Assembly (NCBI GenBank): GCA_002841355.1
Contig: PHFB01000005.1
Location: forward strand, 1 to 64,000
Origin: Actinobacteria bacterium HGW-Actinobacteria-1
Lineage (GTDB): Bacteria > Actinomycetota > Coriobacteriia > Anaerosomatales > Anaerosomataceae
Direction: 5' to 3'
Length of the DNA: 64,000 bases
Part shown: piece after piece, positions 1 to 64,000 of the stretch
Layout: each line of letters starts with the position of its first letter
Numbering within the stretch: the first letter of the stretch is position 1
The notes under the pieces: generated by a model
Told to the model about the DNA's origin: nothing
Database searches by the model: none
What the model saw: only the letters and a program-made list of their open reading frames with translations
Program-made: the position numbers and the translations under genes

Positions 1-99
1 ACGGCTCACGCCGCAGGCATCTATGAGGTGCGCTACTTCGGGAGCGTGAGCGCGGTGTCGCAAGTCGTACGCGATGCCGTCGAGGCGATTCTGGAGTAG
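1..99 (+). CDS. C-terminal end of an unidentified protein (partial)
   Basis: An open frame enters from the left edge and closes with TAG at 97-99, giving the last 32 residues of a protein. The visible tail (IYEVRYFGSV early, VRDAVEAILE at the end) looks like a beta strand followed by an amphipathic helix. That is too little to name a family. The GC-rich third codon positions agree with real coding sequence. The next gene is convergent, starting 38 bases beyond on the other strand. Confidence 0.6.
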   Translation, partial: TAHAAGIYEVRYFGSVSAVSQVVRDAVEAILE

Positions 100-137
100 C
101 AGCCGTCTGGCATTCGGTCACCGACGAAGACCAGCGG

Positions 138-1220
138 TCAGCCCGCGCACTCCAATCCGCTCGGGAGGTCCTCGGCGACGACGAAGCCACAATCGCCGCG
201 CTTGATGTGAGTGCCGTTGTGTGTCACGGTAACGACCCTTCTGTCACCCTCAGCGCCCATCTCGACACCAACGAGCAGCGCGCCGTGAGAGTCGAGAAGC
301 GCATGTGCTGCTTCAAGCAGCGTCATTCCGTGCACCGATTCCGGCATCTCGATCTTGTAGATCTCGGACCCCTCGTCGAAGCTCAGAAGCTGCGCTACGA
401 GCGACGTTAGCCCGTGATTCAACGCGGACTGTGCCAGGAGATTGCCGGTGAGCTCGCTCACGCACACGACTTCATCAACGTTCGCATGTCGAAGGTGCTT
501 CTTGTTGTGGGGGTCGAACACGAGAACGCAGGTGTAGACATCCGGCTGGCGTGCCTCAACCGCCAGGGCGGTTAGAATCGCAATCGAGTCGCTGGCTGTC
601 GGGTCGTCGCCGGAGCCCAGAACGATCGCAGTCGTCGCCGTCTCGACCTGCGCGAGCGTCAGGACCGTATCTCGTGTGGGAGAGCCCGAGACGAGAAGAG
701 CCCCCGATTCCGGGTACGGGTGGTCCTCCAGCTCAGCCACGATCACGATGTCGCGGTCCCGCGACGCTTCGTCGGCCAGGAGTTGATCGATGATCCCGCG
801 ACCGTGCTCGTTCCAGTTGCAGATAAGGATGTGACCGTGTGTGTCCACCTTACGCTTCCCCTTGTCCTTGGAGAGTGCAATGCGTACGAACCGTGCCGCT
901 ACGTCGGCCATGATGATTGAGAAGAAGATGACTCCGGCGACGAGCACGGCGATGGCCGCCACGTAGCCGATGGCCGTCACTGGTCTCCGTGCCACGTCGA
1001 AACCGGACAGCGCGAGAATCAGAATATCTTCCAGGGCCTCCGGGTAGCTCATGTAGCCGGCGGTGCCAGGCCGACTCTCCATGAGGTAGAAGAGCCATGA
1101 CATCGACAGGACGAACATCATCAGGCCCGAGAGGATCTTGAGGGTCAGCGACTGGTTCGCGGACGTCTTCGCCCAGCGGAGTGTGCGGAGTATGTTCCTT
1201 CGACCGAGCATCCCGCTCAT
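138..1220 (-). CDS. Two-TM ion channel with RCK (TrkA-N) domains and non-canonical pore
   Basis: A 360-residue membrane protein with the plan of RCK-gated K+ channels. Transmembrane helices lie near residues 28-46 and 82-108, with a re-entrant pore loop between them (YPEALEDILI, about 59-70). A cytoplasmic TrkA-N Rossmann domain spans about 129-250 and an RCK-C-like domain about 275-360. The pore loop aligns with KcsA-type channels, but where TVGYGD is expected the protein reads ALSGFD, so the GYG filter is missing. Ion selectivity is therefore unknown. The start chosen is ATG at 1220, which has a GGGGGG ribosome site six bases upstream. ATG at 1259 or GTG at 1292 would lengthen it by 13 or 24 residues but have weaker sites. 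Its only close neighbour, the lipoprotein at 1383, is divergent. Confidence 0.8.
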   Translation of the reverse strand: MSGMLGRRNILRTLRWAKTSANQSLTLKILSGLMMFVLSMSWLFYLMESRPGTAGYMSYPEALEDILILALSGFDVARRPVTAIGYVAAIAVLVAGVIFFSIIMADVAARFVRIALSKDKGKRKVDTHGHILICNWNEHGRGIIDQLLADEASRDRDIVIVAELEDHPYPESGALLVSGSPTRDTVLTLAQVETATTAIVLGSGDDPTASDSIAILTALAVEARQPDVYTCVLVFDPHNKKHLRHANVDEVVCVSELTGNLLAQSALNHGLTSLVAQLLSFDEGSEIYKIEMPESVHGMTLLEAAHALLDSHGALLVGVEMGAEGDRRVVTVTHNGTHIKRGDCGFVVAEDLPSGLECAG

Positions 1221-1382
1221 CGGTGTCCCCCCGACGGGACGTGCAAGCTCCCCGCTCATACTTGTTCCCGACGAGGACTCCGGCAAACTCACGAGTTGGT
1301 GCGGATTGCGACCGGCAGACTATGATTGGGCGGGGTCAGCGGGTATCGTGCCGCATCAATGCCGAGCGAAAGGGGAATCGCG

Positions 1383-2063
1383 ATGCGACGTGCACTATGG
1401 ATCACAGTTGTGCTTGCTGTCTGCTCGGGGGTGATGATCGGCTCCGCCGGATGCGCAGCGAAATCCGGCAGCGTGGGCTCGTCCTCGGCCACCACGCCGG
1501 AGGCTGCCGTCCGCTCCTTCCTTGATGCTTCCACGAAGCATGGCACGCTCACGTTCGTGAGCGGCAAGAGCCAGAAGGAAGACAAGGTCGAGTACTGGTT
1601 CGATGGCGATAAGTACCGTCTTACCTGGTACTACGAAGACGGCACCGAGCGGATTCACATGATCAGCCCTGACGGCAAGAAGCTCTATCACTGCTATGTA
1701 CCTGAGGAAATTTGCGCGATTTCCTACACGCTGCCCGAGATGCACCAGTGGATCTTCAATGGCCCGCCGGGGTGGGACCTCGGTGAGGGCGAGAAGGTCG
1801 GCGATCTCACGGCCTTTACGTACGAGGCGAAGAAGCTCTGGGATGTCGAGGGTGCGAGCCAGCAGTTCTACCTCGAGGACCTGGTGATCTACTCGGACGG
1901 CTCACGCATCGTGAAGGCGGTGACGCGGACGAACAGCCGCAAGCCCGAATCCGAGGATGATCTCGTCACGAGCGAATACCGCTTCGATGAGCCCGAGCTT
2001 GACGTGAAGTTGCCCGCGGACGTCTTCGAGCTTCCCTACGAGATGGGCGAGAAGCCCAAGTAG
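1383..2063 (+). CDS. Secreted lipoprotein, LolA/LppX-like fold suspected
   Basis: A 226-residue lipoprotein. The N-terminus is MRRALW, then a hydrophobic stretch and a lipobox ending GSAGC near residue 24, so it should be lipid-anchored outside the membrane. The mature part has alternating polar strands (EYWFDGDKYRLTWYYEDG; DLVIYSDGSRIVKAVTRTNS), like the antiparallel half-barrel of LolA/LppX-type lipoproteins that bind hydrophobic ligands. That family assignment is an inference from pattern only. ATG at 1383 was chosen over an upstream in-frame ATG at 1326 because GAAAGGGG sits just before it and the signal peptide then begins at the start. The following gene is convergent, with five bases between stops. 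Confidence 0.65.
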   Translation: MRRALWITVVLAVCSGVMIGSAGCAAKSGSVGSSSATTPEAAVRSFLDASTKHGTLTFVSGKSQKEDKVEYWFDGDKYRLTWYYEDGTERIHMISPDGKKLYHCYVPEEICAISYTLPEMHQWIFNGPPGWDLGEGEKVGDLTAFTYEAKKLWDVEGASQQFYLEDLVIYSDGSRIVKAVTRTNSRKPESEDDLVTSEYRFDEPELDVKLPADVFELPYEMGEKPK

Positions 2064-2068
2064 GACGG

Positions 2069-3304
2069 CTAGCGCTTGACGGTGCCGGCGCCGCCCCGAG
2101 GCTGCGCCGAGCCGCCGCTTGGCGTGACCATCACCTCGTACGTGGTCTCGGAGAGCTTGCGGGCGCGCACCGAGACGGTGCCCGCTTCGTTGATGGTCTC
2201 ATCGGGCGTGATGATGCTGGCGGTGTACGTCCCGGTCGCGACGATATCGCCATCCTCATTCATCGTGCCGTTGAAGGTGGCCTTCATGGTGGCGGCTATC
2301 TCGCCTGCTGTGTCGGTGTCGTTCACTTCACCGACCACGCTTCCGTCGCTGCGCACGGTGATCGTGATGCCGTACGGCGCGCTGATGGTGAAGCCGCCCT
2401 TCGGCGTGGCCGTTGAGCCTTCTCGCACGCCCTTCACGTTCTGGCTCACGATCTGACGCACGGTGGCCGGCCAGGTCTCGCGCAGATTGGAGCGGCGGTT
2501 CTCAAGCTCCGTGCGGAGTTGGCTCGCGATGCGATCGCGTGCCTCGCCGACCTCGGAAGGATCGAATCCCGAACGGATCAGCGCCATGTCGACGTCGCCG
2601 TTCACGACCACCGATATGACTTGCTCGGGGGACATGCCGCCTGCCGAGAAGTCCTCGATGACCTCGATGTCGAGAAGGCGCTCGATCTCGGCGCGCGACT
2701 CCTGTGCGACTATGTTGCGCGCGCTGTTCACGGTGTCGCGCACGATGCGCTGTCCCGCGAGCGCGAGCAGGTCCGAGCTGCTGACCGAGTTCGCACGTGC
2801 TGTGAGCCGCTCGGCCATTCGCTCATGACCATCCTGCAGCGAGCGGATGCGGATGAGTTGCTTGATGTCGCCCGCAAGCGGATCGTCCTTGATCGCCTGC
2901 GCTTGCCACTCGAGTTGCTCGACCGCGCTCGTGTGCGCTCGCGCGTCGTCGCGATACGCGTTGCGGAGGCGCTCGGCCTGACGCTCGACGTCTTCGATGT
3001 TCTGACTCACGTCCCGCGCCTGCGAGAGTCGTCGGAAGACCTCTCTGACGCTGCTGTTCGACGAGATAACGCGCTGCATCACCAGGTCCGCTGCGAGCGG
3101 CCCCAACACCGGACCCATCCAGCGGGTTGCAGCGGTCACGACCTTGCGGGGTGGTGCAGTGATCTTGTCGACGGCCTCGACCACGCGGTCGATGACGTTC
3201 TTGACGAAGCCGAGCGGCCCCTTGGCTGCGTACGCCGGTGCTGGCGCGGCGAACAGCAGCGTGAAGACCAAGAGCGTGGCGATTGGCACTCGCATGCGCC
3301 TCAT
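2069..3304 (-). CDS. Secreted helical protein of unknown function
   Basis: A 411-residue exported protein with a clear signal peptide (basic MRRMR start, hydrophobic core, PAYAA cleavage region near residue 27). Residues about 70-290 are rich in charged helices with heptad character. From about 300 onward there is a beta-rich tail of Gly/Thr strands (TISAPYGITITVRSDGS; ATGTYTASI) that ends in a Gly/Arg-rich stretch. I do not recognise the family. Its ATG overlaps the stop of the upstream lipoprotein gene by four bases (ATGA), so the two form one operon and may act together at the cell surface. The 3' end converges on the lipoprotein at 1383-2063. Confidence 0.65.
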   Translation of the reverse strand: MRRMRVPIATLLVFTLLFAAPAPAYAAKGPLGFVKNVIDRVVEAVDKITAPPRKVVTAATRWMGPVLGPLAADLVMQRVISSNSSVREVFRRLSQARDVSQNIEDVERQAERLRNAYRDDARAHTSAVEQLEWQAQAIKDDPLAGDIKQLIRIRSLQDGHERMAERLTARANSVSSSDLLALAGQRIVRDTVNSARNIVAQESRAEIERLLDIEVIEDFSAGGMSPEQVISVVVNGDVDMALIRSGFDPSEVGEARDRIASQLRTELENRRSNLRETWPATVRQIVSQNVKGVREGSTATPKGGFTISAPYGITITVRSDGSVVGEVNDTDTAGEIAATMKATFNGTMNEDGDIVATGTYTASIITPDETINEAGTVSVRARKLSETTYEVMVTPSGGSAQPRGGAGTVKR

Positions 3305-3864
3305 CGCTCGACCCCGATCGTCTGCAGGTACGTGAGCGCACCGCGTTCGATCGTGAAGATCGCCGACTCGGTCACGTAGACGTGGGTGTCGTCTTCCTCG
3401 GCAAGCGCCGGGTCGATGATGACCTCCTCGGCGGGCTCGCCAAGTATCGATTCGACGTCCGCGAGCGTCATGTCGATGTGGAAATCGGCGGGGGAGAGCG
3501 TCGGATAATCGGTGGGCACCTCGGGCATGAACTCCCAGCCTTGTACGGCAACCGCGACGCCATCGACGAAGGAGATCTGCTGTTCGTGCTCGAGGTAGTA
3601 CCAGACTTCGGTGCGCCGCAGTGAGGTCGCGCCGTCTGCGTCGGCATCATCGGCGGGCGCGTACGCGATCTGGAACGCCGTTGGTTCGCCGAGCGTCGTG
3701 ATGAGTTCGGCTTGCGTGTCCAAGAAGCCAGGTCCCTCCGCCGAGCCGGCCGAGCTGGGCGTGCACGCGGCGGTGAACGCGGAGCCGAGTATCAGGGAAA
3801 GCAGCACGATTGTGGTCGCGAAGTGCGAACCGAGAATCCGTATCCTGTCGTCAGCAGCGCGCAT
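3301..3864 (-). CDS. Lipoprotein with BamE/SmpA-like repeats (tentative)
   Basis: A 187-residue lipoprotein. The signal sequence ends with a lipobox (FTAAC, Cys near residue 33). The mature part holds two related segments, TLGEPTAFQIAY and ILGEPAEEVIID, each followed by strands. This resembles the LGxP motif of SmpA/OmlA (BamE-like) small lipoproteins, although Gram-positive relatives have no outer membrane, so the role is unknown. ATG at 3864 is preferred to the longer in-frame start at 3966 because a GGGGGG ribosome site precedes it and the signal peptide begins there. Translation is coupled to the downstream secreted protein by an ATGA overlap. Confidence 0.6.
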   Translation of the reverse strand: MRAADDRIRILGSHFATTIVLLSLILGSAFTAACTPSSAGSAEGPGFLDTQAELITTLGEPTAFQIAYAPADDADADGATSLRRTEVWYYLEHEQQISFVDGVAVAVQGWEFMPEVPTDYPTLSPADFHIDMTLADVESILGEPAEEVIIDPALAEEDDTHVYVTESAIFTIERGALTYLQTIGVER

Positions 3865-4029
3865 GTTCGCCCCCCGGCTACACCTGCAGATGCCCTCATC
3901 ATACCCAACCGCTTTGACGCGGGCAGCAACTGCGGGTTGGAGCAGCGGTGAACCAAGGGCGAGCACCGAAATCGGGGGTGCAGTGTGCTACCCTCGGCTC
4001 GTCTGCAGTCTCATCCCGGGGAGGCATCA

Positions 4030-4620
4030 ATGTCCGAGCTCTTCAGCGCGGAGCGGTATCTCGTGCGTCGCAAGGTGTTCAAGCTCGCTGGCGGTGCGTT
4101 CCATGTGTATGACCCGCAGGGCAACGTGGTGGCGTACTCGGAACAGAAGGCGTTCAAGCTCAAGGAAGACATCCGCGTGTTCGCCGATGAGGCGAAGACG
4201 CGTGAGTTGCTCGTGATCCAAGCCCGTCAGATCATGGACTTCTCGGCTGCGTACGACGTGACCGACGCGATGACTGGCGAGAAGGTCGGCGCGCTGCGCC
4301 GCTGTGGCGGCAAGTCGATCCTGCGCGATGAGTGGACGATCCTCGACCCGAGCGACACCGCTGTGGGCACCATCATCGAAGACTCGATGGGCTACGCGCT
4401 CATCCGCCGCTTCCTCACGAACCTTGTGCCGCAGAAGTACGACGTGTTCTTCCCGAGCGTCACGACGGGGCAGAAGATCGCGAACATGGATCAGCAGTTC
4501 AACCCGTTCGTGTACAAGCTCGATGTCGACCTCTCCACGGATCCGGCGAAGCAGTTCGACCGCCGGCTGGCCATCTCGGCTGCGATCCTGCTCGCCGCAA
4601 TCGAGGGACGGCAGAACTAG
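4030..4620 (+). CDS. LURP-one-related / scramblase-like protein
   Basis: A 196-residue soluble protein. It opens with LFSAERYLVRRKVFKL and carries strand-rich repeats such as FHVYDPQGNVVAY and WTILDPSDTAVGTI, characteristic of the LURP-one-related/tubby-like beta barrel. Relatives are proposed to bind phospholipids, but no activity can be read from the sequence. A GGGGAGG ribosome site precedes ATG 4030; the in-frame ATG at 3985 lacks one. A cysteine-cluster protein begins four bases after the stop and an amino-acid exporter follows, so this is probably the first gene of a three-gene operon. Confidence 0.7.
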   Translation: MSELFSAERYLVRRKVFKLAGGAFHVYDPQGNVVAYSEQKAFKLKEDIRVFADEAKTRELLVIQARQIMDFSAAYDVTDAMTGEKVGALRRCGGKSILRDEWTILDPSDTAVGTIIEDSMGYALIRRFLTNLVPQKYDVFFPSVTTGQKIANMDQQFNPFVYKLDVDLSTDPAKQFDRRLAISAAILLAAIEGRQN

Positions 4621-4624
4621 CGCT

Positions 4625-5047
4625 TTGGCGAACGCCGACTACAAGATCGACGCGCACGGGAACCCCGCACTCTGCCACGAGTGCGGGGGCCTGTGTTGTG
4701 CGCTCTACCTCGCACACGACGAGAACGGGGAGTACATCGGCGAGGGCGGGCTGCCCGAGTACATCGAGCTGTGGCTGGAGCGGTTCGTGGCGAGCGGGGC
4801 GCTAGTGCCGCTTACACAGAACGTGTATGCGGCAGGTGCCGCTGGCATCGAGCCGCTGCACGACCCGCGGCTGAGCCATCTGCCCACCGAGGAAGGCGCC
4901 GCATATCGCGCGACGCTCCCGGAGTGGGTCGACACGCGCAAGTGCCAGTTCTGCCATCCCGAGACGGGCTGTCTGCTCCCGCATGAGTACCGCGCGCCGA
5001 TCTGTGGCGAGTACCGCTGCGAGCTCTGGGACTCGGTGGAGTCGTGA
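4625..5047 (+). CDS. Cysteine-cluster protein (YkgJ-like zinc/iron-sulphur binding)
   Basis: A 140-residue protein with a TTG start at 4625, four bases after the upstream stop. It has three cysteine groups: CHECGGLCC (residues about 17-25), CQFCHPETGC (about 105-114) and CGEYRC (about 127-132). The spacing resembles the YkgJ/UPF0153 family of small Zn or Fe-S cluster proteins. The metal is unknown. TTG was chosen because any earlier start would overlap the preceding gene deeply in another frame, and the cysteine motif begins soon after this start. It overlaps the LysE-type exporter start by four bases (GTGA), so the genes are translationally coupled. Confidence 0.7.
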   Translation: MANADYKIDAHGNPALCHECGGLCCALYLAHDENGEYIGEGGLPEYIELWLERFVASGALVPLTQNVYAAGAAGIEPLHDPRLSHLPTEEGAAYRATLPEWVDTRKCQFCHPETGCLLPHEYRAPICGEYRCELWDSVES

Positions 5048-5676
5048 GCGCGCTCGCGGTCGCCGCGTCGGGCTTCGGCTTCGGCGCGAGCCTCATCATC
5101 GCCATCGGCGCGCAAAACGCGTTCGTGCTGCGCCAGGGGCTCATGCGTCGTTTTGTCTTCGAGGTGGCGCTCACCTGCGCGCTCGTCGACGCGGTGCTCA
5201 TCTCGGCGGGTGCTGGTGGCGTGGGAACGCTCATCGCGGCGCACCCGACCGTCACGGCTGTCGCTGCCTGGGGCGGCGTGATCTTCCTCGGCTTCTATGG
5301 CGCACGGTCGTTCTCCGCGGCGCTGCGACCCGCCGCTCTCAAGGCCGAGCAGGCCGGGGTCGAGCCGGACGAGACTTCGCGCGGGGCCGTCATCGCCGCC
5401 ACGCTTGCCGTGAGCCTGCTCAACCCGCATGTCTATCTCGACACGGTCGTGCTGCTCGGCAGCGTCTCGGCACAGTACGCCGGCGATGTCCGCGTCTTCT
5501 TCGCGCTTGGTGCGATGTGCGCGTCGTTCGTGTGGTTCTTCTCGATCGCGTACGGCGCCCGGCTGCTTGCGCCGCTCTTCGCTAGGCCCGTTGCATGGCG
5601 CGTGCTCGACGTCATCGTGGGCTGCGTGATGTGGTGGATCGCCATCTCACTTGCGCTCGGCCAGCTCGGCTTCTGA
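5044..5676 (+). CDS. LysE/ArgO-family amino acid exporter
   Basis: A 210-residue integral membrane protein with about six hydrophobic helices. The N-terminal GASLIIAIGAQNAFVLRQGL region and SLLNPHVYLDTVVLLG near residue 125 are hallmarks of the LysE/ArgO family, which exports basic amino acids by proton exchange. Length matches the family (about 200). The exact substrate (lysine, arginine or other) cannot be decided. The GTG start at 5044 overlaps the stop of the cysteine-cluster gene by four bases. No LysG-type regulator is adjacent, so control of this exporter must differ from the Corynebacterium lysE/lysG arrangement. Confidence 0.88.
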   Translation: MSALAVAASGFGFGASLIIAIGAQNAFVLRQGLMRRFVFEVALTCALVDAVLISAGAGGVGTLIAAHPTVTAVAAWGGVIFLGFYGARSFSAALRPAALKAEQAGVEPDETSRGAVIAATLAVSLLNPHVYLDTVVLLGSVSAQYAGDVRVFFALGAMCASFVWFFSIAYGARLLAPLFARPVAWRVLDVIVGCVMWWIAISLALGQLGF

Positions 5677-5690
5677 CGTACACTGACTCC

Positions 5691-6149
5691 ATGAGCACTG
5701 TATTCATAGACGCCGACGCCTGCCCTGTGACCCGCGAGGCGATCTCCATCGCTCGCGCGCACGGGTACACGGTCATGCTGGTCGCCAACAGCACGCAGAA
5801 TCTGGAGCGCCACACGATGCGCAACGGCGTCGAGGCGATCCAGGTCTCCGGCGGTCGCGATGCCGCCGACTTCGTCATCATCGAGCACCTCCAACCGGGC
5901 GATGCGGTCGTCACGCAGGACACCGGCCTTGCCGCGATGGTCCTCGGCAGGGGAGCGCGCGCCATCGGGCCGCGCGGCCGCATCTTCCATCTCGCCACCA
6001 TCGACGCCGAGATGGAGGTCCGTCACGCCGAGCAGAAGCTCAGACGCGCCGGCGGGCGGACCGGCGGCCCCTCGAAGTTCACCGAGGAAGACCGCGAGCA
6101 CTTCAGCGACCGTTTCGAGTGGCTCCTCGCGAACCCGGATCGCCGCTAG
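5691..6149 (+). CDS. YaiI/YqxD family protein (UPF0178, DUF188)
   Basis: A 152-residue cytoplasmic protein. The N-terminus FIDADACPVTREA, the central SGGRDAADFVI and VTQDTGLAAMVL, and the C-terminal basic GGRTGGPSKFTEEDRE are the diagnostic blocks of the UPF0178/DUF188 family, whose conserved acidic residues recall PIN-like nucleases. Its function is unproven. ATG 5691 aligns with the family N-terminus; the upstream in-frame start at 5595 lies inside the exporter gene. It follows the exporter by 14 bases and is probably co-transcribed with it. Confidence 0.88.
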   Translation: MSTVFIDADACPVTREAISIARAHGYTVMLVANSTQNLERHTMRNGVEAIQVSGGRDAADFVIIEHLQPGDAVVTQDTGLAAMVLGRGARAIGPRGRIFHLATIDAEMEVRHAEQKLRRAGGRTGGPSKFTEEDREHFSDRFEWLLANPDRR

Positions 6150-6178
6150 CATTCGACGTCTCAGTGAGCTCGTAGTGG

Positions 6179-6192
6179 GTAACTATTGTTAC
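6179..6192. promoter_or_regulatory. Inverted repeat GTAAC-N4-GTTAC, probable operator
   Basis: GTAACTATTGTTAC is a perfect 5-base inverted repeat around a 4-base spacer. It stands out as AT-rich sequence in a GC-rich region between the UPF0178 gene and the dehydrogenase gene, 86 bases before ATG 6278. A very similar site (ATAAC-N4-GTTAT) lies 91 bases before the XRE-cupin gene at 10811. Which protein binds it is unknown. Confidence 0.45.
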
Positions 6193-6277
6193 GAACTCGT
6201 CCACGCGCCCGCAGAGCATATCGCGTCGCAAACACCTCCGCGTGGGCATCCGATTCACGGGGTACAGGAGGTATCCG

Positions 6278-7042
6278 ATGCGACTTGAAGGAAAGGTAGC
6301 AGTCATCACAGGCGCGGGCTCCGGCATGGGTCGCGCGATGGCGGTGCGGTTCGCTGCAGAAGGTGCGAAGGTGGTCGCGGCCGACTGGCACCAGGACTCG
6401 CTCGACGAAACGGTCGCCATGATCACCTCGGCTGGCGGCACGGCCATCGGTGTCCAGGGCAACGTTGCAGACCAGGCACAGGCCGAGGCGATCATCGACG
6501 CGGCTGTCGCCGCGTACGGCAAGGTTGACGTGCTCTGCAATAACGCCGGCGTGATGGACACCAATCAGGGTGCGGCCGAGCTCACCAACGAGATGTGGGA
6601 GCGCGTTCTCGGAATCAACCTGACGGGTCCGATGTACCTCACTCGCAAGGCCCTGCCGGTCATGCTCGGCGGAGGCGGCGGTTCAATCATCAACACCGCA
6701 TCGGTCGCTGGCGTTGGCGGCGGTGCAGCGGGCCTCGCGTACACGGTCTCCAAGCACGGGCTGGTGGGACTGACGAAGCAGACCGCGTTCCGCTACGCGC
6801 AGGAAGGCATCCGCTGCAACGCCATCGCGGCTGGTGCCGTCGAGACGAACATCATGCAGAGCGTCGATCCGACGAAGATGGATCCGGCCGGTTCGGCGCG
6901 GTGTCAGACGTACTACGCCGCGATTCCCGGCCAGCTCAAGCCAGAGGAGATCGCGAACCTCGCGCTCTTCCTCGCGAGTGACGAGTCGACCAAGATCAAT
7001 GGCGCGATCATCCCCGCAGATGCCGGCTGGCTGAGCGCGTAG
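6278..7042 (+). CDS. Short-chain dehydrogenase/reductase (SDR)
   Basis: A 254-residue classical SDR. The Rossmann motif TGAGSGMG is at residues 11-18, NNAG at 88-91, catalytic Ser142 (ASVAG), and Tyr155/Lys159 in YTVSK. Asp36 after the second strand (VVAAD) suggests NAD(H) rather than NADP(H). The substrate is not predictable, but FabG-like 3-oxoacyl reductases and secondary alcohol dehydrogenases are the nearest types. A strong AGGAGGT ribosome site precedes ATG 6278. The gene stands alone: an inverted-repeat operator lies upstream and a strong hairpin terminator follows, so it is a monocistronic, probably regulated unit. Confidence 0.88.
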   Translation: MRLEGKVAVITGAGSGMGRAMAVRFAAEGAKVVAADWHQDSLDETVAMITSAGGTAIGVQGNVADQAQAEAIIDAAVAAYGKVDVLCNNAGVMDTNQGAAELTNEMWERVLGINLTGPMYLTRKALPVMLGGGGGSIINTASVAGVGGGAAGLAYTVSKHGLVGLTKQTAFRYAQEGIRCNAIAAGAVETNIMQSVDPTKMDPAGSARCQTYYAAIPGQLKPEEIANLALFLASDESTKINGAIIPADAGWLSA

Positions 7043-7062
7043 CACGGCGATTCAATGATACT

Positions 7063-7097
7063 GGGGCCGGGTGAGCGTTGCCCGGCCCCCTTCGTTT
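7063..7097 (+). terminator. Rho-independent terminator of the SDR gene
   Basis: GGGGCCGGG (7063-7071) pairs with CCCGGCCCC (7081-7089) around a 9-base loop and is followed by a short T-rich run (TTCGTTT). It ends the dehydrogenase transcript. Confidence 0.8.
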
Positions 7098-7105
7098 GCT
7101 AGAAT
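7078..7105 (+). promoter_or_regulatory. Possible sigma-70 promoter overlapping the terminator
   Basis: TTGCCC (7078-7083) and TAGAAT (7100-7105) are separated by 16 bases and lie about 43 bases before ATG 7148. The -35 box sits inside the terminator arm of the upstream unit, a compact arrangement. The -10 box is good; the -35 is only a partial match. Confidence 0.4.
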
Positions 7106-7147
7106 CCTCGCAGTGACTTAACGGTTGTGCACGAGGGGGAGGACGTC

Positions 7148-7885
7148 ATGAGCGATCAGCCGGACACCAGCGCACCTGTCTATCCGCCAGCAGCCGAGCA
7201 GCCGCCGGTCCAGACCGCGCCGGCCCAGGCGTCGCAGCCGGTGAAGAAGAAGCGCAAGGGTCGTGGCTGTCTGATCGCGTTGCTCGTCGTCCTCGCGCTT
7301 GTGATCGTGCTCGTGGTCGGCGGCATGATCGCCGTGAAGAACATGGGGAAGCCGAAGGACCTCGGCATCACGTACACCGAGGCGGATTACTGGAGCGCGA
7401 TGGAGAAGGCCGGCGTCGTGGTGAACGAGGTCCCGGCCGGCGAGAACTGGGAGAAGACCGACGTCGTCTACTCGGGCAGCAAGCCTATCGACGCGACATT
7501 CACGCCAGCGGAGGTTTCGGCGCTCTTCGCATACAGCCACCAGGGTGGCTGGCCTGTGAGCAATGCGCAGGTGCGGTTCACTGGCGGCGACGGCGTGGAG
7601 CTCTCGGCGAGCATCGACTACGCCGGCACGAGCTACCCGGTGTACGCGAAGGCGAGTGCCGCGATGAGCGGCGCGACCATCAGCGGATCGCTCCAGGAAG
7701 CCGAGGTGCTTGGCGTGACCGTGCCAAGCCAGTACTTCGGTGCGGGTGAGAGCTACGCGCTCGGGTTCATCAACTCGCGCCTTGCGCGACTGACGGGCCT
7801 CAACATCACAACCGCCGAGGTGACGCCGGAGGGGCTGCACCTGGTCGGGACCGTACCGGCGACCGCGGAGCGCGTGCCTCGCTAA
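7148..7885 (+). CDS. Membrane-anchored protein with proline-rich N-terminus, unknown function
   Basis: A 245-residue single-pass protein. Residues 1-35 are Pro/Gln/Ala-rich and cytoplasmic, then a basic patch (KKKRKGRG), one transmembrane helix at about 43-63, and an extracytoplasmic domain of about 180 residues with alternating strands. Nothing in the outer domain matches a family I recognise. ATG 7148 is chosen because GAGGGGGAGG lies directly upstream; the in-frame GTG at 7127 has none. It is convergent with the CDGSH gene, and the two reading frames overlap by four bases at their stops. Confidence 0.65.
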   Translation: MSDQPDTSAPVYPPAAEQPPVQTAPAQASQPVKKKRKGRGCLIALLVVLALVIVLVVGGMIAVKNMGKPKDLGITYTEADYWSAMEKAGVVVNEVPAGENWEKTDVVYSGSKPIDATFTPAEVSALFAYSHQGGWPVSNAQVRFTGGDGVELSASIDYAGTSYPVYAKASAAMSGATISGSLQEAEVLGVTVPSQYFGAGESYALGFINSRLARLTGLNITTAEVTPEGLHLVGTVPATAERVPR

Positions 7886-8574
7886 CGCCCCTGGAACCCA
7901 ACAGCTATGTGCGAGCCGTCGCAGAACGGCTTGTTCTTCGATGCGCCGCAGCGGCAGAGCGTGACTCGGTTGCGCACCTCGTATGGCGTGCCGTCTGCAG
8001 ACTCGATCGGGATACCGCCCCGAACCCAGATCGCTCCGCTCACGCCAAGTTGTGGATCCTCGATCAGCCAGATCGACGGCTCGAAGTGCGGCTCGTGCGG
8101 CATCAGCGTCTCGGCATCGCAGGTGACATAGCGTCCAGATGGACAAAGCCCAGCCTCCTCTTCCACCAACACGAGCGTCTCGGGCTCGTCGCAGCGGTTG
8201 ATGAGGTTCCACAGGCCTCCGGCGCGGTCGCAGAAGCGGGCCTCGGCGCAGAGTTTGCGCGCGTCGAGGAGCTTGAGGCCCGGACCGGTCGTGCAGACCG
8301 CCTGCTCGGCGAAGGTCGCGCGCTCGGCAACCTCCGTGCCATCGAACCCGATCGCGAAGTGAGAGCCGTCGCATAGCGGCTTGTTCGATGACTGCCCACA
8401 GCGACAGAGCGCGTACGTATCGCCGGTGGGAATGCGCTCCAGCTCCCTCCAAGCGACCGACTCGCCGGCCTCGTTCACCACGATCTCGCCCCGGAAGAGC
8501 GGAACGGCGCCGCGCACGATGTATGGACCGTCGTGGCTCACGGTGATCTTCATGCCTGCTGTGTCGTCGCTCAC
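7882..8574 (-). CDS. Protein with two CDGSH iron-sulphur domains
   Basis: A 230-residue protein with two CDGSH-type 2Fe-2S sites: CRCGQSSNKPLCDGSH near residues 57-72 and CRCGASKNKPFCDGSH near 207-222. Each provides the three Cys plus one His that hold the cluster. Between them lies a cysteine-bearing segment (residues about 85-150) resembling the divergent 4Fe-4S mono-cluster domain (Fer4_19) that often accompanies CDGSH repeats. A redox or electron-transfer role is likely, but no partner is encoded nearby. The start is GTG 8574, seven bases after GGAGGG; an internal ATG at 8553 is a weaker alternative. Confidence 0.85.
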   Translation of the reverse strand: MSDDTAGMKITVSHDGPYIVRGAVPLFRGEIVVNEAGESVAWRELERIPTGDTYALCRCGQSSNKPLCDGSHFAIGFDGTEVAERATFAEQAVCTTGPGLKLLDARKLCAEARFCDRAGGLWNLINRCDEPETLVLVEEEAGLCPSGRYVTCDAETLMPHEPHFEPSIWLIEDPQLGVSGAIWVRGGIPIESADGTPYEVRNRVTLCRCGASKNKPFCDGSHIAVGFQGR

Positions 8575-8706
8575 AAGAATTCCCTCCGAGAAGGCGCATG
8601 ATGTCTGTATTCTAGCGCGGCGCGCGCGGCGTGCCGTCTGTCACATGCTTCTTGATACCCCGACCAGGCAAGCCGATTACCTCCAAGAAGACACGCAAAC
8701 GAGAGC

Positions 8707-8877
8707 ATGGAGCGGTGGATGCGCATGAACCCCGAACTGACCGAGCTTCAGAGGGAAGCGCTATGGAAGTGGCGTTGGCTGGGTATCGCGAAAGGAACGC
8801 CTGCATTCCAGGCCACGTTGCTCGTGCTGGAGATCGTTGCATTCGCAATCGCGATCGTTGCCATCATCTCGCTCTGA
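8707..8877 (+). CDS. Small single-pass membrane protein (56 aa)
   Basis: A 56-residue frame. Residues 1-35 are hydrophilic with several Trp, Arg and Glu (LQREALWKWRWLGIAKG). Residues about 36-56 are a clean hydrophobic helix (LLVLEIVAFAIAIVAIISL) running to the C-terminus, as in a tail-anchored protein. In-frame ATGs at 8707, 8719 and 8725 are possible starts. A strong terminator follows 26 bases after the stop, supporting a real transcript. The family is unknown; regulatory small membrane proteins look like this, but that is only an analogy. Confidence 0.5.
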   Translation: MERWMRMNPELTELQREALWKWRWLGIAKGTPAFQATLLVLEIVAFAIAIVAIISL

Positions 8878-8902
8878 GCCGGTGCTCCGGATGAATGAAC
8901 GA

Positions 8903-8930
8903 GGGCGGCCCGGCGGGCCGCCCTTCGCTT
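8903..8930 (+). terminator. Rho-independent terminator
   Basis: GGGCGGCCC (8903-8911) and GGGCCGCCC (8915-8923) form a perfect 9-bp stem with a 3-base loop followed by TTCGCTT. It lies after the 56-residue membrane protein and just past the end of the surface-protein gene that converges from the right, so it may serve both strands. Confidence 0.8.
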
Positions 8931-8955
8931 GTCCAGTCGTAGTGATGCGCCGGAC

Positions 8956-10629
8956 CTAGTAACCCTGCATGAGCGAGAAGATCAGGACCGAGAGTTTGCC
9001 CACCGCCGCGTCACTCCCGAACACAAGGCTCGTGCTCACGTGCGGCGGTGAACCTGCGTCGTTGAAGAAGTCCGTCTTGCCCACAGGCAGCTGCAGGTAG
9101 ACGTCGTAGATGTACGGCGACGGCGTGCTCTTCGGCGTGAGCAGCAGTGGGAACCCGTTCTGGCCGCACAGGACACCGCCCGAAAGGGCATCCGGGAAGT
9201 TCTCGCCGGAAGCCAGGCCGAGGTGGCCGATGTTGAGCGATGTCAGGCCGGTAGAGTACGACGTCGTTCCGACCGAACCGTCTCCCCGGACGCCCGGTCC
9301 CTTGAGGTCGCTCGACCACAGCGCGATCTCCTTGGCGGTTTCATAGCGGTTCGCTCCCGAGACGCGCAACACGTGGTTGGTGCCACCCAGTTGTGCGGCG
9401 CATCCGTCGAACACGTCGTTGCTCACAACCGAGGTGCTGCCCACGATGATCACGTCGGTCACACCGATGGCGGACATCGCCGCGAGCGTTTGGGTCGAGA
9501 TGTACTCGGTTCGCGTCAGGAATACAGGGATGCCCTCATACGCCGCTATCGGCGTTGCGGCGAGCGCGTCGGGGTAGTTGAATGCGTACGCCACGATGGC
9601 GAATCTACGAACGCCGAGACGGGCTCGCGCTTCTGTCGCGATCGCGATCGAGGTGCCAAAGCGATCCGAGCCCGAGACGCGCTGCACGTTCATGGAGGGA
9701 TTCAGCGCCTGCACCTGAGCGAAGACCGTCGGTGAGATCACGGATTCGCCGCCAAGGATGTAGACATTGCGCGCGCCGGTTCTGATGATCTCGGCTGCCA
9801 CCGTCGCTGGCAGCGATGCCTGCGGGGTGAGCAACAGCGCGCCCTGGCCGCCATAGGCGCCGACCAGTGAAGCTCCGGCAAGCGCATCCGGGTAGTTCAT
9901 CGAGTTCGCGAGCAGGATGGTGCGCTCGGTGCGGCTTGCGACCGGCGAGGTGGTCATCCCGCGCTTGCTCGCCTGCACTGCGGTGCCGATGCGGTCCGAC
10001 GCCGCGATGCGTTCGGTGAGCGTTCGCTGGATCTTGAAGGTATAGGCGCCTGCATGGCCAGTGAAGCCCGTGACCGAGGAGTAGTAGGGGCGCACGCGGA
10101 TCCAGTAGCGACCGGCGACGTCAGGGATGAACGCAGCCGCCGGGTTGTAGCTGCCGAAGGAATCGTCGTTCGAGGCATACGCGCCGGGATCGAGGCCCCA
10201 TGCGCCGCCGTTGACGGGGTTTCCCACCGCAGCGCCGTTCCTGTAGACCTCGACCACAAGATCGACATCCTGGTCCAAGCTCACGGCTTCGATCAAGAAC
10301 CTCACTTCGTTGATCGCGATATCATCATCGGCAACGTCCATGTAGTACCAGTCGGTGTCGTAGGCATCGGCGAGTGCTATATCGATCGTGTGGGCCTGCG
10401 TGAAGAATCCGTCGCCTTCTGCAGGGATGTAGGCGGTTAGCGGATTCGCCCACCCGACTGCCTGGACCCCGTCATCCTCCCACCAGTCGGGAATCGCGCT
10501 GTTCGCGGCCGGTTTGAGCCCCGTCGCGTGCGGCGCCTTCCCGCCGGCGCCCAGCGAAACCGAGGGTGCAAGTACGAGCGAGAACACAACCGCGACAACC
10601 AAGAGGAATCGCACGAAACGCTTTCCCAT
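8956..10629 (-). CDS. Surface protein with cell-wall-binding repeats 2 and a PPC-like domain
   Basis: A 557-residue secreted protein. The signal peptide covers residues 1-28 (VVAVVFSLVLAPSVSLGAGG). Residues about 55-205 are a beta-sandwich resembling pre-peptidase C-terminal domains (DTDWYYMDVADDDI; GRYWIRVRPYY). Three cell-wall-binding repeat 2 units follow, recognisable by AxDRIGTAVQASK, SGSDRFGTSIAIA and SGANRYETAKEIA, each with an NYPDALA- or NFPDALS-type block and an ILGGESVIS- or IVGSTSVVS-type block. Such repeats bind wall polymers in clostridial Cwp proteins, so this is probably a non-covalently attached surface protein. A second protein with the same domains in a similar order lies at 25199-27103. 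The target of the PPC-like domain is unknown. Confidence 0.85.
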   Translation of the reverse strand: MGKRFVRFLLVVAVVFSLVLAPSVSLGAGGKAPHATGLKPAANSAIPDWWEDDGVQAVGWANPLTAYIPAEGDGFFTQAHTIDIALADAYDTDWYYMDVADDDIAINEVRFLIEAVSLDQDVDLVVEVYRNGAAVGNPVNGGAWGLDPGAYASNDDSFGSYNPAAAFIPDVAGRYWIRVRPYYSSVTGFTGHAGAYTFKIQRTLTERIAASDRIGTAVQASKRGMTTSPVASRTERTILLANSMNYPDALAGASLVGAYGGQGALLLTPQASLPATVAAEIIRTGARNVYILGGESVISPTVFAQVQALNPSMNVQRVSGSDRFGTSIAIATEARARLGVRRFAIVAYAFNYPDALAATPIAAYEGIPVFLTRTEYISTQTLAAMSAIGVTDVIIVGSTSVVSNDVFDGCAAQLGGTNHVLRVSGANRYETAKEIALWSSDLKGPGVRGDGSVGTTSYSTGLTSLNIGHLGLASGENFPDALSGGVLCGQNGFPLLLTPKSTPSPYIYDVYLQLPVGKTDFFNDAGSPPHVSTSLVFGSDAAVGKLSVLIFSLMQGY

Positions 10630-10706
10630 CGCCCCATCACTCCCTGATTCGAGTGGTGCCCCCTCAGGCGTCTGATAAGGCTCTGTTCCCCTAACTGGGC
10701 ACCGGA

Positions 10707-10720
10707 ATAACCCTCGTTAT
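10707..10720. promoter_or_regulatory. Inverted repeat ATAAC-N4-GTTAT, probable operator
   Basis: ATAACCCTCGTTAT is a perfect inverted repeat with a 4-base spacer, 33 bases before a TATACT -10 box (10753-10758) and 91 bases before the XRE-cupin start. The core TAAC-N4-GTTA is the same as at 6180-6191. The XRE-cupin protein encoded next to it is a plausible binder by autoregulation, but a regulator encoded elsewhere is equally possible. Confidence 0.45.
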
Positions 10721-10752
10721 CCGCACTACTCCCGAGCGCATTCATCGCCGTG

Positions 10753-10758
10753 TATACT
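10753..10758 (+). promoter_or_regulatory. -10 box TATACT upstream of the XRE-cupin gene
   Basis: TATACT lies 53 bases before ATG 10811. No good -35 box stands 16-18 bases upstream, which would fit a promoter that needs an activator; the inverted repeat at 10707-10720 is in a suitable position. Confidence 0.4.
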
Positions 10759-10810
10759 TGCCAGCACGCGGCTCCGGTCGCGCGATGGCAGGGATGCGAG
10801 AGGGGTTCAC

Positions 10811-11386
10811 ATGACCGAGAATCGAATCGGCGCCAAGCTCACCACGTTGCGCGAAGCACTCGGCCTTTCGGTCGAGCAGCTTGCCGAGCGAAGCGGAACG
10901 GATGTTGGCACCGTCACGCAGCTTGAGAGCGGTTCCATCGCACCATCGCTTGCTCCGCTCATCAAACTCACCCGGGCGCTCGGCGTCCGTCTCGGCACAC
11001 TGCTGGACGACGACACGAACGTTGGACCCGTCGTGACGCGCAAAGGCGAGGTCGAGCAGGTTGCCCGGCTCAAGAGCCTCGAGACCTCCTCGGACGGCGG
11101 CGTGCTCGACTTCTTCTCGCTTGCACCGGGCAAGACATCGCGCCACATGGAGCCGTTCGTCATCACGGTGAACCCGGCGGACGTCGGCAACCACAAGCTG
11201 TCATCGCACGAGGGCGAGGAGTTCATCTACGTTCTCGAAGGCCGCATCGAGATCGAGTACGGCAAGGACCTCGTGCTGCTCGACGCAGGCGACACCATCT
11301 ACTACGACTCGATCGTGCCGCATCAGGTGCGCGCAGCTGCCTCGGCGCCGGCTCGCATCCTGGCCGTCGTGTACGCACCGGCGTAG
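10811..11386 (+). CDS. XRE-family transcriptional regulator with C-terminal cupin domain
   Basis: A 191-residue regulator. Residues about 7-62 are an XRE helix-turn-helix ([17 protein letters not shown], then TVTQLESG as recognition region). Residues about 115-190 are a cupin barrel ([40 protein letters not shown]) that would bind a small ligand. It sits 10 bases before an acyl-CoA synthetase gene. Such cupin-regulator/AMP-ligase pairs are common in anaerobes, and the regulator probably senses a fatty acid or acyl product and controls the pair. A GAGGGG ribosome site precedes ATG 10811. An inverted repeat upstream is a candidate binding site. Confidence 0.85.
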
Positions 11387-11396
11387 GGGGTCGTCG

Positions 11397-13070
11397 ATGG
11401 AGCTGCATACCGACCTCACGATTGGCCAGTACTTCGACAAGGTGGTTGCCGAGCAGGGCGACCGCGACTTCGTGGTGTATCCCGACCGCGACCTGCGCTG
11501 GAGCTACAACCAGTTCGATGAACGTGCGACCAACCTCGCAAAGGGTCTGCTAGAAATCGGCCTGCGCAAGGGAGACCATCTCGGCATCTGGGCGCGCAAC
11601 GTGCCGGACTGGCTCACGTTCGCCTTCGCGACCGCCAAGATCGGCGTCGTGCTCGTGACCGTGAACCCCGTCTACAAGAGCCACGAGCTGGCATATGTCA
11701 TCAAGCAGTCGGACATGAGGGCGCTCGTGATCATCGACTCGTTCCGCGACGTGAACTACATCGACATCGTGCGCGGGCTCGTCCCCGAGACGATGACGCA
11801 GGAGCGCGGCCACCTGTCCTCACCCGAGTTCCCTATGCTCAAGTCGCTCATCTACATGGGACCCGAAAAGCATCGCGGCTTCTACGCGATGCCGGAGCTG
11901 CTCCTGCTTGGCGCACACGCTGGCGATGAGCTCTACGACGAGGCGCGTTCCGGCCAGAGTGCTGACGACACCATCAACATGCAGTACACATCAGGCACGA
12001 CGGGCTTCCCCAAGGGCGTCATGCTCACCAATCGCAACATCCTGAACAACGGCTTCTACATCGGCGAGCGCCAGGATTTCACCTCCGAGGACCGCGTGTG
12101 CCTGCCGGTGCCGTACTTCCACTGCTTTGGCATCGTCCTCGGCGTGCTCGCGGTGCTCACGCATGGTGCCACGATCGTCGGCGTCGAGTCGTTCGACCCG
12201 GTGCTCGTACTCGCCGCCATCCAGAAGGAGCGCGCGACCGCGCTCTATGGCGTGCCGACGATGTTCATCGCCGAGCTCGACCACCCCATGTTCGACATGT
12301 TCGATCTCACCTCGCTGCGCACCGGCATCATGGCCGGGTCGCCATGCCCGATCGAGACGATGAAGCAGGTCATCGACCGCATGCACGCAAGCGAGATGAC
12401 GATCTGCTACGGCCTCACCGAGACTTCTCCGGTATTCACGCAGACGACGACGGACGACACGCTTGAGCGCAAGTGCGAGACCGTCGGGCGCAAGCACGAC
12501 CAGGTCGAGGTGCGCGTGATCGATCCAGAGACGGGCGAGGACTGCCCGCCGGGCGTGCCGGGCGAGCTCTGCTGCCGCGGCTACAACGTCATGAAGGGCT
12601 ACTACAAGATGCCCGAGGCGACTGCGGTCGCCATCGACAAGGACGGCTACTTGCACTCGGGGGACCTCGGCACGGTGGACGAGGACGGCTACTACCGCAT
12701 CACCGGGCGCATCAAGGACATGATTATCCGCGGTGGCGAGAACATCTACCCGCGAGAGATCGAGGAGTTCCTCTACACGATGCCTGGCGTCAAAGACGTC
12801 CAAGTCGTCGGCGTTCCGGACGCGAAGTACGGCGAGGTCGTCGGTGCATTCGTCAAGAAGTTCGCGGATGCGGACCTCACCGAGAGCGACGTGCAGGAGT
12901 TCTGCCGCGCCCGGATGGCCCGCTACAAGGCGCCCAAGTACGTCTTCTTCGTAGACGAGTTCCCGCAGACGGCGTCCGGCAAGATCCAGAAGTACAAGCT
13001 TCGCGACATGGCCAAGGAGCAGCTCGGCGTCGACCTCGGCGTCTTCTCGGGCGAGAGCACCACCGGGTAA
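11397..13070 (+). CDS. AMP-dependent acyl-CoA synthetase/ligase
   Basis: A 557-residue member of the adenylate-forming (ANL) superfamily, which activates a carboxylic acid with ATP and joins it to CoA. The P-loop-like [11 protein letters not shown] is at residues about 196-206, the A5 block is CYGLTETSP, the A7 hinge is [13 protein letters not shown], the A8 block is [16 protein letters not shown], and the A10 lysine is in [11 protein letters not shown] near the C-terminus. Length and motifs fit medium- or long-chain fatty acid ligases; the chain length is not predictable. A GGGGG ribosome site precedes ATG 11397. Co-transcription with the upstream XRE-cupin regulator is likely. Confidence 0.9.
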
Positions 13071-13192
13071 CACAAGAATACCCCAGGGGGTTTCACTCGA
13101 TACGCGCCCTGCGAACACCGGTTCTTCACACCGCTTGCGCATCCTTCTTCTAGCAGGAGGGATGTGCGGGCGGACGTGGAGAGCGTGAGACA

Positions 13193-14377
13193 GTGGGAGT
13201 CTTCGGGATTTTCCTTTCGGCCATCGAGAGCCTGCGCGGCAATGGGCTGCGCTCACTTCTCATGGCGCTCGGCGTCATCATAGGCACTGCGACCATCGTG
13301 ATCGTCGTCGCGGTTGGCGTTGGAGCACGTGAGGCAATCGATGCTCAGTACTCCAACATGAGCGTGACCACCATCTTCGTGAACACCGGCGCCGCCGGGA
13401 GTTCGCGACTCTCGGCAGATGATGCTGAGGCCCTGAAGACGATTTCGACCGTGGCTGTTGTCGCGCCTCAGCTTACCGGGCGGCTGGCCATCGCGAACGG
13501 CGAAACCTCATCCCAGACCATGGTCGTGGGCACCACTGCCGACTACGAGCAGCTCGCGGCGCTCACCTTCGCATCAGGTGCCTTCTTCACACAGAGCGAC
13601 GTAGACCGACGAGAGCGCGTGGTCGTACTGGGTCCCACTGCGGCTGAGGAGCTCTTCGGCAAGGGAGTCGACCCGGTCGGGGAAAGCGTCCGCATCGCGG
13701 GTCGAACACTCACCGTTGTGGGCGTGACTCAGGTCAAGGGTGGCGCGATCGGACCGATCACGCTCGATGATAGCGTCTTCGTGCCGAACACCACGGCGGA
13801 GCGCGCGCTCCTCGGCGACCAGGGCAAAGTCAGTCTCAACGTGCAGGCCGAATCGATCGATTCGGTCGCGCCCGCGATGGACGACATCGTCACGGTGCTT
13901 CGGGAGGAGCACGGCCTGCGGTCGGATCAGCCGGATGATTTCACCGTCAAGGACATGGGCTCCAAGCTCGTGAGCGCGCAGGATTCGAACAGAACCATGA
14001 CGCTGCTGCTCTCGGCCGTTGCCGTGATCGTGCTCGTCGTCGGCGGCATCGGCATCATGAACATCATGTACGTGTCGGTGACGGAGCGTACTCGCGAGAT
14101 CGGCGTGCGGCGAGCAATCGGCGCGACCCGGGTAAGCGTACTCACTCAGTTCCTCCTCGAAGCCGTGGTGCTCAGCGTCGTCGGCGGCCTCATCGGTGTT
14201 GTCCTCGGCTTCGCCGCCCTTCCTGCTCTTCGTGCAGCCGACATAGCGGCAACAGCATCCGCTACGGGCGTTGCACTGGCTTTCGGATTCTCACTGCTTA
14301 CGGGAATCGTCTTCGGCTTCGCCCCGGCGCGCCGCGCCGCGCGGCTCGACCCGATTGAGGCACTGCGCCACGAATAG
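13193..14377 (+). CDS. MacB-type ABC transporter permease
   Basis: A 394-residue permease. It has an N-terminal transmembrane helix (about 17-42), a MacB periplasmic core-like outer domain (about 45-260), and an FtsX domain with three helices (about 275-300, 325-350, 360-380). The conserved VTERTREIGVRRAIGATRVSVLTQFLLEA segment before the last two helices is typical. MacB-type systems move substrates from outside the membrane rather than through it. The gene starts with GTG 13193 and opens a four-gene operon: permease, small secreted protein, membrane-fusion protein, ATPase. Here the ATPase is a separate polypeptide, as in many Gram-positive systems. Confidence 0.88.
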   Translation: MGVFGIFLSAIESLRGNGLRSLLMALGVIIGTATIVIVVAVGVGAREAIDAQYSNMSVTTIFVNTGAAGSSRLSADDAEALKTISTVAVVAPQLTGRLAIANGETSSQTMVVGTTADYEQLAALTFASGAFFTQSDVDRRERVVVLGPTAAEELFGKGVDPVGESVRIAGRTLTVVGVTQVKGGAIGPITLDDSVFVPNTTAERALLGDQGKVSLNVQAESIDSVAPAMDDIVTVLREEHGLRSDQPDDFTVKDMGSKLVSAQDSNRTMTLLLSAVAVIVLVVGGIGIMNIMYVSVTERTREIGVRRAIGATRVSVLTQFLLEAVVLSVVGGLIGVVLGFAALPALRAADIAATASATGVALAFGFSLLTGIVFGFAPARRAARLDPIEALRHE

Positions 14378-14426
14378 GACAGCGGAGCGGCCTCGAGCCG
14401 TTTCGGACAAACGAGAAGGTGACGGC

Positions 14427-14951
14427 ATGAAGAAAGGCACGGTAGTACTGGCAGTAGCGGTTCTTGCACTGGGAGTTGCAGCCTACTTCGGAGTGGGGTA
14501 CCTGGCTTCCTCCGGGGACTCGGCAACAGCGATTGCAGGCGGGTCGGGCGCGAGCGCCGATCCGAATCAGCCTGACCGCACGGCTGAGGTCAAGGGAACC
14601 GTGGTTTCGGTGGACGGAACGACTGTCGTCATCGACCGCCTCATCAGTGACCCGTCGACCGAACTGACAGATGAAGAGAAGGCGGCCAAGAAGGCCGAGC
14701 GCGCGTCGATGAGCATGGAAGAGCGACAGGCTCTCAAGGCGGCCGAGCAGGCCGGACTTCCCATTGAGCGTGTTTCGGTGGACGTACCCGTGGGTGTGCG
14801 AATCGTGAAGATGGTTCTCGAGGGTGAGACCTCGGTTGCGCAGACCGCGTCTCTCGGCGATCTCAGAGCTGGCGTGACGGTTACGGTGTGGACCGATGGC
14901 GCTACCGATGGTGGGGTCGCGGAGTACGTGAAGGTGCAGACGGGCAACTAG
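14427..14951 (+). CDS. Secreted small protein inside the ABC exporter operon
   Basis: A 174-residue protein with a signal anchor (residues 4-27) and a hydrophilic exported part. Residues about 50-72 and 115-172 look like an OB-like beta barrel (EVKGTVVSVDGTTVVIDRL; DLRAGVTVTVWTDG), interrupted by a charged helix of Glu/Lys/Ala (about 78-112). It lies between the permease and the membrane-fusion protein genes and is probably an accessory part of the exporter, but I do not recognise the family. ATG 14427 follows GAAGGTGA and gives a complete signal sequence. Confidence 0.65.
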   Translation: MKKGTVVLAVAVLALGVAAYFGVGYLASSGDSATAIAGGSGASADPNQPDRTAEVKGTVVSVDGTTVVIDRLISDPSTELTDEEKAAKKAERASMSMEERQALKAAEQAGLPIERVSVDVPVGVRIVKMVLEGETSVAQTASLGDLRAGVTVTVWTDGATDGGVAEYVKVQTGN

Positions 14952-14998
14952 CGCCGAAGCGGACCATGCGTTCGGCGAAACAGGTGGAAGTGGTGGAG

Positions 14999-16237
14999 AT
15001 GAACCATAGGGCGAACACAATGCGAAACGCAGTGATTGCGCTGGTTGCGCTGGCGGTCGTCGCCGGTGGATCCGTGGCCGGCTATCTGAAGGCCGTTGCG
15101 GCACCGACGGCGGACCTGGCAGTAGCCTCCGCGACCGTGAAGACTGGGACCATACAGTCATCGGTGCCTGCGGACGGTCGCGTCGCAGCCGAGGAGTGGA
15201 CGCTTGCGTTCGCAGTCGCCGGAACGGTTGACTCTGTGCTCGTGAGCGCTGGCGAGACAGTCACGGCAGGGCAGGTGCTTGCCACCCTCGACGACGGCAA
15301 GGTGAAGGCGCAGGTTGCGCAGGCACAGGGTGCCGTCGATGCCGCGAACGCACGGCTTGCGGGCCTCTACGCGCAGCCGCGGTCGCAGGATGTCGCTGCC
15401 AAGCAGGCACTGGTCGATGCCGCCGAGACGGCACTGGCGAGTGCTCGTGAGGCGTACAGCTTGCTCGTGGCAGAGTCAGTGGAGTCGACCGTGCCCGCGC
15501 TCGAGCTGCAGTCGAAGCGGGCTGCTGTCTCCTCGGCGCAGTCCCAGCTTTCTGTTGCCGAGGCGAACCTGGCTGTCGCAAAGACGCCGGCGGCCAAGGC
15601 CGAGATCGACGCGGCGAAGGCGGCCGTTGAGCAGGCGCTCGGCGGTCTTGACGCCGCCAAAGCGGCGCTCGCTGACCTGAATCTTGTGGCGCCGTCTGAC
15701 GGGGTCGTCATCTCGATGAACCTGAAGCCGGGCATGGCACCGCCGTCGGGCGCGGGTGCGCTCCCTGCGATGGTGATCGGCGATCTTGGCACCATGTACG
15801 TGGAGGGCGCTCTTGACGAGACCGACCTGGGCGACGTGCGCGTGGGCATGCCCGTTGAGGTGCTTGTGGATGCACTCGACGGTGAGAGCCTTGAAGGGAC
15901 GGTCAGCTACGTGTCGAGTGTCGCCGAGGTGGACGGCAACGGTGTTGCGGCCTATGCGATCAGGGTGGATCTGCCGGATCACACGGTGGCGCTTGGTGTC
16001 GGCATGTCCGTGCGTCTCCAGGTTGTGACGGACCGTGTCTCGGACGTGCTCGTCATTCCGACGGCAGCCGTACGCCGGGTCGATGGGGCGTCGACGGTCG
16101 ATATCTTGTCGGCTGACGGTACGCTCGTGCCCGCGAAGGTGGATCTCGGCCAGACGGATGGGACGATGGTCGAAGTGAGAAGCGGCCTGACCGCTGGCGC
16201 CAAGGTCGCGCTTCCGCAGACGGGGGTGGAGTCGTGA
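14999..16237 (+). CDS. HlyD/MacA-like membrane-fusion (adaptor) protein
   Basis: A 412-residue adaptor. An N-terminal membrane anchor (residues about 10-30) is followed by a lipoyl-like half (VPADGRVAAEEWTLAFAVAGTVDSV), an Ala/Gln-rich coiled-coil hairpin (about 110-215), the second lipoyl half (LVAPSDGVVISMN), a beta-barrel domain (YVEGALDETDLGDVRVGMPV) and a membrane-proximal domain. This is the MacA/HlyD order. The start is uncertain: ATG 14999 follows a GGTGGAAG stretch, with in-frame ATGs at 14966 and 15020. The stop overlaps the ATPase start (GTGA at 16234-16237), giving tight coupling. Confidence 0.88.
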   Translation: MNHRANTMRNAVIALVALAVVAGGSVAGYLKAVAAPTADLAVASATVKTGTIQSSVPADGRVAAEEWTLAFAVAGTVDSVLVSAGETVTAGQVLATLDDGKVKAQVAQAQGAVDAANARLAGLYAQPRSQDVAAKQALVDAAETALASAREAYSLLVAESVESTVPALELQSKRAAVSSAQSQLSVAEANLAVAKTPAAKAEIDAAKAAVEQALGGLDAAKAALADLNLVAPSDGVVISMNLKPGMAPPSGAGALPAMVIGDLGTMYVEGALDETDLGDVRVGMPVEVLVDALDGESLEGTVSYVSSVAEVDGNGVAAYAIRVDLPDHTVALGVGMSVRLQVVTDRVSDVLVIPTAAVRRVDGASTVDILSADGTLVPAKVDLGQTDGTMVEVRSGLTAGAKVALPQTGVES

Positions 16238-16902
16238 CGGGCGAATCGGTCATCAGCCTCACAGGTATCACGAAGGAGTACGTGCTTGCTGACATGGAGA
16301 TCCCGGTGCTTCGCGGAGTTGACCTCGAGGTTCGACGTGGTGAGCACGTGGCGTTGATGGGGCCGTCTGGGTCCGGTAAGTCCACGCTCATGAATCTGAT
16401 CGGTCTGCTCGATGAGCCCACGTCGGGCCAGTACCTCTTGAACGACATCGATGCCTCGGGACTTGACGATCCGTCTCGGGCGAAGCTGCGGAACGAGGCG
16501 ATCGGATTCATCTTCCAGACCTTCAACTTGCTTCCGAACATGGATGTGTTGGTGAACGTCACGTTGCCGCTCAGGTACGCGGGCGTACGGGATGCGCAGG
16601 TGCGTGCGCGAGAGCTGCTCGAGCGAGTCGGGATGTCTGACCGGCTCGATCATCGCCCATCGCAGCTCTCAGGTGGCCAGCGTCAGCGCGTGGCAATTGC
16701 GAGGGCGCTCGTGAACGATCCGTCGCTTATCCTTGCCGACGAGCCGACGGGTAATCTCGACTCAAAGACAGGCACCGAGGTGCTCGATCTGCTCGACGAA
16801 CTGCATGCCCAGGGCAGGACGATCGTTGTGGTCACCCATGATGAACACGTTGCCGAGAGGGCGGAGCGCACGATTCGGCTCTTCGACGGTGTCGTGGTCT
16901 GA
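16234..16902 (+). CDS. ABC transporter ATP-binding protein (MacB/LolD type)
   Basis: A 222-residue ATPase. Walker [10 protein letters not shown] is at residues 43-51, the Q-loop is in [11 protein letters not shown], the signature is [15 protein letters not shown] (about 149-163), Walker B with catalytic Glu is [13 protein letters not shown], and the switch His is in VVVTHDEHV. This is the MacB/LolD/FtsE subfamily that drives mechanotransmission exporters. It completes the operon begun at 13193 and starts with GTG overlapping the adaptor stop. The next gene is convergent, with 11 bases between stops. Confidence 0.93.
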
Positions 16903-16913
16903 GCCCCGCGGCG

Positions 16914-18233
16914 CTAGGGCAGCACACCCGTCGGGTGGCAGTTGAGGCACAGGTCGTCGCCGGTCTCGACCAGCATGCTGGTGTTCTCGGTCTCGTGGGG
17001 GAAGTTCTGGAACCGCGGGTTGGTCACCCAGGCGTTGTTCTCGAAGCCGTCAATCTCGGTAGTCCACACGCCGTCCTGGACGACGCTTGCCGTCGTGCCG
17101 TCTGAAGAGAGCGTGCCACAGTTGCGCTTGTCTTCGTGGCACTGCTGGCATATCGGCGCGTGCCCCGAGTGCAAAGGGCTCCGCGGATACGTCATCAGCC
17201 AGGGCGAACTGTGATAGTCGGCCTCCATCCACACCGATGACTGGGGAATCGGATGCGCCGAGCCCTCGCCTGCGGGACCCCTGGTTCTCAGGTTGCCGAT
17301 GGCACCGATTGCAGCGTTGGTGTTGGTGACGGGCACCGCGTTTCCGCCCTCGTATGATCCCCACAGTCCGGGAGGTACGGCATACACCGCAAGTCGGTTG
17401 TAGTAGTAGAAATCCGCCGGTCGGGACGCCTTGGTCTCAACAGGGTGGTTGTGAACCGCACCCCCCGACGCACGGCCTTGGTGGCACCCTGCGCACCAGT
17501 CCGAACCGTAGTAGTCGGTTGAGACGCTCGCCCCGGTTGGCAGCTTCTTCAGCAGCTTTGTCGAGTAGATGGGCTTTTCGAGTGCGCGAATCCGTATGCG
17601 CTCGCCCGTGAAGGCCTGTACCGTGTTCGAGTCGTGCGGGCTGTGACAGTCCGAGCACGTCATGGTGCCGCCCGGTCCCCTGAACGCGACCGTGGCGCTG
17701 CCGCCACTGGCCGCGTCTCCGCCAGGAACAACCGACGTGACTTCGACCGAGTGGCCGCCGCCGACGGCGACGCCCCGTGCCGCGATCGTGCCGTACACAC
17801 CGAAGCCAGCCGTGCCGTCATGGCAGGTGAAGCAGGTCGCCTTGATGGTCGCCCCGGGAAGCAGATCCGAACCGTTCGGCGCGTCGTGGAGGGTGTGGCA
17901 CATGGGGCACCGGCTGGTGGTGGTTTTGTACACGCCGTGCGGACCGCGCTGTGCGAACTCGCCTAGCAAGGGAAAGTCGGGATTTGTGCCAGCGTCCCCG
18001 CCGGTGCCGGAGAAGTTCGTGTTGTCCGGAGCGAACGTGTGACATGACGCGCAGTTCGCTTCGTTGATGGTGATCGTCGTGTGACAGTCGCCCCCGCATC
18101 CACCGCCGGGAACGTGGAAGTTCTCGTTGTACGCATACGCGGGCGTGGCGACGATGCATGCGAGAACGCCAAGTGCCACGAGCGCACAGGCGCCTATCGT
18201 CACGAGTCCGTTGCGGGCCAGATGCTGTGGCAC
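16914..18233 (-). CDS. Exported multihaem cytochrome c (eight haem motifs)
   Basis: A 439-residue secreted protein with a signal peptide at residues 1-34. It has eight c-type haem-attachment motifs: an unusual CGGDCH (CX3CH) near residue 46, then CASCH, CPMCH, CFTCH, CSDCH, CAGCH, CQQCH and CLNCH close to the C-terminus. Scattered His residues (HSVEV, HNHPVE, HETEN) could be distal ligands. No further transmembrane helix is seen after the signal. Such proteins carry electrons outside the membrane. The gene is divergent from the 2-oxoacid:ferredoxin oxidoreductase operon, with about 140 bases between the starts, and a second multihaem gene follows that operon. Whether it reduces metals, nitrogen oxides or another cytochrome cannot be told. 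Confidence 0.88.
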   Translation of the reverse strand: MPQHLARNGLVTIGACALVALGVLACIVATPAYAYNENFHVPGGGCGGDCHTTITINEANCASCHTFAPDNTNFSGTGGDAGTNPDFPLLGEFAQRGPHGVYKTTTSRCPMCHTLHDAPNGSDLLPGATIKATCFTCHDGTAGFGVYGTIAARGVAVGGGHSVEVTSVVPGGDAASGGSATVAFRGPGGTMTCSDCHSPHDSNTVQAFTGERIRIRALEKPIYSTKLLKKLPTGASVSTDYYGSDWCAGCHQGRASGGAVHNHPVETKASRPADFYYYNRLAVYAVPPGLWGSYEGGNAVPVTNTNAAIGAIGNLRTRGPAGEGSAHPIPQSSVWMEADYHSSPWLMTYPRSPLHSGHAPICQQCHEDKRNCGTLSSDGTTASVVQDGVWTTEIDGFENNAWVTNPRFQNFPHETENTSMLVETGDDLCLNCHPTGVLP

Positions 18234-18375
18234 CTGCGCTCCCTCTCTGCCGGGGGTGAAGCGCTACGTGGCGCCAGTGTACAGGCGCTAAGGTCGCTTC
18301 ACAATACGTCGTTTTCCCCGCCGAACGCGCGCGTGCGGTACCATGTCGTGCATGTCTGAAGGAGTGGGGGTTCGT

Positions 18376-18930
18376 ATGCACGAGATTCGCTGGCACGGTC
18401 GAGGCGGACAGGGCGCCGTCACGTCATCGAAGATCCTCGCCGAGGCCGCGTTCCGCAGCGGTTGGAGCGGCGTCACCGCTGCGCCGTCCTTCGGCGCCGA
18501 GCGCCGTGGCGCGCCCATTACCGCCTCCACGCGCATGGCGAAGGAGCCGATTCGCATCCTCTCGCAGGTGACGACGCCGGACGTGGTCGTCGTTCTCGAC
18601 GACTCGCTCATCGCCGTCGCAAAGCCCGCCACTGGCCTTCAGCCTGGCGGCGTCATCATCGTGAACACCGTGAAGCCTCGCGCCGAGCTTGGCCTTCCCG
18701 CCGACGTTCGCGTGGTCACCGCGGATGTGACCGGCTCGGCAATGGCAGCCGGTGTCGTCGTCGGCGGCCAGCCGATGGTGAACACCGCGATCCTCGGCAG
18801 CATTGCCGCAGCCACCGGACTCGTGACGCTCGAAAGCGTCGAGGCCGCGATTGCCGAGGCGTTCCCGCCGGGACCTGCAGCGAAGAACATCGAGGCCGCA
18901 CGTCTGGCCTTCGAGTGCACGAAAGCGTGA
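18376..18930 (+). CDS. 2-oxoacid:ferredoxin oxidoreductase, gamma subunit
   Basis: A 184-residue subunit of the pyruvate/2-ketoisovalerate-type oxidoreductases. The N-terminal HEIRWHGRGGQGAVTSSKIL and the following SFGAERRGAPITASTRM are signatures of the catalytic gamma domain that contacts CoA. The operon order is gamma, delta, alpha, beta, as in archaeal-type four-subunit PorCDAB/Vor. The substrate (pyruvate, branched-chain 2-oxoacid or 2-oxoglutarate) is not certain. ATG 18376 has GGAGTGGGGG upstream; the longer frame from 18343 is unlikely. Confidence 0.88.
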   Translation: MHEIRWHGRGGQGAVTSSKILAEAAFRSGWSGVTAAPSFGAERRGAPITASTRMAKEPIRILSQVTTPDVVVVLDDSLIAVAKPATGLQPGGVIIVNTVKPRAELGLPADVRVVTADVTGSAMAAGVVVGGQPMVNTAILGSIAAATGLVTLESVEAAIAEAFPPGPAAKNIEAARLAFECTKA

Positions 18931-18938
18931 GGAGCGAG

Positions 18939-19250
18939 ATGAGCGCACACCAGATAGCGCAGTCGAATCCCAGCATCGGCGAAGCCAGCGCCACGGGCGA
19001 CTGGCGAAACGAGTTCCCGCAGATCGTGGCCGAGACGTGCGTGGCGGTGAAGCAGGGCAAGATCACCTGCCAGATCTGCTGGGCGCACTGCCCGGACGCG
19101 TGCATCTCGCAGGGGATGCCGCCGGTCATCGATCTCACGTACTGCAAGGGCTGCGGCATCTGCGCCGAGGTCTGCCCGCACCACGCGATCGGTATGCGTG
19201 CCGAGGCCGAGCACGGCGTATGCACGACGGACGAAGGCGGTGCCGAATGA
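18939..19250 (+). CDS. 2-oxoacid:ferredoxin oxidoreductase, delta (ferredoxin-like) subunit
   Basis: A 103-residue iron-sulphur subunit that carries electrons from the catalytic core to ferredoxin. The second cluster motif is canonical (C69, C72, C75, C79 in CKGCGICAEVCP). The first is odd: C44, C47 and C51 (CQICWAHCP) are present, but the position of the usual first ligand, three residues before C44, is Lys41. An additional Cys55 lies just after the motif, and Cys34 before it. One 4Fe-4S cluster could be altered or use a substitute ligand. It lies nine bases after the gamma gene and overlaps the alpha start (ATGA). Confidence 0.87.
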   Translation: MSAHQIAQSNPSIGEASATGDWRNEFPQIVAETCVAVKQGKITCQICWAHCPDACISQGMPPVIDLTYCKGCGICAEVCPHHAIGMRAEAEHGVCTTDEGGAE

Positions 19251-20467
19251 CCACGAAAGTCATGACCGGCAACGAGGCCGCCGCCATCGCCACCAAGCTC
19301 GCGCGCGTGCAGGTCATCGCCGCGTACCCCATCACCCCGCAGTCGCCCGTGGTCGAGCAGCTCTCGGCGTGGGTCGAAAGCGGCGAGCTGCCCGCCGAGT
19401 TCGTCACCGTGGAGAGCGAGCACTCGGCTCTCACAGTCTGCATAACCGCGTCGACCGTCGGCGCGCGCGTCTTCACCGCCACCTCCGCGAACGGCCTCGC
19501 GTACATGAACGAGCAGGTCTGGTGGGCGGCGGGTGCACGGCTCCCGATCGTTATGTGCATCGCGAACCGCGCCATGGCCGCGCCGTGGAACGTCTTGAAC
19601 GACCAGCAGGACTCCATGTCCGAGCGCGACGCCGGCTGGATCCAGCTCTACTGCCGCGACAACCAGGAAATCCTCGACACCACCATCCAGGCGTACCGCA
19701 TCGCCGAGCGCCTGAACGTGCCGGTCATGGTCTGCTACGACGGCTTCTTGCTTTCGCACACGGTCATGCCGGTCGATGTCCCCTCGGCCGAGCAGATCGA
19801 TGCCTTCCTCCCGCCGAGGACCGCGCCGCTGCAGATCGTCGACGCGGCCGACCCGCGCAACATCGGACCGGTCACCATCGCCGACCCGCGCGCGGACGCG
19901 AACGGCGTCGTGCGCCCCGGCTACATGGAGTTCCGCGCGCTGCACCACGGCGCGCTTCTCGAAGCGCTCGATGTCATCCCCGAGGTCGACGCCGAGTACG
20001 CCTCGGCGGTAGGGCGCTCATGGGGCGGCCTCACCTGGGAGTACCAGCTCGCCGACGCCGACGTCGCGGTCGTGGCGGCTGGTAGCCTCACGACGCAGCT
20101 CACGCTCGCGGTCGAGGCCCTGCGCGCCGAGGGCGTGCGTGTGGGCGTGCTCGGCATCCGCTCGTACCGGCCGTTCCCGGCCGCCGAGGTGCGTGCGCGT
20201 CTCGCGGGCAAGCGGCTTGCGGTCGTCTTCGACAAAGCGCTCAGCTACGGTTACGAGGGCCCCATTGCGGGCGACCTCAAGGCAGCGCTCTTCACCGCCG
20301 AGAACCCCCCGGCCGTCTTCGGCTGCATCTGCGGCCTCGGTGGGCGCGACGTCTCGCCCGAGGACCTCGCGGATGCCACGCGCCGCGCCGTTACCGACCT
20401 GGACGCGGGGATGCGTGACCGCACACCCGACTGGATCAACCTGCGACCCGAGGGGAGCGCCTCATGA
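19247..20467 (+). CDS. 2-oxoacid:ferredoxin oxidoreductase, alpha subunit
   Basis: A 406-residue subunit matching PorA/VorA. The start MTTKVMTGNEAAAIATKLA, AAYPITPQSPVVEQLS (residues about 24-40), TVESEHSALTVCITAS and the TSANGLAYMNEQVWWAAGARLPIVM block are the family hallmarks for the pyrimidine-binding half of the thiamine diphosphate site and dimer contact. Length agrees with the alpha subunit of four-subunit enzymes. It overlaps the delta and beta genes by four bases on each side, so stoichiometric expression is likely. Confidence 0.92.
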   Translation: MTTKVMTGNEAAAIATKLARVQVIAAYPITPQSPVVEQLSAWVESGELPAEFVTVESEHSALTVCITASTVGARVFTATSANGLAYMNEQVWWAAGARLPIVMCIANRAMAAPWNVLNDQQDSMSERDAGWIQLYCRDNQEILDTTIQAYRIAERLNVPVMVCYDGFLLSHTVMPVDVPSAEQIDAFLPPRTAPLQIVDAADPRNIGPVTIADPRADANGVVRPGYMEFRALHHGALLEALDVIPEVDAEYASAVGRSWGGLTWEYQLADADVAVVAAGSLTTQLTLAVEALRAEGVRVGVLGIRSYRPFPAAEVRARLAGKRLAVVFDKALSYGYEGPIAGDLKAALFTAENPPAVFGCICGLGGRDVSPEDLADATRRAVTDLDAGMRDRTPDWINLRPEGSAS

Positions 20468-21366
20468 CGCGCATCGCCGAACTCCCCGTCGACGAGTACA
20501 TCCTGCCCGGCAACCGCGCGTGCGCGGGCTGCGGCATCGGCATCGGCCTGCGGGCGATCACCAAGGCGCTCGACGGCAAGATGGTCATGACCGTGCCGGC
20601 GAGCTGCCTAACCGTCCTCGGCGGCATGTATCCGACCTCTTCGGTCGATGTGCCGTGGATCAACGTCGCGTTCCCGAGCACCGCAGCTGCTGCAGCGGGT
20701 GCCGCTGCTGGCCTTCGCGCGATGGGCAAGGCCGACGACATGACCGTACTCGCGATGGCGGGCGACGGCGGTACGGGCGACATCGGCATCCAGGCGCTCT
20801 CGGGCGCTGCCGAGCGCAACGACGACTTCATCTACCTGTGCTACGACAACGAGGCGTACATGAACACCGGTACGCAGCGCTCGGGTCTCACGCCGCACGG
20901 CGCGCGCACCACCACCACGTGGGCGGGCAAGCGCGAGAACCCCAAAGACATGCCGCGCATCATGGAAGCGCACAACATCCCATACGTGGCATCCACGAGC
21001 GCCGCGTACCCGACCGACGTCTACGACAAGGTCGTCAGGGCACGCGGCATCCACGGCCTGCGCTACATCCACATGAACACCCCGTGCCCCAGCGGCTGGA
21101 ACTTCGACCCCAAGGACACGGTCCGCCTCGGCAAGCTCGCCGTGGAGTGCGGCATCGTCGTGCTCTACGAAGTCGAGGGTGGCGTCTTCCGCCTCACCGG
21201 TCGCAGCGCGGCACTCGCGAAGGCGGGCAAGCCGCTTGCCCCGGTCGCCGAGTACATCGCTACGCAGGGCCGCTTCAAGTTCATGAACGCCGAGGCGATC
21301 GCCGAAGTCCAGGCGTGGGTTGACGAGCGCTGGACGGGCTATGTGGGACGCAACACCGCGGAGTAG
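20464..21366 (+). CDS. 2-oxoacid:ferredoxin oxidoreductase, beta subunit
   Basis: A 300-residue subunit binding thiamine diphosphate and one 4Fe-4S cluster. Cluster cysteines include C20 and C23 (CAGCG), with others at about 49 (ASCLTV) and in NTPCPSGW near 214. The thiamine diphosphate motif GDGGTGDIG runs to the downstream Asn of CYDNEAYMNTG. This matches PorB/VorB. Together with the three upstream genes it forms a complete enzyme that cleaves 2-oxoacids to acyl-CoA and CO2 with reduction of ferredoxin, or runs in reverse. Confidence 0.92.
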   Translation: MTRIAELPVDEYILPGNRACAGCGIGIGLRAITKALDGKMVMTVPASCLTVLGGMYPTSSVDVPWINVAFPSTAAAAAGAAAGLRAMGKADDMTVLAMAGDGGTGDIGIQALSGAAERNDDFIYLCYDNEAYMNTGTQRSGLTPHGARTTTTWAGKRENPKDMPRIMEAHNIPYVASTSAAYPTDVYDKVVRARGIHGLRYIHMNTPCPSGWNFDPKDTVRLGKLAVECGIVVLYEVEGGVFRLTGRSAALAKAGKPLAPVAEYIATQGRFKFMNAEAIAEVQAWVDERWTGYVGRNTAE

Positions 21367-21476
21367 AGGCACACGAGTCTGGCTTGACCGCTCGCGCGTT
21401 TCTGAAGCATGATGACGCCAGGTACCGAGGGGGGACCGTCGGAGCCTCATGTCTTCCGCGATCGTGGATGGTGCCC

Positions 21477-22526
21477 ATGCGCAGAGCACGCATTCTTCTG
21501 GTAGCCGTGGTTGCCGCGGTGCTGCTTCTCGGTCTTGCCGCGATGCCGGCGTACGCGACCACTCCTTCCGGGTTCGTGACGTGGACGGTCGACCCCCCCA
21601 ACGACACCACGCCCACGCCGCATGCAGGCTACGCGACGACCACCACGAAATGCGGCGTGTGTCACTCGGTTCACCAGGCACCCTCTGATGGTGAGTTGCT
21701 GCTCCCCACCACTGCGGCCGACGCGTGCACCTACTGCCACATCACCACGGATGTCGGTGTCACGGTCATCTACAACGGTGACGTGAACAACTACACCACC
21801 CAGGACAACCACGGCCATCAGTCGCCTGCGGTCACGTGTTCTTCGTGTCATGCGGTGCACGGTGCCAACACCTTCAAGGGTGACGCCACGATCAAGATCC
21901 TCAAGGTCTGGAACATCCAGGAGACGCTCGTGACGGATCTCGCATCGGGTGACACCACGGCAATCATCGACGGCGTCGGTCCGCTCGATCCCGCCCTGAA
22001 TGACGGGTACTCGTGGCCGGGGATGTGGGACACGCGCGATGTGGTTGATGCTGCATTCTGCACGCAGTGCCACCCGTACTACACCGATGCATCAGAGAAT
22101 CCAGTGACCGGTGACGTGATCCAGTCCGATGGTTCTTTTGAGACGACCACGTTCGCCACGCACCCGCTCAAGGTGCCGGGTGGCGAGGCAGGCTACGACT
22201 ACTATGAGGGCTTCGTTGCCGCGGGTGCCTCGATTCCGACATCGTACGCCGTCGCCGTCTACAGCACGCGTGGCTGCTACTGGAACTGCCACGGCCGGAC
22301 CGATCGCGACAACGGCCCCGGAGTGCTTGAGCGAAGCTACCCGCACTACGACCCCAACACGGTCCGATTCCTCCAGGCTGGGGCGTCTCGCGATCAGGAC
22401 GTAACGAATTCATCAGCAGACGCAAACTGCCTGATGTGTCACGTCTGGGAAGAGGGCCAGGGCGGCTCAGGCCCTGACGGTGGCGTAGCGTATCCCGCTG
22501 CCGGCGGCGTGGGAGACAGCTACTAG
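21477..22526 (+). CDS. Exported multihaem cytochrome c (six haem motifs)
   Basis: A 349-residue secreted cytochrome. The signal peptide is residues 1-26 (ends MPAYA). Haem motifs are CGVCH, CTYCH, CSSCH, CTQCH, an unusual CYWNCH (CX3CH) and CLMCH near the C-terminus. The paired CxxCHxxH pattern (CGVCHSVH, CSSCHAVH) is typical of doubled CXXCH domains. ATG 21477 is preferred because the signal peptide begins there; an in-frame ATG lies nine bases upstream. It follows the oxidoreductase beta gene by 110 bases in the same direction. Like the eight-haem protein at 16914-18233 it has one CX3CH site, suggesting the two belong to one electron-transfer system. Confidence 0.86.
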   Translation: MRRARILLVAVVAAVLLLGLAAMPAYATTPSGFVTWTVDPPNDTTPTPHAGYATTTTKCGVCHSVHQAPSDGELLLPTTAADACTYCHITTDVGVTVIYNGDVNNYTTQDNHGHQSPAVTCSSCHAVHGANTFKGDATIKILKVWNIQETLVTDLASGDTTAIIDGVGPLDPALNDGYSWPGMWDTRDVVDAAFCTQCHPYYTDASENPVTGDVIQSDGSFETTTFATHPLKVPGGEAGYDYYEGFVAAGASIPTSYAVAVYSTRGCYWNCHGRTDRDNGPGVLERSYPHYDPNTVRFLQAGASRDQDVTNSSADANCLMCHVWEEGQGGSGPDGGVAYPAAGGVGDSY

Positions 22527-22618
22527 TCTCCGTGCGCTACACTTCATAAGCACGTCAGCCGTGACTCGCGGCGCCGCTCGGCCATGCTCTTCGAAGGCAG
22601 GACACAAGGGAGGCGCAC

Positions 22619-23497
22619 GTGGGCGTCAAGGTCATTACCGATAGCTCGGCGGCGCTGCCGCGCAAACTACGACACGATCTGGATATCGGCGTGGCCAGCC
22701 TCGTCATCCATCTTGACGGGGTCGACTATCCGGACGACACCGAAGACCACGACGCCTTCTACGCGGCGCTCAAGGCATCGAGTTCGTTCGCCACCACATC
22801 GCAGCCCTCCACCCAGGACTTCGTCGCTCTGATGGAGGAGCGGGTGGCGGCGGGGCACGACGTGGTGGGCGTCTTCGTGTCGCCGCTCATGAGCGGCACC
22901 ATGGCGACGGCCGCTCTCGCGCGCGAGATGGTGCTGGAGCGCTATCCCGACGCGACCATCGAGATCGTCGACGGGCGCAGCAACTCCATGGAGCTCGGGT
23001 TCGCCGTCGTCGCAGCCGCCGAGGTGGCCGCAGCGGGCGCGACAGCAGCCGAAGCCGCTGCCGCAGCCACGGAGCGCACGCTGCACAGCAGGTTCCTGTT
23101 CGTCCCCGCCACGCTCGAGTACCTTCGCCGAGGCGGGCGGATCGGCAACGCCTCGGCGCTTATCGGCACGTTGCTCAGGATCAACCCGATCCTCACCGTT
23201 GCCGAGGGCATCACCGATCAGTTCGCGAAGGTGAGGACGCTCGGCCGCGCGTACAACATGATGGTCGACAAGTTCGTGGACGATCTGCGCGTGCGTGGCG
23301 GTCTTGGAGATGTCATCGTGCACCACATCGACGCGGAGGCCGCGGGCACCGCTTTCGTGAAGCGGATCTCGGATATCGTCGGTCGCCAGGTGGAGCTCAT
23401 CCCAAGCAGCCTCTCGGCCGGGGCGCACGTCGGACCGGGCACCGTCGCGATGATCTACTACACGGTCGACCGCATGGACCACACGCACAGCGTGTGA
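22619..23497 (+). CDS. DegV-family fatty-acid-binding protein
   Basis: A 292-residue DegV/FakB-type protein. The N-terminal VKVITDSSAALP, the SSSFATTSQPS segment and the FVSPLMSGTMATA loop are those that hold a fatty acid carboxylate in FakB. The LEYLRRGGRIGNASALIGTLLRINPIL block is equally diagnostic. In Firmicutes, FakB presents exogenous fatty acids to the kinase FakA; no fakA is seen in this window. The start is GTG 22619, with GGGAGG upstream. The gene is monocistronic or leads the following tautomerase. Confidence 0.9.
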   Translation: MGVKVITDSSAALPRKLRHDLDIGVASLVIHLDGVDYPDDTEDHDAFYAALKASSSFATTSQPSTQDFVALMEERVAAGHDVVGVFVSPLMSGTMATAALAREMVLERYPDATIEIVDGRSNSMELGFAVVAAAEVAAAGATAAEAAAAATERTLHSRFLFVPATLEYLRRGGRIGNASALIGTLLRINPILTVAEGITDQFAKVRTLGRAYNMMVDKFVDDLRVRGGLGDVIVHHIDAEAAGTAFVKRISDIVGRQVELIPSSLSAGAHVGPGTVAMIYYTVDRMDHTHSV

Positions 23498-23584
23498 CGT
23501 TTCGCTTGCGTTCCTCGGTATGCCTTCTTGGCGTGTGTTTTGCGCTGTACACTCACAGGCACACCCTATGCCGAGGAGGCCATC

Positions 23585-23770
23585 ATGCCGATCGTCCACA
23601 TCCACCTGCTTGAGGGCCGCACGCTCGACCAGAAGCGCGAGCTCGTGCGCACCGTGACCGATGCCGTCGTCAACTCGGTGAACGCCGCTCCCGAGCGCGT
23701 CCACATCGTTCTGCACGAGATGGAGCGCGAGAACTTCGGCGAGGCCGGCGTTCTGAACAGCGACTGCTAG
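23585..23770 (+). CDS. 4-oxalocrotonate tautomerase family protein
   Basis: A 61-residue protein beginning Met-Pro-Ile-Val-His-Ile. After Met removal, Pro1 is the catalytic base of this superfamily. The pattern LLEGRTLDQKRELVRTVTDAVV and the second strand VHIVLHEM, with Arg residues in the usual places (about 11 and 39), fit 4-OT-type tautomerases of about 62 residues. The physiological substrate is unknown; many homologues are not in aromatic degradation pathways. An ATG start with GCCGAGGAGG upstream is clear. The peptidase gene follows 10 bases later. Confidence 0.88.
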   Translation: MPIVHIHLLEGRTLDQKRELVRTVTDAVVNSVNAAPERVHIVLHEMERENFGEAGVLNSDC

Positions 23771-23780
23771 GAGACCCCCC

Positions 23781-25118
23781 GTGACAAACACCGATTCGAT
23801 TCGCGCTGCCGTCCGCGACGGCATGCCACAGCTTGTCGAGGACTTGCGAGCACTCGTCGAGATCCCGTCGATCGCGTTCCCCGGGTTCGACCGCGCTCCC
23901 GTGCTCGAGGCCGCCGAGATGACCGCGGCGCTCCTGCGTGATGCCGGTTGCGCCGTGCGCATGCTGGAGCTCCCCGACGGGCCTCCAGCAGTCTTCGGCG
24001 AGATCGCAGGTCCCACAGGCGCGCCGACGGTTCTGCTGTACGCGCACTACGACATCCAGCCAATCGGTGAGCCCAGCGCCTGGCTTTCCGAGCCCTACGA
24101 GCTCACCGAGCGTGACGGCCGCCTGTACGGGCGTGGCTCGGCAGACAACAAGGCCGGCATCTGCATGCATCTCTCGGCGATACGCGCGTTTGATGGGAAG
24201 CCGCCGGTGGGCATCAAGGTGCTCATCGAGGGTGAAGAGGAAACGGGTCGCAGCGACCTCGAAGAGTACGTTGCCGCGCACCCGGAGCTCTTCGCCGCAG
24301 ACGCCGTCGTTGTGGCTGACATGGGCAACTGGCGCGTGGGCGAGCCCACGATAACCACATCGCTTCGCGGCGTGACCGATTGCGAGATCGAGGTGCGCAC
24401 GCTTGCCTCGCCGGTGCACTCCGGCAGCTATGGCGGACCGGTGCCCGACGCGCTCATGGCGCTCATCCGCGCGCTTGCCACGCTCACCGACGATGACGCG
24501 AACGTCACCATCGACGGGCTTGCGGGTACCCCGTGGACCGGTCACGAGCCTTCCGAGGAAGGCATCCGCGTGGAGTCGGGGATGCTCGACGGCGTTGCGT
24601 TCGTGGGCGCCGGCACGCTTGGTGAGCGGCTGTGGAGCAAGCCGTCGGTGAACGTTATCGGCATTGATGCTCCCGCTGTGGAAGGTTCGCGCAACGCGCT
24701 CGTGCACGAGGCGCGTGCCCGCGTGAGCCTGCGTGTACCACCCTCCGAGGATCCGGCACACGCGCTCGAGCTGCTCGTGAAGCACCTTGAGCATGCGGTG
24801 CCGTGGGGAGCGCAGGTTACTGTGACTCCGGGCGCACAAGGCCCCGGATTCGCCGCAGGAGAGAGTGGCCCGGTGTCCGACCTCGCGCGCACGGCGCTCG
24901 AAGCCGCCTACGGCAAGCCGGCCGTCGCCATGGGTTCCGGCGGGTCGATTCCGCTCGTGAGCTCGTTCGCCGCCGCGCTGCCGGGCGCCGAGGTCATTCT
25001 GTGGGGTACCGAGGACGGCGCCTGCGCGATCCACGCGCCGAACGAGAGCGTCGATCGCGACGAGTTGGAGCGCGCCTCGCTTGCAGAGGCGTTGTTTCTC
25101 GCGTCGCTGGGCGGCTAG
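23781..25118 (+). CDS. M20 family dipeptidase/metallohydrolase
   Basis: A 445-residue M20 peptidase. Metal and catalytic residues are in place: His89 and Asp91 in LLYAHYDIQP, Asp122 in GRGSADNKAG, and Glu152/Glu153 in IEGEEETGRSD, with a lid/dimerisation domain at about 190-330. Members cleave dipeptides or N-acyl amino acids with two zinc ions. The C-terminal His of the family is present in DGACAIHAPNE. It starts with GTG and follows the tautomerase gene closely. The exact substrate is not predictable. Confidence 0.9.
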   Translation: MTNTDSIRAAVRDGMPQLVEDLRALVEIPSIAFPGFDRAPVLEAAEMTAALLRDAGCAVRMLELPDGPPAVFGEIAGPTGAPTVLLYAHYDIQPIGEPSAWLSEPYELTERDGRLYGRGSADNKAGICMHLSAIRAFDGKPPVGIKVLIEGEEETGRSDLEEYVAAHPELFAADAVVVADMGNWRVGEPTITTSLRGVTDCEIEVRTLASPVHSGSYGGPVPDALMALIRALATLTDDDANVTIDGLAGTPWTGHEPSEEGIRVESGMLDGVAFVGAGTLGERLWSKPSVNVIGIDAPAVEGSRNALVHEARARVSLRVPPSEDPAHALELLVKHLEHAVPWGAQVTVTPGAQGPGFAAGESGPVSDLARTALEAAYGKPAVAMGSGGSIPLVSSFAAALPGAEVILWGTEDGACAIHAPNESVDRDELERASLAEALFLASLGG

Positions 25119-25198
25119 CGTCCTTCGCGGGTACAATCCCGCAGTTGGAGTTGTGAGGGTCGATGCCGGCGCCAACGCCGGAGAAGAAGGTGACGCTG

Positions 25199-27103
25199 AT
25201 GACAAGACGAGCGACCAAGCGCCGTTTCTCGGCGATGATGGCTATCACGGTGGCGTTCGCGCTGATGCTGGCGAGCGTGCCCGCAAGCGGCGCGACCGCA
25301 CCTGTTGCGAGGACGCGACCCCAGGCGGGCGTCGCGCGCGTTGCGCCCGAGCGCACTGCCGCAAGCGGCATCCGCACGCTGGCCGCAGACGACGATATCC
25401 CTGGCGTGGCGATCCTGCCCTCGCCGATCACGGGCACGCTTAGCGCGACGAGCGACATCGACGACGTCTTCGCTGTGAATCTCAACGACGGCGACACGCT
25501 CTCGGCGACGATCACGGGTCCCGCGGGTTCGTACTTCGACCTGTGGCTGTACATGCCGACGGCGACGACAGTCGATGACGTCGACCTGTCGTACGGCTCG
25601 AACGCGCCTGACGTCGATTTCGTGTATCCGTTCACGCTCGACTTCAAGGTTGATGCCACGATGGGTTACGCGCCCGGCACGTACTACCTCGACGCGTATG
25701 CGGCGCAGGGGAGCGGCACGTACACCATCACGTGGCGCATCATCCCCGAGGACGGCGATAACGACATTCCGGGCACGGCGCTTCCGGCTTCGCCCTTCAC
25801 GCGCTGGAACTCGGCGTCTCTGCTGCTGCCGGCGTTCGGCGTCGACAAGGATCCGGTGTGGATCGACATGTTCGATGTCTACAGCGTCGATCTTGCCGAG
25901 GGTGACCAGTTCACCGCGACGGTGAGCACCACCGACAGCGATCTGGACATGGAGCTGCTGCTCTATCCGCCGCACGCCTCGAATGTCGACACTGACGGCC
26001 TGGTCTACTACGAAGATGCGTGGGTCTCGGCAAGTGACCTTACCAAGGCTGGCATGCCTGACACGGTCCACTTCATCGTGCCGCCGGGCGGTGCGGGCAC
26101 GTATTATCTCTCGGCTGAGGCCTGGGGCGGCAACGGCGACTATACGGTCACGTGGAGCGTCGACCAGAACATGCTTGTGCGCATGCAGGGCGCCAACCGC
26201 TACGCGACCGGCCTCTCGATCGTGCGCGGCACGACGCTTGCGTCGAAGTACGCGATCATCGCGAGCGGCGCCAACTACCCCGATGCGCTCTCTGCCGCGG
26301 GCGTGGCAGGCGCGTACGAAGCGCCCCTGCTGCTGACAAACCCGACGACGCTGCTCGATGACCTGAAAGTGCAGCTGATCGAGCTTGGCGTGACCGACGT
26401 CATCGTCATCGGCGGAACGCCCGCCGTCAGCAGCGGCGTGTACACCACGCTCGACAATATGGGCTTCAACTCGGTGGAGCGCCTGGCCGGTACGGATCGT
26501 TACGCCACTTCGGCTGCGTGTGCTGCCCGGGTCGCGCAGATCACGGGAACCGTCCCCGGCGCGTTCGTCGTTCGCGGCGACAGCTTCCCGGATGCGCTCG
26601 CGGTCGCGCCGTTCGCGTACACGCAGGCGATGCCGGTGCTGCTCACGCGCACGACGGCGCTTCCCGCAGGGATCGCGTCGTTCCTTGACGTGAACAACGT
26701 CGCTGACGTCTACATCGCCGGCGGGACCTCGGCGGTCTCCGGTGCGGTTGCGACGTCGCTCGACGGTCTCAACGAAGGAACGACGGCGGTCACGCGTATC
26801 GCTGGAGACGATCGCTACGAGACTGCCCGCAAGGTCGCCGACTTCGGTGTCGGCGCCGGGTGGGGGACGTATAGCTTCGTTGGCGTGGCGACCGGCAGCA
26901 ACTTCCCGGATGCCCTTGCGGGCGGCGTTGGCTGCGGCCGCATGAACGGCGTCATGCTGCTCACGAAGCCGACCGCGCTCTCGCCGTGGTGCGCCGGTGC
27001 GATCACGGCGAACGCCGGGTCCATCGAGCGCGTCGCGGTCTTCGGCAGCTCTGCTGCCGTGAGCGCCGGCGTCTACAACGCGATCAACGCGCTGCTTCCG
27101 TAA
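25199..27103 (+). CDS. Surface protein with two PPC-like domains and three cell-wall-binding repeats 2
   Basis: A 634-residue exported protein. The signal peptide (residues 1-31, ending ASGATA) is followed by two beta-sandwich PPC-like domains (about 60-180 and 185-320; both contain DVFAVNL- or DVYSVDL-type strands and end in GTYYL). Three cell-wall-binding repeat 2 units follow, marked by MQGANRYATGLSI, LAGTDRYATSAAC and IAGDDRYETARKV, each with NYPDALS- or FPDALA-type blocks. ATG 25199 with AAGGTGA before it gives the cleanest signal peptide; an in-frame ATG at 25163 is possible. It is a paralogue of the protein at 8956-10629. Its role may be adhesion, surface display or a protein-binding coat. 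Confidence 0.85.
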   Translation: MTRRATKRRFSAMMAITVAFALMLASVPASGATAPVARTRPQAGVARVAPERTAASGIRTLAADDDIPGVAILPSPITGTLSATSDIDDVFAVNLNDGDTLSATITGPAGSYFDLWLYMPTATTVDDVDLSYGSNAPDVDFVYPFTLDFKVDATMGYAPGTYYLDAYAAQGSGTYTITWRIIPEDGDNDIPGTALPASPFTRWNSASLLLPAFGVDKDPVWIDMFDVYSVDLAEGDQFTATVSTTDSDLDMELLLYPPHASNVDTDGLVYYEDAWVSASDLTKAGMPDTVHFIVPPGGAGTYYLSAEAWGGNGDYTVTWSVDQNMLVRMQGANRYATGLSIVRGTTLASKYAIIASGANYPDALSAAGVAGAYEAPLLLTNPTTLLDDLKVQLIELGVTDVIVIGGTPAVSSGVYTTLDNMGFNSVERLAGTDRYATSAACAARVAQITGTVPGAFVVRGDSFPDALAVAPFAYTQAMPVLLTRTTALPAGIASFLDVNNVADVYIAGGTSAVSGAVATSLDGLNEGTTAVTRIAGDDRYETARKVADFGVGAGWGTYSFVGVATGSNFPDALAGGVGCGRMNGVMLLTKPTALSPWCAGAITANAGSIERVAVFGSSAAVSAGVYNAINALLP

Positions 27104-27123
27104 GCGGGAACGCGCGCGTCAGG

Positions 27124-27153
27124 AAGCGGGCTCCGGGATTCTGGGGCCCGCTT
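27124..27153 (+). terminator. Hairpin terminator after the surface protein gene
   Basis: AAGCGGGC (27124-27131) pairs with GCCCGCTT (27146-27153) around a 14-base loop, 20 bases after the stop. It is followed by CGCGTTG rather than a T-run, so intrinsic termination may be weak. Confidence 0.5.
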
Positions 27154-27236
27154 CGCGTTGGCGGCCCACGGCAGTATCCCCGCGCGACACTCGGGAATAC
27201 CATGACGTGACAGCCACAGTCTTGGAGGGAGCAAGC

Positions 27237-29918
27237 GTGAAGCGGCGCATCCTGTTCTGGGCCGCGCTGGCTGCCGCCGTGTGGCTCGTTGCGACGCATA
27301 CCGCCGACATCGGGCGGCTGTGGCAGGTCATGCGCGGCGGGGATCCGCGCTGGCTGGTGGGCGCCGCTCTCCTTCAGGTGGCGTACTACGCCTTCTACGT
27401 GTGGACGTTCAAGGCGTCGTTCGAGGCCGTGGGCATCGAGCGACCGTACCGCGAACTTGTGCCGGTGGTGCTCGGCAGCATCTTCGTCAACGTCGTGACG
27501 CCCACCGCCGGAACGGCGGGACCGGCGCTTGTGGTGGACGATGCCGTGCGGCGCGGACATTCGCCGGCGGGTTCAGCAGCCGCCATGGTGCTCACGCAGG
27601 TCGTCGATTTTGCGTCGTTCGCGGTCATCATGACGCTCGGTTTCGTCTACCTGGGAATCGTCGGGCAGCTCAAGAGCTACGAGGTCCTCGCCGCCGTGGT
27701 CCTGCTGGCGCTCATCGCGCTCTTCGCGGGCGCGCTCGTTCTCGCGTTCGTGCGGCCTCCGGCGTTCGTGCGGTTGCTCGGCTGGGTCGCGCGCGTCGTG
27801 CACGGGGGAGCGCGGCTCGTGCGACGCGAGTCGCCGCTCGCGGACGACTGGGCCGAGCGCACCGCCGCCGAGTTCACGTCCTCGGCACGCATGCTTGCCG
27901 AGGAACCCCGCGGCGTGGCGAAGGCCGGCTTCATCGGCGTGGCTGGCTACACGCTCGATCTTGCGGGTCTCATGGCGGTCGGGTACGCGTTCGGCTGGGA
28001 CAAGCCCGGTACGCTGCTGGCGGCGTACGCGGTGGGCGTGCTCGTGTGGATCGTCTCGATCGTGCCGCAGGGAATCGGCGTCGTGGAAGGCGCGATCGCC
28101 GTGGTGCTCACCTCGTTCGGCGTAGCTGTGCCGCAGGCGACAGCGATCTCGCTCGTCTTCCGCGGCATGAGCTTCTGGATCCCGCTGCTCCTCGGCTTCC
28201 TGCTCTTGAGGCGCGTGAGCACGTTCCAGCCGGCCCGTCGCTCCGAAGGTGCCGAGAAGTTCGCGGTTCGTGCCGCCGCGGTCATGACAGCTGCGATCGG
28301 TGTCATCGATGTGCTCTCTGCGGTGACGCCGAACCTGCGTACACGGGTGCTGACGCTCGAGAAGTTCCTGCCGCTGCACGTCCACTACGGGCACCTCGCG
28401 GCCGCGCTTGCGGGCATCGCGCTGATCTTCCTCTCGCGGGGGCTGTGGCGTCGCAAGCGCGCGGCGTGGACCCTCACTGTGGCCCTGCTCGGCGTGTCGA
28501 TCGTGAGCAACCTGGTGAAGGGCCTCGACTACGAAGAGGCGACGATTGCCGCCGGGCTGCTCGCGTGGATGCTCTCCGAGCGCTCCGCGTTCCATGCGCG
28601 CGCCGACGGGCCGTCGCTCGCCCAGGGGCTGAGGGTGCTCACCGCAGCGGTCGTCGGCACGCTCGCATACGGCACGACAGGCTTCTACCTGCTCGACCGT
28701 CATTACTCACTGACGTTCAGCCTCGGGGCGGCGGCGCGCCAGACGATCGTGATGTTCACGCAGTTCTACGACCCGCACCTTGAGCCGCTCACGCGCTTCG
28801 GCCGCTTCTTCGCGGACTCCATCTATGTGGTGGGCGCGGGCACGTTCGGCTACGCGCTCATCATGCTGCTGCGTCCCGTGATCCTGCGCGGCCCGTCCAC
28901 TCCTGCCGAGCGGAACCGCGCGCGGGAAATCGTCGAGCGCTGGGGACGCTCCTCGCTTGCGGCGACGACGCTGCTGCCCGACAAGGCGTACCGTTTCAGC
29001 CCCGGTGGTTCGGTGGTTGCCTTCTCGGTGTACAGCGGCTACGCACTCGCGCTCGGCGACCCGATCGGCCCGCCGGAGGACTTCTCGGCCGCAGTCGCCG
29101 ACTTCGCCCAGATCTGCGCGACGAACGGGTGGACACCGATCTTCTACCAGACGCTCCCTGATGGCATCGCCGAGTATGCCGCACGCGGGTTCAAGTCGGT
29201 GCGCGTGGGCCACGAGGCGGTCGTGGACCTCGACACCTTCTCGATGGCGGGCGGCTCGCACAAGAGCATGCGGAATCGCGTACGGCGGCTCGAGGAGGAT
29301 GGTTTCTCGGCGGTCGTGCACGAGCCGCCCATCGCACCCACGCTCATGCGCGAACTGCGTGGCGTGAGCGACGCGTGGCTGACGATGATGCACGGCACCG
29401 AGAAGCGCTACTCGCTCGGCTGGTTCCTCGACGAGTACATCTCGGCGTGTCCCATCATGGCCGTGCACGGGCCGGATGGTCGTGTCGTCGCCTTCGCCAA
29501 CCTGCTGAGCGAGTACCAACGGCCGGAGTGGACTATCGATCTCATGCGCCATCTCCCCGAAGCGCCGAGCGGCACGATGGACTACATGTTCGTGAAGCTC
29601 TTCGAGTGGTGCCGAGGACAGAACGGGTGCGAGTCGTTCAACCTGGGACTGAGCCCGCTTTCCGACATCGGCCGAGAAGCCCACGATCCGGCCGTGGAGA
29701 AGGTCATGCGCCTCATCTACGACCACGTCGACCAGTTCTACAGCTTCCAGGGGCTGCATGCGTACAAGGAGAAGTTCGATCCGCAGTGGGAGCCACGATT
29801 CCTCGTCTATCCGGCCGGCACCGAGCTGCCGCTTGTCTTCTACGCCCTGGTGAGCGCTGACGCGGGCGAGGGTGTGATCGCCTCGTACCTCAAGACGATG
29901 CGTAGACGCCGTAGCTAG
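27237..29918 (+). CDS. mprF: Phosphatidylglycerol lysyltransferase/flippase, MprF
   Basis: An 893-residue membrane protein of the MprF type. The N-terminal half (about 1-545) has over a dozen hydrophobic helices and the flippase domain (VNVVTPTAGTAGPALVVDDAV; VPQGIGVVEGAIAVVL). The C-terminal 330 residues are the DUF2156 aminoacyl-transferase domain (FSPGGSVVAFSVYSGYALALGDPIG; QGLHAYKEKFDPQWEPRFLVYP). MprF transfers Lys or Ala from a tRNA to phosphatidylglycerol and flips the product outward, reducing surface negative charge and sensitivity to cationic peptides. GTG 27237 was chosen over GTG 27207 because GGAGGG lies seven bases before it. The amino acid used is not predictable. Confidence 0.88.
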   Translation: MKRRILFWAALAAAVWLVATHTADIGRLWQVMRGGDPRWLVGAALLQVAYYAFYVWTFKASFEAVGIERPYRELVPVVLGSIFVNVVTPTAGTAGPALVVDDAVRRGHSPAGSAAAMVLTQVVDFASFAVIMTLGFVYLGIVGQLKSYEVLAAVVLLALIALFAGALVLAFVRPPAFVRLLGWVARVVHGGARLVRRESPLADDWAERTAAEFTSSARMLAEEPRGVAKAGFIGVAGYTLDLAGLMAVGYAFGWDKPGTLLAAYAVGVLVWIVSIVPQGIGVVEGAIAVVLTSFGVAVPQATAISLVFRGMSFWIPLLLGFLLLRRVSTFQPARRSEGAEKFAVRAAAVMTAAIGVIDVLSAVTPNLRTRVLTLEKFLPLHVHYGHLAAALAGIALIFLSRGLWRRKRAAWTLTVALLGVSIVSNLVKGLDYEEATIAAGLLAWMLSERSAFHARADGPSLAQGLRVLTAAVVGTLAYGTTGFYLLDRHYSLTFSLGAAARQTIVMFTQFYDPHLEPLTRFGRFFADSIYVVGAGTFGYALIMLLRPVILRGPSTPAERNRAREIVERWGRSSLAATTLLPDKAYRFSPGGSVVAFSVYSGYALALGDPIGPPEDFSAAVADFAQICATNGWTPIFYQTLPDGIAEYAARGFKSVRVGHEAVVDLDTFSMAGGSHKSMRNRVRRLEEDGFSAVVHEPPIAPTLMRELRGVSDAWLTMMHGTEKRYSLGWFLDEYISACPIMAVHGPDGRVVAFANLLSEYQRPEWTIDLMRHLPEAPSGTMDYMFVKLFEWCRGQNGCESFNLGLSPLSDIGREAHDPAVEKVMRLIYDHVDQFYSFQGLHAYKEKFDPQWEPRFLVYPAGTELPLVFYALVSADAGEGVIASYLKTMRRRRS

Positions 29919-29936
29919 GAGCGAGCGACGTTTGCC

Positions 29937-29965
29937 TTGAAATATCGGCGGGTGTTCGCTACAGT
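29937..29965 (+). promoter_or_regulatory. Sigma-70 promoter of tRNA-Phe
   Basis: TTGAAA (29937-29942), a 17-base spacer and TACAGT (29960-29965) lie immediately before tRNA-Phe, whose first base is 16 bases after the -10 box. Confidence 0.75.
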
Positions 29966-29980
29966 CTTTCAGCACACCTT

Positions 29981-30056
29981 GGCCAGGTAGCTCAGTTGGT
30001 AGAGCAGCGGATTGAAAATCCGCGTGTCGGCGGTTCAAGTCCGTCTCTGGCCACCA
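29981..30056 (+). tRNA. tRNA-Phe (GAA)
   Basis: 76 bases fold as a complete cloverleaf. The acceptor stem is GGCCAGG with TCTGGCC, the anticodon stem GCGGA/TCCGC holds loop TTGAAAA (anticodon GAA), and the T-loop is GTTCAAG. CCA is encoded at 30054-30056. The last 45 bases occur again, slightly diverged, at 32086-32130. It has its own promoter and terminator and so is transcribed alone. Confidence 0.95.
30012..30056 (+). repeat. Left copy of tRNA-Phe 3' direct repeat (att-like)
   Basis: These 45 bases from the anticodon loop to CCA match 32086-32130 in direct orientation with three mismatches. This is the usual form of the att repeats that flank DNA integrated at a tRNA gene: the left copy completes a functional tRNA. 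Confidence 0.7.
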
Positions 30057-30067
30057 TACGCACTCAC

Positions 30068-30100
30068 GAAAGCCTCGCCCAAGCGGCGGGGCTTTCTTGC
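30068..30100 (+). terminator. Terminator of tRNA-Phe
   Basis: GAAAGCCTCGCC (30068-30079) pairs over 12 bp (one T-G) with GGCGGGGCTTTC (30085-30096) around CAAGC, then TTGC. It isolates tRNA-Phe from the histidine kinase gene downstream. Confidence 0.85.
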
Positions 30101-30241
30101 GTCGTTGCGTGCGCTCGTGAGCACGAAATGGCGGGCATCTTCATCGAGGAGTACCATGAGTTAGTTTCGTTCACGGTGATTCGCACGTGCCAAAGCCTCC
30201 GTCCTTGTGCGAGGCTTCCCGGCTGCACCAGGGCGGTACCG

Positions 30242-32008
30242 ATGCGCGACACGGTCCATACCGAAATCAGCACAGCCGCGCGGGCACCGGTTCCGCCTCC
30301 GCCTCCTGCGCAGTTCGCTGATGCTGCCACCGCGCTTCTCGGCTGCCGTAGCGCTGTCGAGGTCTACCATGTCATCGGCGATTTCATGACCGAGGTGTGC
30401 CCGGCTTCGATCGTCATCGTCAATGAGATCACGCCCGAGATGACGCATTTCGTCACCCGCGGCCTCTTTGGACTGGAGGATTCGGTCTTTGCAAAAGCGG
30501 CCAGACTGGTGGGCTTCCAAATCATCGACAAGCACTCGGTAATCGTCCCCAAGTACAGGGACCTGATGCTTGGGAGCAAGCTCTCGAAGATCGAAGGCGG
30601 CTTTGCCGAGTTCGCCTCAAGTGAGGTGTCCCCGGCCATCGGAGGGCTAGCGGCTAAACTCGCCGGGATTCGCGATGTCTACACGATCGGGATCGTCGAC
30701 GGTGACTCCATTCTTGGCAACATCCATGTCTGCACCAGGAAGCCAGGTGCTGATGTTCCGGCATCGGTGATTGAACGCTTCGTGCTTCACGTTCATGCGG
30801 CGCTCGCGCGGCTCGCCACCACTCATGACCTCGAGGAGAGCAACGAGCGCTTCCAGCAGGCGGTTCGCACGACGATGGACGGATTCTGGTCGTACGGCGA
30901 GGACGACCGAATTCTTGACGTCAACGAGGCGTACTGCCAGATGAGCGGGTACAGACGTCAGCAGCTCATCGGGATGCACCTCTCTGATCTTGAGGTGATG
31001 GAGACTCCCGAACAGATCGACGCGCACAACCGCCGAATCATCGCGCGAGGGCAGGATCGCTATGTGTCCCAGCATCGTCGATCCGATGGCTCATTCTACG
31101 ATGTCGAGGTGAGCGTTTCGTATCTGCCCGGCGACGGTGGCCGCTTCTCGGGCTTCATACGGGACATCACCGAGCGGAAGCAGGCCGAGGAACGGATTGT
31201 GCGCCTCAACATGGAACTCGAGGAACGCGTCCGAGCACGCACTCGGGAGCTTTCGACCGCAAACATCGAGCTCGTGAACACCAACGCCGAACTTGAGCGG
31301 GCCACCCGCGCCAAGAGCAGCTTCCTTGCATCGATGAGCCACGAGCTCCGTACCCCCTTGAACTCGATCATCGGGTTCACCACCATTCTTCTCAAAGGCC
31401 TTGCAGGACCCATCAACGAAGAGCAGGAAACGCAGCTCTCCATGGTCAGCGAATCCGGCAGGCACCTTCTCTCGTTGATCAACGACGTCCTTGATCTGTC
31501 CAAGATCGAGGCGGGGCGTGCCACGGCGTGCATCGAAGATATCGATCTCGAGTCGCTGATCGAGGCCGTTCGAGACATGGTGGACCCGCTGGCCGACGCC
31601 AAGGGTCTGCAGCTCGTGTTCACGAGTGGGTCGGACGGCGAGCCCCTCAGGTCGGACCCGCGCATGCTGACTCAGATCCTCATAAATCTCGTGGGAAACG
31701 CCATCAAGTTCACGGATTCGGGGACGGTCACACTCGCAGTGTCCGATGATGGTGATGTGATGAGATTCGCGGTCAGCGACACCGGGTGCGGTATCAGCCC
31801 CTCCGACCTGCCCCACATCATGGAGAGCTTCTACCAGGCCGATTTGCCGAATCGGGCCAAGAGTCCGGGCACAGGTCTCGGACTCTCCATATCTTCGCAG
31901 CTTGCGGCCGTATTGGGAGGCAGCCTCAGCGCTGAAAGCGCGCTGGGCGTTGGATCGACCTTCACGCTCACAGTCCCGAAGGTTATGCCCCTCGCGGAAT
32001 CCGGCTAG
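30242..32008 (+). CDS. GAF-PAS sensor histidine kinase, orphan
   Basis: A 588-residue soluble kinase. A GAF-like sensory domain covers about 20-200, a PAS domain about 205-320 (FWSYGEDDRILDVNEAY; FSGFIRDITERKQ), a coiled coil about 320-360, then HisKA with the phosphorylated His367 (MSHELRTPLN), and HATPase_c with N box NLVGNAIKFTD, G1 DTGCGI and G2 GTGLGLSI. No transmembrane helix is seen, so the signal is cytoplasmic. No response regulator is adjacent. ATG 30242 has AGGGCGG upstream; the frame stays open back into tRNA-Phe, but those residues cannot be coding. The gene is the only one between the two tRNA-Phe repeats. It uses rare ATA codons at least three times. Confidence 0.85.
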   Translation: MRDTVHTEISTAARAPVPPPPPAQFADAATALLGCRSAVEVYHVIGDFMTEVCPASIVIVNEITPEMTHFVTRGLFGLEDSVFAKAARLVGFQIIDKHSVIVPKYRDLMLGSKLSKIEGGFAEFASSEVSPAIGGLAAKLAGIRDVYTIGIVDGDSILGNIHVCTRKPGADVPASVIERFVLHVHAALARLATTHDLEESNERFQQAVRTTMDGFWSYGEDDRILDVNEAYCQMSGYRRQQLIGMHLSDLEVMETPEQIDAHNRRIIARGQDRYVSQHRRSDGSFYDVEVSVSYLPGDGGRFSGFIRDITERKQAEERIVRLNMELEERVRARTRELSTANIELVNTNAELERATRAKSSFLASMSHELRTPLNSIIGFTTILLKGLAGPINEEQETQLSMVSESGRHLLSLINDVLDLSKIEAGRATACIEDIDLESLIEAVRDMVDPLADAKGLQLVFTSGSDGEPLRSDPRMLTQILINLVGNAIKFTDSGTVTLAVSDDGDVMRFAVSDTGCGISPSDLPHIMESFYQADLPNRAKSPGTGLGLSISSQLAAVLGGSLSAESALGVGSTFTLTVPKVMPLAESG

Positions 32009-32085
32009 TGCCGTCGCTTGCGTTCTCTTGGCGGGAGAGTCCCAGCGGGCCACTCACATAGGTGGTCCACTCCATTTGCCGTATG

Positions 32086-32130
32086 TTGAGAGTCCGCGTG
32101 TCGGCGGTTCAAGTCGGTCTCTGGCCACCA
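32086..32130 (+). repeat. Truncated tRNA-Phe 3' copy (att-like right repeat)
   Basis: 45 bases match the 3' part of tRNA-Phe (30012-30056) with mismatches only at two positions of the anticodon loop and one in the T-arm. The sequence just before it does not resemble the 5' half of the tRNA, so it is not a functional tRNA. After CCA there is an imperfect hairpin (CCTGCC, AATGT, GGCGGG) that resembles the terminator after the intact gene but lacks its T-run. The wider gap 32009-32304 holds nothing else I can identify. Confidence 0.75.
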
Positions 32131-32304
32131 CAGCAATGACGCAAGCCCTGCCAATGTGGCGGGACTGACCTGTCCCCCCATATCCTGCATCCGTACGCCA
32201 AGTGTGACACCTGTCACGGTGTGGTCACGCGAAGCCAGCCACGCTGGTGCGGTTGATCACGCTTCGCGTGCAACAGCTGTCGCAAACAGGTGAGGAGCCA
32301 CCCA

Positions 32305-32883
32305 GTGTCGAACGTCGTCGTAAAAGGTGTCGTAGCGCAGAGCACCTTCGATTTCATCAAGCAGCAGTATGGCCTGGATGTGTGGGAGCAGTGTCTTTCG
32401 CGGCTTTCGGACGCCGATCGTATCGCCGTCAACGCCGGCGTGAATGTGCCGCTGCAGAGCATGGGTGCCTTCAACGAGGCGTTCGTCGTCGTCGCGTGCA
32501 ACGGATCGCGCACCATGGCGCAAGCCGAGTTCCGCAAGATGGGTGCCGCATCAGCCGAGAAGCTCCTCACCGGCAACGGCATCTTCAGCATCTTCGCGCG
32601 CCTCGTCACACCCAAGCAGGTGTTCACGCGTGCTGCGAGCGTAATCACGAGCGCCTACCCCGGCTGTGACGTTCAGGTCGAGCTCGACTCGGACGAGAGC
32701 GGCGGCATCATCACGATGCGCGGCATGAGCGGGTATCCGTATGGGAGCCAGCGCGTTGTCGGCTGGCTGCTGCGCGGGATCGAACTCGTCGGCGGCAAGA
32801 ACGCCCGAGTGACCGAACGCAACTGGGACGCGGGTCAGACCGACAGCGACACCTACACGATCGTGTTGCACTGGGACGCGTAG
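32305..32883 (+). CDS. H-NOX/V4R-fold-like protein without proximal His (DUF2378-like)
   Basis: A 192-residue protein. The N-terminus (KGVVAQSTFDFIKQQYGLDVWEQCLSRL) resembles that of haem-NO-binding (H-NOX) and the related TIGR02265/DUF2378 and V4R proteins of the NO-signalling/Golgi-transport fold. Near the C-terminus YGSQR (Tyr146, Ser148, Arg150) fits the YxSxR pattern that holds the haem propionates in H-NOX, followed by GWLLRGIELVGG and a final strand TYTIVLHW. The only His is His190, so the axial His of H-NOX is absent and classic haem binding is doubtful. GTG 32305 has TGAGGAGC eight bases upstream; GTG 32290 is an alternative. A strong terminator follows. Family assignment is tentative. 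Confidence 0.6.
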   Translation: MSNVVVKGVVAQSTFDFIKQQYGLDVWEQCLSRLSDADRIAVNAGVNVPLQSMGAFNEAFVVVACNGSRTMAQAEFRKMGAASAEKLLTGNGIFSIFARLVTPKQVFTRAASVITSAYPGCDVQVELDSDESGGIITMRGMSGYPYGSQRVVGWLLRGIELVGGKNARVTERNWDAGQTDSDTYTIVLHWDA

Positions 32884-32924
32884 CTAGCGAGAGCGAGCTG
32901 TTCTCGGTCGATATCAGCACAGCC

Positions 32925-32958
32925 ACGGGCCACTCGGACAGAGTGGCCCGTTCCGTTT
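32925..32958 (+). terminator. Rho-independent terminator
   Basis: ACGGGCCACTC (32925-32935) and GAGTGGCCCGT (32941-32951) form a perfect 11-bp stem with loop GGACA, followed by TCCGTTT. It ends the transcript of the H-NOX-like gene. Confidence 0.85.
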
Positions 32959-33037
32959 ACCGTTCGATGTTCAAGCGGGCGACGGGTTCCGACGATATAC
33001 ATCACAAGGCACGCCGACGCATCAGGAGGTTGGAAGC

Positions 33038-33229
33038 TTGTCGACCGCATCCTTACGCACAGGAACGCTCGATCGCGCGGCCATCAACCGGATTCTCGCA
33101 CGCGTCGACCACCTTGGCGCGCGTGTTCTTGCGGACACCATCCTGGCGACGGACGCGGCGACGAGTCGCGACAATCGCACGTACCATCCTCATTCCGCGC
33201 GAGGCCGAGCCGCCATGCCGACACGGTAG
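33038..33229 (+). CDS. Small hypothetical protein (63 aa)
   Basis: A 63-residue frame starting with TTG 33038, seven bases after an AGGAGGT ribosome site at 33024-33030, which is the main reason to accept it. Residues about 10-42 are predicted helical (LDRAAINRILARVDHLGARVLADTILA); the end is basic and disordered. No family is recognised. It lies in the accessory stretch between two orphan histidine kinases. Confidence 0.45.
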   Translation: MSTASLRTGTLDRAAINRILARVDHLGARVLADTILATDAATSRDNRTYHPHSARGRAAMPTR

Positions 33230-33283
33230 CGGGCTCTACCTGTCTGGCGCCACACCGACCTGATTGCTACAGTGCAGTTCGAC

Positions 33284-33574
33284 ATGGACAAGCTGCTCAG
33301 ATACATCGTTATCGCACTCCTGATCGTGGTCGGCGTGATCGTCTTCGCCGTCTGTAGCGAAGGAGCATGCCCGACGTGCGCCGAACCATGCTGCGGCGGA
33401 GCGCGACGCTCGCAGGCGGTGCGCAGTGTCGACCCGAGCTGCTTCCGGACGTCGGTCGATGGCACGGCCGCTTCGAATGGGTGCTCCCGCGCGGTGCGTC
33501 TACGCCTCGACCGGACGCCCTTGCCCCGCCCGTCCGTCGATGCGATCAGTGAAACGACGGCTCTCAGGATCTGA
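33284..33574 (+). CDS. Small membrane protein with cysteine-rich motif
   Basis: A 96-residue frame. Residues 4-24 are one hydrophobic helix (LLRYIVIALLIVVGVIVFAV), followed by a cysteine cluster CSEGACPTCAEPCCGG (about 24-39) with further Cys residues later. The cluster suggests metal or disulphide chemistry on one face of the membrane, but no family is recognised. ATG 33284 has only a weak ribosome site; GTG 33272 is an alternative. Third codon positions are G/C-rich, as in real genes here. Confidence 0.45.
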   Translation: MDKLLRYIVIALLIVVGVIVFAVCSEGACPTCAEPCCGGARRSQAVRSVDPSCFRTSVDGTAASNGCSRAVRLRLDRTPLPRPSVDAISETTALRI

Positions 33575-33625
33575 GCTGACCCGCGCGAATCCACACCTCG
33601 TCGGAATCCAGGTCAGGAGAATCCA

Positions 33626-34318
33626 ATGCATCGTCGTGCGCAACTCGGTCTTTCGACCGCCGCCCTCATGTTGGCCTCGTCGTTCCCTTCGCCCGCACTC
33701 GCGGCATCTGCCGCGGCAGGCACGAGTGGCGGGAGCGCGTGGTCCGTCCTCCTTATCGTGCTGGTTGTTGTCGTCATCGCGCTGCTTGTCGTGGTCGGCG
33801 TCCTGCTACTCAATCCCGCGAGTGGCGCACAGCACGCCGCGCAAGAGACGGTCGTCCAGGCATCCGAGTCCGAGGCGGTGCCCGCTGAGCGATCCGAGGA
33901 TGCGGACGTGCCAGCGGCATCCACACGCGCGAACGTTGGCAAGCGCAATGCGGTCTCCGTCGCTATCGTTGCAGTATTCGTTATTGGAGCTGTGATCGTG
34001 GTCGGGCAGACGACGAAGCCCACGATGACCGAGGACTCGATCACCCGGGAGTTCACCTCGGCCGAACCGTGCGTCACCGCGCTGATCCCACTCAACGTCG
34101 ACCCGTCCGCCGATCCCCAGGCAGCGGCCGACGCGATCTTCTCGGCGATCGCTCCGCTTCGGGGTCTGACTTCCGGGACGTACGACATCAAGGGTGCCAG
34201 CCTCAAGATCGGGTTCTGCGAATCCGAGACCTCCGAGTCCGCTATCCGGGCCGCCATCGCGCCCACCGGACTGCTCGGAGAAGGCGGTGCTTCGAGCGAG
34301 AGCACACCGCAGCCGTAG
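33626..34318 (+). CDS. Membrane protein with C-terminal ferredoxin-like domain, unknown function
   Basis: A 230-residue protein with a cleavable or anchored signal (residues 7-27), a hydrophobic helix at 38-64, a Glu/Ala-rich linker, a third helix at 110-127, and a C-terminal domain of about 100 residues. That domain has one Cys near the start of a strand (EPCVTALIPLNV) and one near the end of another (LKIGFCESET). Its apparent beta-alpha-beta-beta-alpha order recalls heavy-metal-associated domains, but the CxxC motif is absent. AGGAGA precedes ATG 33626. The preceding gene also encodes a Cys-bearing membrane protein, so the two may work together; this is speculation. Confidence 0.6.
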   Translation: MHRRAQLGLSTAALMLASSFPSPALAASAAAGTSGGSAWSVLLIVLVVVVIALLVVVGVLLLNPASGAQHAAQETVVQASESEAVPAERSEDADVPAASTRANVGKRNAVSVAIVAVFVIGAVIVVGQTTKPTMTEDSITREFTSAEPCVTALIPLNVDPSADPQAAADAIFSAIAPLRGLTSGTYDIKGASLKIGFCESETSESAIRAAIAPTGLLGEGGASSESTPQP

Positions 34319-34414
34319 TGGGCGCAGGTTGACGGGCTTCAGTCTGGCGGCGGTCCGCTCCAACAGGCACAATAATGACATGCGTGCGATGCATCCGAAG
34401 GAGACACCGACGAC

Positions 34415-36673
34415 GTGATCGCGCTTGAAGTCAGAACCGTCTTCACGAGTTCGATCATTCTGACGACGCTGTGCGTCTTCGTCACCATCTCGCTTTGGGC
34501 CAGGAACCGCAAACGCTCACCTGAGATCATCCTGTGGCTGATCAACGCGATCATGCAGGACGTCGCGCTCGTGCTCTTCGCGCTGCGCGGAGTGATTCCA
34601 GACTTCGTTTCGATCATCGTGGCTAACGGGTTGGTCATCGGCGGTACGATGCTGCTCTACGTCGGGCTCGAGCGCTATGTCGGGCGTCGGAGCCGCCAAT
34701 GGGCGAACGGCGTGTTCCTCATCGTGTTCCTGTGTGTGCATGCGTACTTCACCTACGTGCACCCGAATCTCGCGGTCCGCACCGTGAACGCGTCGGCCGC
34801 AATCGTCCTTATCACTGCCGAGTGTGCGTGGCTGTTGCTCCATAGGACGCCGCGCGAAATGCGAACGGTGACCCTGGACCCGGGCCTGGTCTTCCTGGCT
34901 CTGATTCTCGTGAACGCCGCCAAGATTCCGTTCGACATCGCAATCACCGGACAAGACATGCTGAACGCTGGACCGGCGGACGCGCTTGGGCTTGTCCTTA
35001 CGCACATGCTCTTCGTTGCGCTCACATTCTCGCTGTTGCTCATGGTGAACAGGCGCCTGGTTATTGAACTCGAGCAGGACATCGTAGAGCGCGAACGCGC
35101 GCAGGAAGCATTGCGCCTCAGCGAACAGAAGTTCTCGATGGCATTCGAGAACATCCCGGATGCCATCGTTGTGACCGTGGCGGATACGGGCCGGATCATC
35201 GAGGTCAACCAGGGTTTCGTCCGCACGTCCGGCTACACGAAGGAGGAGGCGATCGGGGAGACCACGATCGACCTCGGATTATGGGCCGACCCGGTCAACC
35301 GGGACGAGATGCTCGCAGCGGTCCGTCGCGACGGGCGCGTCACCGACTTCACCGCGAAGTTCCGGGGTCGCTCCGGCCAGGTCTTCGACGCCGTTGTCTC
35401 TTCCGAGTCGATTGTGATCGATGACGAGCCCTGCATTCTCACGATGATCCGAGACGAGACCGAGCGCATCCGTGCCCAGTCGGCCCTCGCTCTGTCCGAG
35501 ATGAAGTTCGCGACCGCCTTCCGCACCTCGCCGGACTCGGTGAACATCAATCGCGTCTCGGACGGCGCGTATATCGATGTCAACGAGGGATTCACAAAGC
35601 TCACCGGGTACCGCCCGGAGGACGTGGCGGGGAAGACATCACGCGATATCGAGATCTGGGTAGATCCGGCGGATCGAGACCGGCTGGTCGCGGGGCTTCT
35701 GGCCGATGGCGTCGTCCACAACCTCGAGGCGCGATTCCGCCGCAAGGACGGCTCGACCACCACCGCGCTCATGTCAGCGCAACTGATCGATGTCGAAGGC
35801 GAGCGTTGCATCCTGTCGGTCACCCGCGACATCTCGGATCGCAAGCGCGCCGAGGATGAGATCCTGCGGCTGAACGCCGAGCTTGAAGAGCGCGTCGAGC
35901 AACGGACGCAGGAGCTGCAGAACGCGCTTGAGGATGTCTCGAGGACGAACGAGGTGCTCACCGAGATGAATGAGCGGCTCGAGCAGGCAACAAGCGCGAA
36001 GAGCGACTTCCTGGCTGCGATGAGCCACGAGCTCCGCACGCCGCTCAACTCGATCATCGGGTTCTCGGACCTGCTGGCGCGGGGAATGGTCGGCGATCTG
36101 AGCCCAGAGCAGGTGAAGCAGATCCGGATGATCAACAGCTCTGGCAAGTACCTCCTCGAGCTGGTGAACGAGGTGCTCGACCTTTCCGCTATCGAAGTCG
36201 GCCAGCTGCGGATCGAGGTGCGGCCCCTGAGCGCGACGCACCTCGCGCGCGCCGTCGTGGACTCGCTCCAGCCGCTTGCGGTGGAGCGCGGGTTGGAGCT
36301 CTCTTGGGACGTCGCGCTCGACGCGGACGCGCTCGAGTCGGACCGTACGCGTCTCGAGCAGATCCTCTTCAATCTTCTCGGCAATGCCATCAAGTTCACA
36401 GACGCTGGCACCGTCAGTCTGAACGTGACCCGCGACGGTGACGATATCCTGTTCTCGATCTCCGATACGGGTCGCGGCATCGCCGATGATGAGCTTGATC
36501 GCGTCTTCGAAGAGTTCTACCAGAGCTCGCGTCTCGACGTTGCCAAGTCCGAGGGAACGGGGCTCGGGCTGACCGTGTCCCGCCGACTCGCCCAGATGCT
36601 CGGCGGCAGCATAGAAGCCGAGAGCGTTGTCGGGCAGGGGTCGACGTTCACCGTGCGCATCCCCGTGCGGTAG
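34415..36673 (+). CDS. Membrane sensor histidine kinase with two PAS domains, orphan
   Basis: A 752-residue kinase. The N-terminal 215 residues hold about seven hydrophobic helices, a possible integral membrane sensor. Two PAS domains follow (about 235-350 and 355-475; ENIPDAIVVTVADTGRIIEV and SPDSVNINRVSDGAYIDV), each ending in an IRDETERIRA- or TRDISDRKRA-type linker. A coiled coil precedes HisKA with His538 (MSHELRTPLNSIIG). HATPase_c has NLLGNAIKFTDAG, DTGRGI and GTGLGLTV. The kinase core is closely similar to that of the kinase at 30242-32008, so the two are probably paralogues. No response regulator or receiver domain is adjacent. The start is GTG 34415 after AAGGAGA. Confidence 0.87.
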   Translation: MIALEVRTVFTSSIILTTLCVFVTISLWARNRKRSPEIILWLINAIMQDVALVLFALRGVIPDFVSIIVANGLVIGGTMLLYVGLERYVGRRSRQWANGVFLIVFLCVHAYFTYVHPNLAVRTVNASAAIVLITAECAWLLLHRTPREMRTVTLDPGLVFLALILVNAAKIPFDIAITGQDMLNAGPADALGLVLTHMLFVALTFSLLLMVNRRLVIELEQDIVERERAQEALRLSEQKFSMAFENIPDAIVVTVADTGRIIEVNQGFVRTSGYTKEEAIGETTIDLGLWADPVNRDEMLAAVRRDGRVTDFTAKFRGRSGQVFDAVVSSESIVIDDEPCILTMIRDETERIRAQSALALSEMKFATAFRTSPDSVNINRVSDGAYIDVNEGFTKLTGYRPEDVAGKTSRDIEIWVDPADRDRLVAGLLADGVVHNLEARFRRKDGSTTTALMSAQLIDVEGERCILSVTRDISDRKRAEDEILRLNAELEERVEQRTQELQNALEDVSRTNEVLTEMNERLEQATSAKSDFLAAMSHELRTPLNSIIGFSDLLARGMVGDLSPEQVKQIRMINSSGKYLLELVNEVLDLSAIEVGQLRIEVRPLSATHLARAVVDSLQPLAVERGLELSWDVALDADALESDRTRLEQILFNLLGNAIKFTDAGTVSLNVTRDGDDILFSISDTGRGIADDELDRVFEEFYQSSRLDVAKSEGTGLGLTVSRRLAQMLGGSIEAESVVGQGSTFTVRIPVR

Positions 36674-36763
36674 TCCGACCAGGACGCCTGACCCGACCTG
36701 CTGCTATCATCGTAGGTCGCGGATGCCGAAATACCTTTCGGATGCATTCGATATGGAGGCGGA

Positions 36764-37936
36764 GTGTCTCGCTGCGCTCGACATGCCAGGATGGGCATTG
36801 TGGCGATGGTTCTTCTCATCGCACTCCTCGCCGCGCCGGCGATCGTGTTCGCACAGCCTTCCGCGATCGACGCCAAGCAGGCCGAGAAGGACGCTGCCAT
36901 CGCAGCTGCCGACGCGCTCCAAAAGAAGCTGACAGCGCAGATCACCGCCTACATCGACATCGCCAAACGCCTTGAGGTGGCTCGTGCCGAGGTCACCGAA
37001 GCTGGCCTGCGCGTGATCGAGTCCGAGGCCGATCTCGAGCGCTCGAAGGCCTCGCTCGAGCAGCGCATCGGGCAGATCTACCGGGGAAGCTCGGTCAACG
37101 CGCTGGAAATGCTGTTCACGGCTTCATCGGTCCAGGAGCTGCTCGACAGGATGAACTACCTCGTGATCATCGGCCGGTATGACAACCGGCTGGTGGAGGA
37201 GATGCGCATCGCGAAGCAGCAGGCGGCGTGGGAGCAGCAGTCTCTTGAGGAGCGCGCAGCTCGCCTTACCGACATGCAGGCCGACGCGGACGCCCAGCGC
37301 GTGCAGATCGAGGCCGCGATCGACGAGCAGCAGGCGAAGATCGCCGCGCTCGACGCTGACATCGCGGAGCTTGTGCGGGCGAGCACGTCATTCGCGCCCG
37401 ATGGCGACTTCTCCCCGAACACCGTCATCTCCGACGCCAACTTCCGAGACGTGGATTCCATGTCCGAGGAAGACGTGCAGCGGTTCCTCGATGCCCAATC
37501 CGGCACGCTCGCCACGTACACGGCGCTCGATCACGCCGGTGTGCGTAAGAGCGCGGCCGCGATGATCGTGGACGCGGCCAGGCAGTGGCGCATCTCGCCC
37601 AAAGTGATCCTCGCGACGCTACAGAAGGAGCAGTCGCTCATCTCGGATCCTACGCCGTCCCAGAACGCGCTCGACTGGGCGATGGGGTGCGGCAAGGCCG
37701 ACACGCACACGGACTACAAGTACCAGGGTTTCGGCAACCAGATCTGGGGCGGAGCGCAGGTGCTCGACAAGAACACGGCTCCCTGGCACGAGGGCATCCA
37801 GATGACGATCGACGGCACGCCCGTGTTCCCCAGCAATGCTTCAACGTACTCGCTCTTCAAGTACACGCCGCACCTGCGGGGCACCACATCGTTCTGGATG
37901 CTCTACTGGCGCTACTTCGGCGACCCGCTCGGCTAG
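36764..37936 (+). CDS. Coiled-coil secreted protein with lysozyme-like C-terminal domain
   Basis: A 390-residue exported protein. The signal peptide ends near residue 31 (AIVFAQ). Residues about 35-215 are a long coiled coil like that of CwlO/PcsB/RipC wall-associated proteins (SLEQRIGQIYRGSSVNALEMLFTAS). Residues about 255-390 look like a peptidoglycan-cleaving domain: SPKVILATLQKEQSLIS offers a candidate catalytic Glu, and WAMGCGKAD and FGNQIWGG follow. Peptidoglycan remodelling is the likely role, but the exact bond is not predictable. GTG 36764 lies four bases after GGAGG. The two-component system gene 38003 follows in the same direction. Confidence 0.75.
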   Translation: MSRCARHARMGIVAMVLLIALLAAPAIVFAQPSAIDAKQAEKDAAIAAADALQKKLTAQITAYIDIAKRLEVARAEVTEAGLRVIESEADLERSKASLEQRIGQIYRGSSVNALEMLFTASSVQELLDRMNYLVIIGRYDNRLVEEMRIAKQQAAWEQQSLEERAARLTDMQADADAQRVQIEAAIDEQQAKIAALDADIAELVRASTSFAPDGDFSPNTVISDANFRDVDSMSEEDVQRFLDAQSGTLATYTALDHAGVRKSAAAMIVDAARQWRISPKVILATLQKEQSLISDPTPSQNALDWAMGCGKADTHTDYKYQGFGNQIWGGAQVLDKNTAPWHEGIQMTIDGTPVFPSNASTYSLFKYTPHLRGTTSFWMLYWRYFGDPLG

Positions 37937-38002
37937 TGGGGCGAGTCACATCGCGAGGCCGACTGTCGTTGTACACTTGAGACAGCCGAAAGGGGAGGTC
38001 GC

Positions 38003-38689
38003 ATGCCGAGGGCACTCGTTGTCGATGATGAGGCCAATATCCGAGAACTCGTGAGTGTGTACCTGTCCGCCTCCGGTTTCGTGGTCGAGCAGGCAGGAGA
38101 CGGGCTCGAGGGACTTCGGCTCGCGGAGTCAGGCGAGTTCGACATCGTCATCCTCGACATCATGCTTCCGGGTATGGACGGCTCGGCAGTGTGTCGTCGA
38201 CTCCGGGAGACTTCCAGTATCCCGGTAATCATGCTGACGGCTCGCGATACGGATCTCGACAAGGTCGCGATGCTTGAGAGCGGTGCCGACGACTACCTCA
38301 CCAAGCCCTTCAGCCCGCCCGAACTCGTCGCCCGGGCGCGCGCAGTGCTCCGGCGCGTCTCGGCCCCAACACAGCCGTCCAGGACCATGAGCATCGGCGG
38401 ACTGTCGCTCGACCCGGCAACGCGCGAGATCTCGGTCGATGGCGTGCCCGTGGAGCTCACCGCCAAGGAGTTCGACGTGCTCGAGGTCATGATGCGCGAC
38501 GCGGGCGTCGTGTTCAGCCGGGAGCGGCTGCTCGAATCGGCCTGGGGCTTCAGCGACTACGTAGACGCGCGCGGCATCGACGTCCACATCAAGCACATTC
38601 GCGAGAAGATCGGCGATGACGCAGGCTCGCCGCGTTTCGTTGAGACGGTCCGAGGAGTCGGTTATCGCGTGCGTCGGGATGCGCAATGA
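38003..38689 (+). CDS. OmpR/PhoB-family response regulator
   Basis: A 228-residue regulator. The receiver domain has acidic residues Asp8 and Asp9, phospho-acceptor Asp52 (VILDIMLPG), a switch Thr in MLTARD and Lys in LTKPF. A winged-helix effector (about 130-225) shows LTAKEFDVLEVMMRD, RERLLESAWG, DVHIKHIREKIG and the final VRGVGYRV. A GGGGAGG site precedes the ATG. It overlaps the kinase gene by four bases (ATGA), so the pair forms one signalling unit. Confidence 0.95.
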   Translation: MPRALVVDDEANIRELVSVYLSASGFVVEQAGDGLEGLRLAESGEFDIVILDIMLPGMDGSAVCRRLRETSSIPVIMLTARDTDLDKVAMLESGADDYLTKPFSPPELVARARAVLRRVSAPTQPSRTMSIGGLSLDPATREISVDGVPVELTAKEFDVLEVMMRDAGVVFSRERLLESAWGFSDYVDARGIDVHIKHIREKIGDDAGSPRFVETVRGVGYRVRRDAQ

Positions 38690-40182
38690 CATCCGAGCTG
38701 GATCCGGCGCGTCGCGGGTCTCTGGTTCGTAGCACCCGTCTGGCATTCGTTGCCGTTGCCGCAGCCTCGGCGCTGGTGGTCTTCTGGGTCTTTTACGTGG
38801 CCTGGACCCAATACACGGTTTCTTTGCGCACGACCGAGCTCTCACGGCAGACCGTCGCGTTGGCGGGTGGACTTGCCGCCGGCGGGCCGCTCACTCAAGG
38901 ATCATCCACGCCGGACGGGGTGCGCCTGCAGCTCTTCCGCGTTCAGGCGAGCCTGATTGGCGCCAGGTTGCTTGTGACGGACGAGGCCGGCAGCGTACAG
39001 ATATCGAGTTCACCGACCACACAGGGGCCGACCGGAATAGGGATCGACGCGCTTGGCAAGACAGATAAGCGCGGCGTGCGCACGGCGGTGCGCACGCTAT
39101 CCGGGGCAGGGCGCGTGCTTGTGGTCGCGGCTCCCATCGAGGGATATCCGGGCTGGCTCGTCGCGCTGCAGCCTGTCAGTGAGATCGCCGCCGCCAACAG
39201 CTGGGTCGTGCTGTTGCTGCTCGGCAGTGCTACAGCCGCGGTGCTCGTTGCCTGGGTCGCGGGGTCGTATCTCGCGCACCGGCTCACGGCACCGGTCCTG
39301 CGGCTGCGGGCAGGTGCCGAGGCGATCACGGCGGGCGAGTGGGGGTATCAGGTGCCCATTGAGGGCGACGACGAGATCGCTTCGCTCGCCGAGTCGTTCA
39401 ATGCGATGTCGGCCCGGGTCGCGGATGCCTACGCTGCGCAGAAGCACTTCGTGGGAGACGTCTCGCACGAGCTGCGCACGCCGATCACGTCCATCCAGGG
39501 ATTCGCGGGCGCCTTGCTCGATGGCACCGTGGAGGATGAGGCGACATCGCGCAGGTTCATCGGCGTCATCAAACAAGAGGCGCAGCGGCTGGGTGACCTC
39601 ACGGCCACGCTGCTCGCGCTCGCGGATCTGGATGCGGGGCGGGTCGAGATCGCGCGCAAGCCGGTCGACGCGGCGGCCCTCGCGGAGTCGCTTCGCGCCC
39701 GGCATGAGGGCGAGGGCGCCTCGGCGGGGCTCACTGTGAACGTCGGCGAGCTTGCGCCCAAGGGGGCTCAGCCGCTCGGTGATGAGGCCCGGGTGCTGCA
39801 GGTCGCATCGGCGCTGATAACGAACGCGCTGCGCTACACGCCGGCGGGCGGTCAAGTCGCGATTTCCGCCGAGGCCGACCGCGGCTCGTGGCGCTTGCTT
39901 GTCGACGATTCCGGGCCTGGCATCTCGCCGGATGACAGGGCGCGCATCTTCGAGCGCTTCGTGCGTTTGGATCCGTCCCGTGCGGCCACCGGCGGCGGCT
40001 CGGGCCTCGGATTGTCAATCTGCTACCGGCTCGTGACGCTCATGGATGGTCACATCTGGGCCGATGAATCCCCGCTTGGCGGCGCGCGTTTCGTGGTGGA
40101 GCTGCCGCGGGCGAGGGCGACTCACTCCACACGAACTCAACGCGAGCGACACACGCAGCCAACCTCCGCGTCCGATAACTGA
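38686..40182 (+). CDS. Sensor histidine kinase (HAMP-HisKA-HATPase)
   Basis: A 498-residue membrane kinase partnering the response regulator at 38003. TM1 lies at about 22-43 and TM2 at about 172-193, and between them is an outer sensory domain of about 125 residues. A HAMP domain follows (about 195-247; LTAPVLRLRAGAEAITAG), then HisKA with His261 (VSHELRTPI) and HATPase_c (NALRYTPAGGQV, DSGPGI, GSGLGLSI). The layout fits a sensor of envelope or extracellular signals. Two small secreted proteins encoded downstream may be part of the regulon or the stimulus. Confidence 0.93.
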   Translation: MTSELDPARRGSLVRSTRLAFVAVAAASALVVFWVFYVAWTQYTVSLRTTELSRQTVALAGGLAAGGPLTQGSSTPDGVRLQLFRVQASLIGARLLVTDEAGSVQISSSPTTQGPTGIGIDALGKTDKRGVRTAVRTLSGAGRVLVVAAPIEGYPGWLVALQPVSEIAAANSWVVLLLLGSATAAVLVAWVAGSYLAHRLTAPVLRLRAGAEAITAGEWGYQVPIEGDDEIASLAESFNAMSARVADAYAAQKHFVGDVSHELRTPITSIQGFAGALLDGTVEDEATSRRFIGVIKQEAQRLGDLTATLLALADLDAGRVEIARKPVDAAALAESLRARHEGEGASAGLTVNVGELAPKGAQPLGDEARVLQVASALITNALRYTPAGGQVAISAEADRGSWRLLVDDSGPGISPDDRARIFERFVRLDPSRAATGGGSGLGLSICYRLVTLMDGHIWADESPLGGARFVVELPRARATHSTRTQRERHTQPTSASDN

Positions 40183-40240
40183 ATCGAAGGCGGTTCCGGA
40201 GCATTCAGGACCGCATCACGATGAGATCGAGGTGGACGTG

Positions 40241-40774
40241 ATGATCAGGAAGACCAGAAGCGCCGTAACCGTCGCAACCGCGCTGGTGATCGTGCTGTCG
40301 CTTGCGGTTCCAGCCATAGCGGCGCCGAGAGGCATGGCACCGACCGCCGGAGCAACGTCGGCCGCGGCCTCCACTGCCGAGCAGCGCATCGAGAACCTCC
40401 GCAACCGGATCGAGAACGTGCTGCGGGCGCGCAAGGCCCGCTTCGATGCCGCTGCGGCAAACCTCGTGAAGCGCCAGGCCCGCGTGAACGTCCTTGCGGA
40501 CAAGGTCGAAGCACTCGGTGGCGATGTCTCGCAGGTGCGTACGATGCTGCAGGAGTGCACGCGGCTCATGGAGCAGACCCGCACTCAGGAGCAGGTATGC
40601 GTCGAGGCGTTCAAGGCCATTCCCGAAGCAACTGACAAGGGTGCCGCATTCCAGGCCGCCAAGGCACAGGGTCGCGAAGCGGTCGCGCTCATGAAGCAGA
40701 CCCGCACCCAGCTGCGTGAGGCAACCCGTACGCTTGCCCAGATCGCCGATGGCCTCACGGCACCGGAGGAATAG
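40241..40774 (+). CDS. Secreted helical protein, unknown
   Basis: A 177-residue exported protein with a signal peptide ending near residue 27 (AVPAIAAPR). The mature part is largely helical and charged, with a near-repeat: MEQTRTQEQVCVEA and MKQTRTQLREATRT. Two Cys (about 108 and 119) could form a disulphide. The family is unknown; the helical, Arg/Gln-rich pattern recalls small periplasmic stress proteins. ATG 40241 follows GAGGTGG; earlier in-frame starts overlap the kinase gene. The next gene overlaps its stop by one base. Confidence 0.6.
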   Translation: MIRKTRSAVTVATALVIVLSLAVPAIAAPRGMAPTAGATSAAASTAEQRIENLRNRIENVLRARKARFDAAAANLVKRQARVNVLADKVEALGGDVSQVRTMLQECTRLMEQTRTQEQVCVEAFKAIPEATDKGAAFQAAKAQGREAVALMKQTRTQLREATRTLAQIADGLTAPEE

Positions 40775-41088
40775 TGACCAGACGTCTGATCGCACTCTTG
40801 GTTCTCGTCGCACTCCTCCTCACGGGAGCAGCCGGCTGCAGATCAAAGGGTGCCCAGAGTGACGGGACGGGGGCGTCCGACGGCGCCTCCGTCCCGCTTG
40901 CAAGTTCTGATGCGACGACGTCGGTCGATGCTTCGGCCGGAGCCGAGACCCCGGGTGGCACGACCGCTGACGTCGCTGCCGATACCGCGGCGATCCAGAA
41001 GGAGCTCGCTGCCATCCAGAAGGAACTGGACAGCATGTCGCTGCCAGGCGATTCCGACTTTGACGCTATCGCAGGCGAACTGCCCTAG
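40774..41088 (+). CDS. Small lipoprotein
   Basis: A 104-residue lipoprotein. The signal LIALLVLVALLLTGAAGC gives a lipobox Cys near residue 22. A low-complexity Ser/Thr/Ala/Asp linker is followed by a short coiled-coil motif (IQKELAAIQKELDSM) near the C-terminus. GTG 40774 overlaps the preceding stop by one base, so it is co-translated with the secreted helical protein. The function is unknown; it may anchor its partner to the membrane. Confidence 0.6.
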   Translation: MTRRLIALLVLVALLLTGAAGCRSKGAQSDGTGASDGASVPLASSDATTSVDASAGAETPGGTTADVAADTAAIQKELAAIQKELDSMSLPGDSDFDAIAGELP

Positions 41089-42566
41089 AGGTACTGCCAG
41101 ACGTCGTCGATGCCGGCCTCCACGGCGGGTATGCACTCGGTGATCGAGAGCGAGAACGTTCCGCTCTGTGCCGAGATGAGTCGCAGGTCGATCGTGACCG
41201 GCTGCTCGAGCCAACGTCCGGCTGGGTCGATGAGCTGCTTGATCCTCGGGCGCAGCAGGTCATCCCGGTTCACGCGGAACACCACGCCGACAGCGCCGTC
41301 GCTCATACGCACGACCGCTCCCATCGGGTAGATGCCAAGCATCGCGACGAGCGCCTTGGTCAGGCTCGGGTCGTACGCCTTGTTGCGGCCCTGCATGAGC
41401 ACCGCGAGCGCCTTGTCCGGCCGGATCTCGCGCCGGAACGGCCGACGCGTGGTCATCGCGTCATAGGCGTCACAGAGCGCGACGACCTTGCTGAACAGGT
41501 GCTGCTCGGACGGCGCCTGTACCTCCGGGTATCCCTGCATGTCATGGCGCTGATGGTGCTCATACGCCACGACCATCGGCATCTGGTCCACAAGCTGGAT
41601 ACGCTTGAGCAAGTCAGCGCCCTCGGTGGCGTGGCTCTTCACGATCTGCCATTCATCTGCCGAGAGAGGGCCTTCCTTGTTGAGGATGTCCTCCGGGATA
41701 CGGACCTTGCCCAGGTCGTACAAGAGTGCCGAGAGGCCAAGCGACTTCAGCGACTCGGCGTCCAGGCCGAGCGATGCGCCCAGCGACAGCGACAGGATGC
41801 ACACGTTGATCGAGTGATTGAGCGTGTAGTCGTCGTGGCTCTTGATGGCGGTCAGGCCGAGCACGGCGGCCGGATCCTTGAACAGGTTGTCGAGCAGGTT
41901 GCTCACGAGGCTCTGTAGGGGGGCGACCTCGAAGACCTTGCCCAACTTCACTTGCGTCTCGACATCGCGCATCAAACCAACGCCCTGGTCGTAGTCCTTG
42001 CGGGCGTCCATCTTGTTCTGTCGCGATTCGGCCTCGCGTACTTCCTCGTCCAGCTCGGTGGTCTCAGCGACCTTCACGGCGCTGGCTCCACGTGCCTCGA
42101 GGAATGCAATCGAGGCGTCGATGTCCGAAATGCCGCCCTCATTGAGCAGAGCGGCGAGCGCGCTCGCATCCGCCTCGCCGAATGACATGTCTAGCGTTAC
42201 CGAGGAGATCTCGCGCGCAAGCAGGTCCTCGATAAGCTTGCGGTGCGTCACGCTCTCCTCGGGCAATACGTGGTTCTCGATGAACAGCGTGCCTTTGTAC
42301 ACGTTGATGGTGACGTCCTCGAACCCGATGTCCATGATTCCGCTCACCGCAGCGACGAGATCGGCGTTGGACTGCACGACCAGCGGGTGTGACGGCGGGT
42401 AGAGCGAGGCGTTGTTCTGCGCGACGGCGAACGCGCGAGCGAGCTCACGGGCGCGCTCGAGCCGCTTGGCGGTCGCGAACGGCGTCCGGCTTGCGGGCTG
42501 TGCCATCGACGCGATCTCCTCGTTTGACTCCAGACGATCCTCGTTGCCGTTCGTCGAATCGGTCAC
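41085..42566 (-). CDS. Degenerate HD-GYP domain protein
   Basis: A 493-residue protein. Residues about 35-165 form an N-terminal module (LYPPSHPLV; FIENHVLP) also seen in the protein encoded upstream. Residues about 225-420 are an HD-GYP domain, the c-di-GMP phosphodiesterase family. Metal ligands His251, Asp284, His312, His337, His338 and Asp367 are present, but the first residue of the HD pair is Tyr283 (LLYDLGK instead of HDIGK), and the signature reads HHQRHDMQGYP instead of HHERxDGxGYP. It may bind c-di-GMP without cleaving it. GTG 42566 overlaps the stop of the HEAT-repeat gene by four bases. Confidence 0.85.
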   Translation of the reverse strand: MTDSTNGNEDRLESNEEIASMAQPASRTPFATAKRLERARELARAFAVAQNNASLYPPSHPLVVQSNADLVAAVSGIMDIGFEDVTINVYKGTLFIENHVLPEESVTHRKLIEDLLAREISSVTLDMSFGEADASALAALLNEGGISDIDASIAFLEARGASAVKVAETTELDEEVREAESRQNKMDARKDYDQGVGLMRDVETQVKLGKVFEVAPLQSLVSNLLDNLFKDPAAVLGLTAIKSHDDYTLNHSINVCILSLSLGASLGLDAESLKSLGLSALLYDLGKVRIPEDILNKEGPLSADEWQIVKSHATEGADLLKRIQLVDQMPMVVAYEHHQRHDMQGYPEVQAPSEQHLFSKVVALCDAYDAMTTRRPFRREIRPDKALAVLMQGRNKAYDPSLTKALVAMLGIYPMGAVVRMSDGAVGVVFRVNRDDLLRPRIKQLIDPAGRWLEQPVTIDLRLISAQSGTFSLSITECIPAVEAGIDDVWQYL

Positions 42567-44377
42567 GTGGGCATCTCCCCTCGGTCCACATCCACTAGTG
42601 CCAGCGTCTTCTGCGCCAGGTATCGCAATTCGCGGTTCTTCTTCCCGACGACGAAGCGACGCTGCGCAAGGCGCCTGAGCAATGGTATCGCTTCGGGTGT
42701 CTTCAGAGAGTCTAAGCTCTTGAGGACTTCTTTCTTCAGCTCGTAGTTCCTTTCGAAAAGGTTCACTTCTTCCAGAATACGGAGAAGTGCCGGTGCTGCA
42801 CCGATGACCCCGGCGCGCCCGATCTCGCGTGCCGCAACCCGCCGTGTCTCCGGATCCCAGTGCGCGAGGGCCTTCTGGAGCATGGTGACGCTTTCCGGTC
42901 CGGGTACGTCGGCAAGCGCGCTGATCGCCGACGCCCTCACGCCGCTGTCGATATGATCGAGCGCCTGACTGATCACCGGCGTGAGTCGCTTGTCCTTGAG
43001 CGACACGAGCAACCTGACGACCGCTGCTGCTTGCGCGGGCTCACCAGTCCTGAGCATCCTGGCGGCTGCCGGGCCGACCGCCTCCGAGAGGCGCGACGCC
43101 GAGCGCGCGAGGCGCGACCTGGCTTCTTCGGAGCCTGCGACATATGCATCGAGCACGTACTCGGCGATCGCTGAGCGCGTTGTGCCTACAGCCGCTGCGA
43201 GCGCGGGATCGAACGCCAGCTCCCCAAGCATCGAGAACGCATTGCCAAGATCCGCCGTCGCGCCGGTTGATAGCGCCACCTTGACCGCTTCACTGATCGC
43301 CTGGACGGCTTCGGCGCCCGGATTGTGCCTGGCGACTTCAAGCGTCGTCGCGAGCGCCCGCGAGGCCGCCTCGGCGGGGGTCGACGCGCGCATCAGCGCC
43401 TCGATGTGAAGCTGGTCGCTGTCGTCAGACTCGGCCACTTCGGCAACGATGCCGGGCACGTCGGGGGCTGCAGGCACACCGCGGTCGCTTTCGCTCTGCG
43501 GGGCAGGGCGCAGCAGAGCGGCGAGTTCGCGCTGTATCTCAGGTGGCAGCTCGATGGCGCCCATGAGCGAGTCGGGCTCTCTGCCCGAGCTCGCGGCCGC
43601 CAGCTTGAGCAGGCGGGCGAGCGACGCGGTCGGCATCTTGGCAATGGCATCAAGCAGGCCCTGCATCGGCTTGCCGCCAGCATCGAGCACGAGCGCCGAG
43701 GTGAGGATCTGCACCCGTGTCTCTTCGTCGAGCCGCAGTAGCGCGTCGGCGACGCGGCGTGCCGCCAGGTCGCGGGCCGCAGCCTCGTAGGCGCCGATGG
43801 CCCGGGCGAGCACGTCATCCGCTTCCCCTGCGGCGGCCTCGGCCGCCCATGCGGCGGCAGCGGCTGCGACCTCCTGCCCGATCTCCTCGAGCGGAGCCGC
43901 AGTGAGGTCAAGCCCCAGGAGGCCCTCTTCGGTGGAGGCGCGCAGTGAGACCTCGACGAGCGCGATGTTGCTCACGCCGGCGTCAAGCAGCGCCGCTCGG
44001 GCGCCGCCGCTCGCACGCACGGCTTTGGCATCGGCCCCGAGCACCTCGAGGAAGGCGGCAGACTCGGCAGGCGTGACGCCGGGAGCGATGATCAACTGTC
44101 CCACCTGGAGCGCGTGCAGCGCCTCGGCAAGTGCGGCGATCTGTGTCTGGCCGGCGCCTACGCTGAGATCGCCCAGGAGGAACCGTTCGCGGTCCACGCG
44201 CAATTGCATCGGTCCCGACGACGTGAGGGTGTGACTCGTCTCGGTGAAGCGCTCGATGGCCTCGTCGCGAATCGGGCTCGAGACCGGGTAGAGGCGAACG
44301 GCATTAGCCGCGACCGAGAGCAGCCGGAGCAGCTGCTCTGCGCGTGCCGACGGGCTGTTGCCGCCGGAGCCGTCCAC
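42563..44377 (-). CDS. HEAT-repeat protein partnered with the HD-GYP protein
   Basis: A 604-residue cytoplasmic protein. Residues 1-150 hold an N-terminal module related to that of the HD-GYP protein (LYPVSSPIRDEAIERF; LLGDLSVG). The middle is Ala/Glu-rich. Residues about 440-600 are HEAT-like repeats (VISQALDHIDSGVRASAISALADV; ALAHWDPETRRVAAREIGRAG) that usually bind proteins. The start is GTG 44377 with GGAGG six bases upstream. The two genes form one operon with a four-base overlap and probably one complex. The role is unknown. Confidence 0.75.
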   Translation of the reverse strand: MDGSGGNSPSARAEQLLRLLSVAANAVRLYPVSSPIRDEAIERFTETSHTLTSSGPMQLRVDRERFLLGDLSVGAGQTQIAALAEALHALQVGQLIIAPGVTPAESAAFLEVLGADAKAVRASGGARAALLDAGVSNIALVEVSLRASTEEGLLGLDLTAAPLEEIGQEVAAAAAAWAAEAAAGEADDVLARAIGAYEAAARDLAARRVADALLRLDEETRVQILTSALVLDAGGKPMQGLLDAIAKMPTASLARLLKLAAASSGREPDSLMGAIELPPEIQRELAALLRPAPQSESDRGVPAAPDVPGIVAEVAESDDSDQLHIEALMRASTPAEAASRALATTLEVARHNPGAEAVQAISEAVKVALSTGATADLGNAFSMLGELAFDPALAAAVGTTRSAIAEYVLDAYVAGSEEARSRLARSASRLSEAVGPAAARMLRTGEPAQAAAVVRLLVSLKDKRLTPVISQALDHIDSGVRASAISALADVPGPESVTMLQKALAHWDPETRRVAAREIGRAGVIGAAPALLRILEEVNLFERNYELKKEVLKSLDSLKTPEAIPLLRRLAQRRFVVGKKNRELRYLAQKTLALVDVDRGEMPT

Positions 44378-44507
44378 GTCGCCTCCTCTGGGTCCATCGC
44401 GGGACTTCGTGTGAGTTATCGGCGTGCGGGGTCATGACGTGATGCGATGTACGTCACACTGACCCTGTCTTTGATGGCGCGTCACACCGATACATGTCTA
44501 TGGTACC

Positions 44508-44513
44508 TATAAT
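44508..44513 (+). promoter_or_regulatory. -10 box TATAAT before the IrrE-like gene
   Basis: A perfect TATAAT lies 29 bases before TTG 44543. No convincing -35 is seen at 16-18 bases. The neighbouring GGTACC and AT-rich sequence may be part of an operator. Confidence 0.4.
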
Positions 44514-44542
44514 GAGGCAACTAGTATGCCCAGGGAGAGAAC

Positions 44543-45037
44543 TTGGTCCTTCGGTCCGACAACTATTATCGCGATCTCGCAGCGAATGCCGTCCGACAGG
44601 CGGGGATCGAAGAGCCGCCCGTCCCGACGTCGCTCGTAGCTGCGCGGCTTGGCGTGCCGGTTGTCGAAATGCCGATGCCACCGTGGTTCTCGGCCGCACT
44701 CATCTACGAGGACGGCATGCCTGCCGTGCTCATCAACAGTGCCCGAGAGCCGCATATCCAGATGGCCGGTCTCGGGCACGTGCTGGGTCACCTGCTCGTC
44801 GTGATCGACGACCCGAACGCGGAGTATCCCAAAGACACGCTCACGAACCACCATGAGGCCGATCTCATTGCCGAGGAGCTTGAGACCCCAAGCTTCATGG
44901 TCACCGATCAGGCGCAGAAGTGGTTCAACGACTACCGCTATCTTGCCAGGCTCTTCGGCGTGAGCGAGAAGCGCATGCTGGAGAAGATGGGGGCAATGGG
45001 AATCATCAAGAACCGTGGGATGATCTGGGACTACTAG
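44543..45037 (+). CDS. ImmA/IrrE-like protein lacking the catalytic Glu
   Basis: A 164-residue protein. The order VAARLGVPVVEM, an AALIYEDGMPAVLINS beta hairpin, GLGHVLGHLLVV and HHEADLIAEELETP matches the DUF955/ImmA-IrrE M78 metallopeptidase family. The zinc-binding HEXXH helix reads H79-V80-L81-G82-H83, so the catalytic Glu is replaced by Val, while the distal Glu105 is kept. It is probably a metal-binding non-peptidase or a receptor-type relative. TTG 44543 is preceded by GGGAGAG. No antitoxin or phage genes are adjacent, so a toxin-antitoxin role is not supported. Confidence 0.7.
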   Translation: MVLRSDNYYRDLAANAVRQAGIEEPPVPTSLVAARLGVPVVEMPMPPWFSAALIYEDGMPAVLINSAREPHIQMAGLGHVLGHLLVVIDDPNAEYPKDTLTNHHEADLIAEELETPSFMVTDQAQKWFNDYRYLARLFGVSEKRMLEKMGAMGIIKNRGMIWDY

Positions 45038-45127
45038 TCTCCCGGTCCCGATCTCGCGCTCCTGGTATCATCTGAGGGGTCGCCGGAACGTCGGCAAGGC
45101 AGTCGTTCGACACGAACTGGAGGGGCG

Positions 45128-46102
45128 ATGCGCACGACGTACGCGGTAGGTGTGGACGTTGGAGGCACCCGCATCGCAGCAGGGCTTGTCGAGCGGAAGG
45201 GACGTCTCATCAAAGAGACGAAGACCCTCACGCCCAAGAACGGCCCGTTCGCGGTCGTCGACGCGATCATCGAACTCATTGCCGAGACCATCTCGGGCAC
45301 GCATCCCTCGGAGATCGCCGGCATCGGCATGGGGCTTCCGGCGCAGATCGACTTCCTGAAGCAGTCGGTGGAGTTCTGCACCAACTTACCGCTGGCCGGT
45401 GTGGACGTGCGCTCGCTCATCATGTCGCGCATCCGCCAGGACGTGACGATCGACAATGATGGGCACTGCGCCGGCATCGGCGAAGCACGCTTCGGCGCGG
45501 CAAAGGGAATCCGGGACTTCGTGATGATCACGCTCGGCACGGGCGTTGGTGGGGCGCTATTCCTCGACGGCGACCCGTATCGGGGTTCGCGGGGTCTTGG
45601 CGGGGAGATCGGGCACATGGTTATACGCCTGGACGGCCCTCCATGCCCCTGTGGCGGCTTCGGACACATAGAGTCGTATCTCGGCCGTCCTGCGATCGCT
45701 GCGCGCGGCAGAGAGGCAGCACGCGCGTTCAGCGGACAGGCGATCCGCGACCGCGCGAACGGTGATGCGGACGCGGTCACCGCCGAGCACGTCCTTCAGG
45801 CGGCGCTCGCCGGCGACGAGATCGCACGCGACATCCTGCTCGAAGCAGGCGACATCCTCGGCGAGGCGCTTGTCGGCATCGTCAATCTACTCAATCCGCG
45901 TCTTATCGTCGTGGGCGGCGGCATCGGCGAATCAGCCGACATGCTCGTTGCCCGCTCGGCCGAGGTGATCGCCGAGAAGGCGCTTGCCGGCAGGCGAGAC
46001 GTGAAGGTCGTCCAGGCCCAGCTCGGCAACGATGCCGGCGTGCTTGGAGCGGCAGCGCTCGCGTTCGACGAGCATGACAGCAGGGAAGGACTTCATCGAT
46101 GA
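45128..46102 (+). CDS. ROK-family glucokinase/sugar kinase
   Basis: A 324-residue sugar kinase. The phosphate-binding motif is DVGGTRIAAGL near residue 10, the catalytic Asp is within TIDNDGHCAGIGEARFGAAKG, and the LGTGVGGAL block is present. A zinc-type motif (GEIGHMVI, then CPCGGFGHIESYL) has His where the third Cys of CxCGxxGCxE is usual, a conservative ligand swap. ROK kinases phosphorylate glucose, N-acetylmannosamine or similar sugars with ATP. ATG 45128 is the first start after a GGAGGGG site. The next gene overlaps by four bases. Confidence 0.9.
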   Translation: MRTTYAVGVDVGGTRIAAGLVERKGRLIKETKTLTPKNGPFAVVDAIIELIAETISGTHPSEIAGIGMGLPAQIDFLKQSVEFCTNLPLAGVDVRSLIMSRIRQDVTIDNDGHCAGIGEARFGAAKGIRDFVMITLGTGVGGALFLDGDPYRGSRGLGGEIGHMVIRLDGPPCPCGGFGHIESYLGRPAIAARGREAARAFSGQAIRDRANGDADAVTAEHVLQAALAGDEIARDILLEAGDILGEALVGIVNLLNPRLIVVGGGIGESADMLVARSAEVIAEKALAGRRDVKVVQAQLGNDAGVLGAAALAFDEHDSREGLHR

Positions 46103-47211
46103 CCGCGCCAGCCAAGGTCTACTTCGCACCCATGCGCTCCAAGATGAAAGCAAGCATGATCACGCGTGCCGGAGCGCTGCTCGAGCGCGCCGGACTCAAG
46201 AACGCGATCGCCGAGGGAGACCTCGTTGCCGTGAAGCTACACTTCGGCGAGCAGGGCAACACCGGCTTCGTGAACCCGGTGTTCGTCCGCGAGGTCGTGC
46301 GGCGCGTGAAGGGCATGGGCGGTCGCCCGTTCCTCACCGACGCGAACACGCTCTATCGCGGTCAGCGCGCGAACGCGGTCGACCACCTGGAATGCGCGCT
46401 CCACAACGGCTTCTCGTACGCAACCATCGAGGCGCCGCTCGTCATCGCGGATGGCCTGGATGGTCGAGATGCGGTCGACGTGCCCGTCAGCGGTCGGCAC
46501 TTCGAGAGCGTCCGGATCGGCTCGGCTGCGGTCTACGCCGACGCGATGATCGCGGTCACGCACGTGAAGGGCCATGAGGCCACCGGCTTCGGCGGCGCAA
46601 TCAAGAATGTGGGCATGGGCCTTGGATGCCGGTCGGCCAAGCAGCGGATGCACGCCGACTTCAAGCCCGAGGTCACTGCCGAGAAGTGCACCGCGTGTGC
46701 GCGTTGCGTGAAGTGGTGCCCGGTCGGTGCGATCACCATCGGCCCGGACCGGGTCGCTCGCGTTGACTACGAGGTCTGCTATGGCTGCGGGGAATGCGTC
46801 GCGGCCTGTCCGTTCGCGGCGATCGCCACACAGTGGAAGACCGACGCCAACATGCTGCAGGAGAAGATCGTCGAGCACGTTGCCGGCGCGGTCACGGGCA
46901 AGGAGGGCAAGACGCTCTACCTGTCGTTCGTGACCGCCGTGTCGCCCGATTGCGATTGCTGGAACTTCTCGGACGCGCCCATCGTGCCCGACATCGGCGT
47001 ACTGGCCTCGGAGGATATCGTCGCGATCGATCAGGCCGCGTACGACCTGGTAACGGCGGCTGTCGGTGTGCCCGGCTCGCGCGGCGAAGGCATGGACAGC
47101 GGCGACGACAAGTTCACCGCGATCACCGGCGTGGATGGCACGCGAGCAATGGCATATGCCGAGGAGCTGGGGCTCGGCAGCAGGGAGTACGAGCTCATCA
47201 CCGTGGAGTAG
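46099..47211 (+). CDS. DUF362 protein with two 4Fe-4S clusters
   Basis: A 370-residue protein. Residues 1-185 are the DUF362 domain (VAVKLHFGEQGNTGFVNP; THVKGHEATGFGGAIKNVGMG). Residues about 190-255 form a dicluster ferredoxin (CTACARCVKWCP and CYGCGECVAACP), and a final DUF362 part continues to the end (SPDCDCWNFSDAP). Such proteins are widespread in anaerobes and are presumed redox enzymes or electron carriers. It is translationally coupled to the ROK kinase by an ATGA overlap, an association with no obvious functional meaning. Confidence 0.88.
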   Translation: MTAPAKVYFAPMRSKMKASMITRAGALLERAGLKNAIAEGDLVAVKLHFGEQGNTGFVNPVFVREVVRRVKGMGGRPFLTDANTLYRGQRANAVDHLECALHNGFSYATIEAPLVIADGLDGRDAVDVPVSGRHFESVRIGSAAVYADAMIAVTHVKGHEATGFGGAIKNVGMGLGCRSAKQRMHADFKPEVTAEKCTACARCVKWCPVGAITIGPDRVARVDYEVCYGCGECVAACPFAAIATQWKTDANMLQEKIVEHVAGAVTGKEGKTLYLSFVTAVSPDCDCWNFSDAPIVPDIGVLASEDIVAIDQAAYDLVTAAVGVPGSRGEGMDSGDDKFTAITGVDGTRAMAYAEELGLGSREYELITVE

Positions 47212-47239
47212 GCGCTACATCCAACCCGGAGGGGGAGTC

Positions 47240-48322
47240 GTGGATTACTTCGACATCGTCAAACGAGCGCTGAAGGTCACCTGGAAGTACAAAGTGCTCT
47301 GGGTGCTCGGCTTCTTCGTGGGTGGTGGCGTTGGTGGCAGCACCGGCGGCAGCAGCAACTACAACTCGACATTCAACAGCGGCAGCGGGAGTGCCCCCGA
47401 CGCCGGCACCACGCAGGCGTTTGAATCATTCGGGCGTTGGGCGGACGCGAACAACGCGATGCTCTTCGCGATACTCGGGCTGCTGATCCTGCTTCTCATC
47501 GTCTTCTGGATCTTCTCGGTGGCGGCGCAGGGTGGTCTCATCCACCTCGTCAACGAAGCCGAGGAGAACCGTGAGGTCCGGCTGCGTGACGGTTGGCGGG
47601 TCGGTTTCAGCCGGTGGGGACGCACGTTCATGGTGCAGTTCGTGGTGGGGTTGCCCATCATCGCGATGGTCGTGGCGATCATCGCGATCTTCGGCGCCTC
47701 GCTTGTCGGCTTCGGTAGCAGCGACGCGGGTGCGGCCGGCGGATTCGCCGGCCTGTGCTGTGGCCTGCCGATGCTGTCCATCGCGCTGATCGTCTTCAGC
47801 TACCTACTGGGCATCGTGGCGAACCTCGCACTGCGCTACGGCGTGCTCCAGGACGTGACTTTTGGCCAGGCGCTCGCTCGTGGCTGGAGCGACCTCACCA
47901 GCAAGCGCGGCGCGTTCGTGTTCATGCTCGTGATGATTATCCCGAGCATCATCTACGGGGCTATCTCGGGCGTGATCGCGCTCATGTTCGTTGTGCCCGC
48001 GGTGCTGCTGATCGCTGCTGGAAGCGTCATTACCGGAGCTGGCATCATCGTGCTGTTCGCCTTCGTGATGATGATCCCTGGCGCCGCGTACGGCACGTTC
48101 GTTTCCTCGGCTTGGACGATCTTCTTCCGACGCATGAACGGAATGGAGCGTCAGCCCGAGGTCCGCGAAGCAGCTCCTGTGCGTGGCGACCTGCTGCCGC
48201 CTCCGCCGGTTCCGCCAGCCCCACAGCCGCCATACGCGCCGGCACCGCCGCAGACATTCGTGCCAGGACCGCCCGCGCCGCCTGCACCACCCGCCGCTCC
48301 TGAGCCGCCTGCCGATGTCTGA
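47240..48322 (+). CDS. Multi-pass membrane protein with proline-rich tail, unknown
   Basis: A 360-residue membrane protein. An N-terminal amphipathic helix (FDIVKRALKVTWKYKVLWVLG) begins in the cytoplasm, six or so hydrophobic segments follow to about residue 295, and the last 40 residues are an almost pure Pro/Ala tail (APAPPQTFVPGPPAPPAPPA). Glu/Arg-rich loops (EAEENREVRLRDGWRVGFSRWG) face the cytoplasm. It recalls DUF7544-like or YciC/glycerophosphodiester phosphodiesterase-associated membrane domains, but I cannot assign it. GTG 47240 follows GGAGGGGGAG. Its last eight bases overlap the rsmI start. Confidence 0.65.
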   Translation: MDYFDIVKRALKVTWKYKVLWVLGFFVGGGVGGSTGGSSNYNSTFNSGSGSAPDAGTTQAFESFGRWADANNAMLFAILGLLILLLIVFWIFSVAAQGGLIHLVNEAEENREVRLRDGWRVGFSRWGRTFMVQFVVGLPIIAMVVAIIAIFGASLVGFGSSDAGAAGGFAGLCCGLPMLSIALIVFSYLLGIVANLALRYGVLQDVTFGQALARGWSDLTSKRGAFVFMLVMIIPSIIYGAISGVIALMFVVPAVLLIAAGSVITGAGIIVLFAFVMMIPGAAYGTFVSSAWTIFFRRMNGMERQPEVREAAPVRGDLLPPPPVPPAPQPPYAPAPPQTFVPGPPAPPAPPAAPEPPADV

Positions 48323-49145
48323 CGGCGGGCGACTGCTGGTCTGCGCGACGCCGATCGGGAACCTCGGCGACGTGACCGCTCGCGTTCTGGACGCGCTTCG
48401 GGAAGCGACCGTGATCGTGGCCGAGGACACGCGCGTTACACGCAAGCTGCTCGCGCGCTACGACATCCACACGCCGCTCGAGCGCTATGACGAAGCGACG
48501 GCTGCAGCGCGCACGCCCGAACTGGTCGAGCGCATCTCGGCCGGCGCCCGCGTCGCGCTGGTGAGCGATGCCGGTACGCCTGGTATCTCGGACCCTGGCG
48601 AGCGGCTCGTGGATGCGTGCCTCCTGGCAGGCCTTCCAGTCGACGTGCTGCCGGGGGCCTCGGCGATCGTCACCGCGCTCGTAGCGAGCGGGCTCCCAAC
48701 GCGCGCGTTCTACTTCGGCGGTTTCCTGCCGAGGAAAGCGGGGGAGCTTCGACGCACGCTTGAGTCGCTGTCCAAGCTTGAAGCTACGCTCATCTTCTAC
48801 GAATCGCCACGCCGAACGGCCGCCACGGTGTCCTTGATCGCTGAGGTGTTCCCGGCACGTCGAGCTGCGATGGCGCGCGAACTCACCAAGTTACACGAGG
48901 AAGTCCTGCGCGGAACGACCGTCGAGCTGGCCGCGTCGCTTGATGGGCGGGAGCTGAAAGGGGAGGTCGTCTTGCTCGTGGGACCACCGGTTCCCGAGGA
49001 GGCGCCCGCCGCCGATGATGCGGCCGTACGGGCTGCGGTGGAGCGGTTGGTCTCAGAAGGGCTCACTCGCAAGGACGCTGTCAAGCGAGTCGCGGCCGAG
49101 TCTGGTGTGCCGCGCAATGACGTCTACCGGATAGCGCTCGGCTAG
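48315..49145 (+). CDS. rsmI: 16S rRNA (cytidine-1402-2'-O)-methyltransferase
   Basis: A 276-residue tetrapyrrole-methylase-fold enzyme that methylates the 2'-O of C1402 in 16S rRNA using SAM. Visible blocks are ATPIGNLGDVT, VAEDTRVTRKLL, VALVSDAGTPGISDPG, LPGASAIVTALVASGL and IFYESPRR, all as in RsmI. The C-terminal helix-turn-helix tail (LTRKDAVKRVAAESGVPRNDVY) is the usual extension. It begins the stretch that matches Bacillus subtilis yabC-abrB-metS in order, and overlaps the upstream membrane protein gene by eight bases. Confidence 0.95.
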   Translation: MSDGGRLLVCATPIGNLGDVTARVLDALREATVIVAEDTRVTRKLLARYDIHTPLERYDEATAAARTPELVERISAGARVALVSDAGTPGISDPGERLVDACLLAGLPVDVLPGASAIVTALVASGLPTRAFYFGGFLPRKAGELRRTLESLSKLEATLIFYESPRRTAATVSLIAEVFPARRAAMARELTKLHEEVLRGTTVELAASLDGRELKGEVVLLVGPPVPEEAPAADDAAVRAAVERLVSEGLTRKDAVKRVAAESGVPRNDVYRIALG

Positions 49146-49149
49146 GTCG

Positions 49150-49395
49150 CTAGCGGCGCTTCTTGATCTCCTCGATACAGGGAGCGCAGACCGGGCGACC
49201 CTTCACGTCTGTTACGTCGTCCTTCGAGCCGCAGATGACGCACGCCTCGTGGTACTTCTCGAGGATCACGCGGCTGCCTTCGACGGTGATCGACATCGGG
49301 TCTTTTACGTTGATGCCGAGCGTTCGGCGGAGTTCCATCGGGATGACGACCCGTCCCAAATCGTCGACCCGTCGGACGATTCCTGTGTCACTCAT
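49150..49395 (-). CDS. abrB: AbrB/SpoVT-family transition regulator
   Basis: An 81-residue DNA-binding protein. Residues 4-46 match the AbrB swapped-hairpin domain (TGIVRRVDDLGRVVIPMELRRTLGI). The rest carries a zinc-ribbon-like CVIC and CAPC pair in place of the Bacillus C-terminal dimerisation tail. AbrB-type proteins repress transition-phase genes in Firmicutes. The gene points away from metG and towards rsmI, as it does in B. subtilis. The gap of about 130 bases to metG contains an AT-rich stretch (TTATCATTATCT) suitable for autoregulation. The symbol is given by similarity and position. Confidence 0.85.
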   Translation of the reverse strand: MSDTGIVRRVDDLGRVVIPMELRRTLGINVKDPMSITVEGSRVILEKYHEACVICGSKDDVTDVKGRPVCAPCIEEIKKRR

Positions 49396-49527
49396 GCTCC
49401 CTGCCTTTCCACGGAGCCGCCACGGTCGGTCGGGCGTGCGTTATCATTATCTACCCGGACTGACTCGCACTTCCATAAATGCCCAAGCAGTCTACCTGTG
49501 AAACCGTCAATGGAGCCAGAGCATCTT

Positions 49528-51075
49528 ATGAGCGACAAAACGTTCTACGTGACCACGCCGATCTACTACGTCAACGCCGAGCCGCATCTTGGCACAGCGT
49601 ACACGACTGTCGCAGCCGATGCGGTCGCGCGGTATCGCCGCATGACCGGCCACGACGTCATGTTTCTTACCGGTCTCGACGAGCACGGGCAGAAGATCGC
49701 CCAGGCTGCCGAGGAGAACGGCATGGAGCCGCAGGCGTGGGTCGACGCCATCGCACCCAAGTTCGAGGCTGCGTGGAAGATGCTCGGCATCAGCTACGAC
49801 GACTTCATCCGCACGACGGAGCCGCGCCACAAGAAGGGCGTTCAGGCGTTCTGGACCGAGCTTCACGACCGCGGCTATCTCTACCAGGGCAACTACGAAG
49901 GCTGGTACTGCGTGCCCGACGAGACGTACTGGACCGAGGAGCAGCTCGAGGATGGCAAGTGCCCGCAGTGCGGACGCGACGTCCAGTTCATCAAAGAGGA
50001 CAACTGGTTCTTCAAGCTCTCAGAGTTCCAGCAGCCGTTGCTGGACTTCTATGAGTCGCACCCCGGCTTCGTGCAGCCCGAGACCCGACGCAACGAGGTG
50101 CTGTCCTTTGTGAAGGGCGGGCTCAAGGACCTGTCGATCTCGCGCACTAACTTCACCTGGGGCGTGCCGCTGCCTTTCGCCGAGGACCACGTCACGTACG
50201 TGTGGATCGACGCGCTCCTCAACTACATCACCGCGCTCGGCTATGGCGGCGAGGATCATTCCAAGTTCGACCGCTATTGGCCGGCAGACTACAACTTCGT
50301 AGGCAAGGACATCATCCGCTTCCACTGTGTGATCTGGCCGGCGATGCTCATGGCCGCCGGAGTCGAACCGCCGAAGGCGGTCTTCGCACACGGCTTCCTG
50401 CTCACCAAGGGTGAGAAGATGTCCAAGTCCAAGGGCAACGCCCAGACGCCGGCATCGCTTGTTGAGCGTTTCGGCGTGGACGCGTATCGCTACTACTTCC
50501 TGCGCGACGTGCAGTTCGGCCAGGACGGCTCCATCTCCATGGAGTCGATGGTACAGCGGTACAACGGCGACCTCGCGAACGACTGGGGTAACCTCGTCTC
50601 GCGCCTCCTCAACATGACCGAGAAGTATCTGGAGGGCCTCACGCCGACCGCCCCGACCACCGAGCCGACCGATGCCGACAAGACGCTGCGCGCGTTCGCC
50701 GGCTTCCTGCCCGAGAAGTACGAGGCGGCGATGTCGCGTCTCGACTACGGCTCGGCGCTTGAGGCCGCGTGGGACCTCATCAAGGACTGCAATCGCTACA
50801 TCGAGAACGAAGCGCCGTGGACGCTCGCCAAGGAAGGCGACACGGACCGGCTTGCTGCGGTGCTCTACAACACGCTCGAAGCCGTTCGCATCGCCGCCCT
50901 GTACACGGCGCCCGTCATGCCGAACACCTCTGCCGAGGTTTGGACGCGGCTCGGTCTGGGTGACATCACGTCGGTCACCGATATCGTCGCCGTATCCGCA
51001 TGGGGACAGCTTCCCTCTGGCTTGCGCGTCACGAAGGGCGAGGCGCTCTTCCCCCGCATCTACGAGGAAGCGTAG
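49528..51075 (+). CDS. metG: Methionyl-tRNA synthetase
   Basis: A 515-residue class I synthetase. The HIGH-type motif is PHLGTAYTT near residue 20, the Zn/CP region carries KCPQCGRD, TWGVPLPF and FHCVIWPAM line the active site, and the KMSKS loop is KMSKSKGN near residue 300. The length matches the short MetS class lacking the C-terminal tRNA-binding domain. ATG 49528 gives the normal N-terminus (DKTFYVTTPIYYVNAEPHLG); ATG 49510, six codons upstream in frame, is an alternative. It attaches Met to tRNA-Met. Confidence 0.96.
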   Translation: MSDKTFYVTTPIYYVNAEPHLGTAYTTVAADAVARYRRMTGHDVMFLTGLDEHGQKIAQAAEENGMEPQAWVDAIAPKFEAAWKMLGISYDDFIRTTEPRHKKGVQAFWTELHDRGYLYQGNYEGWYCVPDETYWTEEQLEDGKCPQCGRDVQFIKEDNWFFKLSEFQQPLLDFYESHPGFVQPETRRNEVLSFVKGGLKDLSISRTNFTWGVPLPFAEDHVTYVWIDALLNYITALGYGGEDHSKFDRYWPADYNFVGKDIIRFHCVIWPAMLMAAGVEPPKAVFAHGFLLTKGEKMSKSKGNAQTPASLVERFGVDAYRYYFLRDVQFGQDGSISMESMVQRYNGDLANDWGNLVSRLLNMTEKYLEGLTPTAPTTEPTDADKTLRAFAGFLPEKYEAAMSRLDYGSALEAAWDLIKDCNRYIENEAPWTLAKEGDTDRLAAVLYNTLEAVRIAALYTAPVMPNTSAEVWTRLGLGDITSVTDIVAVSAWGQLPSGLRVTKGEALFPRIYEEA

Positions 51076-51079
51076 CCCG

Positions 51080-51934
51080 GTGAGCGCTCCCAGCGAGCTA
51101 CCGTCGCTGCCGGTTCTCGATGCGCCGACGTGCGATGCACACGCGCATCTCGACATGCTGGAAGACCCCGCAGGCGCCATCGCGAATGCAGCGCGGGCGG
51201 GTATCGCGCTCATCGCGACCGTGGTCGACCTTTCCGAGGACGAGCGCACGTTCACTGAGCTGGATGGCTGGCTCGTGGCTGCCCGAGCGTTGCTCGACGG
51301 TTCCGGGCACGAAGGACTCGCGCTGCCGGACGTCTGCATCGTCGTAGGGGCCCATCCGCACAACGCGAGCGACTTCACGCCGGCAATCGCCGCGCGGATG
51401 CGTGAGGCGGCGACGCTGCCTCGGGTCTCGGCATTCGGTGAGCTTGGGCTCGACTTCCACTACGACAGCTCGCCCCGCGACGTTCAGCGCGCGGCGTTTC
51501 GCGAGCAGCTCGCAATAGCCCACGAACTCGACATGCCCGTGATCGTGCATCTGCGCGAGGCGCATGACGATGGTCTGGCGATCCTGCTCGAGCAGGGGCT
51601 GCCGCCAGCCGGTTGCGTCATCCACTGCTTCACCGAGGACGCTGCAACGGCAGCACGATTCGTGGAGGCCGGGTGCACCGTCTCCTTCGCGGGGCCCGTG
51701 ACGTTCAAGAAGGCCGAGGCGATTCGCGAGGCAGCTGCGATCACGCCTCTCGGGCAGTTGCTCGTCGAGACGGATTGTCCGTTCCTGGCGCCAGAGCCGT
51801 ATCGCGGTCGCAAGAACGAACCGGCATTCACGGTCCTCACTGCCGTGGCAGTCGCGGCTGCCAAGGGGATACCTACCGAAGAGGTCGCCGCAGCGGCGCT
51901 TGAGAATGCGCGCCGGCTCTATCGCCGAGGGTGA
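51080..51934 (+). CDS. tatD: TatD-family metal-dependent hydrolase/deoxyribonuclease
   Basis: A 284-residue TIM-barrel metal hydrolase. The motifs are DAHAHLDM near residue 19, VVGAHPHNAS, FGELGLDFHYD, HLREAHDDG, HCFTEDAAT and VETDCPFLAPEPYRGRKNEPAF. It is the YabD/TatD type, which acts on DNA 3' ends in some species. GTG 51080 begins five bases after metG. The synteny metG-tatD is conserved in Firmicutes and Actinobacteria. Confidence 0.93.
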   Translation: MSAPSELPSLPVLDAPTCDAHAHLDMLEDPAGAIANAARAGIALIATVVDLSEDERTFTELDGWLVAARALLDGSGHEGLALPDVCIVVGAHPHNASDFTPAIAARMREAATLPRVSAFGELGLDFHYDSSPRDVQRAAFREQLAIAHELDMPVIVHLREAHDDGLAILLEQGLPPAGCVIHCFTEDAATAARFVEAGCTVSFAGPVTFKKAEAIREAAAITPLGQLLVETDCPFLAPEPYRGRKNEPAFTVLTAVAVAAAKGIPTEEVAAAALENARRLYRRG

Positions 51935-51939
51935 GGCAG

Positions 51940-52530
51940 ATGTCGCAGCCGCTCGTACTGGGATTCGCGGGTAGCCCGCGCAGGCACGGCAACAGCGAGC
52001 AGATGCTCGACGCGTGTCTTTCGGGTGCTGAGGGCGCGGGTACGCGCGTCCACAAGCTCGCGGTAGCAGAGCTGGCCATCCATCCGTGCCGTGGGTGTGG
52101 CGGATGTTCGCTCACCGGAGAGTGCGTCATCCACGACCAGATGTCCGAGGTATACGAGGCGATCGACCGGGCCTCGGCAATCGTGTTCTCAAGCCCGGTG
52201 TACTTCTCGAGCGTGCCCGGCATCATGAAGGTGCTGCTGGACCGTATGCAGCCCTATTGGGCACGAACCCATGTTCTGAAGTTGCCGCGACCGGCGCGTC
52301 GCCCTGGCGGGATTCTGCTTGTGCGAGCCGGTGGTGACCCGTACGGGTTCGTCGCTGCCGAGTATCCGCTCAAGAGCGTCAGCGCGGTTCTCGGACTGGA
52401 GATCGCCGGGGAAGTGAAGGTCACCGATGTGGATGCTGCGGGGGCGGTGAGCAGGCACCCGGCGGCGCTCGATCACGCCAGGGAGCTGGGAGCGCGAGTT
52501 GGCGCATCCGCTCTTAGCGGTCACTCGTAG
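51940..52530 (+). CDS. NADPH-dependent FMN reductase/iron-sulphur flavoprotein-like
   Basis: A 196-residue flavodoxin-fold protein. The N-terminal FAGSPRRHGNSEQML is the FMN phosphate loop. CRGCGGCSLTGECVIHDQM (about 47-65) is the compact cysteine motif of archaeal-type iron-sulphur flavoproteins, and SSPVYFSSVPGIMKVLLDRM completes the flavin site. It is probably a redox enzyme of oxygen-sensitive metabolism. ATG 51940 is preceded by GTGAGG. It sits between tatD and the yabE-like gene, where B. subtilis has no such gene, so it looks like an insertion into a conserved block. Confidence 0.85.
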   Translation: MSQPLVLGFAGSPRRHGNSEQMLDACLSGAEGAGTRVHKLAVAELAIHPCRGCGGCSLTGECVIHDQMSEVYEAIDRASAIVFSSPVYFSSVPGIMKVLLDRMQPYWARTHVLKLPRPARRPGGILLVRAGGDPYGFVAAEYPLKSVSAVLGLEIAGEVKVTDVDAAGAVSRHPAALDHARELGARVGASALSGHS

Positions 52531-52611
52531 CCATAGTCACCGACGAGCGGGAGAAGCCGCAGGTGGCACCTCGCCGTTCGTCAGTTGGTCCGCCACCCGA
52601 CCGTCGTTTCG

Positions 52612-52640
52612 TTGTTGACGAGTTGTTGCTCGGCTATAAT
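52612..52640 (+). promoter_or_regulatory. Sigma-70 promoter of the yabE/rpfB-like gene
   Basis: TTGTTG (52612-52617), a 17-base spacer and a perfect TATAAT (52635-52640) lie 46 bases before ATG 52687. Confidence 0.75.
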
Positions 52641-52686
52641 CGGACGCGTCGTTCCACAAGTCATGTCCCCAACGCGGAAGGGCTTT

Positions 52687-53763
52687 ATGAGGAAGCCGGC
52701 GCATCCGGCCCGTCCCCTGAAGACCCCGTACATCATCATCGCACTCATCGCAGCTCTCGTCGTACCAGTATCTGCATCCGGGTTTGCCTGGGCCAGGAAG
52801 GGCGTGACCGTCATCGTCGATGGCGGGACCGCTTACTATAGAACGCAAGCCGACACCGTTGCTGACGTGCTCGCCGAGGCGGGCATTGAGGTCGACGTGC
52901 ACGATGTCGTCACCCCCGCTGCCGATGCCGCCATCTCGGACGGCTCGACTATCGTCGTGCGCCACGCGATTCCCGTGAAGATCGACTGCAACGGCGAGAT
53001 ACTCGACCTCGACGTCGTCGGGACCACGGTTGCGGACGCTCTTGTCGCCGCTGGCCTCGATCCCTCGCTCGGCCTAGACGTGCAGCCTGAGGTCGAGTCG
53101 CCGCTTCGCGCCGACATGACTATCGTGGCCAAGGACGTCTTCCTGCGTATCTCGCAAGAAGAGGTCGACATGCCCTTCGATATCATCGAGAAGCAGGACG
53201 CCTCGATGGTCGTCGGACAGCGCAAGGTCCTCACGGCGGGCGTCGTAGGCCGTGCGATTCGTGTCTACGAGATCGTCGTGACCGGCGGTGTTGAAGGTGC
53301 CCGCTACGTGAAAGCCGAGCAGGTGCTCACCGAGCCGGTGCCACAGGTCGTGGCAGTCGGGTCGAAGAAGGTCACCAAGCAGCTACCGGTTATCGCAAGC
53401 ATCACGCACAAGGGTGCCAAGAAGACAGCTGCGCCCCCTGCAAGTGGCACGAAGATGACGGTCACGGCAACCGCCTATACGCCGTGGGACGCCGGATGTG
53501 GCGGCCTACCGGTCATCCAGCGCAAGCTCGCCGCATACAACATCCCCGAGGGCTGGGGCATCGTCGCCGTCGACCCCAAGGTGATCCCGCTCGGATCGAA
53601 GGTGTACGTCTCCGGCTACGGCAACGCCATCGCGGCTGATACCGGGGGAGCGATTCGCGGCAATCGCATCGATGTCTGCTTCTGGGCGGGCGGCGAGTCC
53701 GTTGCGCGCAAGGCCGCGATCAACTGGGGACGTCGCACCGTCACCATCACCATCATCAAGTAG
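52687..53763 (+). CDS. YabE/RpfB-like protein: DUF348 repeats, G5 and 3D domains
   Basis: A 358-residue exported protein with a signal anchor at about 15-34. Two DUF348 domains occupy about 36-145 (VTVIVDGGTAYYRTQADTV and VKIDCNGEILDLDVVGTTV), a G5 domain follows (about 160-225; KVLTAGVVGRAIRVYEIVVTGG), and a 3D domain ends the protein (about 255-358; TATAYTPWDAGCGG; IAVDPKV-type and ADTGGAIRGNRIDVCF motifs with Asp and Cys residues of the catalytic pocket). It is the YabE/RpfB architecture, probably a peptidoglycan-cleaving or wall-remodelling enzyme. The lysozyme-like Rpf domain of actinobacterial RpfB is replaced by the 3D domain as in Bacillus YabE. ATG 52687 follows GGAAGGG. Confidence 0.9.
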   Translation: MRKPAHPARPLKTPYIIIALIAALVVPVSASGFAWARKGVTVIVDGGTAYYRTQADTVADVLAEAGIEVDVHDVVTPAADAAISDGSTIVVRHAIPVKIDCNGEILDLDVVGTTVADALVAAGLDPSLGLDVQPEVESPLRADMTIVAKDVFLRISQEEVDMPFDIIEKQDASMVVGQRKVLTAGVVGRAIRVYEIVVTGGVEGARYVKAEQVLTEPVPQVVAVGSKKVTKQLPVIASITHKGAKKTAAPPASGTKMTVTATAYTPWDAGCGGLPVIQRKLAAYNIPEGWGIVAVDPKVIPLGSKVYVSGYGNAIAADTGGAIRGNRIDVCFWAGGESVARKAAINWGRRTVTITIIK

Positions 53764-53773
53764 AAGAGGCCGC

Positions 53774-54640
53774 ATGGCTCACTCCGCGCTGGCGACGCCA
53801 CGGGCGACCATCGCCGTTCTCAAGCGCCACGGCCTCGCGACTAAGAAGTCCCTGGGGCAACACTTCTTGATCGATGACAACGTGATCGGTCGCATTCTGA
53901 CGCTTGCCGCCATCGAGCCCACGCAACGCGTGCTCGAGGTCGGTCCCGGCATCGGTACGCTCACGCTGGCGCTCTGCGAGGCGGCCGGTTCCGTTGTCGC
54001 AGTCGAGCGCGACACCGACCTGCTCGCCGTGCTAGCCGAGACGACCGCGCAGTACTCGAACCTGATGGTCATCAACGCCGACGCCGTTCAGTTGGATCCG
54101 CGCGAACTCGTAGGGGAGGATGGGCCGCCCGTCGCATTCGTCGCGAATCTCCCGTATGCAGTCGCCGCGACGCTCGTTCTGCGCGTCTTCGAGACGATGC
54201 CGTCGATCCGCTCGGCGACCGTCATGGTGCAGGCCGAGGTGGCCGACCGGATGGCTGCATCCCCTGGTACGAAGGACTACGGCGCGTACACCGTGAAGCT
54301 CGCCCTGCGAGCGCGCCCTGCCGGGCGGTTCAACGTGCCGCCGGGATGCTTCTTGCCGCCGCCCCGGGTCGACTCGGCCGTTCTTCGACTCGAGCGCCTC
54401 GACGACGACCGGACTCCCGAAGACGTTGCGCGAGCGACGCGCGCGGCCGACGCCGCATTCTCTCAGCGCCGCAAAACGATTCGAAACAGCCTCTCCTCCG
54501 CGCTCGGCGCACCTGCCTCTGCTGTGGAGGATGCGCTTCGCTCGGCTGGTGTCGAACCGGGCCTGCGAGCCGAGACGCTACCGGTTGAAACATTCGTGAA
54601 ACTCGGCTCGGAATTGCATGCACAGGGCCTTCTACCTTGA
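53774..54640 (+). CDS. rsmA: 16S rRNA dimethyladenosine transferase
   Basis: A 288-residue enzyme that dimethylates A1518 and A1519 of 16S rRNA. LGQHFLIDDNVIGRI is the family start, EVGPGIGTLTLAL the SAM loop, VAVERDTDLL motif II, INADAVQL motif III and VANLPYAVAATLV the catalytic NLPY motif IV. The C-terminal helical region (AFSQRRKTIRNSLSSAL) is also diagnostic. It lies 10 bases after the yabE-like stop; no rnmV gene lies between, unlike in B. subtilis. Confidence 0.95.
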   Translation: MAHSALATPRATIAVLKRHGLATKKSLGQHFLIDDNVIGRILTLAAIEPTQRVLEVGPGIGTLTLALCEAAGSVVAVERDTDLLAVLAETTAQYSNLMVINADAVQLDPRELVGEDGPPVAFVANLPYAVAATLVLRVFETMPSIRSATVMVQAEVADRMAASPGTKDYGAYTVKLALRARPAGRFNVPPGCFLPPPRVDSAVLRLERLDDDRTPEDVARATRAADAAFSQRRKTIRNSLSSALGAPASAVEDALRSAGVEPGLRAETLPVETFVKLGSELHAQGLLP

Positions 54641-54665
54641 GTTTTGGTGCCTCCCGGGGTATACT
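54637..54665 (+). promoter_or_regulatory. Strong sigma-70 promoter of veg
   Basis: TTGAGT (54637-54642), 17 bases, and TATACT (54660-54665) lie 24 bases before ATG 54690. The -35 box overlaps the rsmA stop codon. In B. subtilis veg also has a very strong promoter. Confidence 0.8.
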
Positions 54666-54689
54666 GTCCACCACTCGAGGAGGAATCGA

Positions 54690-54971
54690 ATGGATGGAAT
54701 GAACCAGACCGAGGTCGTCGGGCGCATCCGCAACGACCTTGAAGCGTTGATGGGTAGCCGGATGCGTCTCCGCGCCAACATGGGCCGCTCGAAGATCATG
54801 GAGCGCGAAGGAGTTCTCGAGGAGACCCACCCTGCGCTGTTCGTTCTCAAGATCGATGAGAAGCGCGGCCGGACCGCCCGTGTCTCGTATAGCTACGTGG
54901 ATATCCTCACCGGCACGGTCGAGCTCACCGACTGCTCGTCCGGCGAGTGCGTCTTTCCCTGGCTCAACTAG
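54690..54971 (+). CDS. veg: Veg-like protein
   Basis: A 93-residue protein. VVGRIRNDLEALMGSRMRLRANMGRSKIMEREGVLEETHPALFVL is the compact pattern of the Firmicute Veg family, followed by RVSYSYVDILTGTVEL. Veg promotes biofilm matrix expression in B. subtilis, but its biochemical role is unclear. AGGAGG precedes ATG 54690. It has its own promoter and terminator. It lies between rsmA and ispE as in Bacillus. Confidence 0.88.
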   Translation: MDGMNQTEVVGRIRNDLEALMGSRMRLRANMGRSKIMEREGVLEETHPALFVLKIDEKRGRTARVSYSYVDILTGTVELTDCSSGECVFPWLN

Positions 54972-54994
54972 CCACGATGTTTTGTGACCATTTC

Positions 54995-55027
54995 ACGCGG
55001 GGCCGCTTATGCGCCCCGCGTGTTGCT
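54995..55027 (+). terminator. Terminator after veg
   Basis: ACGCGGGGC (54995-55003) pairs with GCCCCGCGT (55013-55021), nine perfect pairs, followed by TGTTGC. The ispE ribosome site begins shortly after, so ispE may rely on read-through or on a promoter not seen. Confidence 0.7.
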
Positions 55028-55040
55028 TTCTGGAGACGAC

Positions 55041-55949
55041 ATGTCAGCTGAGCGGATCACGCTTCTCGCGCCTGCCAAGGTCAATCTTTTCCTTGCCGTC
55101 GGCGATCGTCGTCCCGACGGGTATCACGATGTCGTGACGATCCTGCAGGCTCTCGATGAGCGTGTCGCCGACACCGTGATCATCGAACGGGCCGATGTCC
55201 TGACCGTCATATGCGAGCCGTCCATCGGCATCCCTGCCGAGGAGAACCTGGCGTTCCGTGCCCTGGAAGGGCTTGGAGCGCTCGTGGGTCGCGAGCCGGC
55301 ATTCTCGGTGACCATCAGCAAGCGCGTGCCTGCGGCGGGCGGACTCGGTGGCGCCAGTGCCGATGCGGCGGCGGCGCTGGTCGGCGCGTGTCGGCTGTGG
55401 GGGCTCCCCGCGGACTCGCCCGAGGTGACTGCTCTCGCGGCGTCGCTCGGAGCGGACGTGCCATTCTTCATCGCTGGCGGCACCGCGCTGTACGCCGGTC
55501 GCGGAGACATGCTCGTACGTCGGCTGGACACGCCTGCACTCGATCTCGTGGTCGTGAACCCCGGCGTGCCCGTGTCGACGCCTGCGGCATACGCGACATT
55601 CGATCGACTCTTGCGACCCGCTGTGCCAACCGTAGACGGGATGCTCCGCGCGCTTGCGTCGCACGATATCGGTGAGATCTCGGCGCAACTCTTCAACAAC
55701 CTGGCCGAGGCCGCTTGTGACCTGGCTCCGGAAGTGGCCGAGGCACTCCACTTCGTTTCGCAGTCTGAAGGCGTTTTGGGGGCGATCGTCTCGGGAAGTG
55801 GTTCGTCAGTGTTCGGAGTGTGCGAAGATGCTGAAACTGCCGAGCGGGTCGCACACGATGCGGGCATGCATGGTGACTGGTGGGCGAGCGCGACGATGGC
55901 GCGTCCGGGGGGTAGTGCCGAGATTGAGTCAGGCTCAGTCTTGCGTTAG
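55041..55949 (+). CDS. ispE: 4-diphosphocytidyl-2-C-methyl-D-erythritol kinase
   Basis: A 302-residue GHMP kinase of the MEP isoprenoid pathway that phosphorylates the 2-hydroxyl of CDP-ME. Visible are LLAPAKVNLFLAVGDRRPDGYHDVVTI at the start, the ATP loop PAAGGLGGASADAAAAL, the catalytic Asp in SLGADVPFF and the C-terminal IVSGSGSSVFGV. A GGAG site eight bases upstream supports ATG 55041; the in-frame ATG 54984 has no ribosome site. No other ispDF genes are in the window. Confidence 0.95.
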   Translation: MSAERITLLAPAKVNLFLAVGDRRPDGYHDVVTILQALDERVADTVIIERADVLTVICEPSIGIPAEENLAFRALEGLGALVGREPAFSVTISKRVPAAGGLGGASADAAAALVGACRLWGLPADSPEVTALAASLGADVPFFIAGGTALYAGRGDMLVRRLDTPALDLVVVNPGVPVSTPAAYATFDRLLRPAVPTVDGMLRALASHDIGEISAQLFNNLAEAACDLAPEVAEALHFVSQSEGVLGAIVSGSGSSVFGVCEDAETAERVAHDAGMHGDWWASATMARPGGSAEIESGSVLR

Positions 55950-56026
55950 CCGTACCTTTTCGCAGGGAAACGCCTTGCTGGTGTCGAAGAGTAGTCAACA
56001 CGGTTCTGTTTCTGTGGGGGAGACGA

Positions 56027-56323
56027 ATGGAAATCACAAAAGTCACACTGCGCCCCGTTGCGATGAACAAGGTATGCGCAATCGCCAGCATAGTTATCGA
56101 CGATGAGTTCGTCGTGCACGACCTTCGCGTCGTGAACGGCGACAAGGGTCTATTCGTCGCCATGCCGTCTCGGAAACTGCCCAGCGGCGAGTTCCGGGAT
56201 ATCTGCCATCCGATCAACACGGATGCGCGCCATATCATCCAGGACGCCGTTCTGAAGCAGTTCGATGAAGAGGGCGGACTTGCCGCTTTCTCCGCCGCTG
56301 CGGAGGCTCTGGAGCAGGCCTGA
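56027..56323 (+). CDS. spoVG: SpoVG family regulator
   Basis: A 98-residue protein matching SpoVG. MEITKVTLRPVAMNKVCAIASIVIDDEFVVHDLRVVNG and LFVAMPSRKLPSGEFRDICHPI are the family core. SpoVG proteins bind DNA/RNA and modulate septation, sporulation or surface genes in Firmicutes. GGGGGAG precedes the ATG. It lies next to tRNA-Gln and glmU, as spoVG-glmU does in Bacillus. Sporulation itself is not implied. Confidence 0.93.
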   Translation: MEITKVTLRPVAMNKVCAIASIVIDDEFVVHDLRVVNGDKGLFVAMPSRKLPSGEFRDICHPINTDARHIIQDAVLKQFDEEGGLAAFSAAAEALEQA

Positions 56324-56349
56324 GCCGTCTTTCGCCAGGCACGCTGTGA

Positions 56350-56355
56350 TATACT
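56350..56355 (+). promoter_or_regulatory. -10 box before tRNA-Gln
   Basis: TATACT lies 57 bases before tRNA-Gln; no clear -35 box. It may drive tRNA-Gln together with glmU, since no terminator separates them. Confidence 0.45.
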
Positions 56356-56411
56356 CCCTGCGCCCGCTTCGCGATGCGTTGCGGCTTCTGAGCGTGCACA
56401 GGACATGGCGC

Positions 56412-56486
56412 TGGGGCGTAGCCAAGCGGCAAGGCAGGGGCCTTTGGAGCCTCCATTCGTAGGTTCGAATCCTACCGCCCCAGCCA
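56412..56486 (+). tRNA. tRNA-Gln (TTG)
   Basis: 75 bases. The acceptor stem TGGGGCG/CGCCCCA, anticodon stem GGGGC/GCCTC (one G-T pair) with loop CTTTGGA (anticodon TTG), and T-arm GTAGG-TTCGAAT-CCTAC all fold. CCA is encoded (56484-56486). glmU begins 25 bases later, so the tRNA is probably cut from a longer glmU transcript. Confidence 0.93.
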
Positions 56487-56511
56487 AGCAACGACCGGGG
56501 AGATGCCCCGT

Positions 56512-57912
56512 ATGACACGAAAGGTGCCAATGGGCGCGGCAGCACTCATCCTCGCAGCAGGCGAGGGCACCCGCATGAAGTCCTCGCTTCCGAAGGTAGC
56601 TCACCGTATCCTCGGCGTACCACTCGTGCGCTATGTGGTTGAAGCCGCTCACAACGCGGGGTGCGATCGCGTCGTCGTGGTCACGGGACACGGTGCCGAT
56701 GTTGTCGAAGCGCTGCTCGACGATGAGACGTGCGTCCGGCAGGAGCAGCAGCTTGGCACCGGACACGCGGTCATGTGTGCGGAGGCCGCTCTTGAGGGCG
56801 TCGAGGGCTCGCTGGTGGTCCTGTCAGGTGACTCGCCGCTGTTGCGTGCCTCGACGATCGCACGTCTGGTCGAAGCTCGCGAGACTTCCAGGGCGGCCGC
56901 CGTCGTGCTCACCACCTCGCTGGATGATCCAACCGGGTACGGGCGCATCGTGCGCGACGGCTCGGGGAGACTCTCGGCGATCGTGGAGCACAAGGACCTC
57001 GAGCCGTCACAGCATGGAATCGCCGAGGTCAACACCGGCACCTACTGCTTCGACGCGGCGGTGCTTTTCGAGCATCTCAACCGTCTTGGCAATGCGAATG
57101 CGCAGGGCGAGTACTACCTGACCGACATGATCGCGCTCTTCCGCGCTGAAGGGCTTGCTGTGGAGGATGTGTCCACCGATGAGCCGCTCGAGACGCTCGG
57201 TGTGAACAGCCGCGTACAACTGGCCGAGGCAGCCAAGGTGCTGCAGCGCAGGATCAACCGCGAGCACATGCTCGCCGGCGTCACGATGACCGATCCCGAC
57301 CTGGTCTGGATTGCGCCGACCGTCACACTCGGTCGTGACGTCGTGCTTGAACCGATGACCACGCTTGCAGGCGTCACATCGATCGCCGAGGACTGCGTCA
57401 TCGGGCCAGACACGCGGATTACCGACTCGACGGTCGGTGCCCGCGCCATCGTGGACTCCTCCGTCGTGGTCGGCTCGGTCATCGGCGACGACACGTCGGT
57501 GGGCCCACGCGCGTATCTGCGTCCGGGGACCGTCCTCGAGGCGCGAGCGCGTGCTGGCACGAGCGTCGAGATCAAGAACAGCACCGTTGGTGAGGGATCC
57601 AAAGTTCCCCACCTGTCCTATATCGGTGATGCGACGATCGGAAAAGGCGTCAACGTCGGAGCGGGTACGATAACCTGTAACTACGACGGTGCGAAGAAGC
57701 ACCGGACAGTGATCGGGGACGGTGCCTTCATCGGTTCTGACACGATGCTGGTTGCGCCGGTCTCGATCGGAGAAGGTGCGATAACGGGCGCCGGTAGTGC
57801 GATTGCGAAGGACGTGCCTGCAGGGGCGCTTGGCATCGAGCGTTGCGAGCAGAAGAACGTGGACGGATGGGCGGCCCGCAAGAAGGCCGGACGGGGCAAT
57901 GACGACCAGTAA
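56512..57912 (+). CDS. glmU: Bifunctional UDP-N-acetylglucosamine pyrophosphorylase/glucosamine-1-phosphate N-acetyltransferase
   Basis: A 466-residue enzyme making UDP-GlcNAc for peptidoglycan. The N-terminal pyrophosphorylase has LAAGEGTRMKSSLPKVAH, QLGTGHAV, LSGDSPLL and EVNTGTYCFD. The C-terminal left-handed beta-helix (about 250-450) has hexapeptide repeats and the acetyltransferase site around PHLSYIGDATIGKGVNVGAGTITCNYDG. ATG 56512 is nine bases from the GGGGAG site; ATG 56503 lies one base from it and is unlikely. prs follows. Confidence 0.96.
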   Translation: MTRKVPMGAAALILAAGEGTRMKSSLPKVAHRILGVPLVRYVVEAAHNAGCDRVVVVTGHGADVVEALLDDETCVRQEQQLGTGHAVMCAEAALEGVEGSLVVLSGDSPLLRASTIARLVEARETSRAAAVVLTTSLDDPTGYGRIVRDGSGRLSAIVEHKDLEPSQHGIAEVNTGTYCFDAAVLFEHLNRLGNANAQGEYYLTDMIALFRAEGLAVEDVSTDEPLETLGVNSRVQLAEAAKVLQRRINREHMLAGVTMTDPDLVWIAPTVTLGRDVVLEPMTTLAGVTSIAEDCVIGPDTRITDSTVGARAIVDSSVVVGSVIGDDTSVGPRAYLRPGTVLEARARAGTSVEIKNSTVGEGSKVPHLSYIGDATIGKGVNVGAGTITCNYDGAKKHRTVIGDGAFIGSDTMLVAPVSIGEGAITGAGSAIAKDVPAGALGIERCEQKNVDGWAARKKAGRGNDDQ

Positions 57913-57928
57913 GGGAGCGACCGCGATC

Positions 57929-58891
57929 ATGACCGGAAGCGGGAAGCGTTTGATGGTGTTTGCCGGCTCGCACAACCGCGAGCTCTCTGAAGGCATCGTG
58001 AAGCACCTCGGGATCGAGCTCGGCAACATCAAGCTGAGTCATTTCGCCAACGGCGAGATCTACGTCCGGTACCTCGAAAGCGTCCGCGGCGCCGACGTGT
58101 TCATCGTGCAGTCGATGACGCAGCCTGTGAACGCCTCGATCATGGAACTCCTCATCATGATCGATGCCGCGAAGCGCGCGAGTGCGCGCACGATCACCGC
58201 CGTCATCCCGCACTACGCGTACGCCCGTCAGGACAAGAAGTCGGCCGCCCGCGAGCCGATCACGGCGAAGCTTGTCGCCGACCTGCTCGCAACAGCCGGT
58301 GTCGACCGTGTCATTGCGATGGACCTGCACCAGGGTCAGATCCAAGGCTTCTTCAACCAGCCTGTGAATCACCTCACGGCCCTGCCGATCCTCGCTGACT
58401 ACTTCGACAGTCTCCATCTCGACAACCTCGCCGTCGTTTCGCCTGATGTGGGTCGCGTGAAGGCCGGCAAGAAGCTCGCTGACATGCTCGGCGCCAGCCT
58501 GGCGATCATGCACAAGGGTCGTCCCGAGCACAACGTCGCGGAAATCACGCATGTCATCGGCGAAGTCGAGGGTAAGACGTGCATCGTGGCGGACGACATG
58601 ATCGACACGGCCGGCTCGGTGACCGAGGGCGCGAAGGCGCTTATGAACAAGGGCGCCAAGGAAGTGTACGTCGCGGCAACGCACGGTATCTTCTCGCCGC
58701 CGGCATACGATCGGATCGACTCGGCCCCCATCAAGGAGGTCGTTATCACCAATACGCTTGAGATTCCCGAGGAGCGCCGTCACGGCAAGATCCATCTGTT
58801 GTCGGTAGCGCCGCTCTTTGCTCACGCGATCTCGAACGTGTACAACGACGAATCGGTTTCTGAACTGTTCGATCCGGACTTCCAGCTTTAA
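57929..58891 (+). CDS. prs: Ribose-phosphate pyrophosphokinase
   Basis: A 320-residue PRPP synthase. FAGSHNRELSEGIVKHLG at the start, FANGEIYVRYLESVRG, YAYARQDKKSAAREPITAKLVADLL, DLHQGQIQGFF, VVSPDVGRVKAGKKLAD and the PRPP loop VADDMIDTAGSV are all present. It converts ribose 5-phosphate and ATP to PRPP for nucleotide, His and Trp synthesis. ATG 57929 gives the usual length; ATG 57899 would overlap glmU. The glmU-prs order is the Bacillus one. Confidence 0.96.
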   Translation: MTGSGKRLMVFAGSHNRELSEGIVKHLGIELGNIKLSHFANGEIYVRYLESVRGADVFIVQSMTQPVNASIMELLIMIDAAKRASARTITAVIPHYAYARQDKKSAAREPITAKLVADLLATAGVDRVIAMDLHQGQIQGFFNQPVNHLTALPILADYFDSLHLDNLAVVSPDVGRVKAGKKLADMLGASLAIMHKGRPEHNVAEITHVIGEVEGKTCIVADDMIDTAGSVTEGAKALMNKGAKEVYVAATHGIFSPPAYDRIDSAPIKEVVITNTLEIPEERRHGKIHLLSVAPLFAHAISNVYNDESVSELFDPDFQL

Positions 58892-58944
58892 TGCATCACA
58901 CCGCGCGGAGAACCTCGTGGTGAACGAGTGAAGGGACGCACGTC

Positions 58945-59577
58945 ATGACTGAGACTATCGAGATCGCCGCTGAAACCAGAACCCTGGTCGGCAAGAGCAG
59001 CAAAGCGCTGGGCGCCCAGGGCAAGCTTCCGGCGGTCGTCTACGGACCCGCCATCGAATCCGTATCGCTTGCCATCGACAAGCACGGCTTCGAGCAGATC
59101 CTGATTCACTCGGGAATCGGCTCGACGATCTTCCATCTCTCGATCGATGGCGCCAAGCCGATCAACGTCATGGTCAAGGACCTCAAGCACGATGTGCTCA
59201 AGGGCACGGTCGAGCACGTGGACTTCTGGGCCATCAACATGAAGACCACCGTTGTCACGTCGGTGCCGGTGCACTACCTCGGCTCTGCCGAGGGCGAGAA
59301 GACCGGCGGCGTCATGGTCCACGAGCTTCGCGAGATCAGCATCGAAGCGCTGCCGGGCGATCTGCCCGATAGCATCGAGATCGATGTCACGCCGCTTGAG
59401 GTCGGTCATGCGCTGCACGTGAGTGACCTCGTCGCTCCCAAGGGCGTGACGATCCTCGACGACCCCGAGGCCATCGTGTGTGCCGTCATGGCACCGGCCA
59501 AGGAAGAGGAAGAGACCGTCACCGAGGAAATCACCGAGCCGGAGCTTGTCGGCAAGGACACCGAGGAAGAGGCGTAG
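58945..59577 (+). CDS. rplY: 50S ribosomal protein L25/general stress protein Ctc
   Basis: A 210-residue TL5/Ctc-type L25. The N-terminal 95 residues bind 5S rRNA (TRTLVGKSSKALGAQGKLPAVVYG; VMVKDLKHDVLKGTVEHVDFWAIN). The C-terminal beta domain (about 96-185) is the TL5 extension, and the last 25 residues are acidic (EEEETVTEEITEPE). It is placed between prs and pth as ctc is in B. subtilis. Confidence 0.93.
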   Translation: MTETIEIAAETRTLVGKSSKALGAQGKLPAVVYGPAIESVSLAIDKHGFEQILIHSGIGSTIFHLSIDGAKPINVMVKDLKHDVLKGTVEHVDFWAINMKTTVVTSVPVHYLGSAEGEKTGGVMVHELREISIEALPGDLPDSIEIDVTPLEVGHALHVSDLVAPKGVTILDDPEAIVCAVMAPAKEEEETVTEEITEPELVGKDTEEEA

Positions 59578-59586
59578 GCTCCCCGA

Positions 59587-60153
59587 ATGTCGATCTTGGT
59601 GGTTGGGCTCGGCAACCCGGGACCCGAATATGCGGAAACGCGGCATAACGCGGGGTTCATGGTCATCGACCTGCTCGCCGAGAACCTGCGTGTCTCGTAT
59701 TGGAAAGAGCAAGCGGGCGCGAAAGTGGCCGTTACGCGGCTTGGCGATGACGATCTCGTCCTCGCCAAGCCGCAGACGTTCATGAACATCTCCGGCAAGG
59801 CGGTGGGCAAGCTTGTCGAGATGTACGGAGCGAAAGCATCCGAGGTGATCGTGGTGCATGACGACCTCGATCTGCCCGAAGGCAGTGTCCGCGTGAAGCG
59901 CGGGGGCGGCCATGGCGGCCACAACGGGTTACGCTCGCTGACCGAGCAGCTGGGTGGCGGCGACTACATCCGTGTGCGCGTGGGGATCGGACGCCCTCCG
60001 GGGCGCCAGGATGCGGCGGACTTCGTGCTTGAACCCATGCGCCGCGATGCCGCCGAGCGTCTCTCGGCGATGATCCCTACAGCCGCACAGGCCGTGCTGC
60101 ACGTGCTCGAACGCGGCGTGGACAGCGCGATGCAGGAGTACAACGCGAGCTAG
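59587..60153 (+). CDS. pth: Peptidyl-tRNA hydrolase
   Basis: A 188-residue Pth1. VGLGNPGPEYAETRHNAGF includes the conserved Asn and catalytic His20. LAKPQTFMNISGKAV and VVHDDLDLPEGSVRVKRGGGHGGHNGLRS complete the site, with Asp near residue 93. It releases peptides from peptidyl-tRNA. It ends the conserved block; where B. subtilis has fin and mfd, this genome has a reverse-oriented peptidase gene. Confidence 0.95.
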   Translation: MSILVVGLGNPGPEYAETRHNAGFMVIDLLAENLRVSYWKEQAGAKVAVTRLGDDDLVLAKPQTFMNISGKAVGKLVEMYGAKASEVIVVHDDLDLPEGSVRVKRGGGHGGHNGLRSLTEQLGGGDYIRVRVGIGRPPGRQDAADFVLEPMRRDAAERLSAMIPTAAQAVLHVLERGVDSAMQEYNAS

Positions 60154-60169
60154 CTAGGTAGACCGCTCG

Positions 60170-61393
60170 CTACTTGAGGTACTTCATCGGGTCGACGGGC
60201 GTACCGTTCACGCGCGTCTCGAAGTGCAGATGCGGACCCGTGGAGTAGCCGGTTGAGCCGACCGTGCCGATACGGTCACCCTTGCTCACATGCTGGCCGA
60301 CGGACACCTTGATGCCGCCGTTCTGCTGATGGCCGTAGAGGGTGACGACACCGTTGCCGTGATCGATCATCACGGTGTTGCCGTACCCGCTTCTAGCGCT
60401 GGCCCAGATGACCGTACCGCTTCCGGCTGCAACGATCGCTGCGCCGTCGATGGACTTGGGTGGGCTGATGTTCCGACCGATGTCGATACCGCTGTGGTTC
60501 TCCCGTCCATGGAACGGGCAGATGCGCGGACCGAACGGCGACGAGACGCGGTAGAAGCCCGGGACCGGCCACGCCATTTCGCCGGCGTAGTAGCCCGAGC
60601 CGTTGCCGTAGAGTTCTCGAGCGATCTTGTCGCTCTCAGCGTCCTCGGCCTCGGCAAGCGCGCGCAACCGGGCGGCTTCTTTCTTGTTGGCCGCGAACAG
60701 CGCGGACTTCTGGTCCTGCGCCGCTTTCTGGTCCGCCATCTTCGCGTTCTGCTTGGAGCGAAGGTCCTGGAGACGCTTCTGCTCGGCGGCCGCCTCGGCG
60801 CGCTTGGTGGAAACAGCCTCCAGCGACCGCTCCAGGTCGCTCTTCGCCTTATCGAGCTCCACGCGGGCCGTCTTGAGCGCGGCGGCATTCTCCTGGTTCT
60901 GGCGCATCATCCGCTGCGCGAGTGATGTGCGCGTGATGAGGTCTTCGATGTTCTTGCTGCCAAGTAGGATCTCCAGGAAGAACATGTCGCCTTGCTTGTA
61001 CGCTTCCTGCATCTGCGTGGCGAGGTGAGCCTGCTGCGTGTCGTAGTCCGCCTGGTTGGCGTCGATCTGCGCCTGTTTCGCATCGGCCTCAGCACGCAGC
61101 TGGTCGACCTCGGCCTGGAGACGGTTGGTGCGCTCGGTGGCTCCCGAGATGTCCGTGGCGAGTGCTGCGAGATCCGCCTCGATGGCATTCATGCGCTCTT
61201 CGAGCGAATCGATCTCGGTGGCGAGGGCGGCCGCGGTCTTCTCGGCAGCTGCGGCGGCTGCTCGTGCGTCGGCCGCTGCCTTCTCGTGCGCGAGAAGCTC
61301 ATCACGCGACACCGCAGACGCAAGGGGTGCGCCGACCATGGTGACGATGATGGCGATGATGATGAGGAGTACGGGAGCGCTTCTACGTCTCAT
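60170..61393 (-). CDS. M23 family peptidase with coiled coil (EnvC/CwlO-like)
   Basis: A 407-residue secreted protein. A signal peptide (about 1-28) precedes a long coiled coil (about 30-260; Ala/Glu/Lys heptads, with MFFLEILLGSKNIEDLITR typical of EnvC/PcsB-type activators). A LytM/M23 domain (about 285-400) shows HSGIDIG, GNTVMIDHGNGVVTLYGHQ and HLHFE, so all zinc ligands are present and it is probably an active peptidoglycan endopeptidase. It is the second coiled-coil wall enzyme in the window after 36764-37936. Confidence 0.9.
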   Translation of the reverse strand: MRRRSAPVLLIIIAIIVTMVGAPLASAVSRDELLAHEKAAADARAAAAAAEKTAAALATEIDSLEERMNAIEADLAALATDISGATERTNRLQAEVDQLRAEADAKQAQIDANQADYDTQQAHLATQMQEAYKQGDMFFLEILLGSKNIEDLITRTSLAQRMMRQNQENAAALKTARVELDKAKSDLERSLEAVSTKRAEAAAEQKRLQDLRSKQNAKMADQKAAQDQKSALFAANKKEAARLRALAEAEDAESDKIARELYGNGSGYYAGEMAWPVPGFYRVSSPFGPRICPFHGRENHSGIDIGRNISPPKSIDGAAIVAAGSGTVIWASARSGYGNTVMIDHGNGVVTLYGHQQNGGIKVSVGQHVSKGDRIGTVGSTGYSTGPHLHFETRVNGTPVDPMKYLK

Positions 61394-61479
61394 GCTGTGG
61401 TTCCTCCGGGGCGGCTTAACTGCCGTGATCTTCTTCCGCCGGAAGGCGCTATCCAGGCAATCCTAGCAGCGATGATGGG

Positions 61480-61485
61480 TATACT
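61480..61485 (+). promoter_or_regulatory. -10 box TATACT before the DUF4870 gene
   Basis: TATACT lies 57 bases before ATG 61543; no clear -35 box is visible. Confidence 0.4.
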
Positions 61486-61542
61486 GCAAACATAGGCACT
61501 GCCGGAGGAGTGTTACGCAACGGGGAAGGAAGGATGATCAGC

Positions 61543-61920
61543 ATGTCCGATGATTTCCAAGGAGCACCGCCTGCACCCGAAATGCCACCGATGCCGCCGA
61601 TGGGTGACGCATCTGGTCCGGCAAGCGACAACAGCAAGATCTTTGCCGCTCTCGGCTATGTGATTTGGCCTGTGGCGCTCGTTGCTATCCTGATGGAGCC
61701 GTACAAGAACGAGAAGTGGCTCAAGTCCCACGCCGTTCAGGCGCTTGCGCTGAACCTCGCGATCTACGTCCTTTCGGGCGTGACTATGCCGATCTTCGGT
61801 CTCGGCGGACTTGTCGCCCTGGCCGGGTTCGTGTACTCGGTAATCCTCGCCATCAAGGCGTACAACGGCGAGAGCCTCGAAGTCCCGGTCATCTACGGCT
61901 TCGTGAAGAACTACATCTAG
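61543..61920 (+). CDS. DUF4870/Tic20-like membrane protein
   Basis: A 125-residue protein. A Pro/Met-rich N-terminus (APPAPEMPPMPPMGDAS) is followed by three hydrophobic helices at about 32-48, 68-86 and 90-110, separated by EPYKNEKWLKSHAVQAL, a typical DUF4870 motif. The function is unknown. GGAAGGAAGG lies before both ATG 61534 and ATG 61543; 61543 is chosen on spacing. Confidence 0.8.
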   Translation: MSDDFQGAPPAPEMPPMPPMGDASGPASDNSKIFAALGYVIWPVALVAILMEPYKNEKWLKSHAVQALALNLAIYVLSGVTMPIFGLGGLVALAGFVYSVILAIKAYNGESLEVPVIYGFVKNYI

Positions 61921-61926
61921 CTTCGT

Positions 61927-62940
61927 CTATTCGCTGCCATCTTCGGCAAGCGATATACCGGAATCCGCTGGGGCGGGCGCGATATGCGTCCGCCCTTCGC
62001 TGTCGATGATGTAGACGCCGATTCCATGTGCCTTCGCGTAGGCGAGCGCCGCGTCCGGACCGCCGACGAAGAGCGCCGTCGACAGGATGTCGCTGTCGGT
62101 GCCCGAGATGCGTCCGACCACCGTGAGCGAGCGTGTGCCCCGTGCGGGCGTGCCGGTCTCGGGATCGAGGATGTGGTGGTAGCGGATCCCGTCCACCTCG
62201 AAGTACTGCTGGTAGTCGCCCGAAGTCGACAGGGTGGCCTCACCGGTCCACTCGGCGACCAGACGGACGATGTTGGGGTCACGTGGGTCCTCCACGCCGA
62301 TGCGCCACGGCGTGCCGTCGGGCTTACTGCCGAGTGTGAGTGTCGTGCTGCCCGCGGTGATGAGCGCGCCGCTCACGCTTGCGACTCTCAGCGACTCGCG
62401 AGCGGCGTCGAGAGCGAGGCCCTTTGCCGCACCGCCGTAGTCGAGACCGGGTACGGCCGTCGAGCTCGAGATACCGACGAAGCGGAACCGCTCGCCGTCG
62501 TGCTCGGGCATCGACGCCGTCATGAGCGCCGCCGAGAGCTCGCCCTCGGTCGGCACGTGGTCCGCGCCTCCAAAATCGTAGAGTCTCACCACGCCGAGCA
62601 TATATGGCGAGAACGAGCCGCTCACTCCAAGGCGCTCTACCGCCGAGTCGATCAGCAGCGCGTCCGGTGGTAGCCGGTGCCAATCGAACGGATCGGCGTT
62701 GATGGCCGCGATGGTGGACGTGGCGCTGTAGGCATCAAGCTCCCGTTCGACCGCTGAGATCGCCGCGTAGGCGTCGTGTGCGGCATTCTCGGCGGCTGCT
62801 CGGTCCGCGCCGTACACCTCGATAGTCACGATCGTTCCGAGCGCAAGGCCGCTTACCGTCACCGGCTCGTCCGCGCGAGAGCAACCCGCTGGCGCGAGCA
62901 ACAGCAGTGCAAGAGCGAGTGCGGTGATCCGGCGTCCCAA
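61927..62940 (-). CDS. apbE: FAD:protein FMN transferase (ApbE-like lipoprotein)
   Basis: A 337-residue lipoprotein. TTG 62940 has GGGAGG seven bases upstream and begins MGRRITALALALLLLAPAGC, a good lipobox. ApbE blocks follow: MLGVVRLYDFGG, DYGGAAKGLALDAAR, GVEDPRDPNIV, LSTSGDYQQYFEVDGIRYHHILDPETGTPA and DSDILSTALFVGG with its metal-binding Asp. The usual GGD-type strand reads ITAGSTTL, a small deviation. ApbE attaches FMN to Rnf/Nqr-type subunits and to some extracellular flavoproteins; no such substrate lies in this window. It is divergent from the NfnA-like gene. Confidence 0.88.
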   Translation of the reverse strand: MGRRITALALALLLLAPAGCSRADEPVTVSGLALGTIVTIEVYGADRAAAENAAHDAYAAISAVERELDAYSATSTIAAINADPFDWHRLPPDALLIDSAVERLGVSGSFSPYMLGVVRLYDFGGADHVPTEGELSAALMTASMPEHDGERFRFVGISSSTAVPGLDYGGAAKGLALDAARESLRVASVSGALITAGSTTLTLGSKPDGTPWRIGVEDPRDPNIVRLVAEWTGEATLSTSGDYQQYFEVDGIRYHHILDPETGTPARGTRSLTVVGRISGTDSDILSTALFVGGPDAALAYAKAHGIGVYIIDSEGRTHIAPAPADSGISLAEDGSE

Positions 62941-63023
62941 TCGAGTGCCTCCCGTGCGCGAGAGCAATGCCGCTAGTATACTTGTCCGCACGCTCTTGGA
63001 ACTTCTCGGAAGGCAGGCACCGC

Positions 63024-63863
63024 ATGTTCCCCATCGTCTATCAACGCCAACTCTCGGACTCGGTCTTCGAGATGGGCGTTCAGGCACCCGCCATAGCGCG
63101 CAAAGCGAAAGCCGGACAGTTCCTCATGCTCCGTGTCGACGAGCACGGCGAGCGCATCCCGCTCACCTTCAGCGACTGGTCCGCCGAGGAAGGCTGGATC
63201 CGCTTCATCTTCATGCGCGTGGGCAAGACCACGCACCAGCTCTCGCATCTGGTTGCCGGCGACTCGCTCGCCGATGTGGTCGGGCCGCTCGGCGTGCCGA
63301 CGCACGTGGAGGGCGTTGGGCGCGTCGCGATCGTGGGCGGTGGCGTGGGTGCGGCGGTCGCGTACCCGGTCGCACGTGCCATGGCCGAGGCGGGCAACGA
63401 GGTCACGGTCATCCTCGGAGCGCGCAACAAGGAACTGCTCATCCTCGAGGACGAGTTCCGGGCGCTGCCGCTCAAGCAGCTCATCGTCATGACTGACGAC
63501 GGCTCGGCTGGCGAGAAGGGTCTGGTGACCGCTCCGCTGAAGAGCCTGTGCGAGGCCGGAGCGCTCGATCACAGCATGGCGATCGGCCCGGCGATCATGA
63601 TGAAGTTCTGCGCGGCGACCACGAAGGAATTCGGTGTGCCGATCACGGTCTCACTCAACCCGATCATGGTGGACGGCACCGGCATGTGCGGCGCGTGCCG
63701 CGTCAGCGTGGACGGCCACACCAAGTTCGGCTGCGTGGACGGTCCGGACTTCGACGGGCATGCTGTCGATTTCGAGGAGCTCATGAGCCGCCAGCGCGTC
63801 TACTCGGACCTTGAGCGCGAAGCGGACGCCGACTTCAGTAGGGAGTGCTCATGCCACCGCTAG
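63024..63863 (+). CDS. NfnA-type NAD(H)/ferredoxin:NADP+ oxidoreductase small subunit (sulfide dehydrogenase-like)
   Basis: A 279-residue FAD/NAD(P)-binding protein with an N-terminal FAD barrel (RVDEHGERIPLTFSDW), an NAD-binding domain (VGRVAIVGGGVGAAVAYPVARA near residue 110) and a 2Fe-2S-binding C-terminal motif (CGACRVSVDGHTKFGCVDGPDFDGHAVDFEELM). This is the NfnA/SudA-PyrK family, and with the next gene it forms an NfnAB-like electron-bifurcating pair. ATG 63024 follows GGAAGG. The last 13 bases overlap the next gene. Confidence 0.87.
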   Translation: MFPIVYQRQLSDSVFEMGVQAPAIARKAKAGQFLMLRVDEHGERIPLTFSDWSAEEGWIRFIFMRVGKTTHQLSHLVAGDSLADVVGPLGVPTHVEGVGRVAIVGGGVGAAVAYPVARAMAEAGNEVTVILGARNKELLILEDEFRALPLKQLIVMTDDGSAGEKGLVTAPLKSLCEAGALDHSMAIGPAIMMKFCAATTKEFGVPITVSLNPIMVDGTGMCGACRVSVDGHTKFGCVDGPDFDGHAVDFEELMSRQRVYSDLEREADADFSRECSCHR

Positions 63864-64000
63864 ACGAGACTCCTGCCCAGAAACCCCGCCATAAGCCCTC
63901 GCGCGCGCCGCGCACGGCGATGCCCGAGCGCGATGCGCTTGAACGTGCCCGCGACTTCGACGAGGTCTCGCTCGGCTACTCCGAAGAGCAGGCGCTTGCC
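63851..64000 (+). CDS. NfnB/GltA-type large subunit (partial, N-terminus only)
   Basis: The first 50 codons of an ORF are cut by the window edge. RAPRTAMPERDALERARDFDEV and LGYSEEQALA match the N-terminus of the NfnB subunit (glutamate-synthase small-chain-like, NADPH-dependent). It overlaps the NfnA-like gene by 13 bases, so the two are co-translated. The cluster-binding and flavin domains lie beyond the window. Confidence 0.85.
   Translation, partial: MPPLDETPAQKPRHKPSRAPRTAMPERDALERARDFDEVSLGYSEEQALA

Follow-up and report, generated by a model that had tools for sequence, protein, structure and literature searches.

A probable integrase-less kinase cassette at tRNA-Phe, a worn member of a little-noticed gene-capture hotspot in an actinobacterial order

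The histidine kinase gene downstream of tRNA-Phe in Actinobacteria bacterium HGW-Actinobacteria-1 probably represents the cargo of a small cassette that lacked an integrase of its own and was integrated site-specifically at the tRNA gene, at a locus that has seen at least two such events. The unit in the window (the whole 64,000-nucleotide stretch analyzed here) would be one worn member of a little-noticed tRNA-Phe gene-capture hotspot found across the order. Stacks of cassettes at tRNA genes are already known; what is unusual are the arrays of integrase-less cassettes across the order and the inverted half of the cognate tRNA.

In the proposed mechanism, a circular cassette would carry the 3′ half of tRNA-Phe (from the anticodon loop to CCA) along with a terminator, and a tyrosine integrase would recombine it into the chromosomal tRNA-Phe at its anticodon loop. 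The cassette’s copy would restore the tRNA, and the old 3′ end would be displaced 2.07 kb downstream. At least two insertions would have occurred in this manner, the first bringing the gene at 32305-32883 and a later one bringing the kinase (Table 1).

Table 1. Features of the tRNA-Phe locus, numbered from the first base of the window. G numbers denote compared genomes.
Feature	Position	Strand	Basis
tRNA-Phe (GAA), putative integration target	29981-30056	+	ARAGORN; 3′ part from the newest cassette in the proposed model
Putative attL core, spanning tRNA-Phe from its anticodon loop through the CCA end	30012-30056	+	Direct repeat, boundary analysis
Left flank of cassette 1 with terminator-like hairpin	30057-30100	+	31 of the first 40 bases identical to a cassette flank in G050 (other family)
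Cargo of cassette 1, PAS histidine kinase, 588 aa	30242-32008	+	ORF, Pfam, relative in G039
ACATAGGTG, possible remnant of right-end arm motif GACATACGTGACA (weak resemblance, could be coincidental)	32056-32064	+	Sequence, motif
Displaced tRNA-Phe 3′ end, putative attR of cassette 1 and left edge of cassette 2	32086-32130	+	42/45
Decayed terminator and left flank of cassette 2	32131-32175	+	Flank comparison
Cargo of cassette 2, 192 aa, DUF2378/TIGR02265-like (sub-threshold)	32305-32883	+	Homologue in G043
First gene of the older neighborhood, also present in G004 (68% aa) and bounding the inserted region	33626-34318	+	
Conserved response regulator, syntenic anchor at the far side of the variable slot	38003-38689	+	Pairs with kinase 38686-40182

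The tRNA-Phe gene and its displaced 3′ end

An earlier note, made by reading the sequence by itself, had reported that the last 45 bases of tRNA-Phe recur downstream with three mismatches and without a 5′ half, and both observations were reproduced once the tRNA had been placed by ARAGORN. The second copy was direct and 93% identical, a match for which the chance expectation over the whole window and both strands was about 1e-13. It started at tRNA nucleotide 32, and the 31 positions upstream of it agreed at only 9. A hairpin followed each copy, as had also been described, although the one behind the second copy was degenerate; the resemblance is explained by a tRNA terminator that comes with every cassette. 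The second copy was mutated in the crossover region of the anticodon loop (TTGAGAG versus TTGAAAA in tRNA-Phe), which suggests that excision has probably been lost. As both this repeat and the ends of the unit were decayed, the unit is probably now immobile.

The kinase and the ends of its cassette

Between the repeats, the only long open reading frame was that of a histidine kinase with PAS, HisKA and HATPase_c domains and no receiver domain (the ATG at 30242 is the presumed start, and longer starts exist). This agreed with the earlier description of a bracket holding only a histidine kinase and no integrase. The kinase had been called a GAF-PAS protein, of which the PAS part stood, but no GAF model of Pfam matched even at E ≤ 1.

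The only close relative of the kinase was found in G039, a genome of another family (contig JAGXFU010000015.1), at 80% nucleotide identity over 869 bp and 77% amino acid identity, and the next closest among 84,980 species genomes searched reached at most 57%. Identity of the anchor response regulator across genera and families was only 67% (G010), 63% (G043) and 62% (G028). Judged by these comparisons, the kinase appears to be horizontally shared. The G039 copy was frameshifted and sat in an array about 10 kb downstream of that genome’s tRNA-Phe; no recognizable att copy was found directly beside it. The frameshift and the lack of an adjacent att copy count against the preferred reading.

The window cassette matched neither the left-end nor the right-end model of better-preserved cassettes, and its left end did not match the target tRNA’s 5′ half in inverted, interrupted form. 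In place of the right-end arm, composed of GACATACGTGACA and CCTGCAACAGTTC, only the weak ACATAGGTG was present. As its ends match neither model, descent of the window cassette from the same element family can be traced only indirectly; either its ends decayed, or it was moved by a different integrase with the same target.

A probable second, older cassette in a variable slot

The bracket had been described as a possible integrated unit, a reading that is supported, but its second repeat appears to head a second, older cassette and not the native edge of the chromosome. The 40 bases past position 32130 shared 30-31 positions with att-copy flanks in G043, G050 and G039, all of other families, versus 10-22 positions in four genomes of the same genus (10 in G001, 15-22 in the others). 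The shuffles used for this flank comparison, like those for the left ends, preserved base composition only. Among the retrieved loci, the gene behind them was related only to one in G043 (68-70% aa), which lies directly behind the second att copy there. The flank matches and this homologue together indicated that the window holds two cassettes. In comparison with shuffles, neither a right end of the older cassette nor a third att copy stood out in window positions 32140-38000, nor did att remnants downstream in G004, G003, G043 and G014.

The variable slot was defined as the DNA between tRNA-Phe and the response-regulator/kinase pair (38003-40182 in the window). It was shortest in G009 (0.1 kb), followed by G005 (1.6 kb), G010 (2.9 kb), G003 (7.0 kb), G004 (7.8 kb) and the window (7.9 kb), and longest in G043 (8.9 kb), which belongs to another family. 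Comparison with relatives, which the earlier note had proposed, yielded an empty site in G009, and the arrangement is not universal. The closest syntenic relative, G004, kept the order of CWB2 protein, tRNA-Phe, the counterparts of gene 33626, kinase 34415 and gene 36764, regulator and kinase, with another kinase standing where the window’s stands and the gene at 32305 absent. This conserved order with differing tRNA-adjacent genes indicated that the slot grows beside the tRNA.

On the other side of the tRNA, a lysylphosphatidylglycerol synthase-like gene (903 aa, 27207-29918) lay between the CWB2 gene and tRNA-Phe. It occupied the same place in G014, was upstream of tRNA-Phe in G001 and was absent there in G003 and G004, a patchiness indicating that the upstream side varies as well.

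tRNA-Phe 3′ ends across the order

When 69 genomes of the order were searched with a pattern that allowed three mismatches, 60 had a tRNA-Phe 3′ end and about 15, belonging to 9 of 16 families, had extra ones; these counts depend on the pattern, and the genomes were mostly draft MAGs, in which arrays may be broken or misjoined. All extra copies that shared a contig with the full tRNA were direct and downstream of it. Measured against each genome’s own tRNA, 17 of the 23 extra copies started at nucleotides 28-34, in the anticodon loop (median 30), and the other six started later and looked decayed. Tandem copies occurred in G039, G062, G029 and G028. Some contigs stopped at a repeat copy, as is expected for repeats in short-read assemblies. 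The boundary common to most extra copies in many genomes strengthened the earlier interpretation of the window repeats as a footprint of site-specific integration.

Segmental duplication, which had been left open on account of the hairpins, would have copied the tRNA 3′ end by replication slippage or unequal recombination with no mobile DNA involved. It would explain a hairpin behind both copies, but most copies in many genomes shared one starting position in the anticodon loop, and every copy found was a 3′ half. Moreover, the flanks of the two window copies matched different cassettes of other families, and the bracketed gene appears to be horizontally shared. Since duplications would not start repeatedly at one nucleotide, this explanation was unsupported, and we consider it extremely improbable.

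RecA-dependent homologous uptake of circular or linear DNA bearing a tRNA-Phe 3′ end would require no dedicated enzyme, and the identities of 45-48 bp among tandem arrays would be compatible with it. However, the sharp boundary in the anticodon loop and the conserved arm motifs at the ends pointed to a tyrosine integrase, and 45 bp is short for RecA-mediated exchange. We judge uptake without a site-specific recombinase to be very unlikely. The preferred reading, a non-autonomous unit integrated site-specifically, had already been raised in the earlier note and was backed by the shared boundary, by empty and differently filled sites, and by the placement of the kinase’s only close relative in the array of another family.

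Complete units measured 0.8-4 kb, lacked an integrase and contained from one to a few genes. Histidine kinases occurred in the window unit, in G039 (two) and in G028 (one), and G029 held a PAS-GAF-SpoIIE phosphatase and an MNT-HEPN pair. Other cargo comprised AbiE-like pairs in G014 and G064 (weak PADLOC matches), a Fic protein in G056 matching PADLOC SoFic, an MFS protein with an ArsR-type regulator in G043, and an MFS protein with DUF190 in G062. By our own ORF picking, cargo was co-oriented with the tRNA in every unit with identifiable genes except that of G056.

One tRNA-Phe 3′ half in G039 (contig C13, L106:6735-6782) had conserved cassette ends on both sides and no tRNA gene within the 14 kb retrieved; it may reflect a misassembly or an array located apart from its tRNA. 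Genes upstream of it matched the candidate defense family PDC-S11.

Conserved cassette ends and an inverted tRNA half

In nine left ends, the terminator was followed at +116 to +148 by an inverted 5′ half of tRNA-Phe, each scoring above all 300 shuffles; none was found at empty or terminal sites. In gapped alignment, the inverted copy ran from nucleotide 1 toward the anticodon loop, and most copies contained an insert of about 40-52 nt near nucleotide 25. The same architecture was found at tRNA-Lys(ctt) in G001, G002 and G014, with an inverted 5′ half of tRNA-Lys that ended at nucleotide 34. These halves scored 45-50 against tRNA-Lys versus 28-33 against tRNA-Phe.

The tRNA-Lys(ctt) loci (L151:1070-1240 in G002, L152:7532-7700 in G014 and L153:4984-5151, minus strand, in G001) carried the inverted 5′ half together with the arm GACATACGTGACA and belonged to integrase-bearing elements. 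In G014, the distance to the displaced 3′ half was 21 kb and the integrase was 55% identical to that of G024; G002 had the same parts split over two contigs.

Right ends had GACATACGTGACA and CCTGCAACAGTTC in common ahead of the core. In G028, a G024-like integrase (67%, with one stop codon) ended directly before a right end of this type and a decayed core. The left-end model gave strong matches within the order and three weak ones outside it among 296 genomes sampled from the phylum, mostly outside the order; as it was built from these same sequences, its scores on them are not independent. Rfam searches of four cassette loci returned tRNA genes only, and a conserved RNA at the left ends was rejected as a candidate, as folding gave mainly the terminator hairpin.

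A search of open-licence papers returned no description of an inverted cognate tRNA half at the end of an element, and a literature search for tandem gene cassettes at a tRNA anticodon loop likewise returned nothing. We put forward only tentatively, as less likely than not, an order-wide, integron-like capture system on tRNA-Phe and tRNA-Lys in which a tyrosine integrase acting in trans stacks integrase-less cassettes and the inverted 5′ half with its 40-50 nt insert is a working part of attP.

Integrases at tRNA-Phe

Integrase-bearing elements were found at the same tRNA. G024 carried a 10.9 kb tRNA-Phe unit with a 307-aa integrase and hsdM, hsdS and hsdR of a type I restriction system, and in G040, a 438-aa integrase adjoined a tRNA-Phe 3′ end. 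A search for integrase relatives in viral contigs returned none. The 32 kb viral contig L183 (IMGVR_UViG_3300038679_000076) had a tyrosine integrase directly before CTGAAAATCCCC and the 3′ half of tRNA-Phe, counted from its anticodon loop, a layout that is a probable phage attP for tRNA-Phe.

These elements and the probable phage attP, together with the decayed ends of the window unit, would suit an originally larger, autonomous island or prophage that inserted at tRNA-Phe with its own integrase and later lost this integrase and most other genes by deletion. This reading is unlikely, although it is the strongest rival, as integrase-less units of one or two genes recurred in many genomes with both ends intact (G050, G039, G028), and small units moving as such are more plausible than independent deletions that each halt shortly before both ends. 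For the small cassettes, we infer that a circular form existed and that integrases either worked in trans or were deleted once the cassettes had integrated; as integrase-less cassettes and the G024 element have common ends, action in trans would be the simplest reading.

Relation to known systems

Three crossover positions are known for tyrosine integrases that target tRNA genes, one of them being the anticodon loop, and integrase-dependent tRNA islands have been catalogued by Islander, whose definition demands an integrase gene (PMC4383910). The window unit resembles those islands in its putatively element-restored tRNA, its crossover class and its intact tRNA with a displaced 3′ fragment downstream in the same orientation. 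It also varied in presence among relatives, with G009 and G010 lacking the unit and other kinases in the slot of G003 and G004. However, Islander islands carry an integrase, whereas the 2.07 kb window unit has one gene and no PF00589 match between tRNA and fragment; units of this kind are therefore filtered out.

Additive flexible genomic islands share with the present locus a conserved tRNA as the target of a growing cassette stack, as reported in Alteromonas (PMC4119200) and at tRNA-Lys(ctt) of Ca. Methylopumilus (PMC10872708). The Methylopumilus repeat ACCAGCTGAGCTAATCCCCC is, by our own reading, the reverse complement of a tRNA-Lys 5′ end and in this resembles the inverted 5′ halves described here. 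Neither paper names an att structure or an inverted half, whereas the present arrays are resolved into single cassettes with shared ends and a mapped crossover. Tycheposons are likewise tRNA-bordered cargo elements moved by tyrosine recombinases, but they span 4-200 kb and include the recombinase (PMC10872708), and the window unit has neither that size nor a recombinase.

Integron cassettes and CALINs are also head-to-tail, small, recombinase-less units, mostly co-oriented and rich in toxin-antitoxin and unknown genes. They differ in their recombination site; the flanking repeat here, judged from its identity, is a tRNA-Phe 3′ half and not attC, and the host’s integron integrase lies elsewhere. 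Phage satellites of the PICI type combine an integrase with packaging or capsid-hijacking genes, and the bracket held a single kinase gene. Trans-mobilized hitcher elements have been reviewed (PMC11389934). Units of this kind escape, by design, any island finder that requires an integrase or that treats inverted tRNA fragments as noise. If the trans-mobilized reading is true, the order would gain sensor kinases, toxin-antitoxin pairs and transporters singly at a fixed tRNA, in parallel to integrons. The inverted half of the cognate tRNA, located at the end of elements, offers a concrete, testable feature of the attachment site.

Recombinases of the host genome

A search for a tyrosine recombinase elsewhere in the genome had been suggested as a check. 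The window assembly (2.44 Mb, 98% complete) encoded XerC, XerD, an integron integrase and one phage-type integrase, but none of the G024 clade, for which only Xer-type matches were returned; this absence counts against the preferred reading. The phage-type candidate (L042:1195-2058, G000:C21:390038-390595) lay just behind tRNA-Lys and tRNA-Glu, and no second copy of the tRNA-Glu 3′ end turned up within 12 kb. The integron integrase is an unlikely enzyme for the cassettes, as their repeat is a tRNA half and integron integrases also occurred in genomes with a single tRNA-Phe 3′ end. Its own locus (L109:1480-2454, G000:C5; TIGR02249, 482 bits with a cut-off of 265) was followed by several small ORFs and is possibly an integron; two of the proteins encoded downstream start with the same MRKCV peptide.
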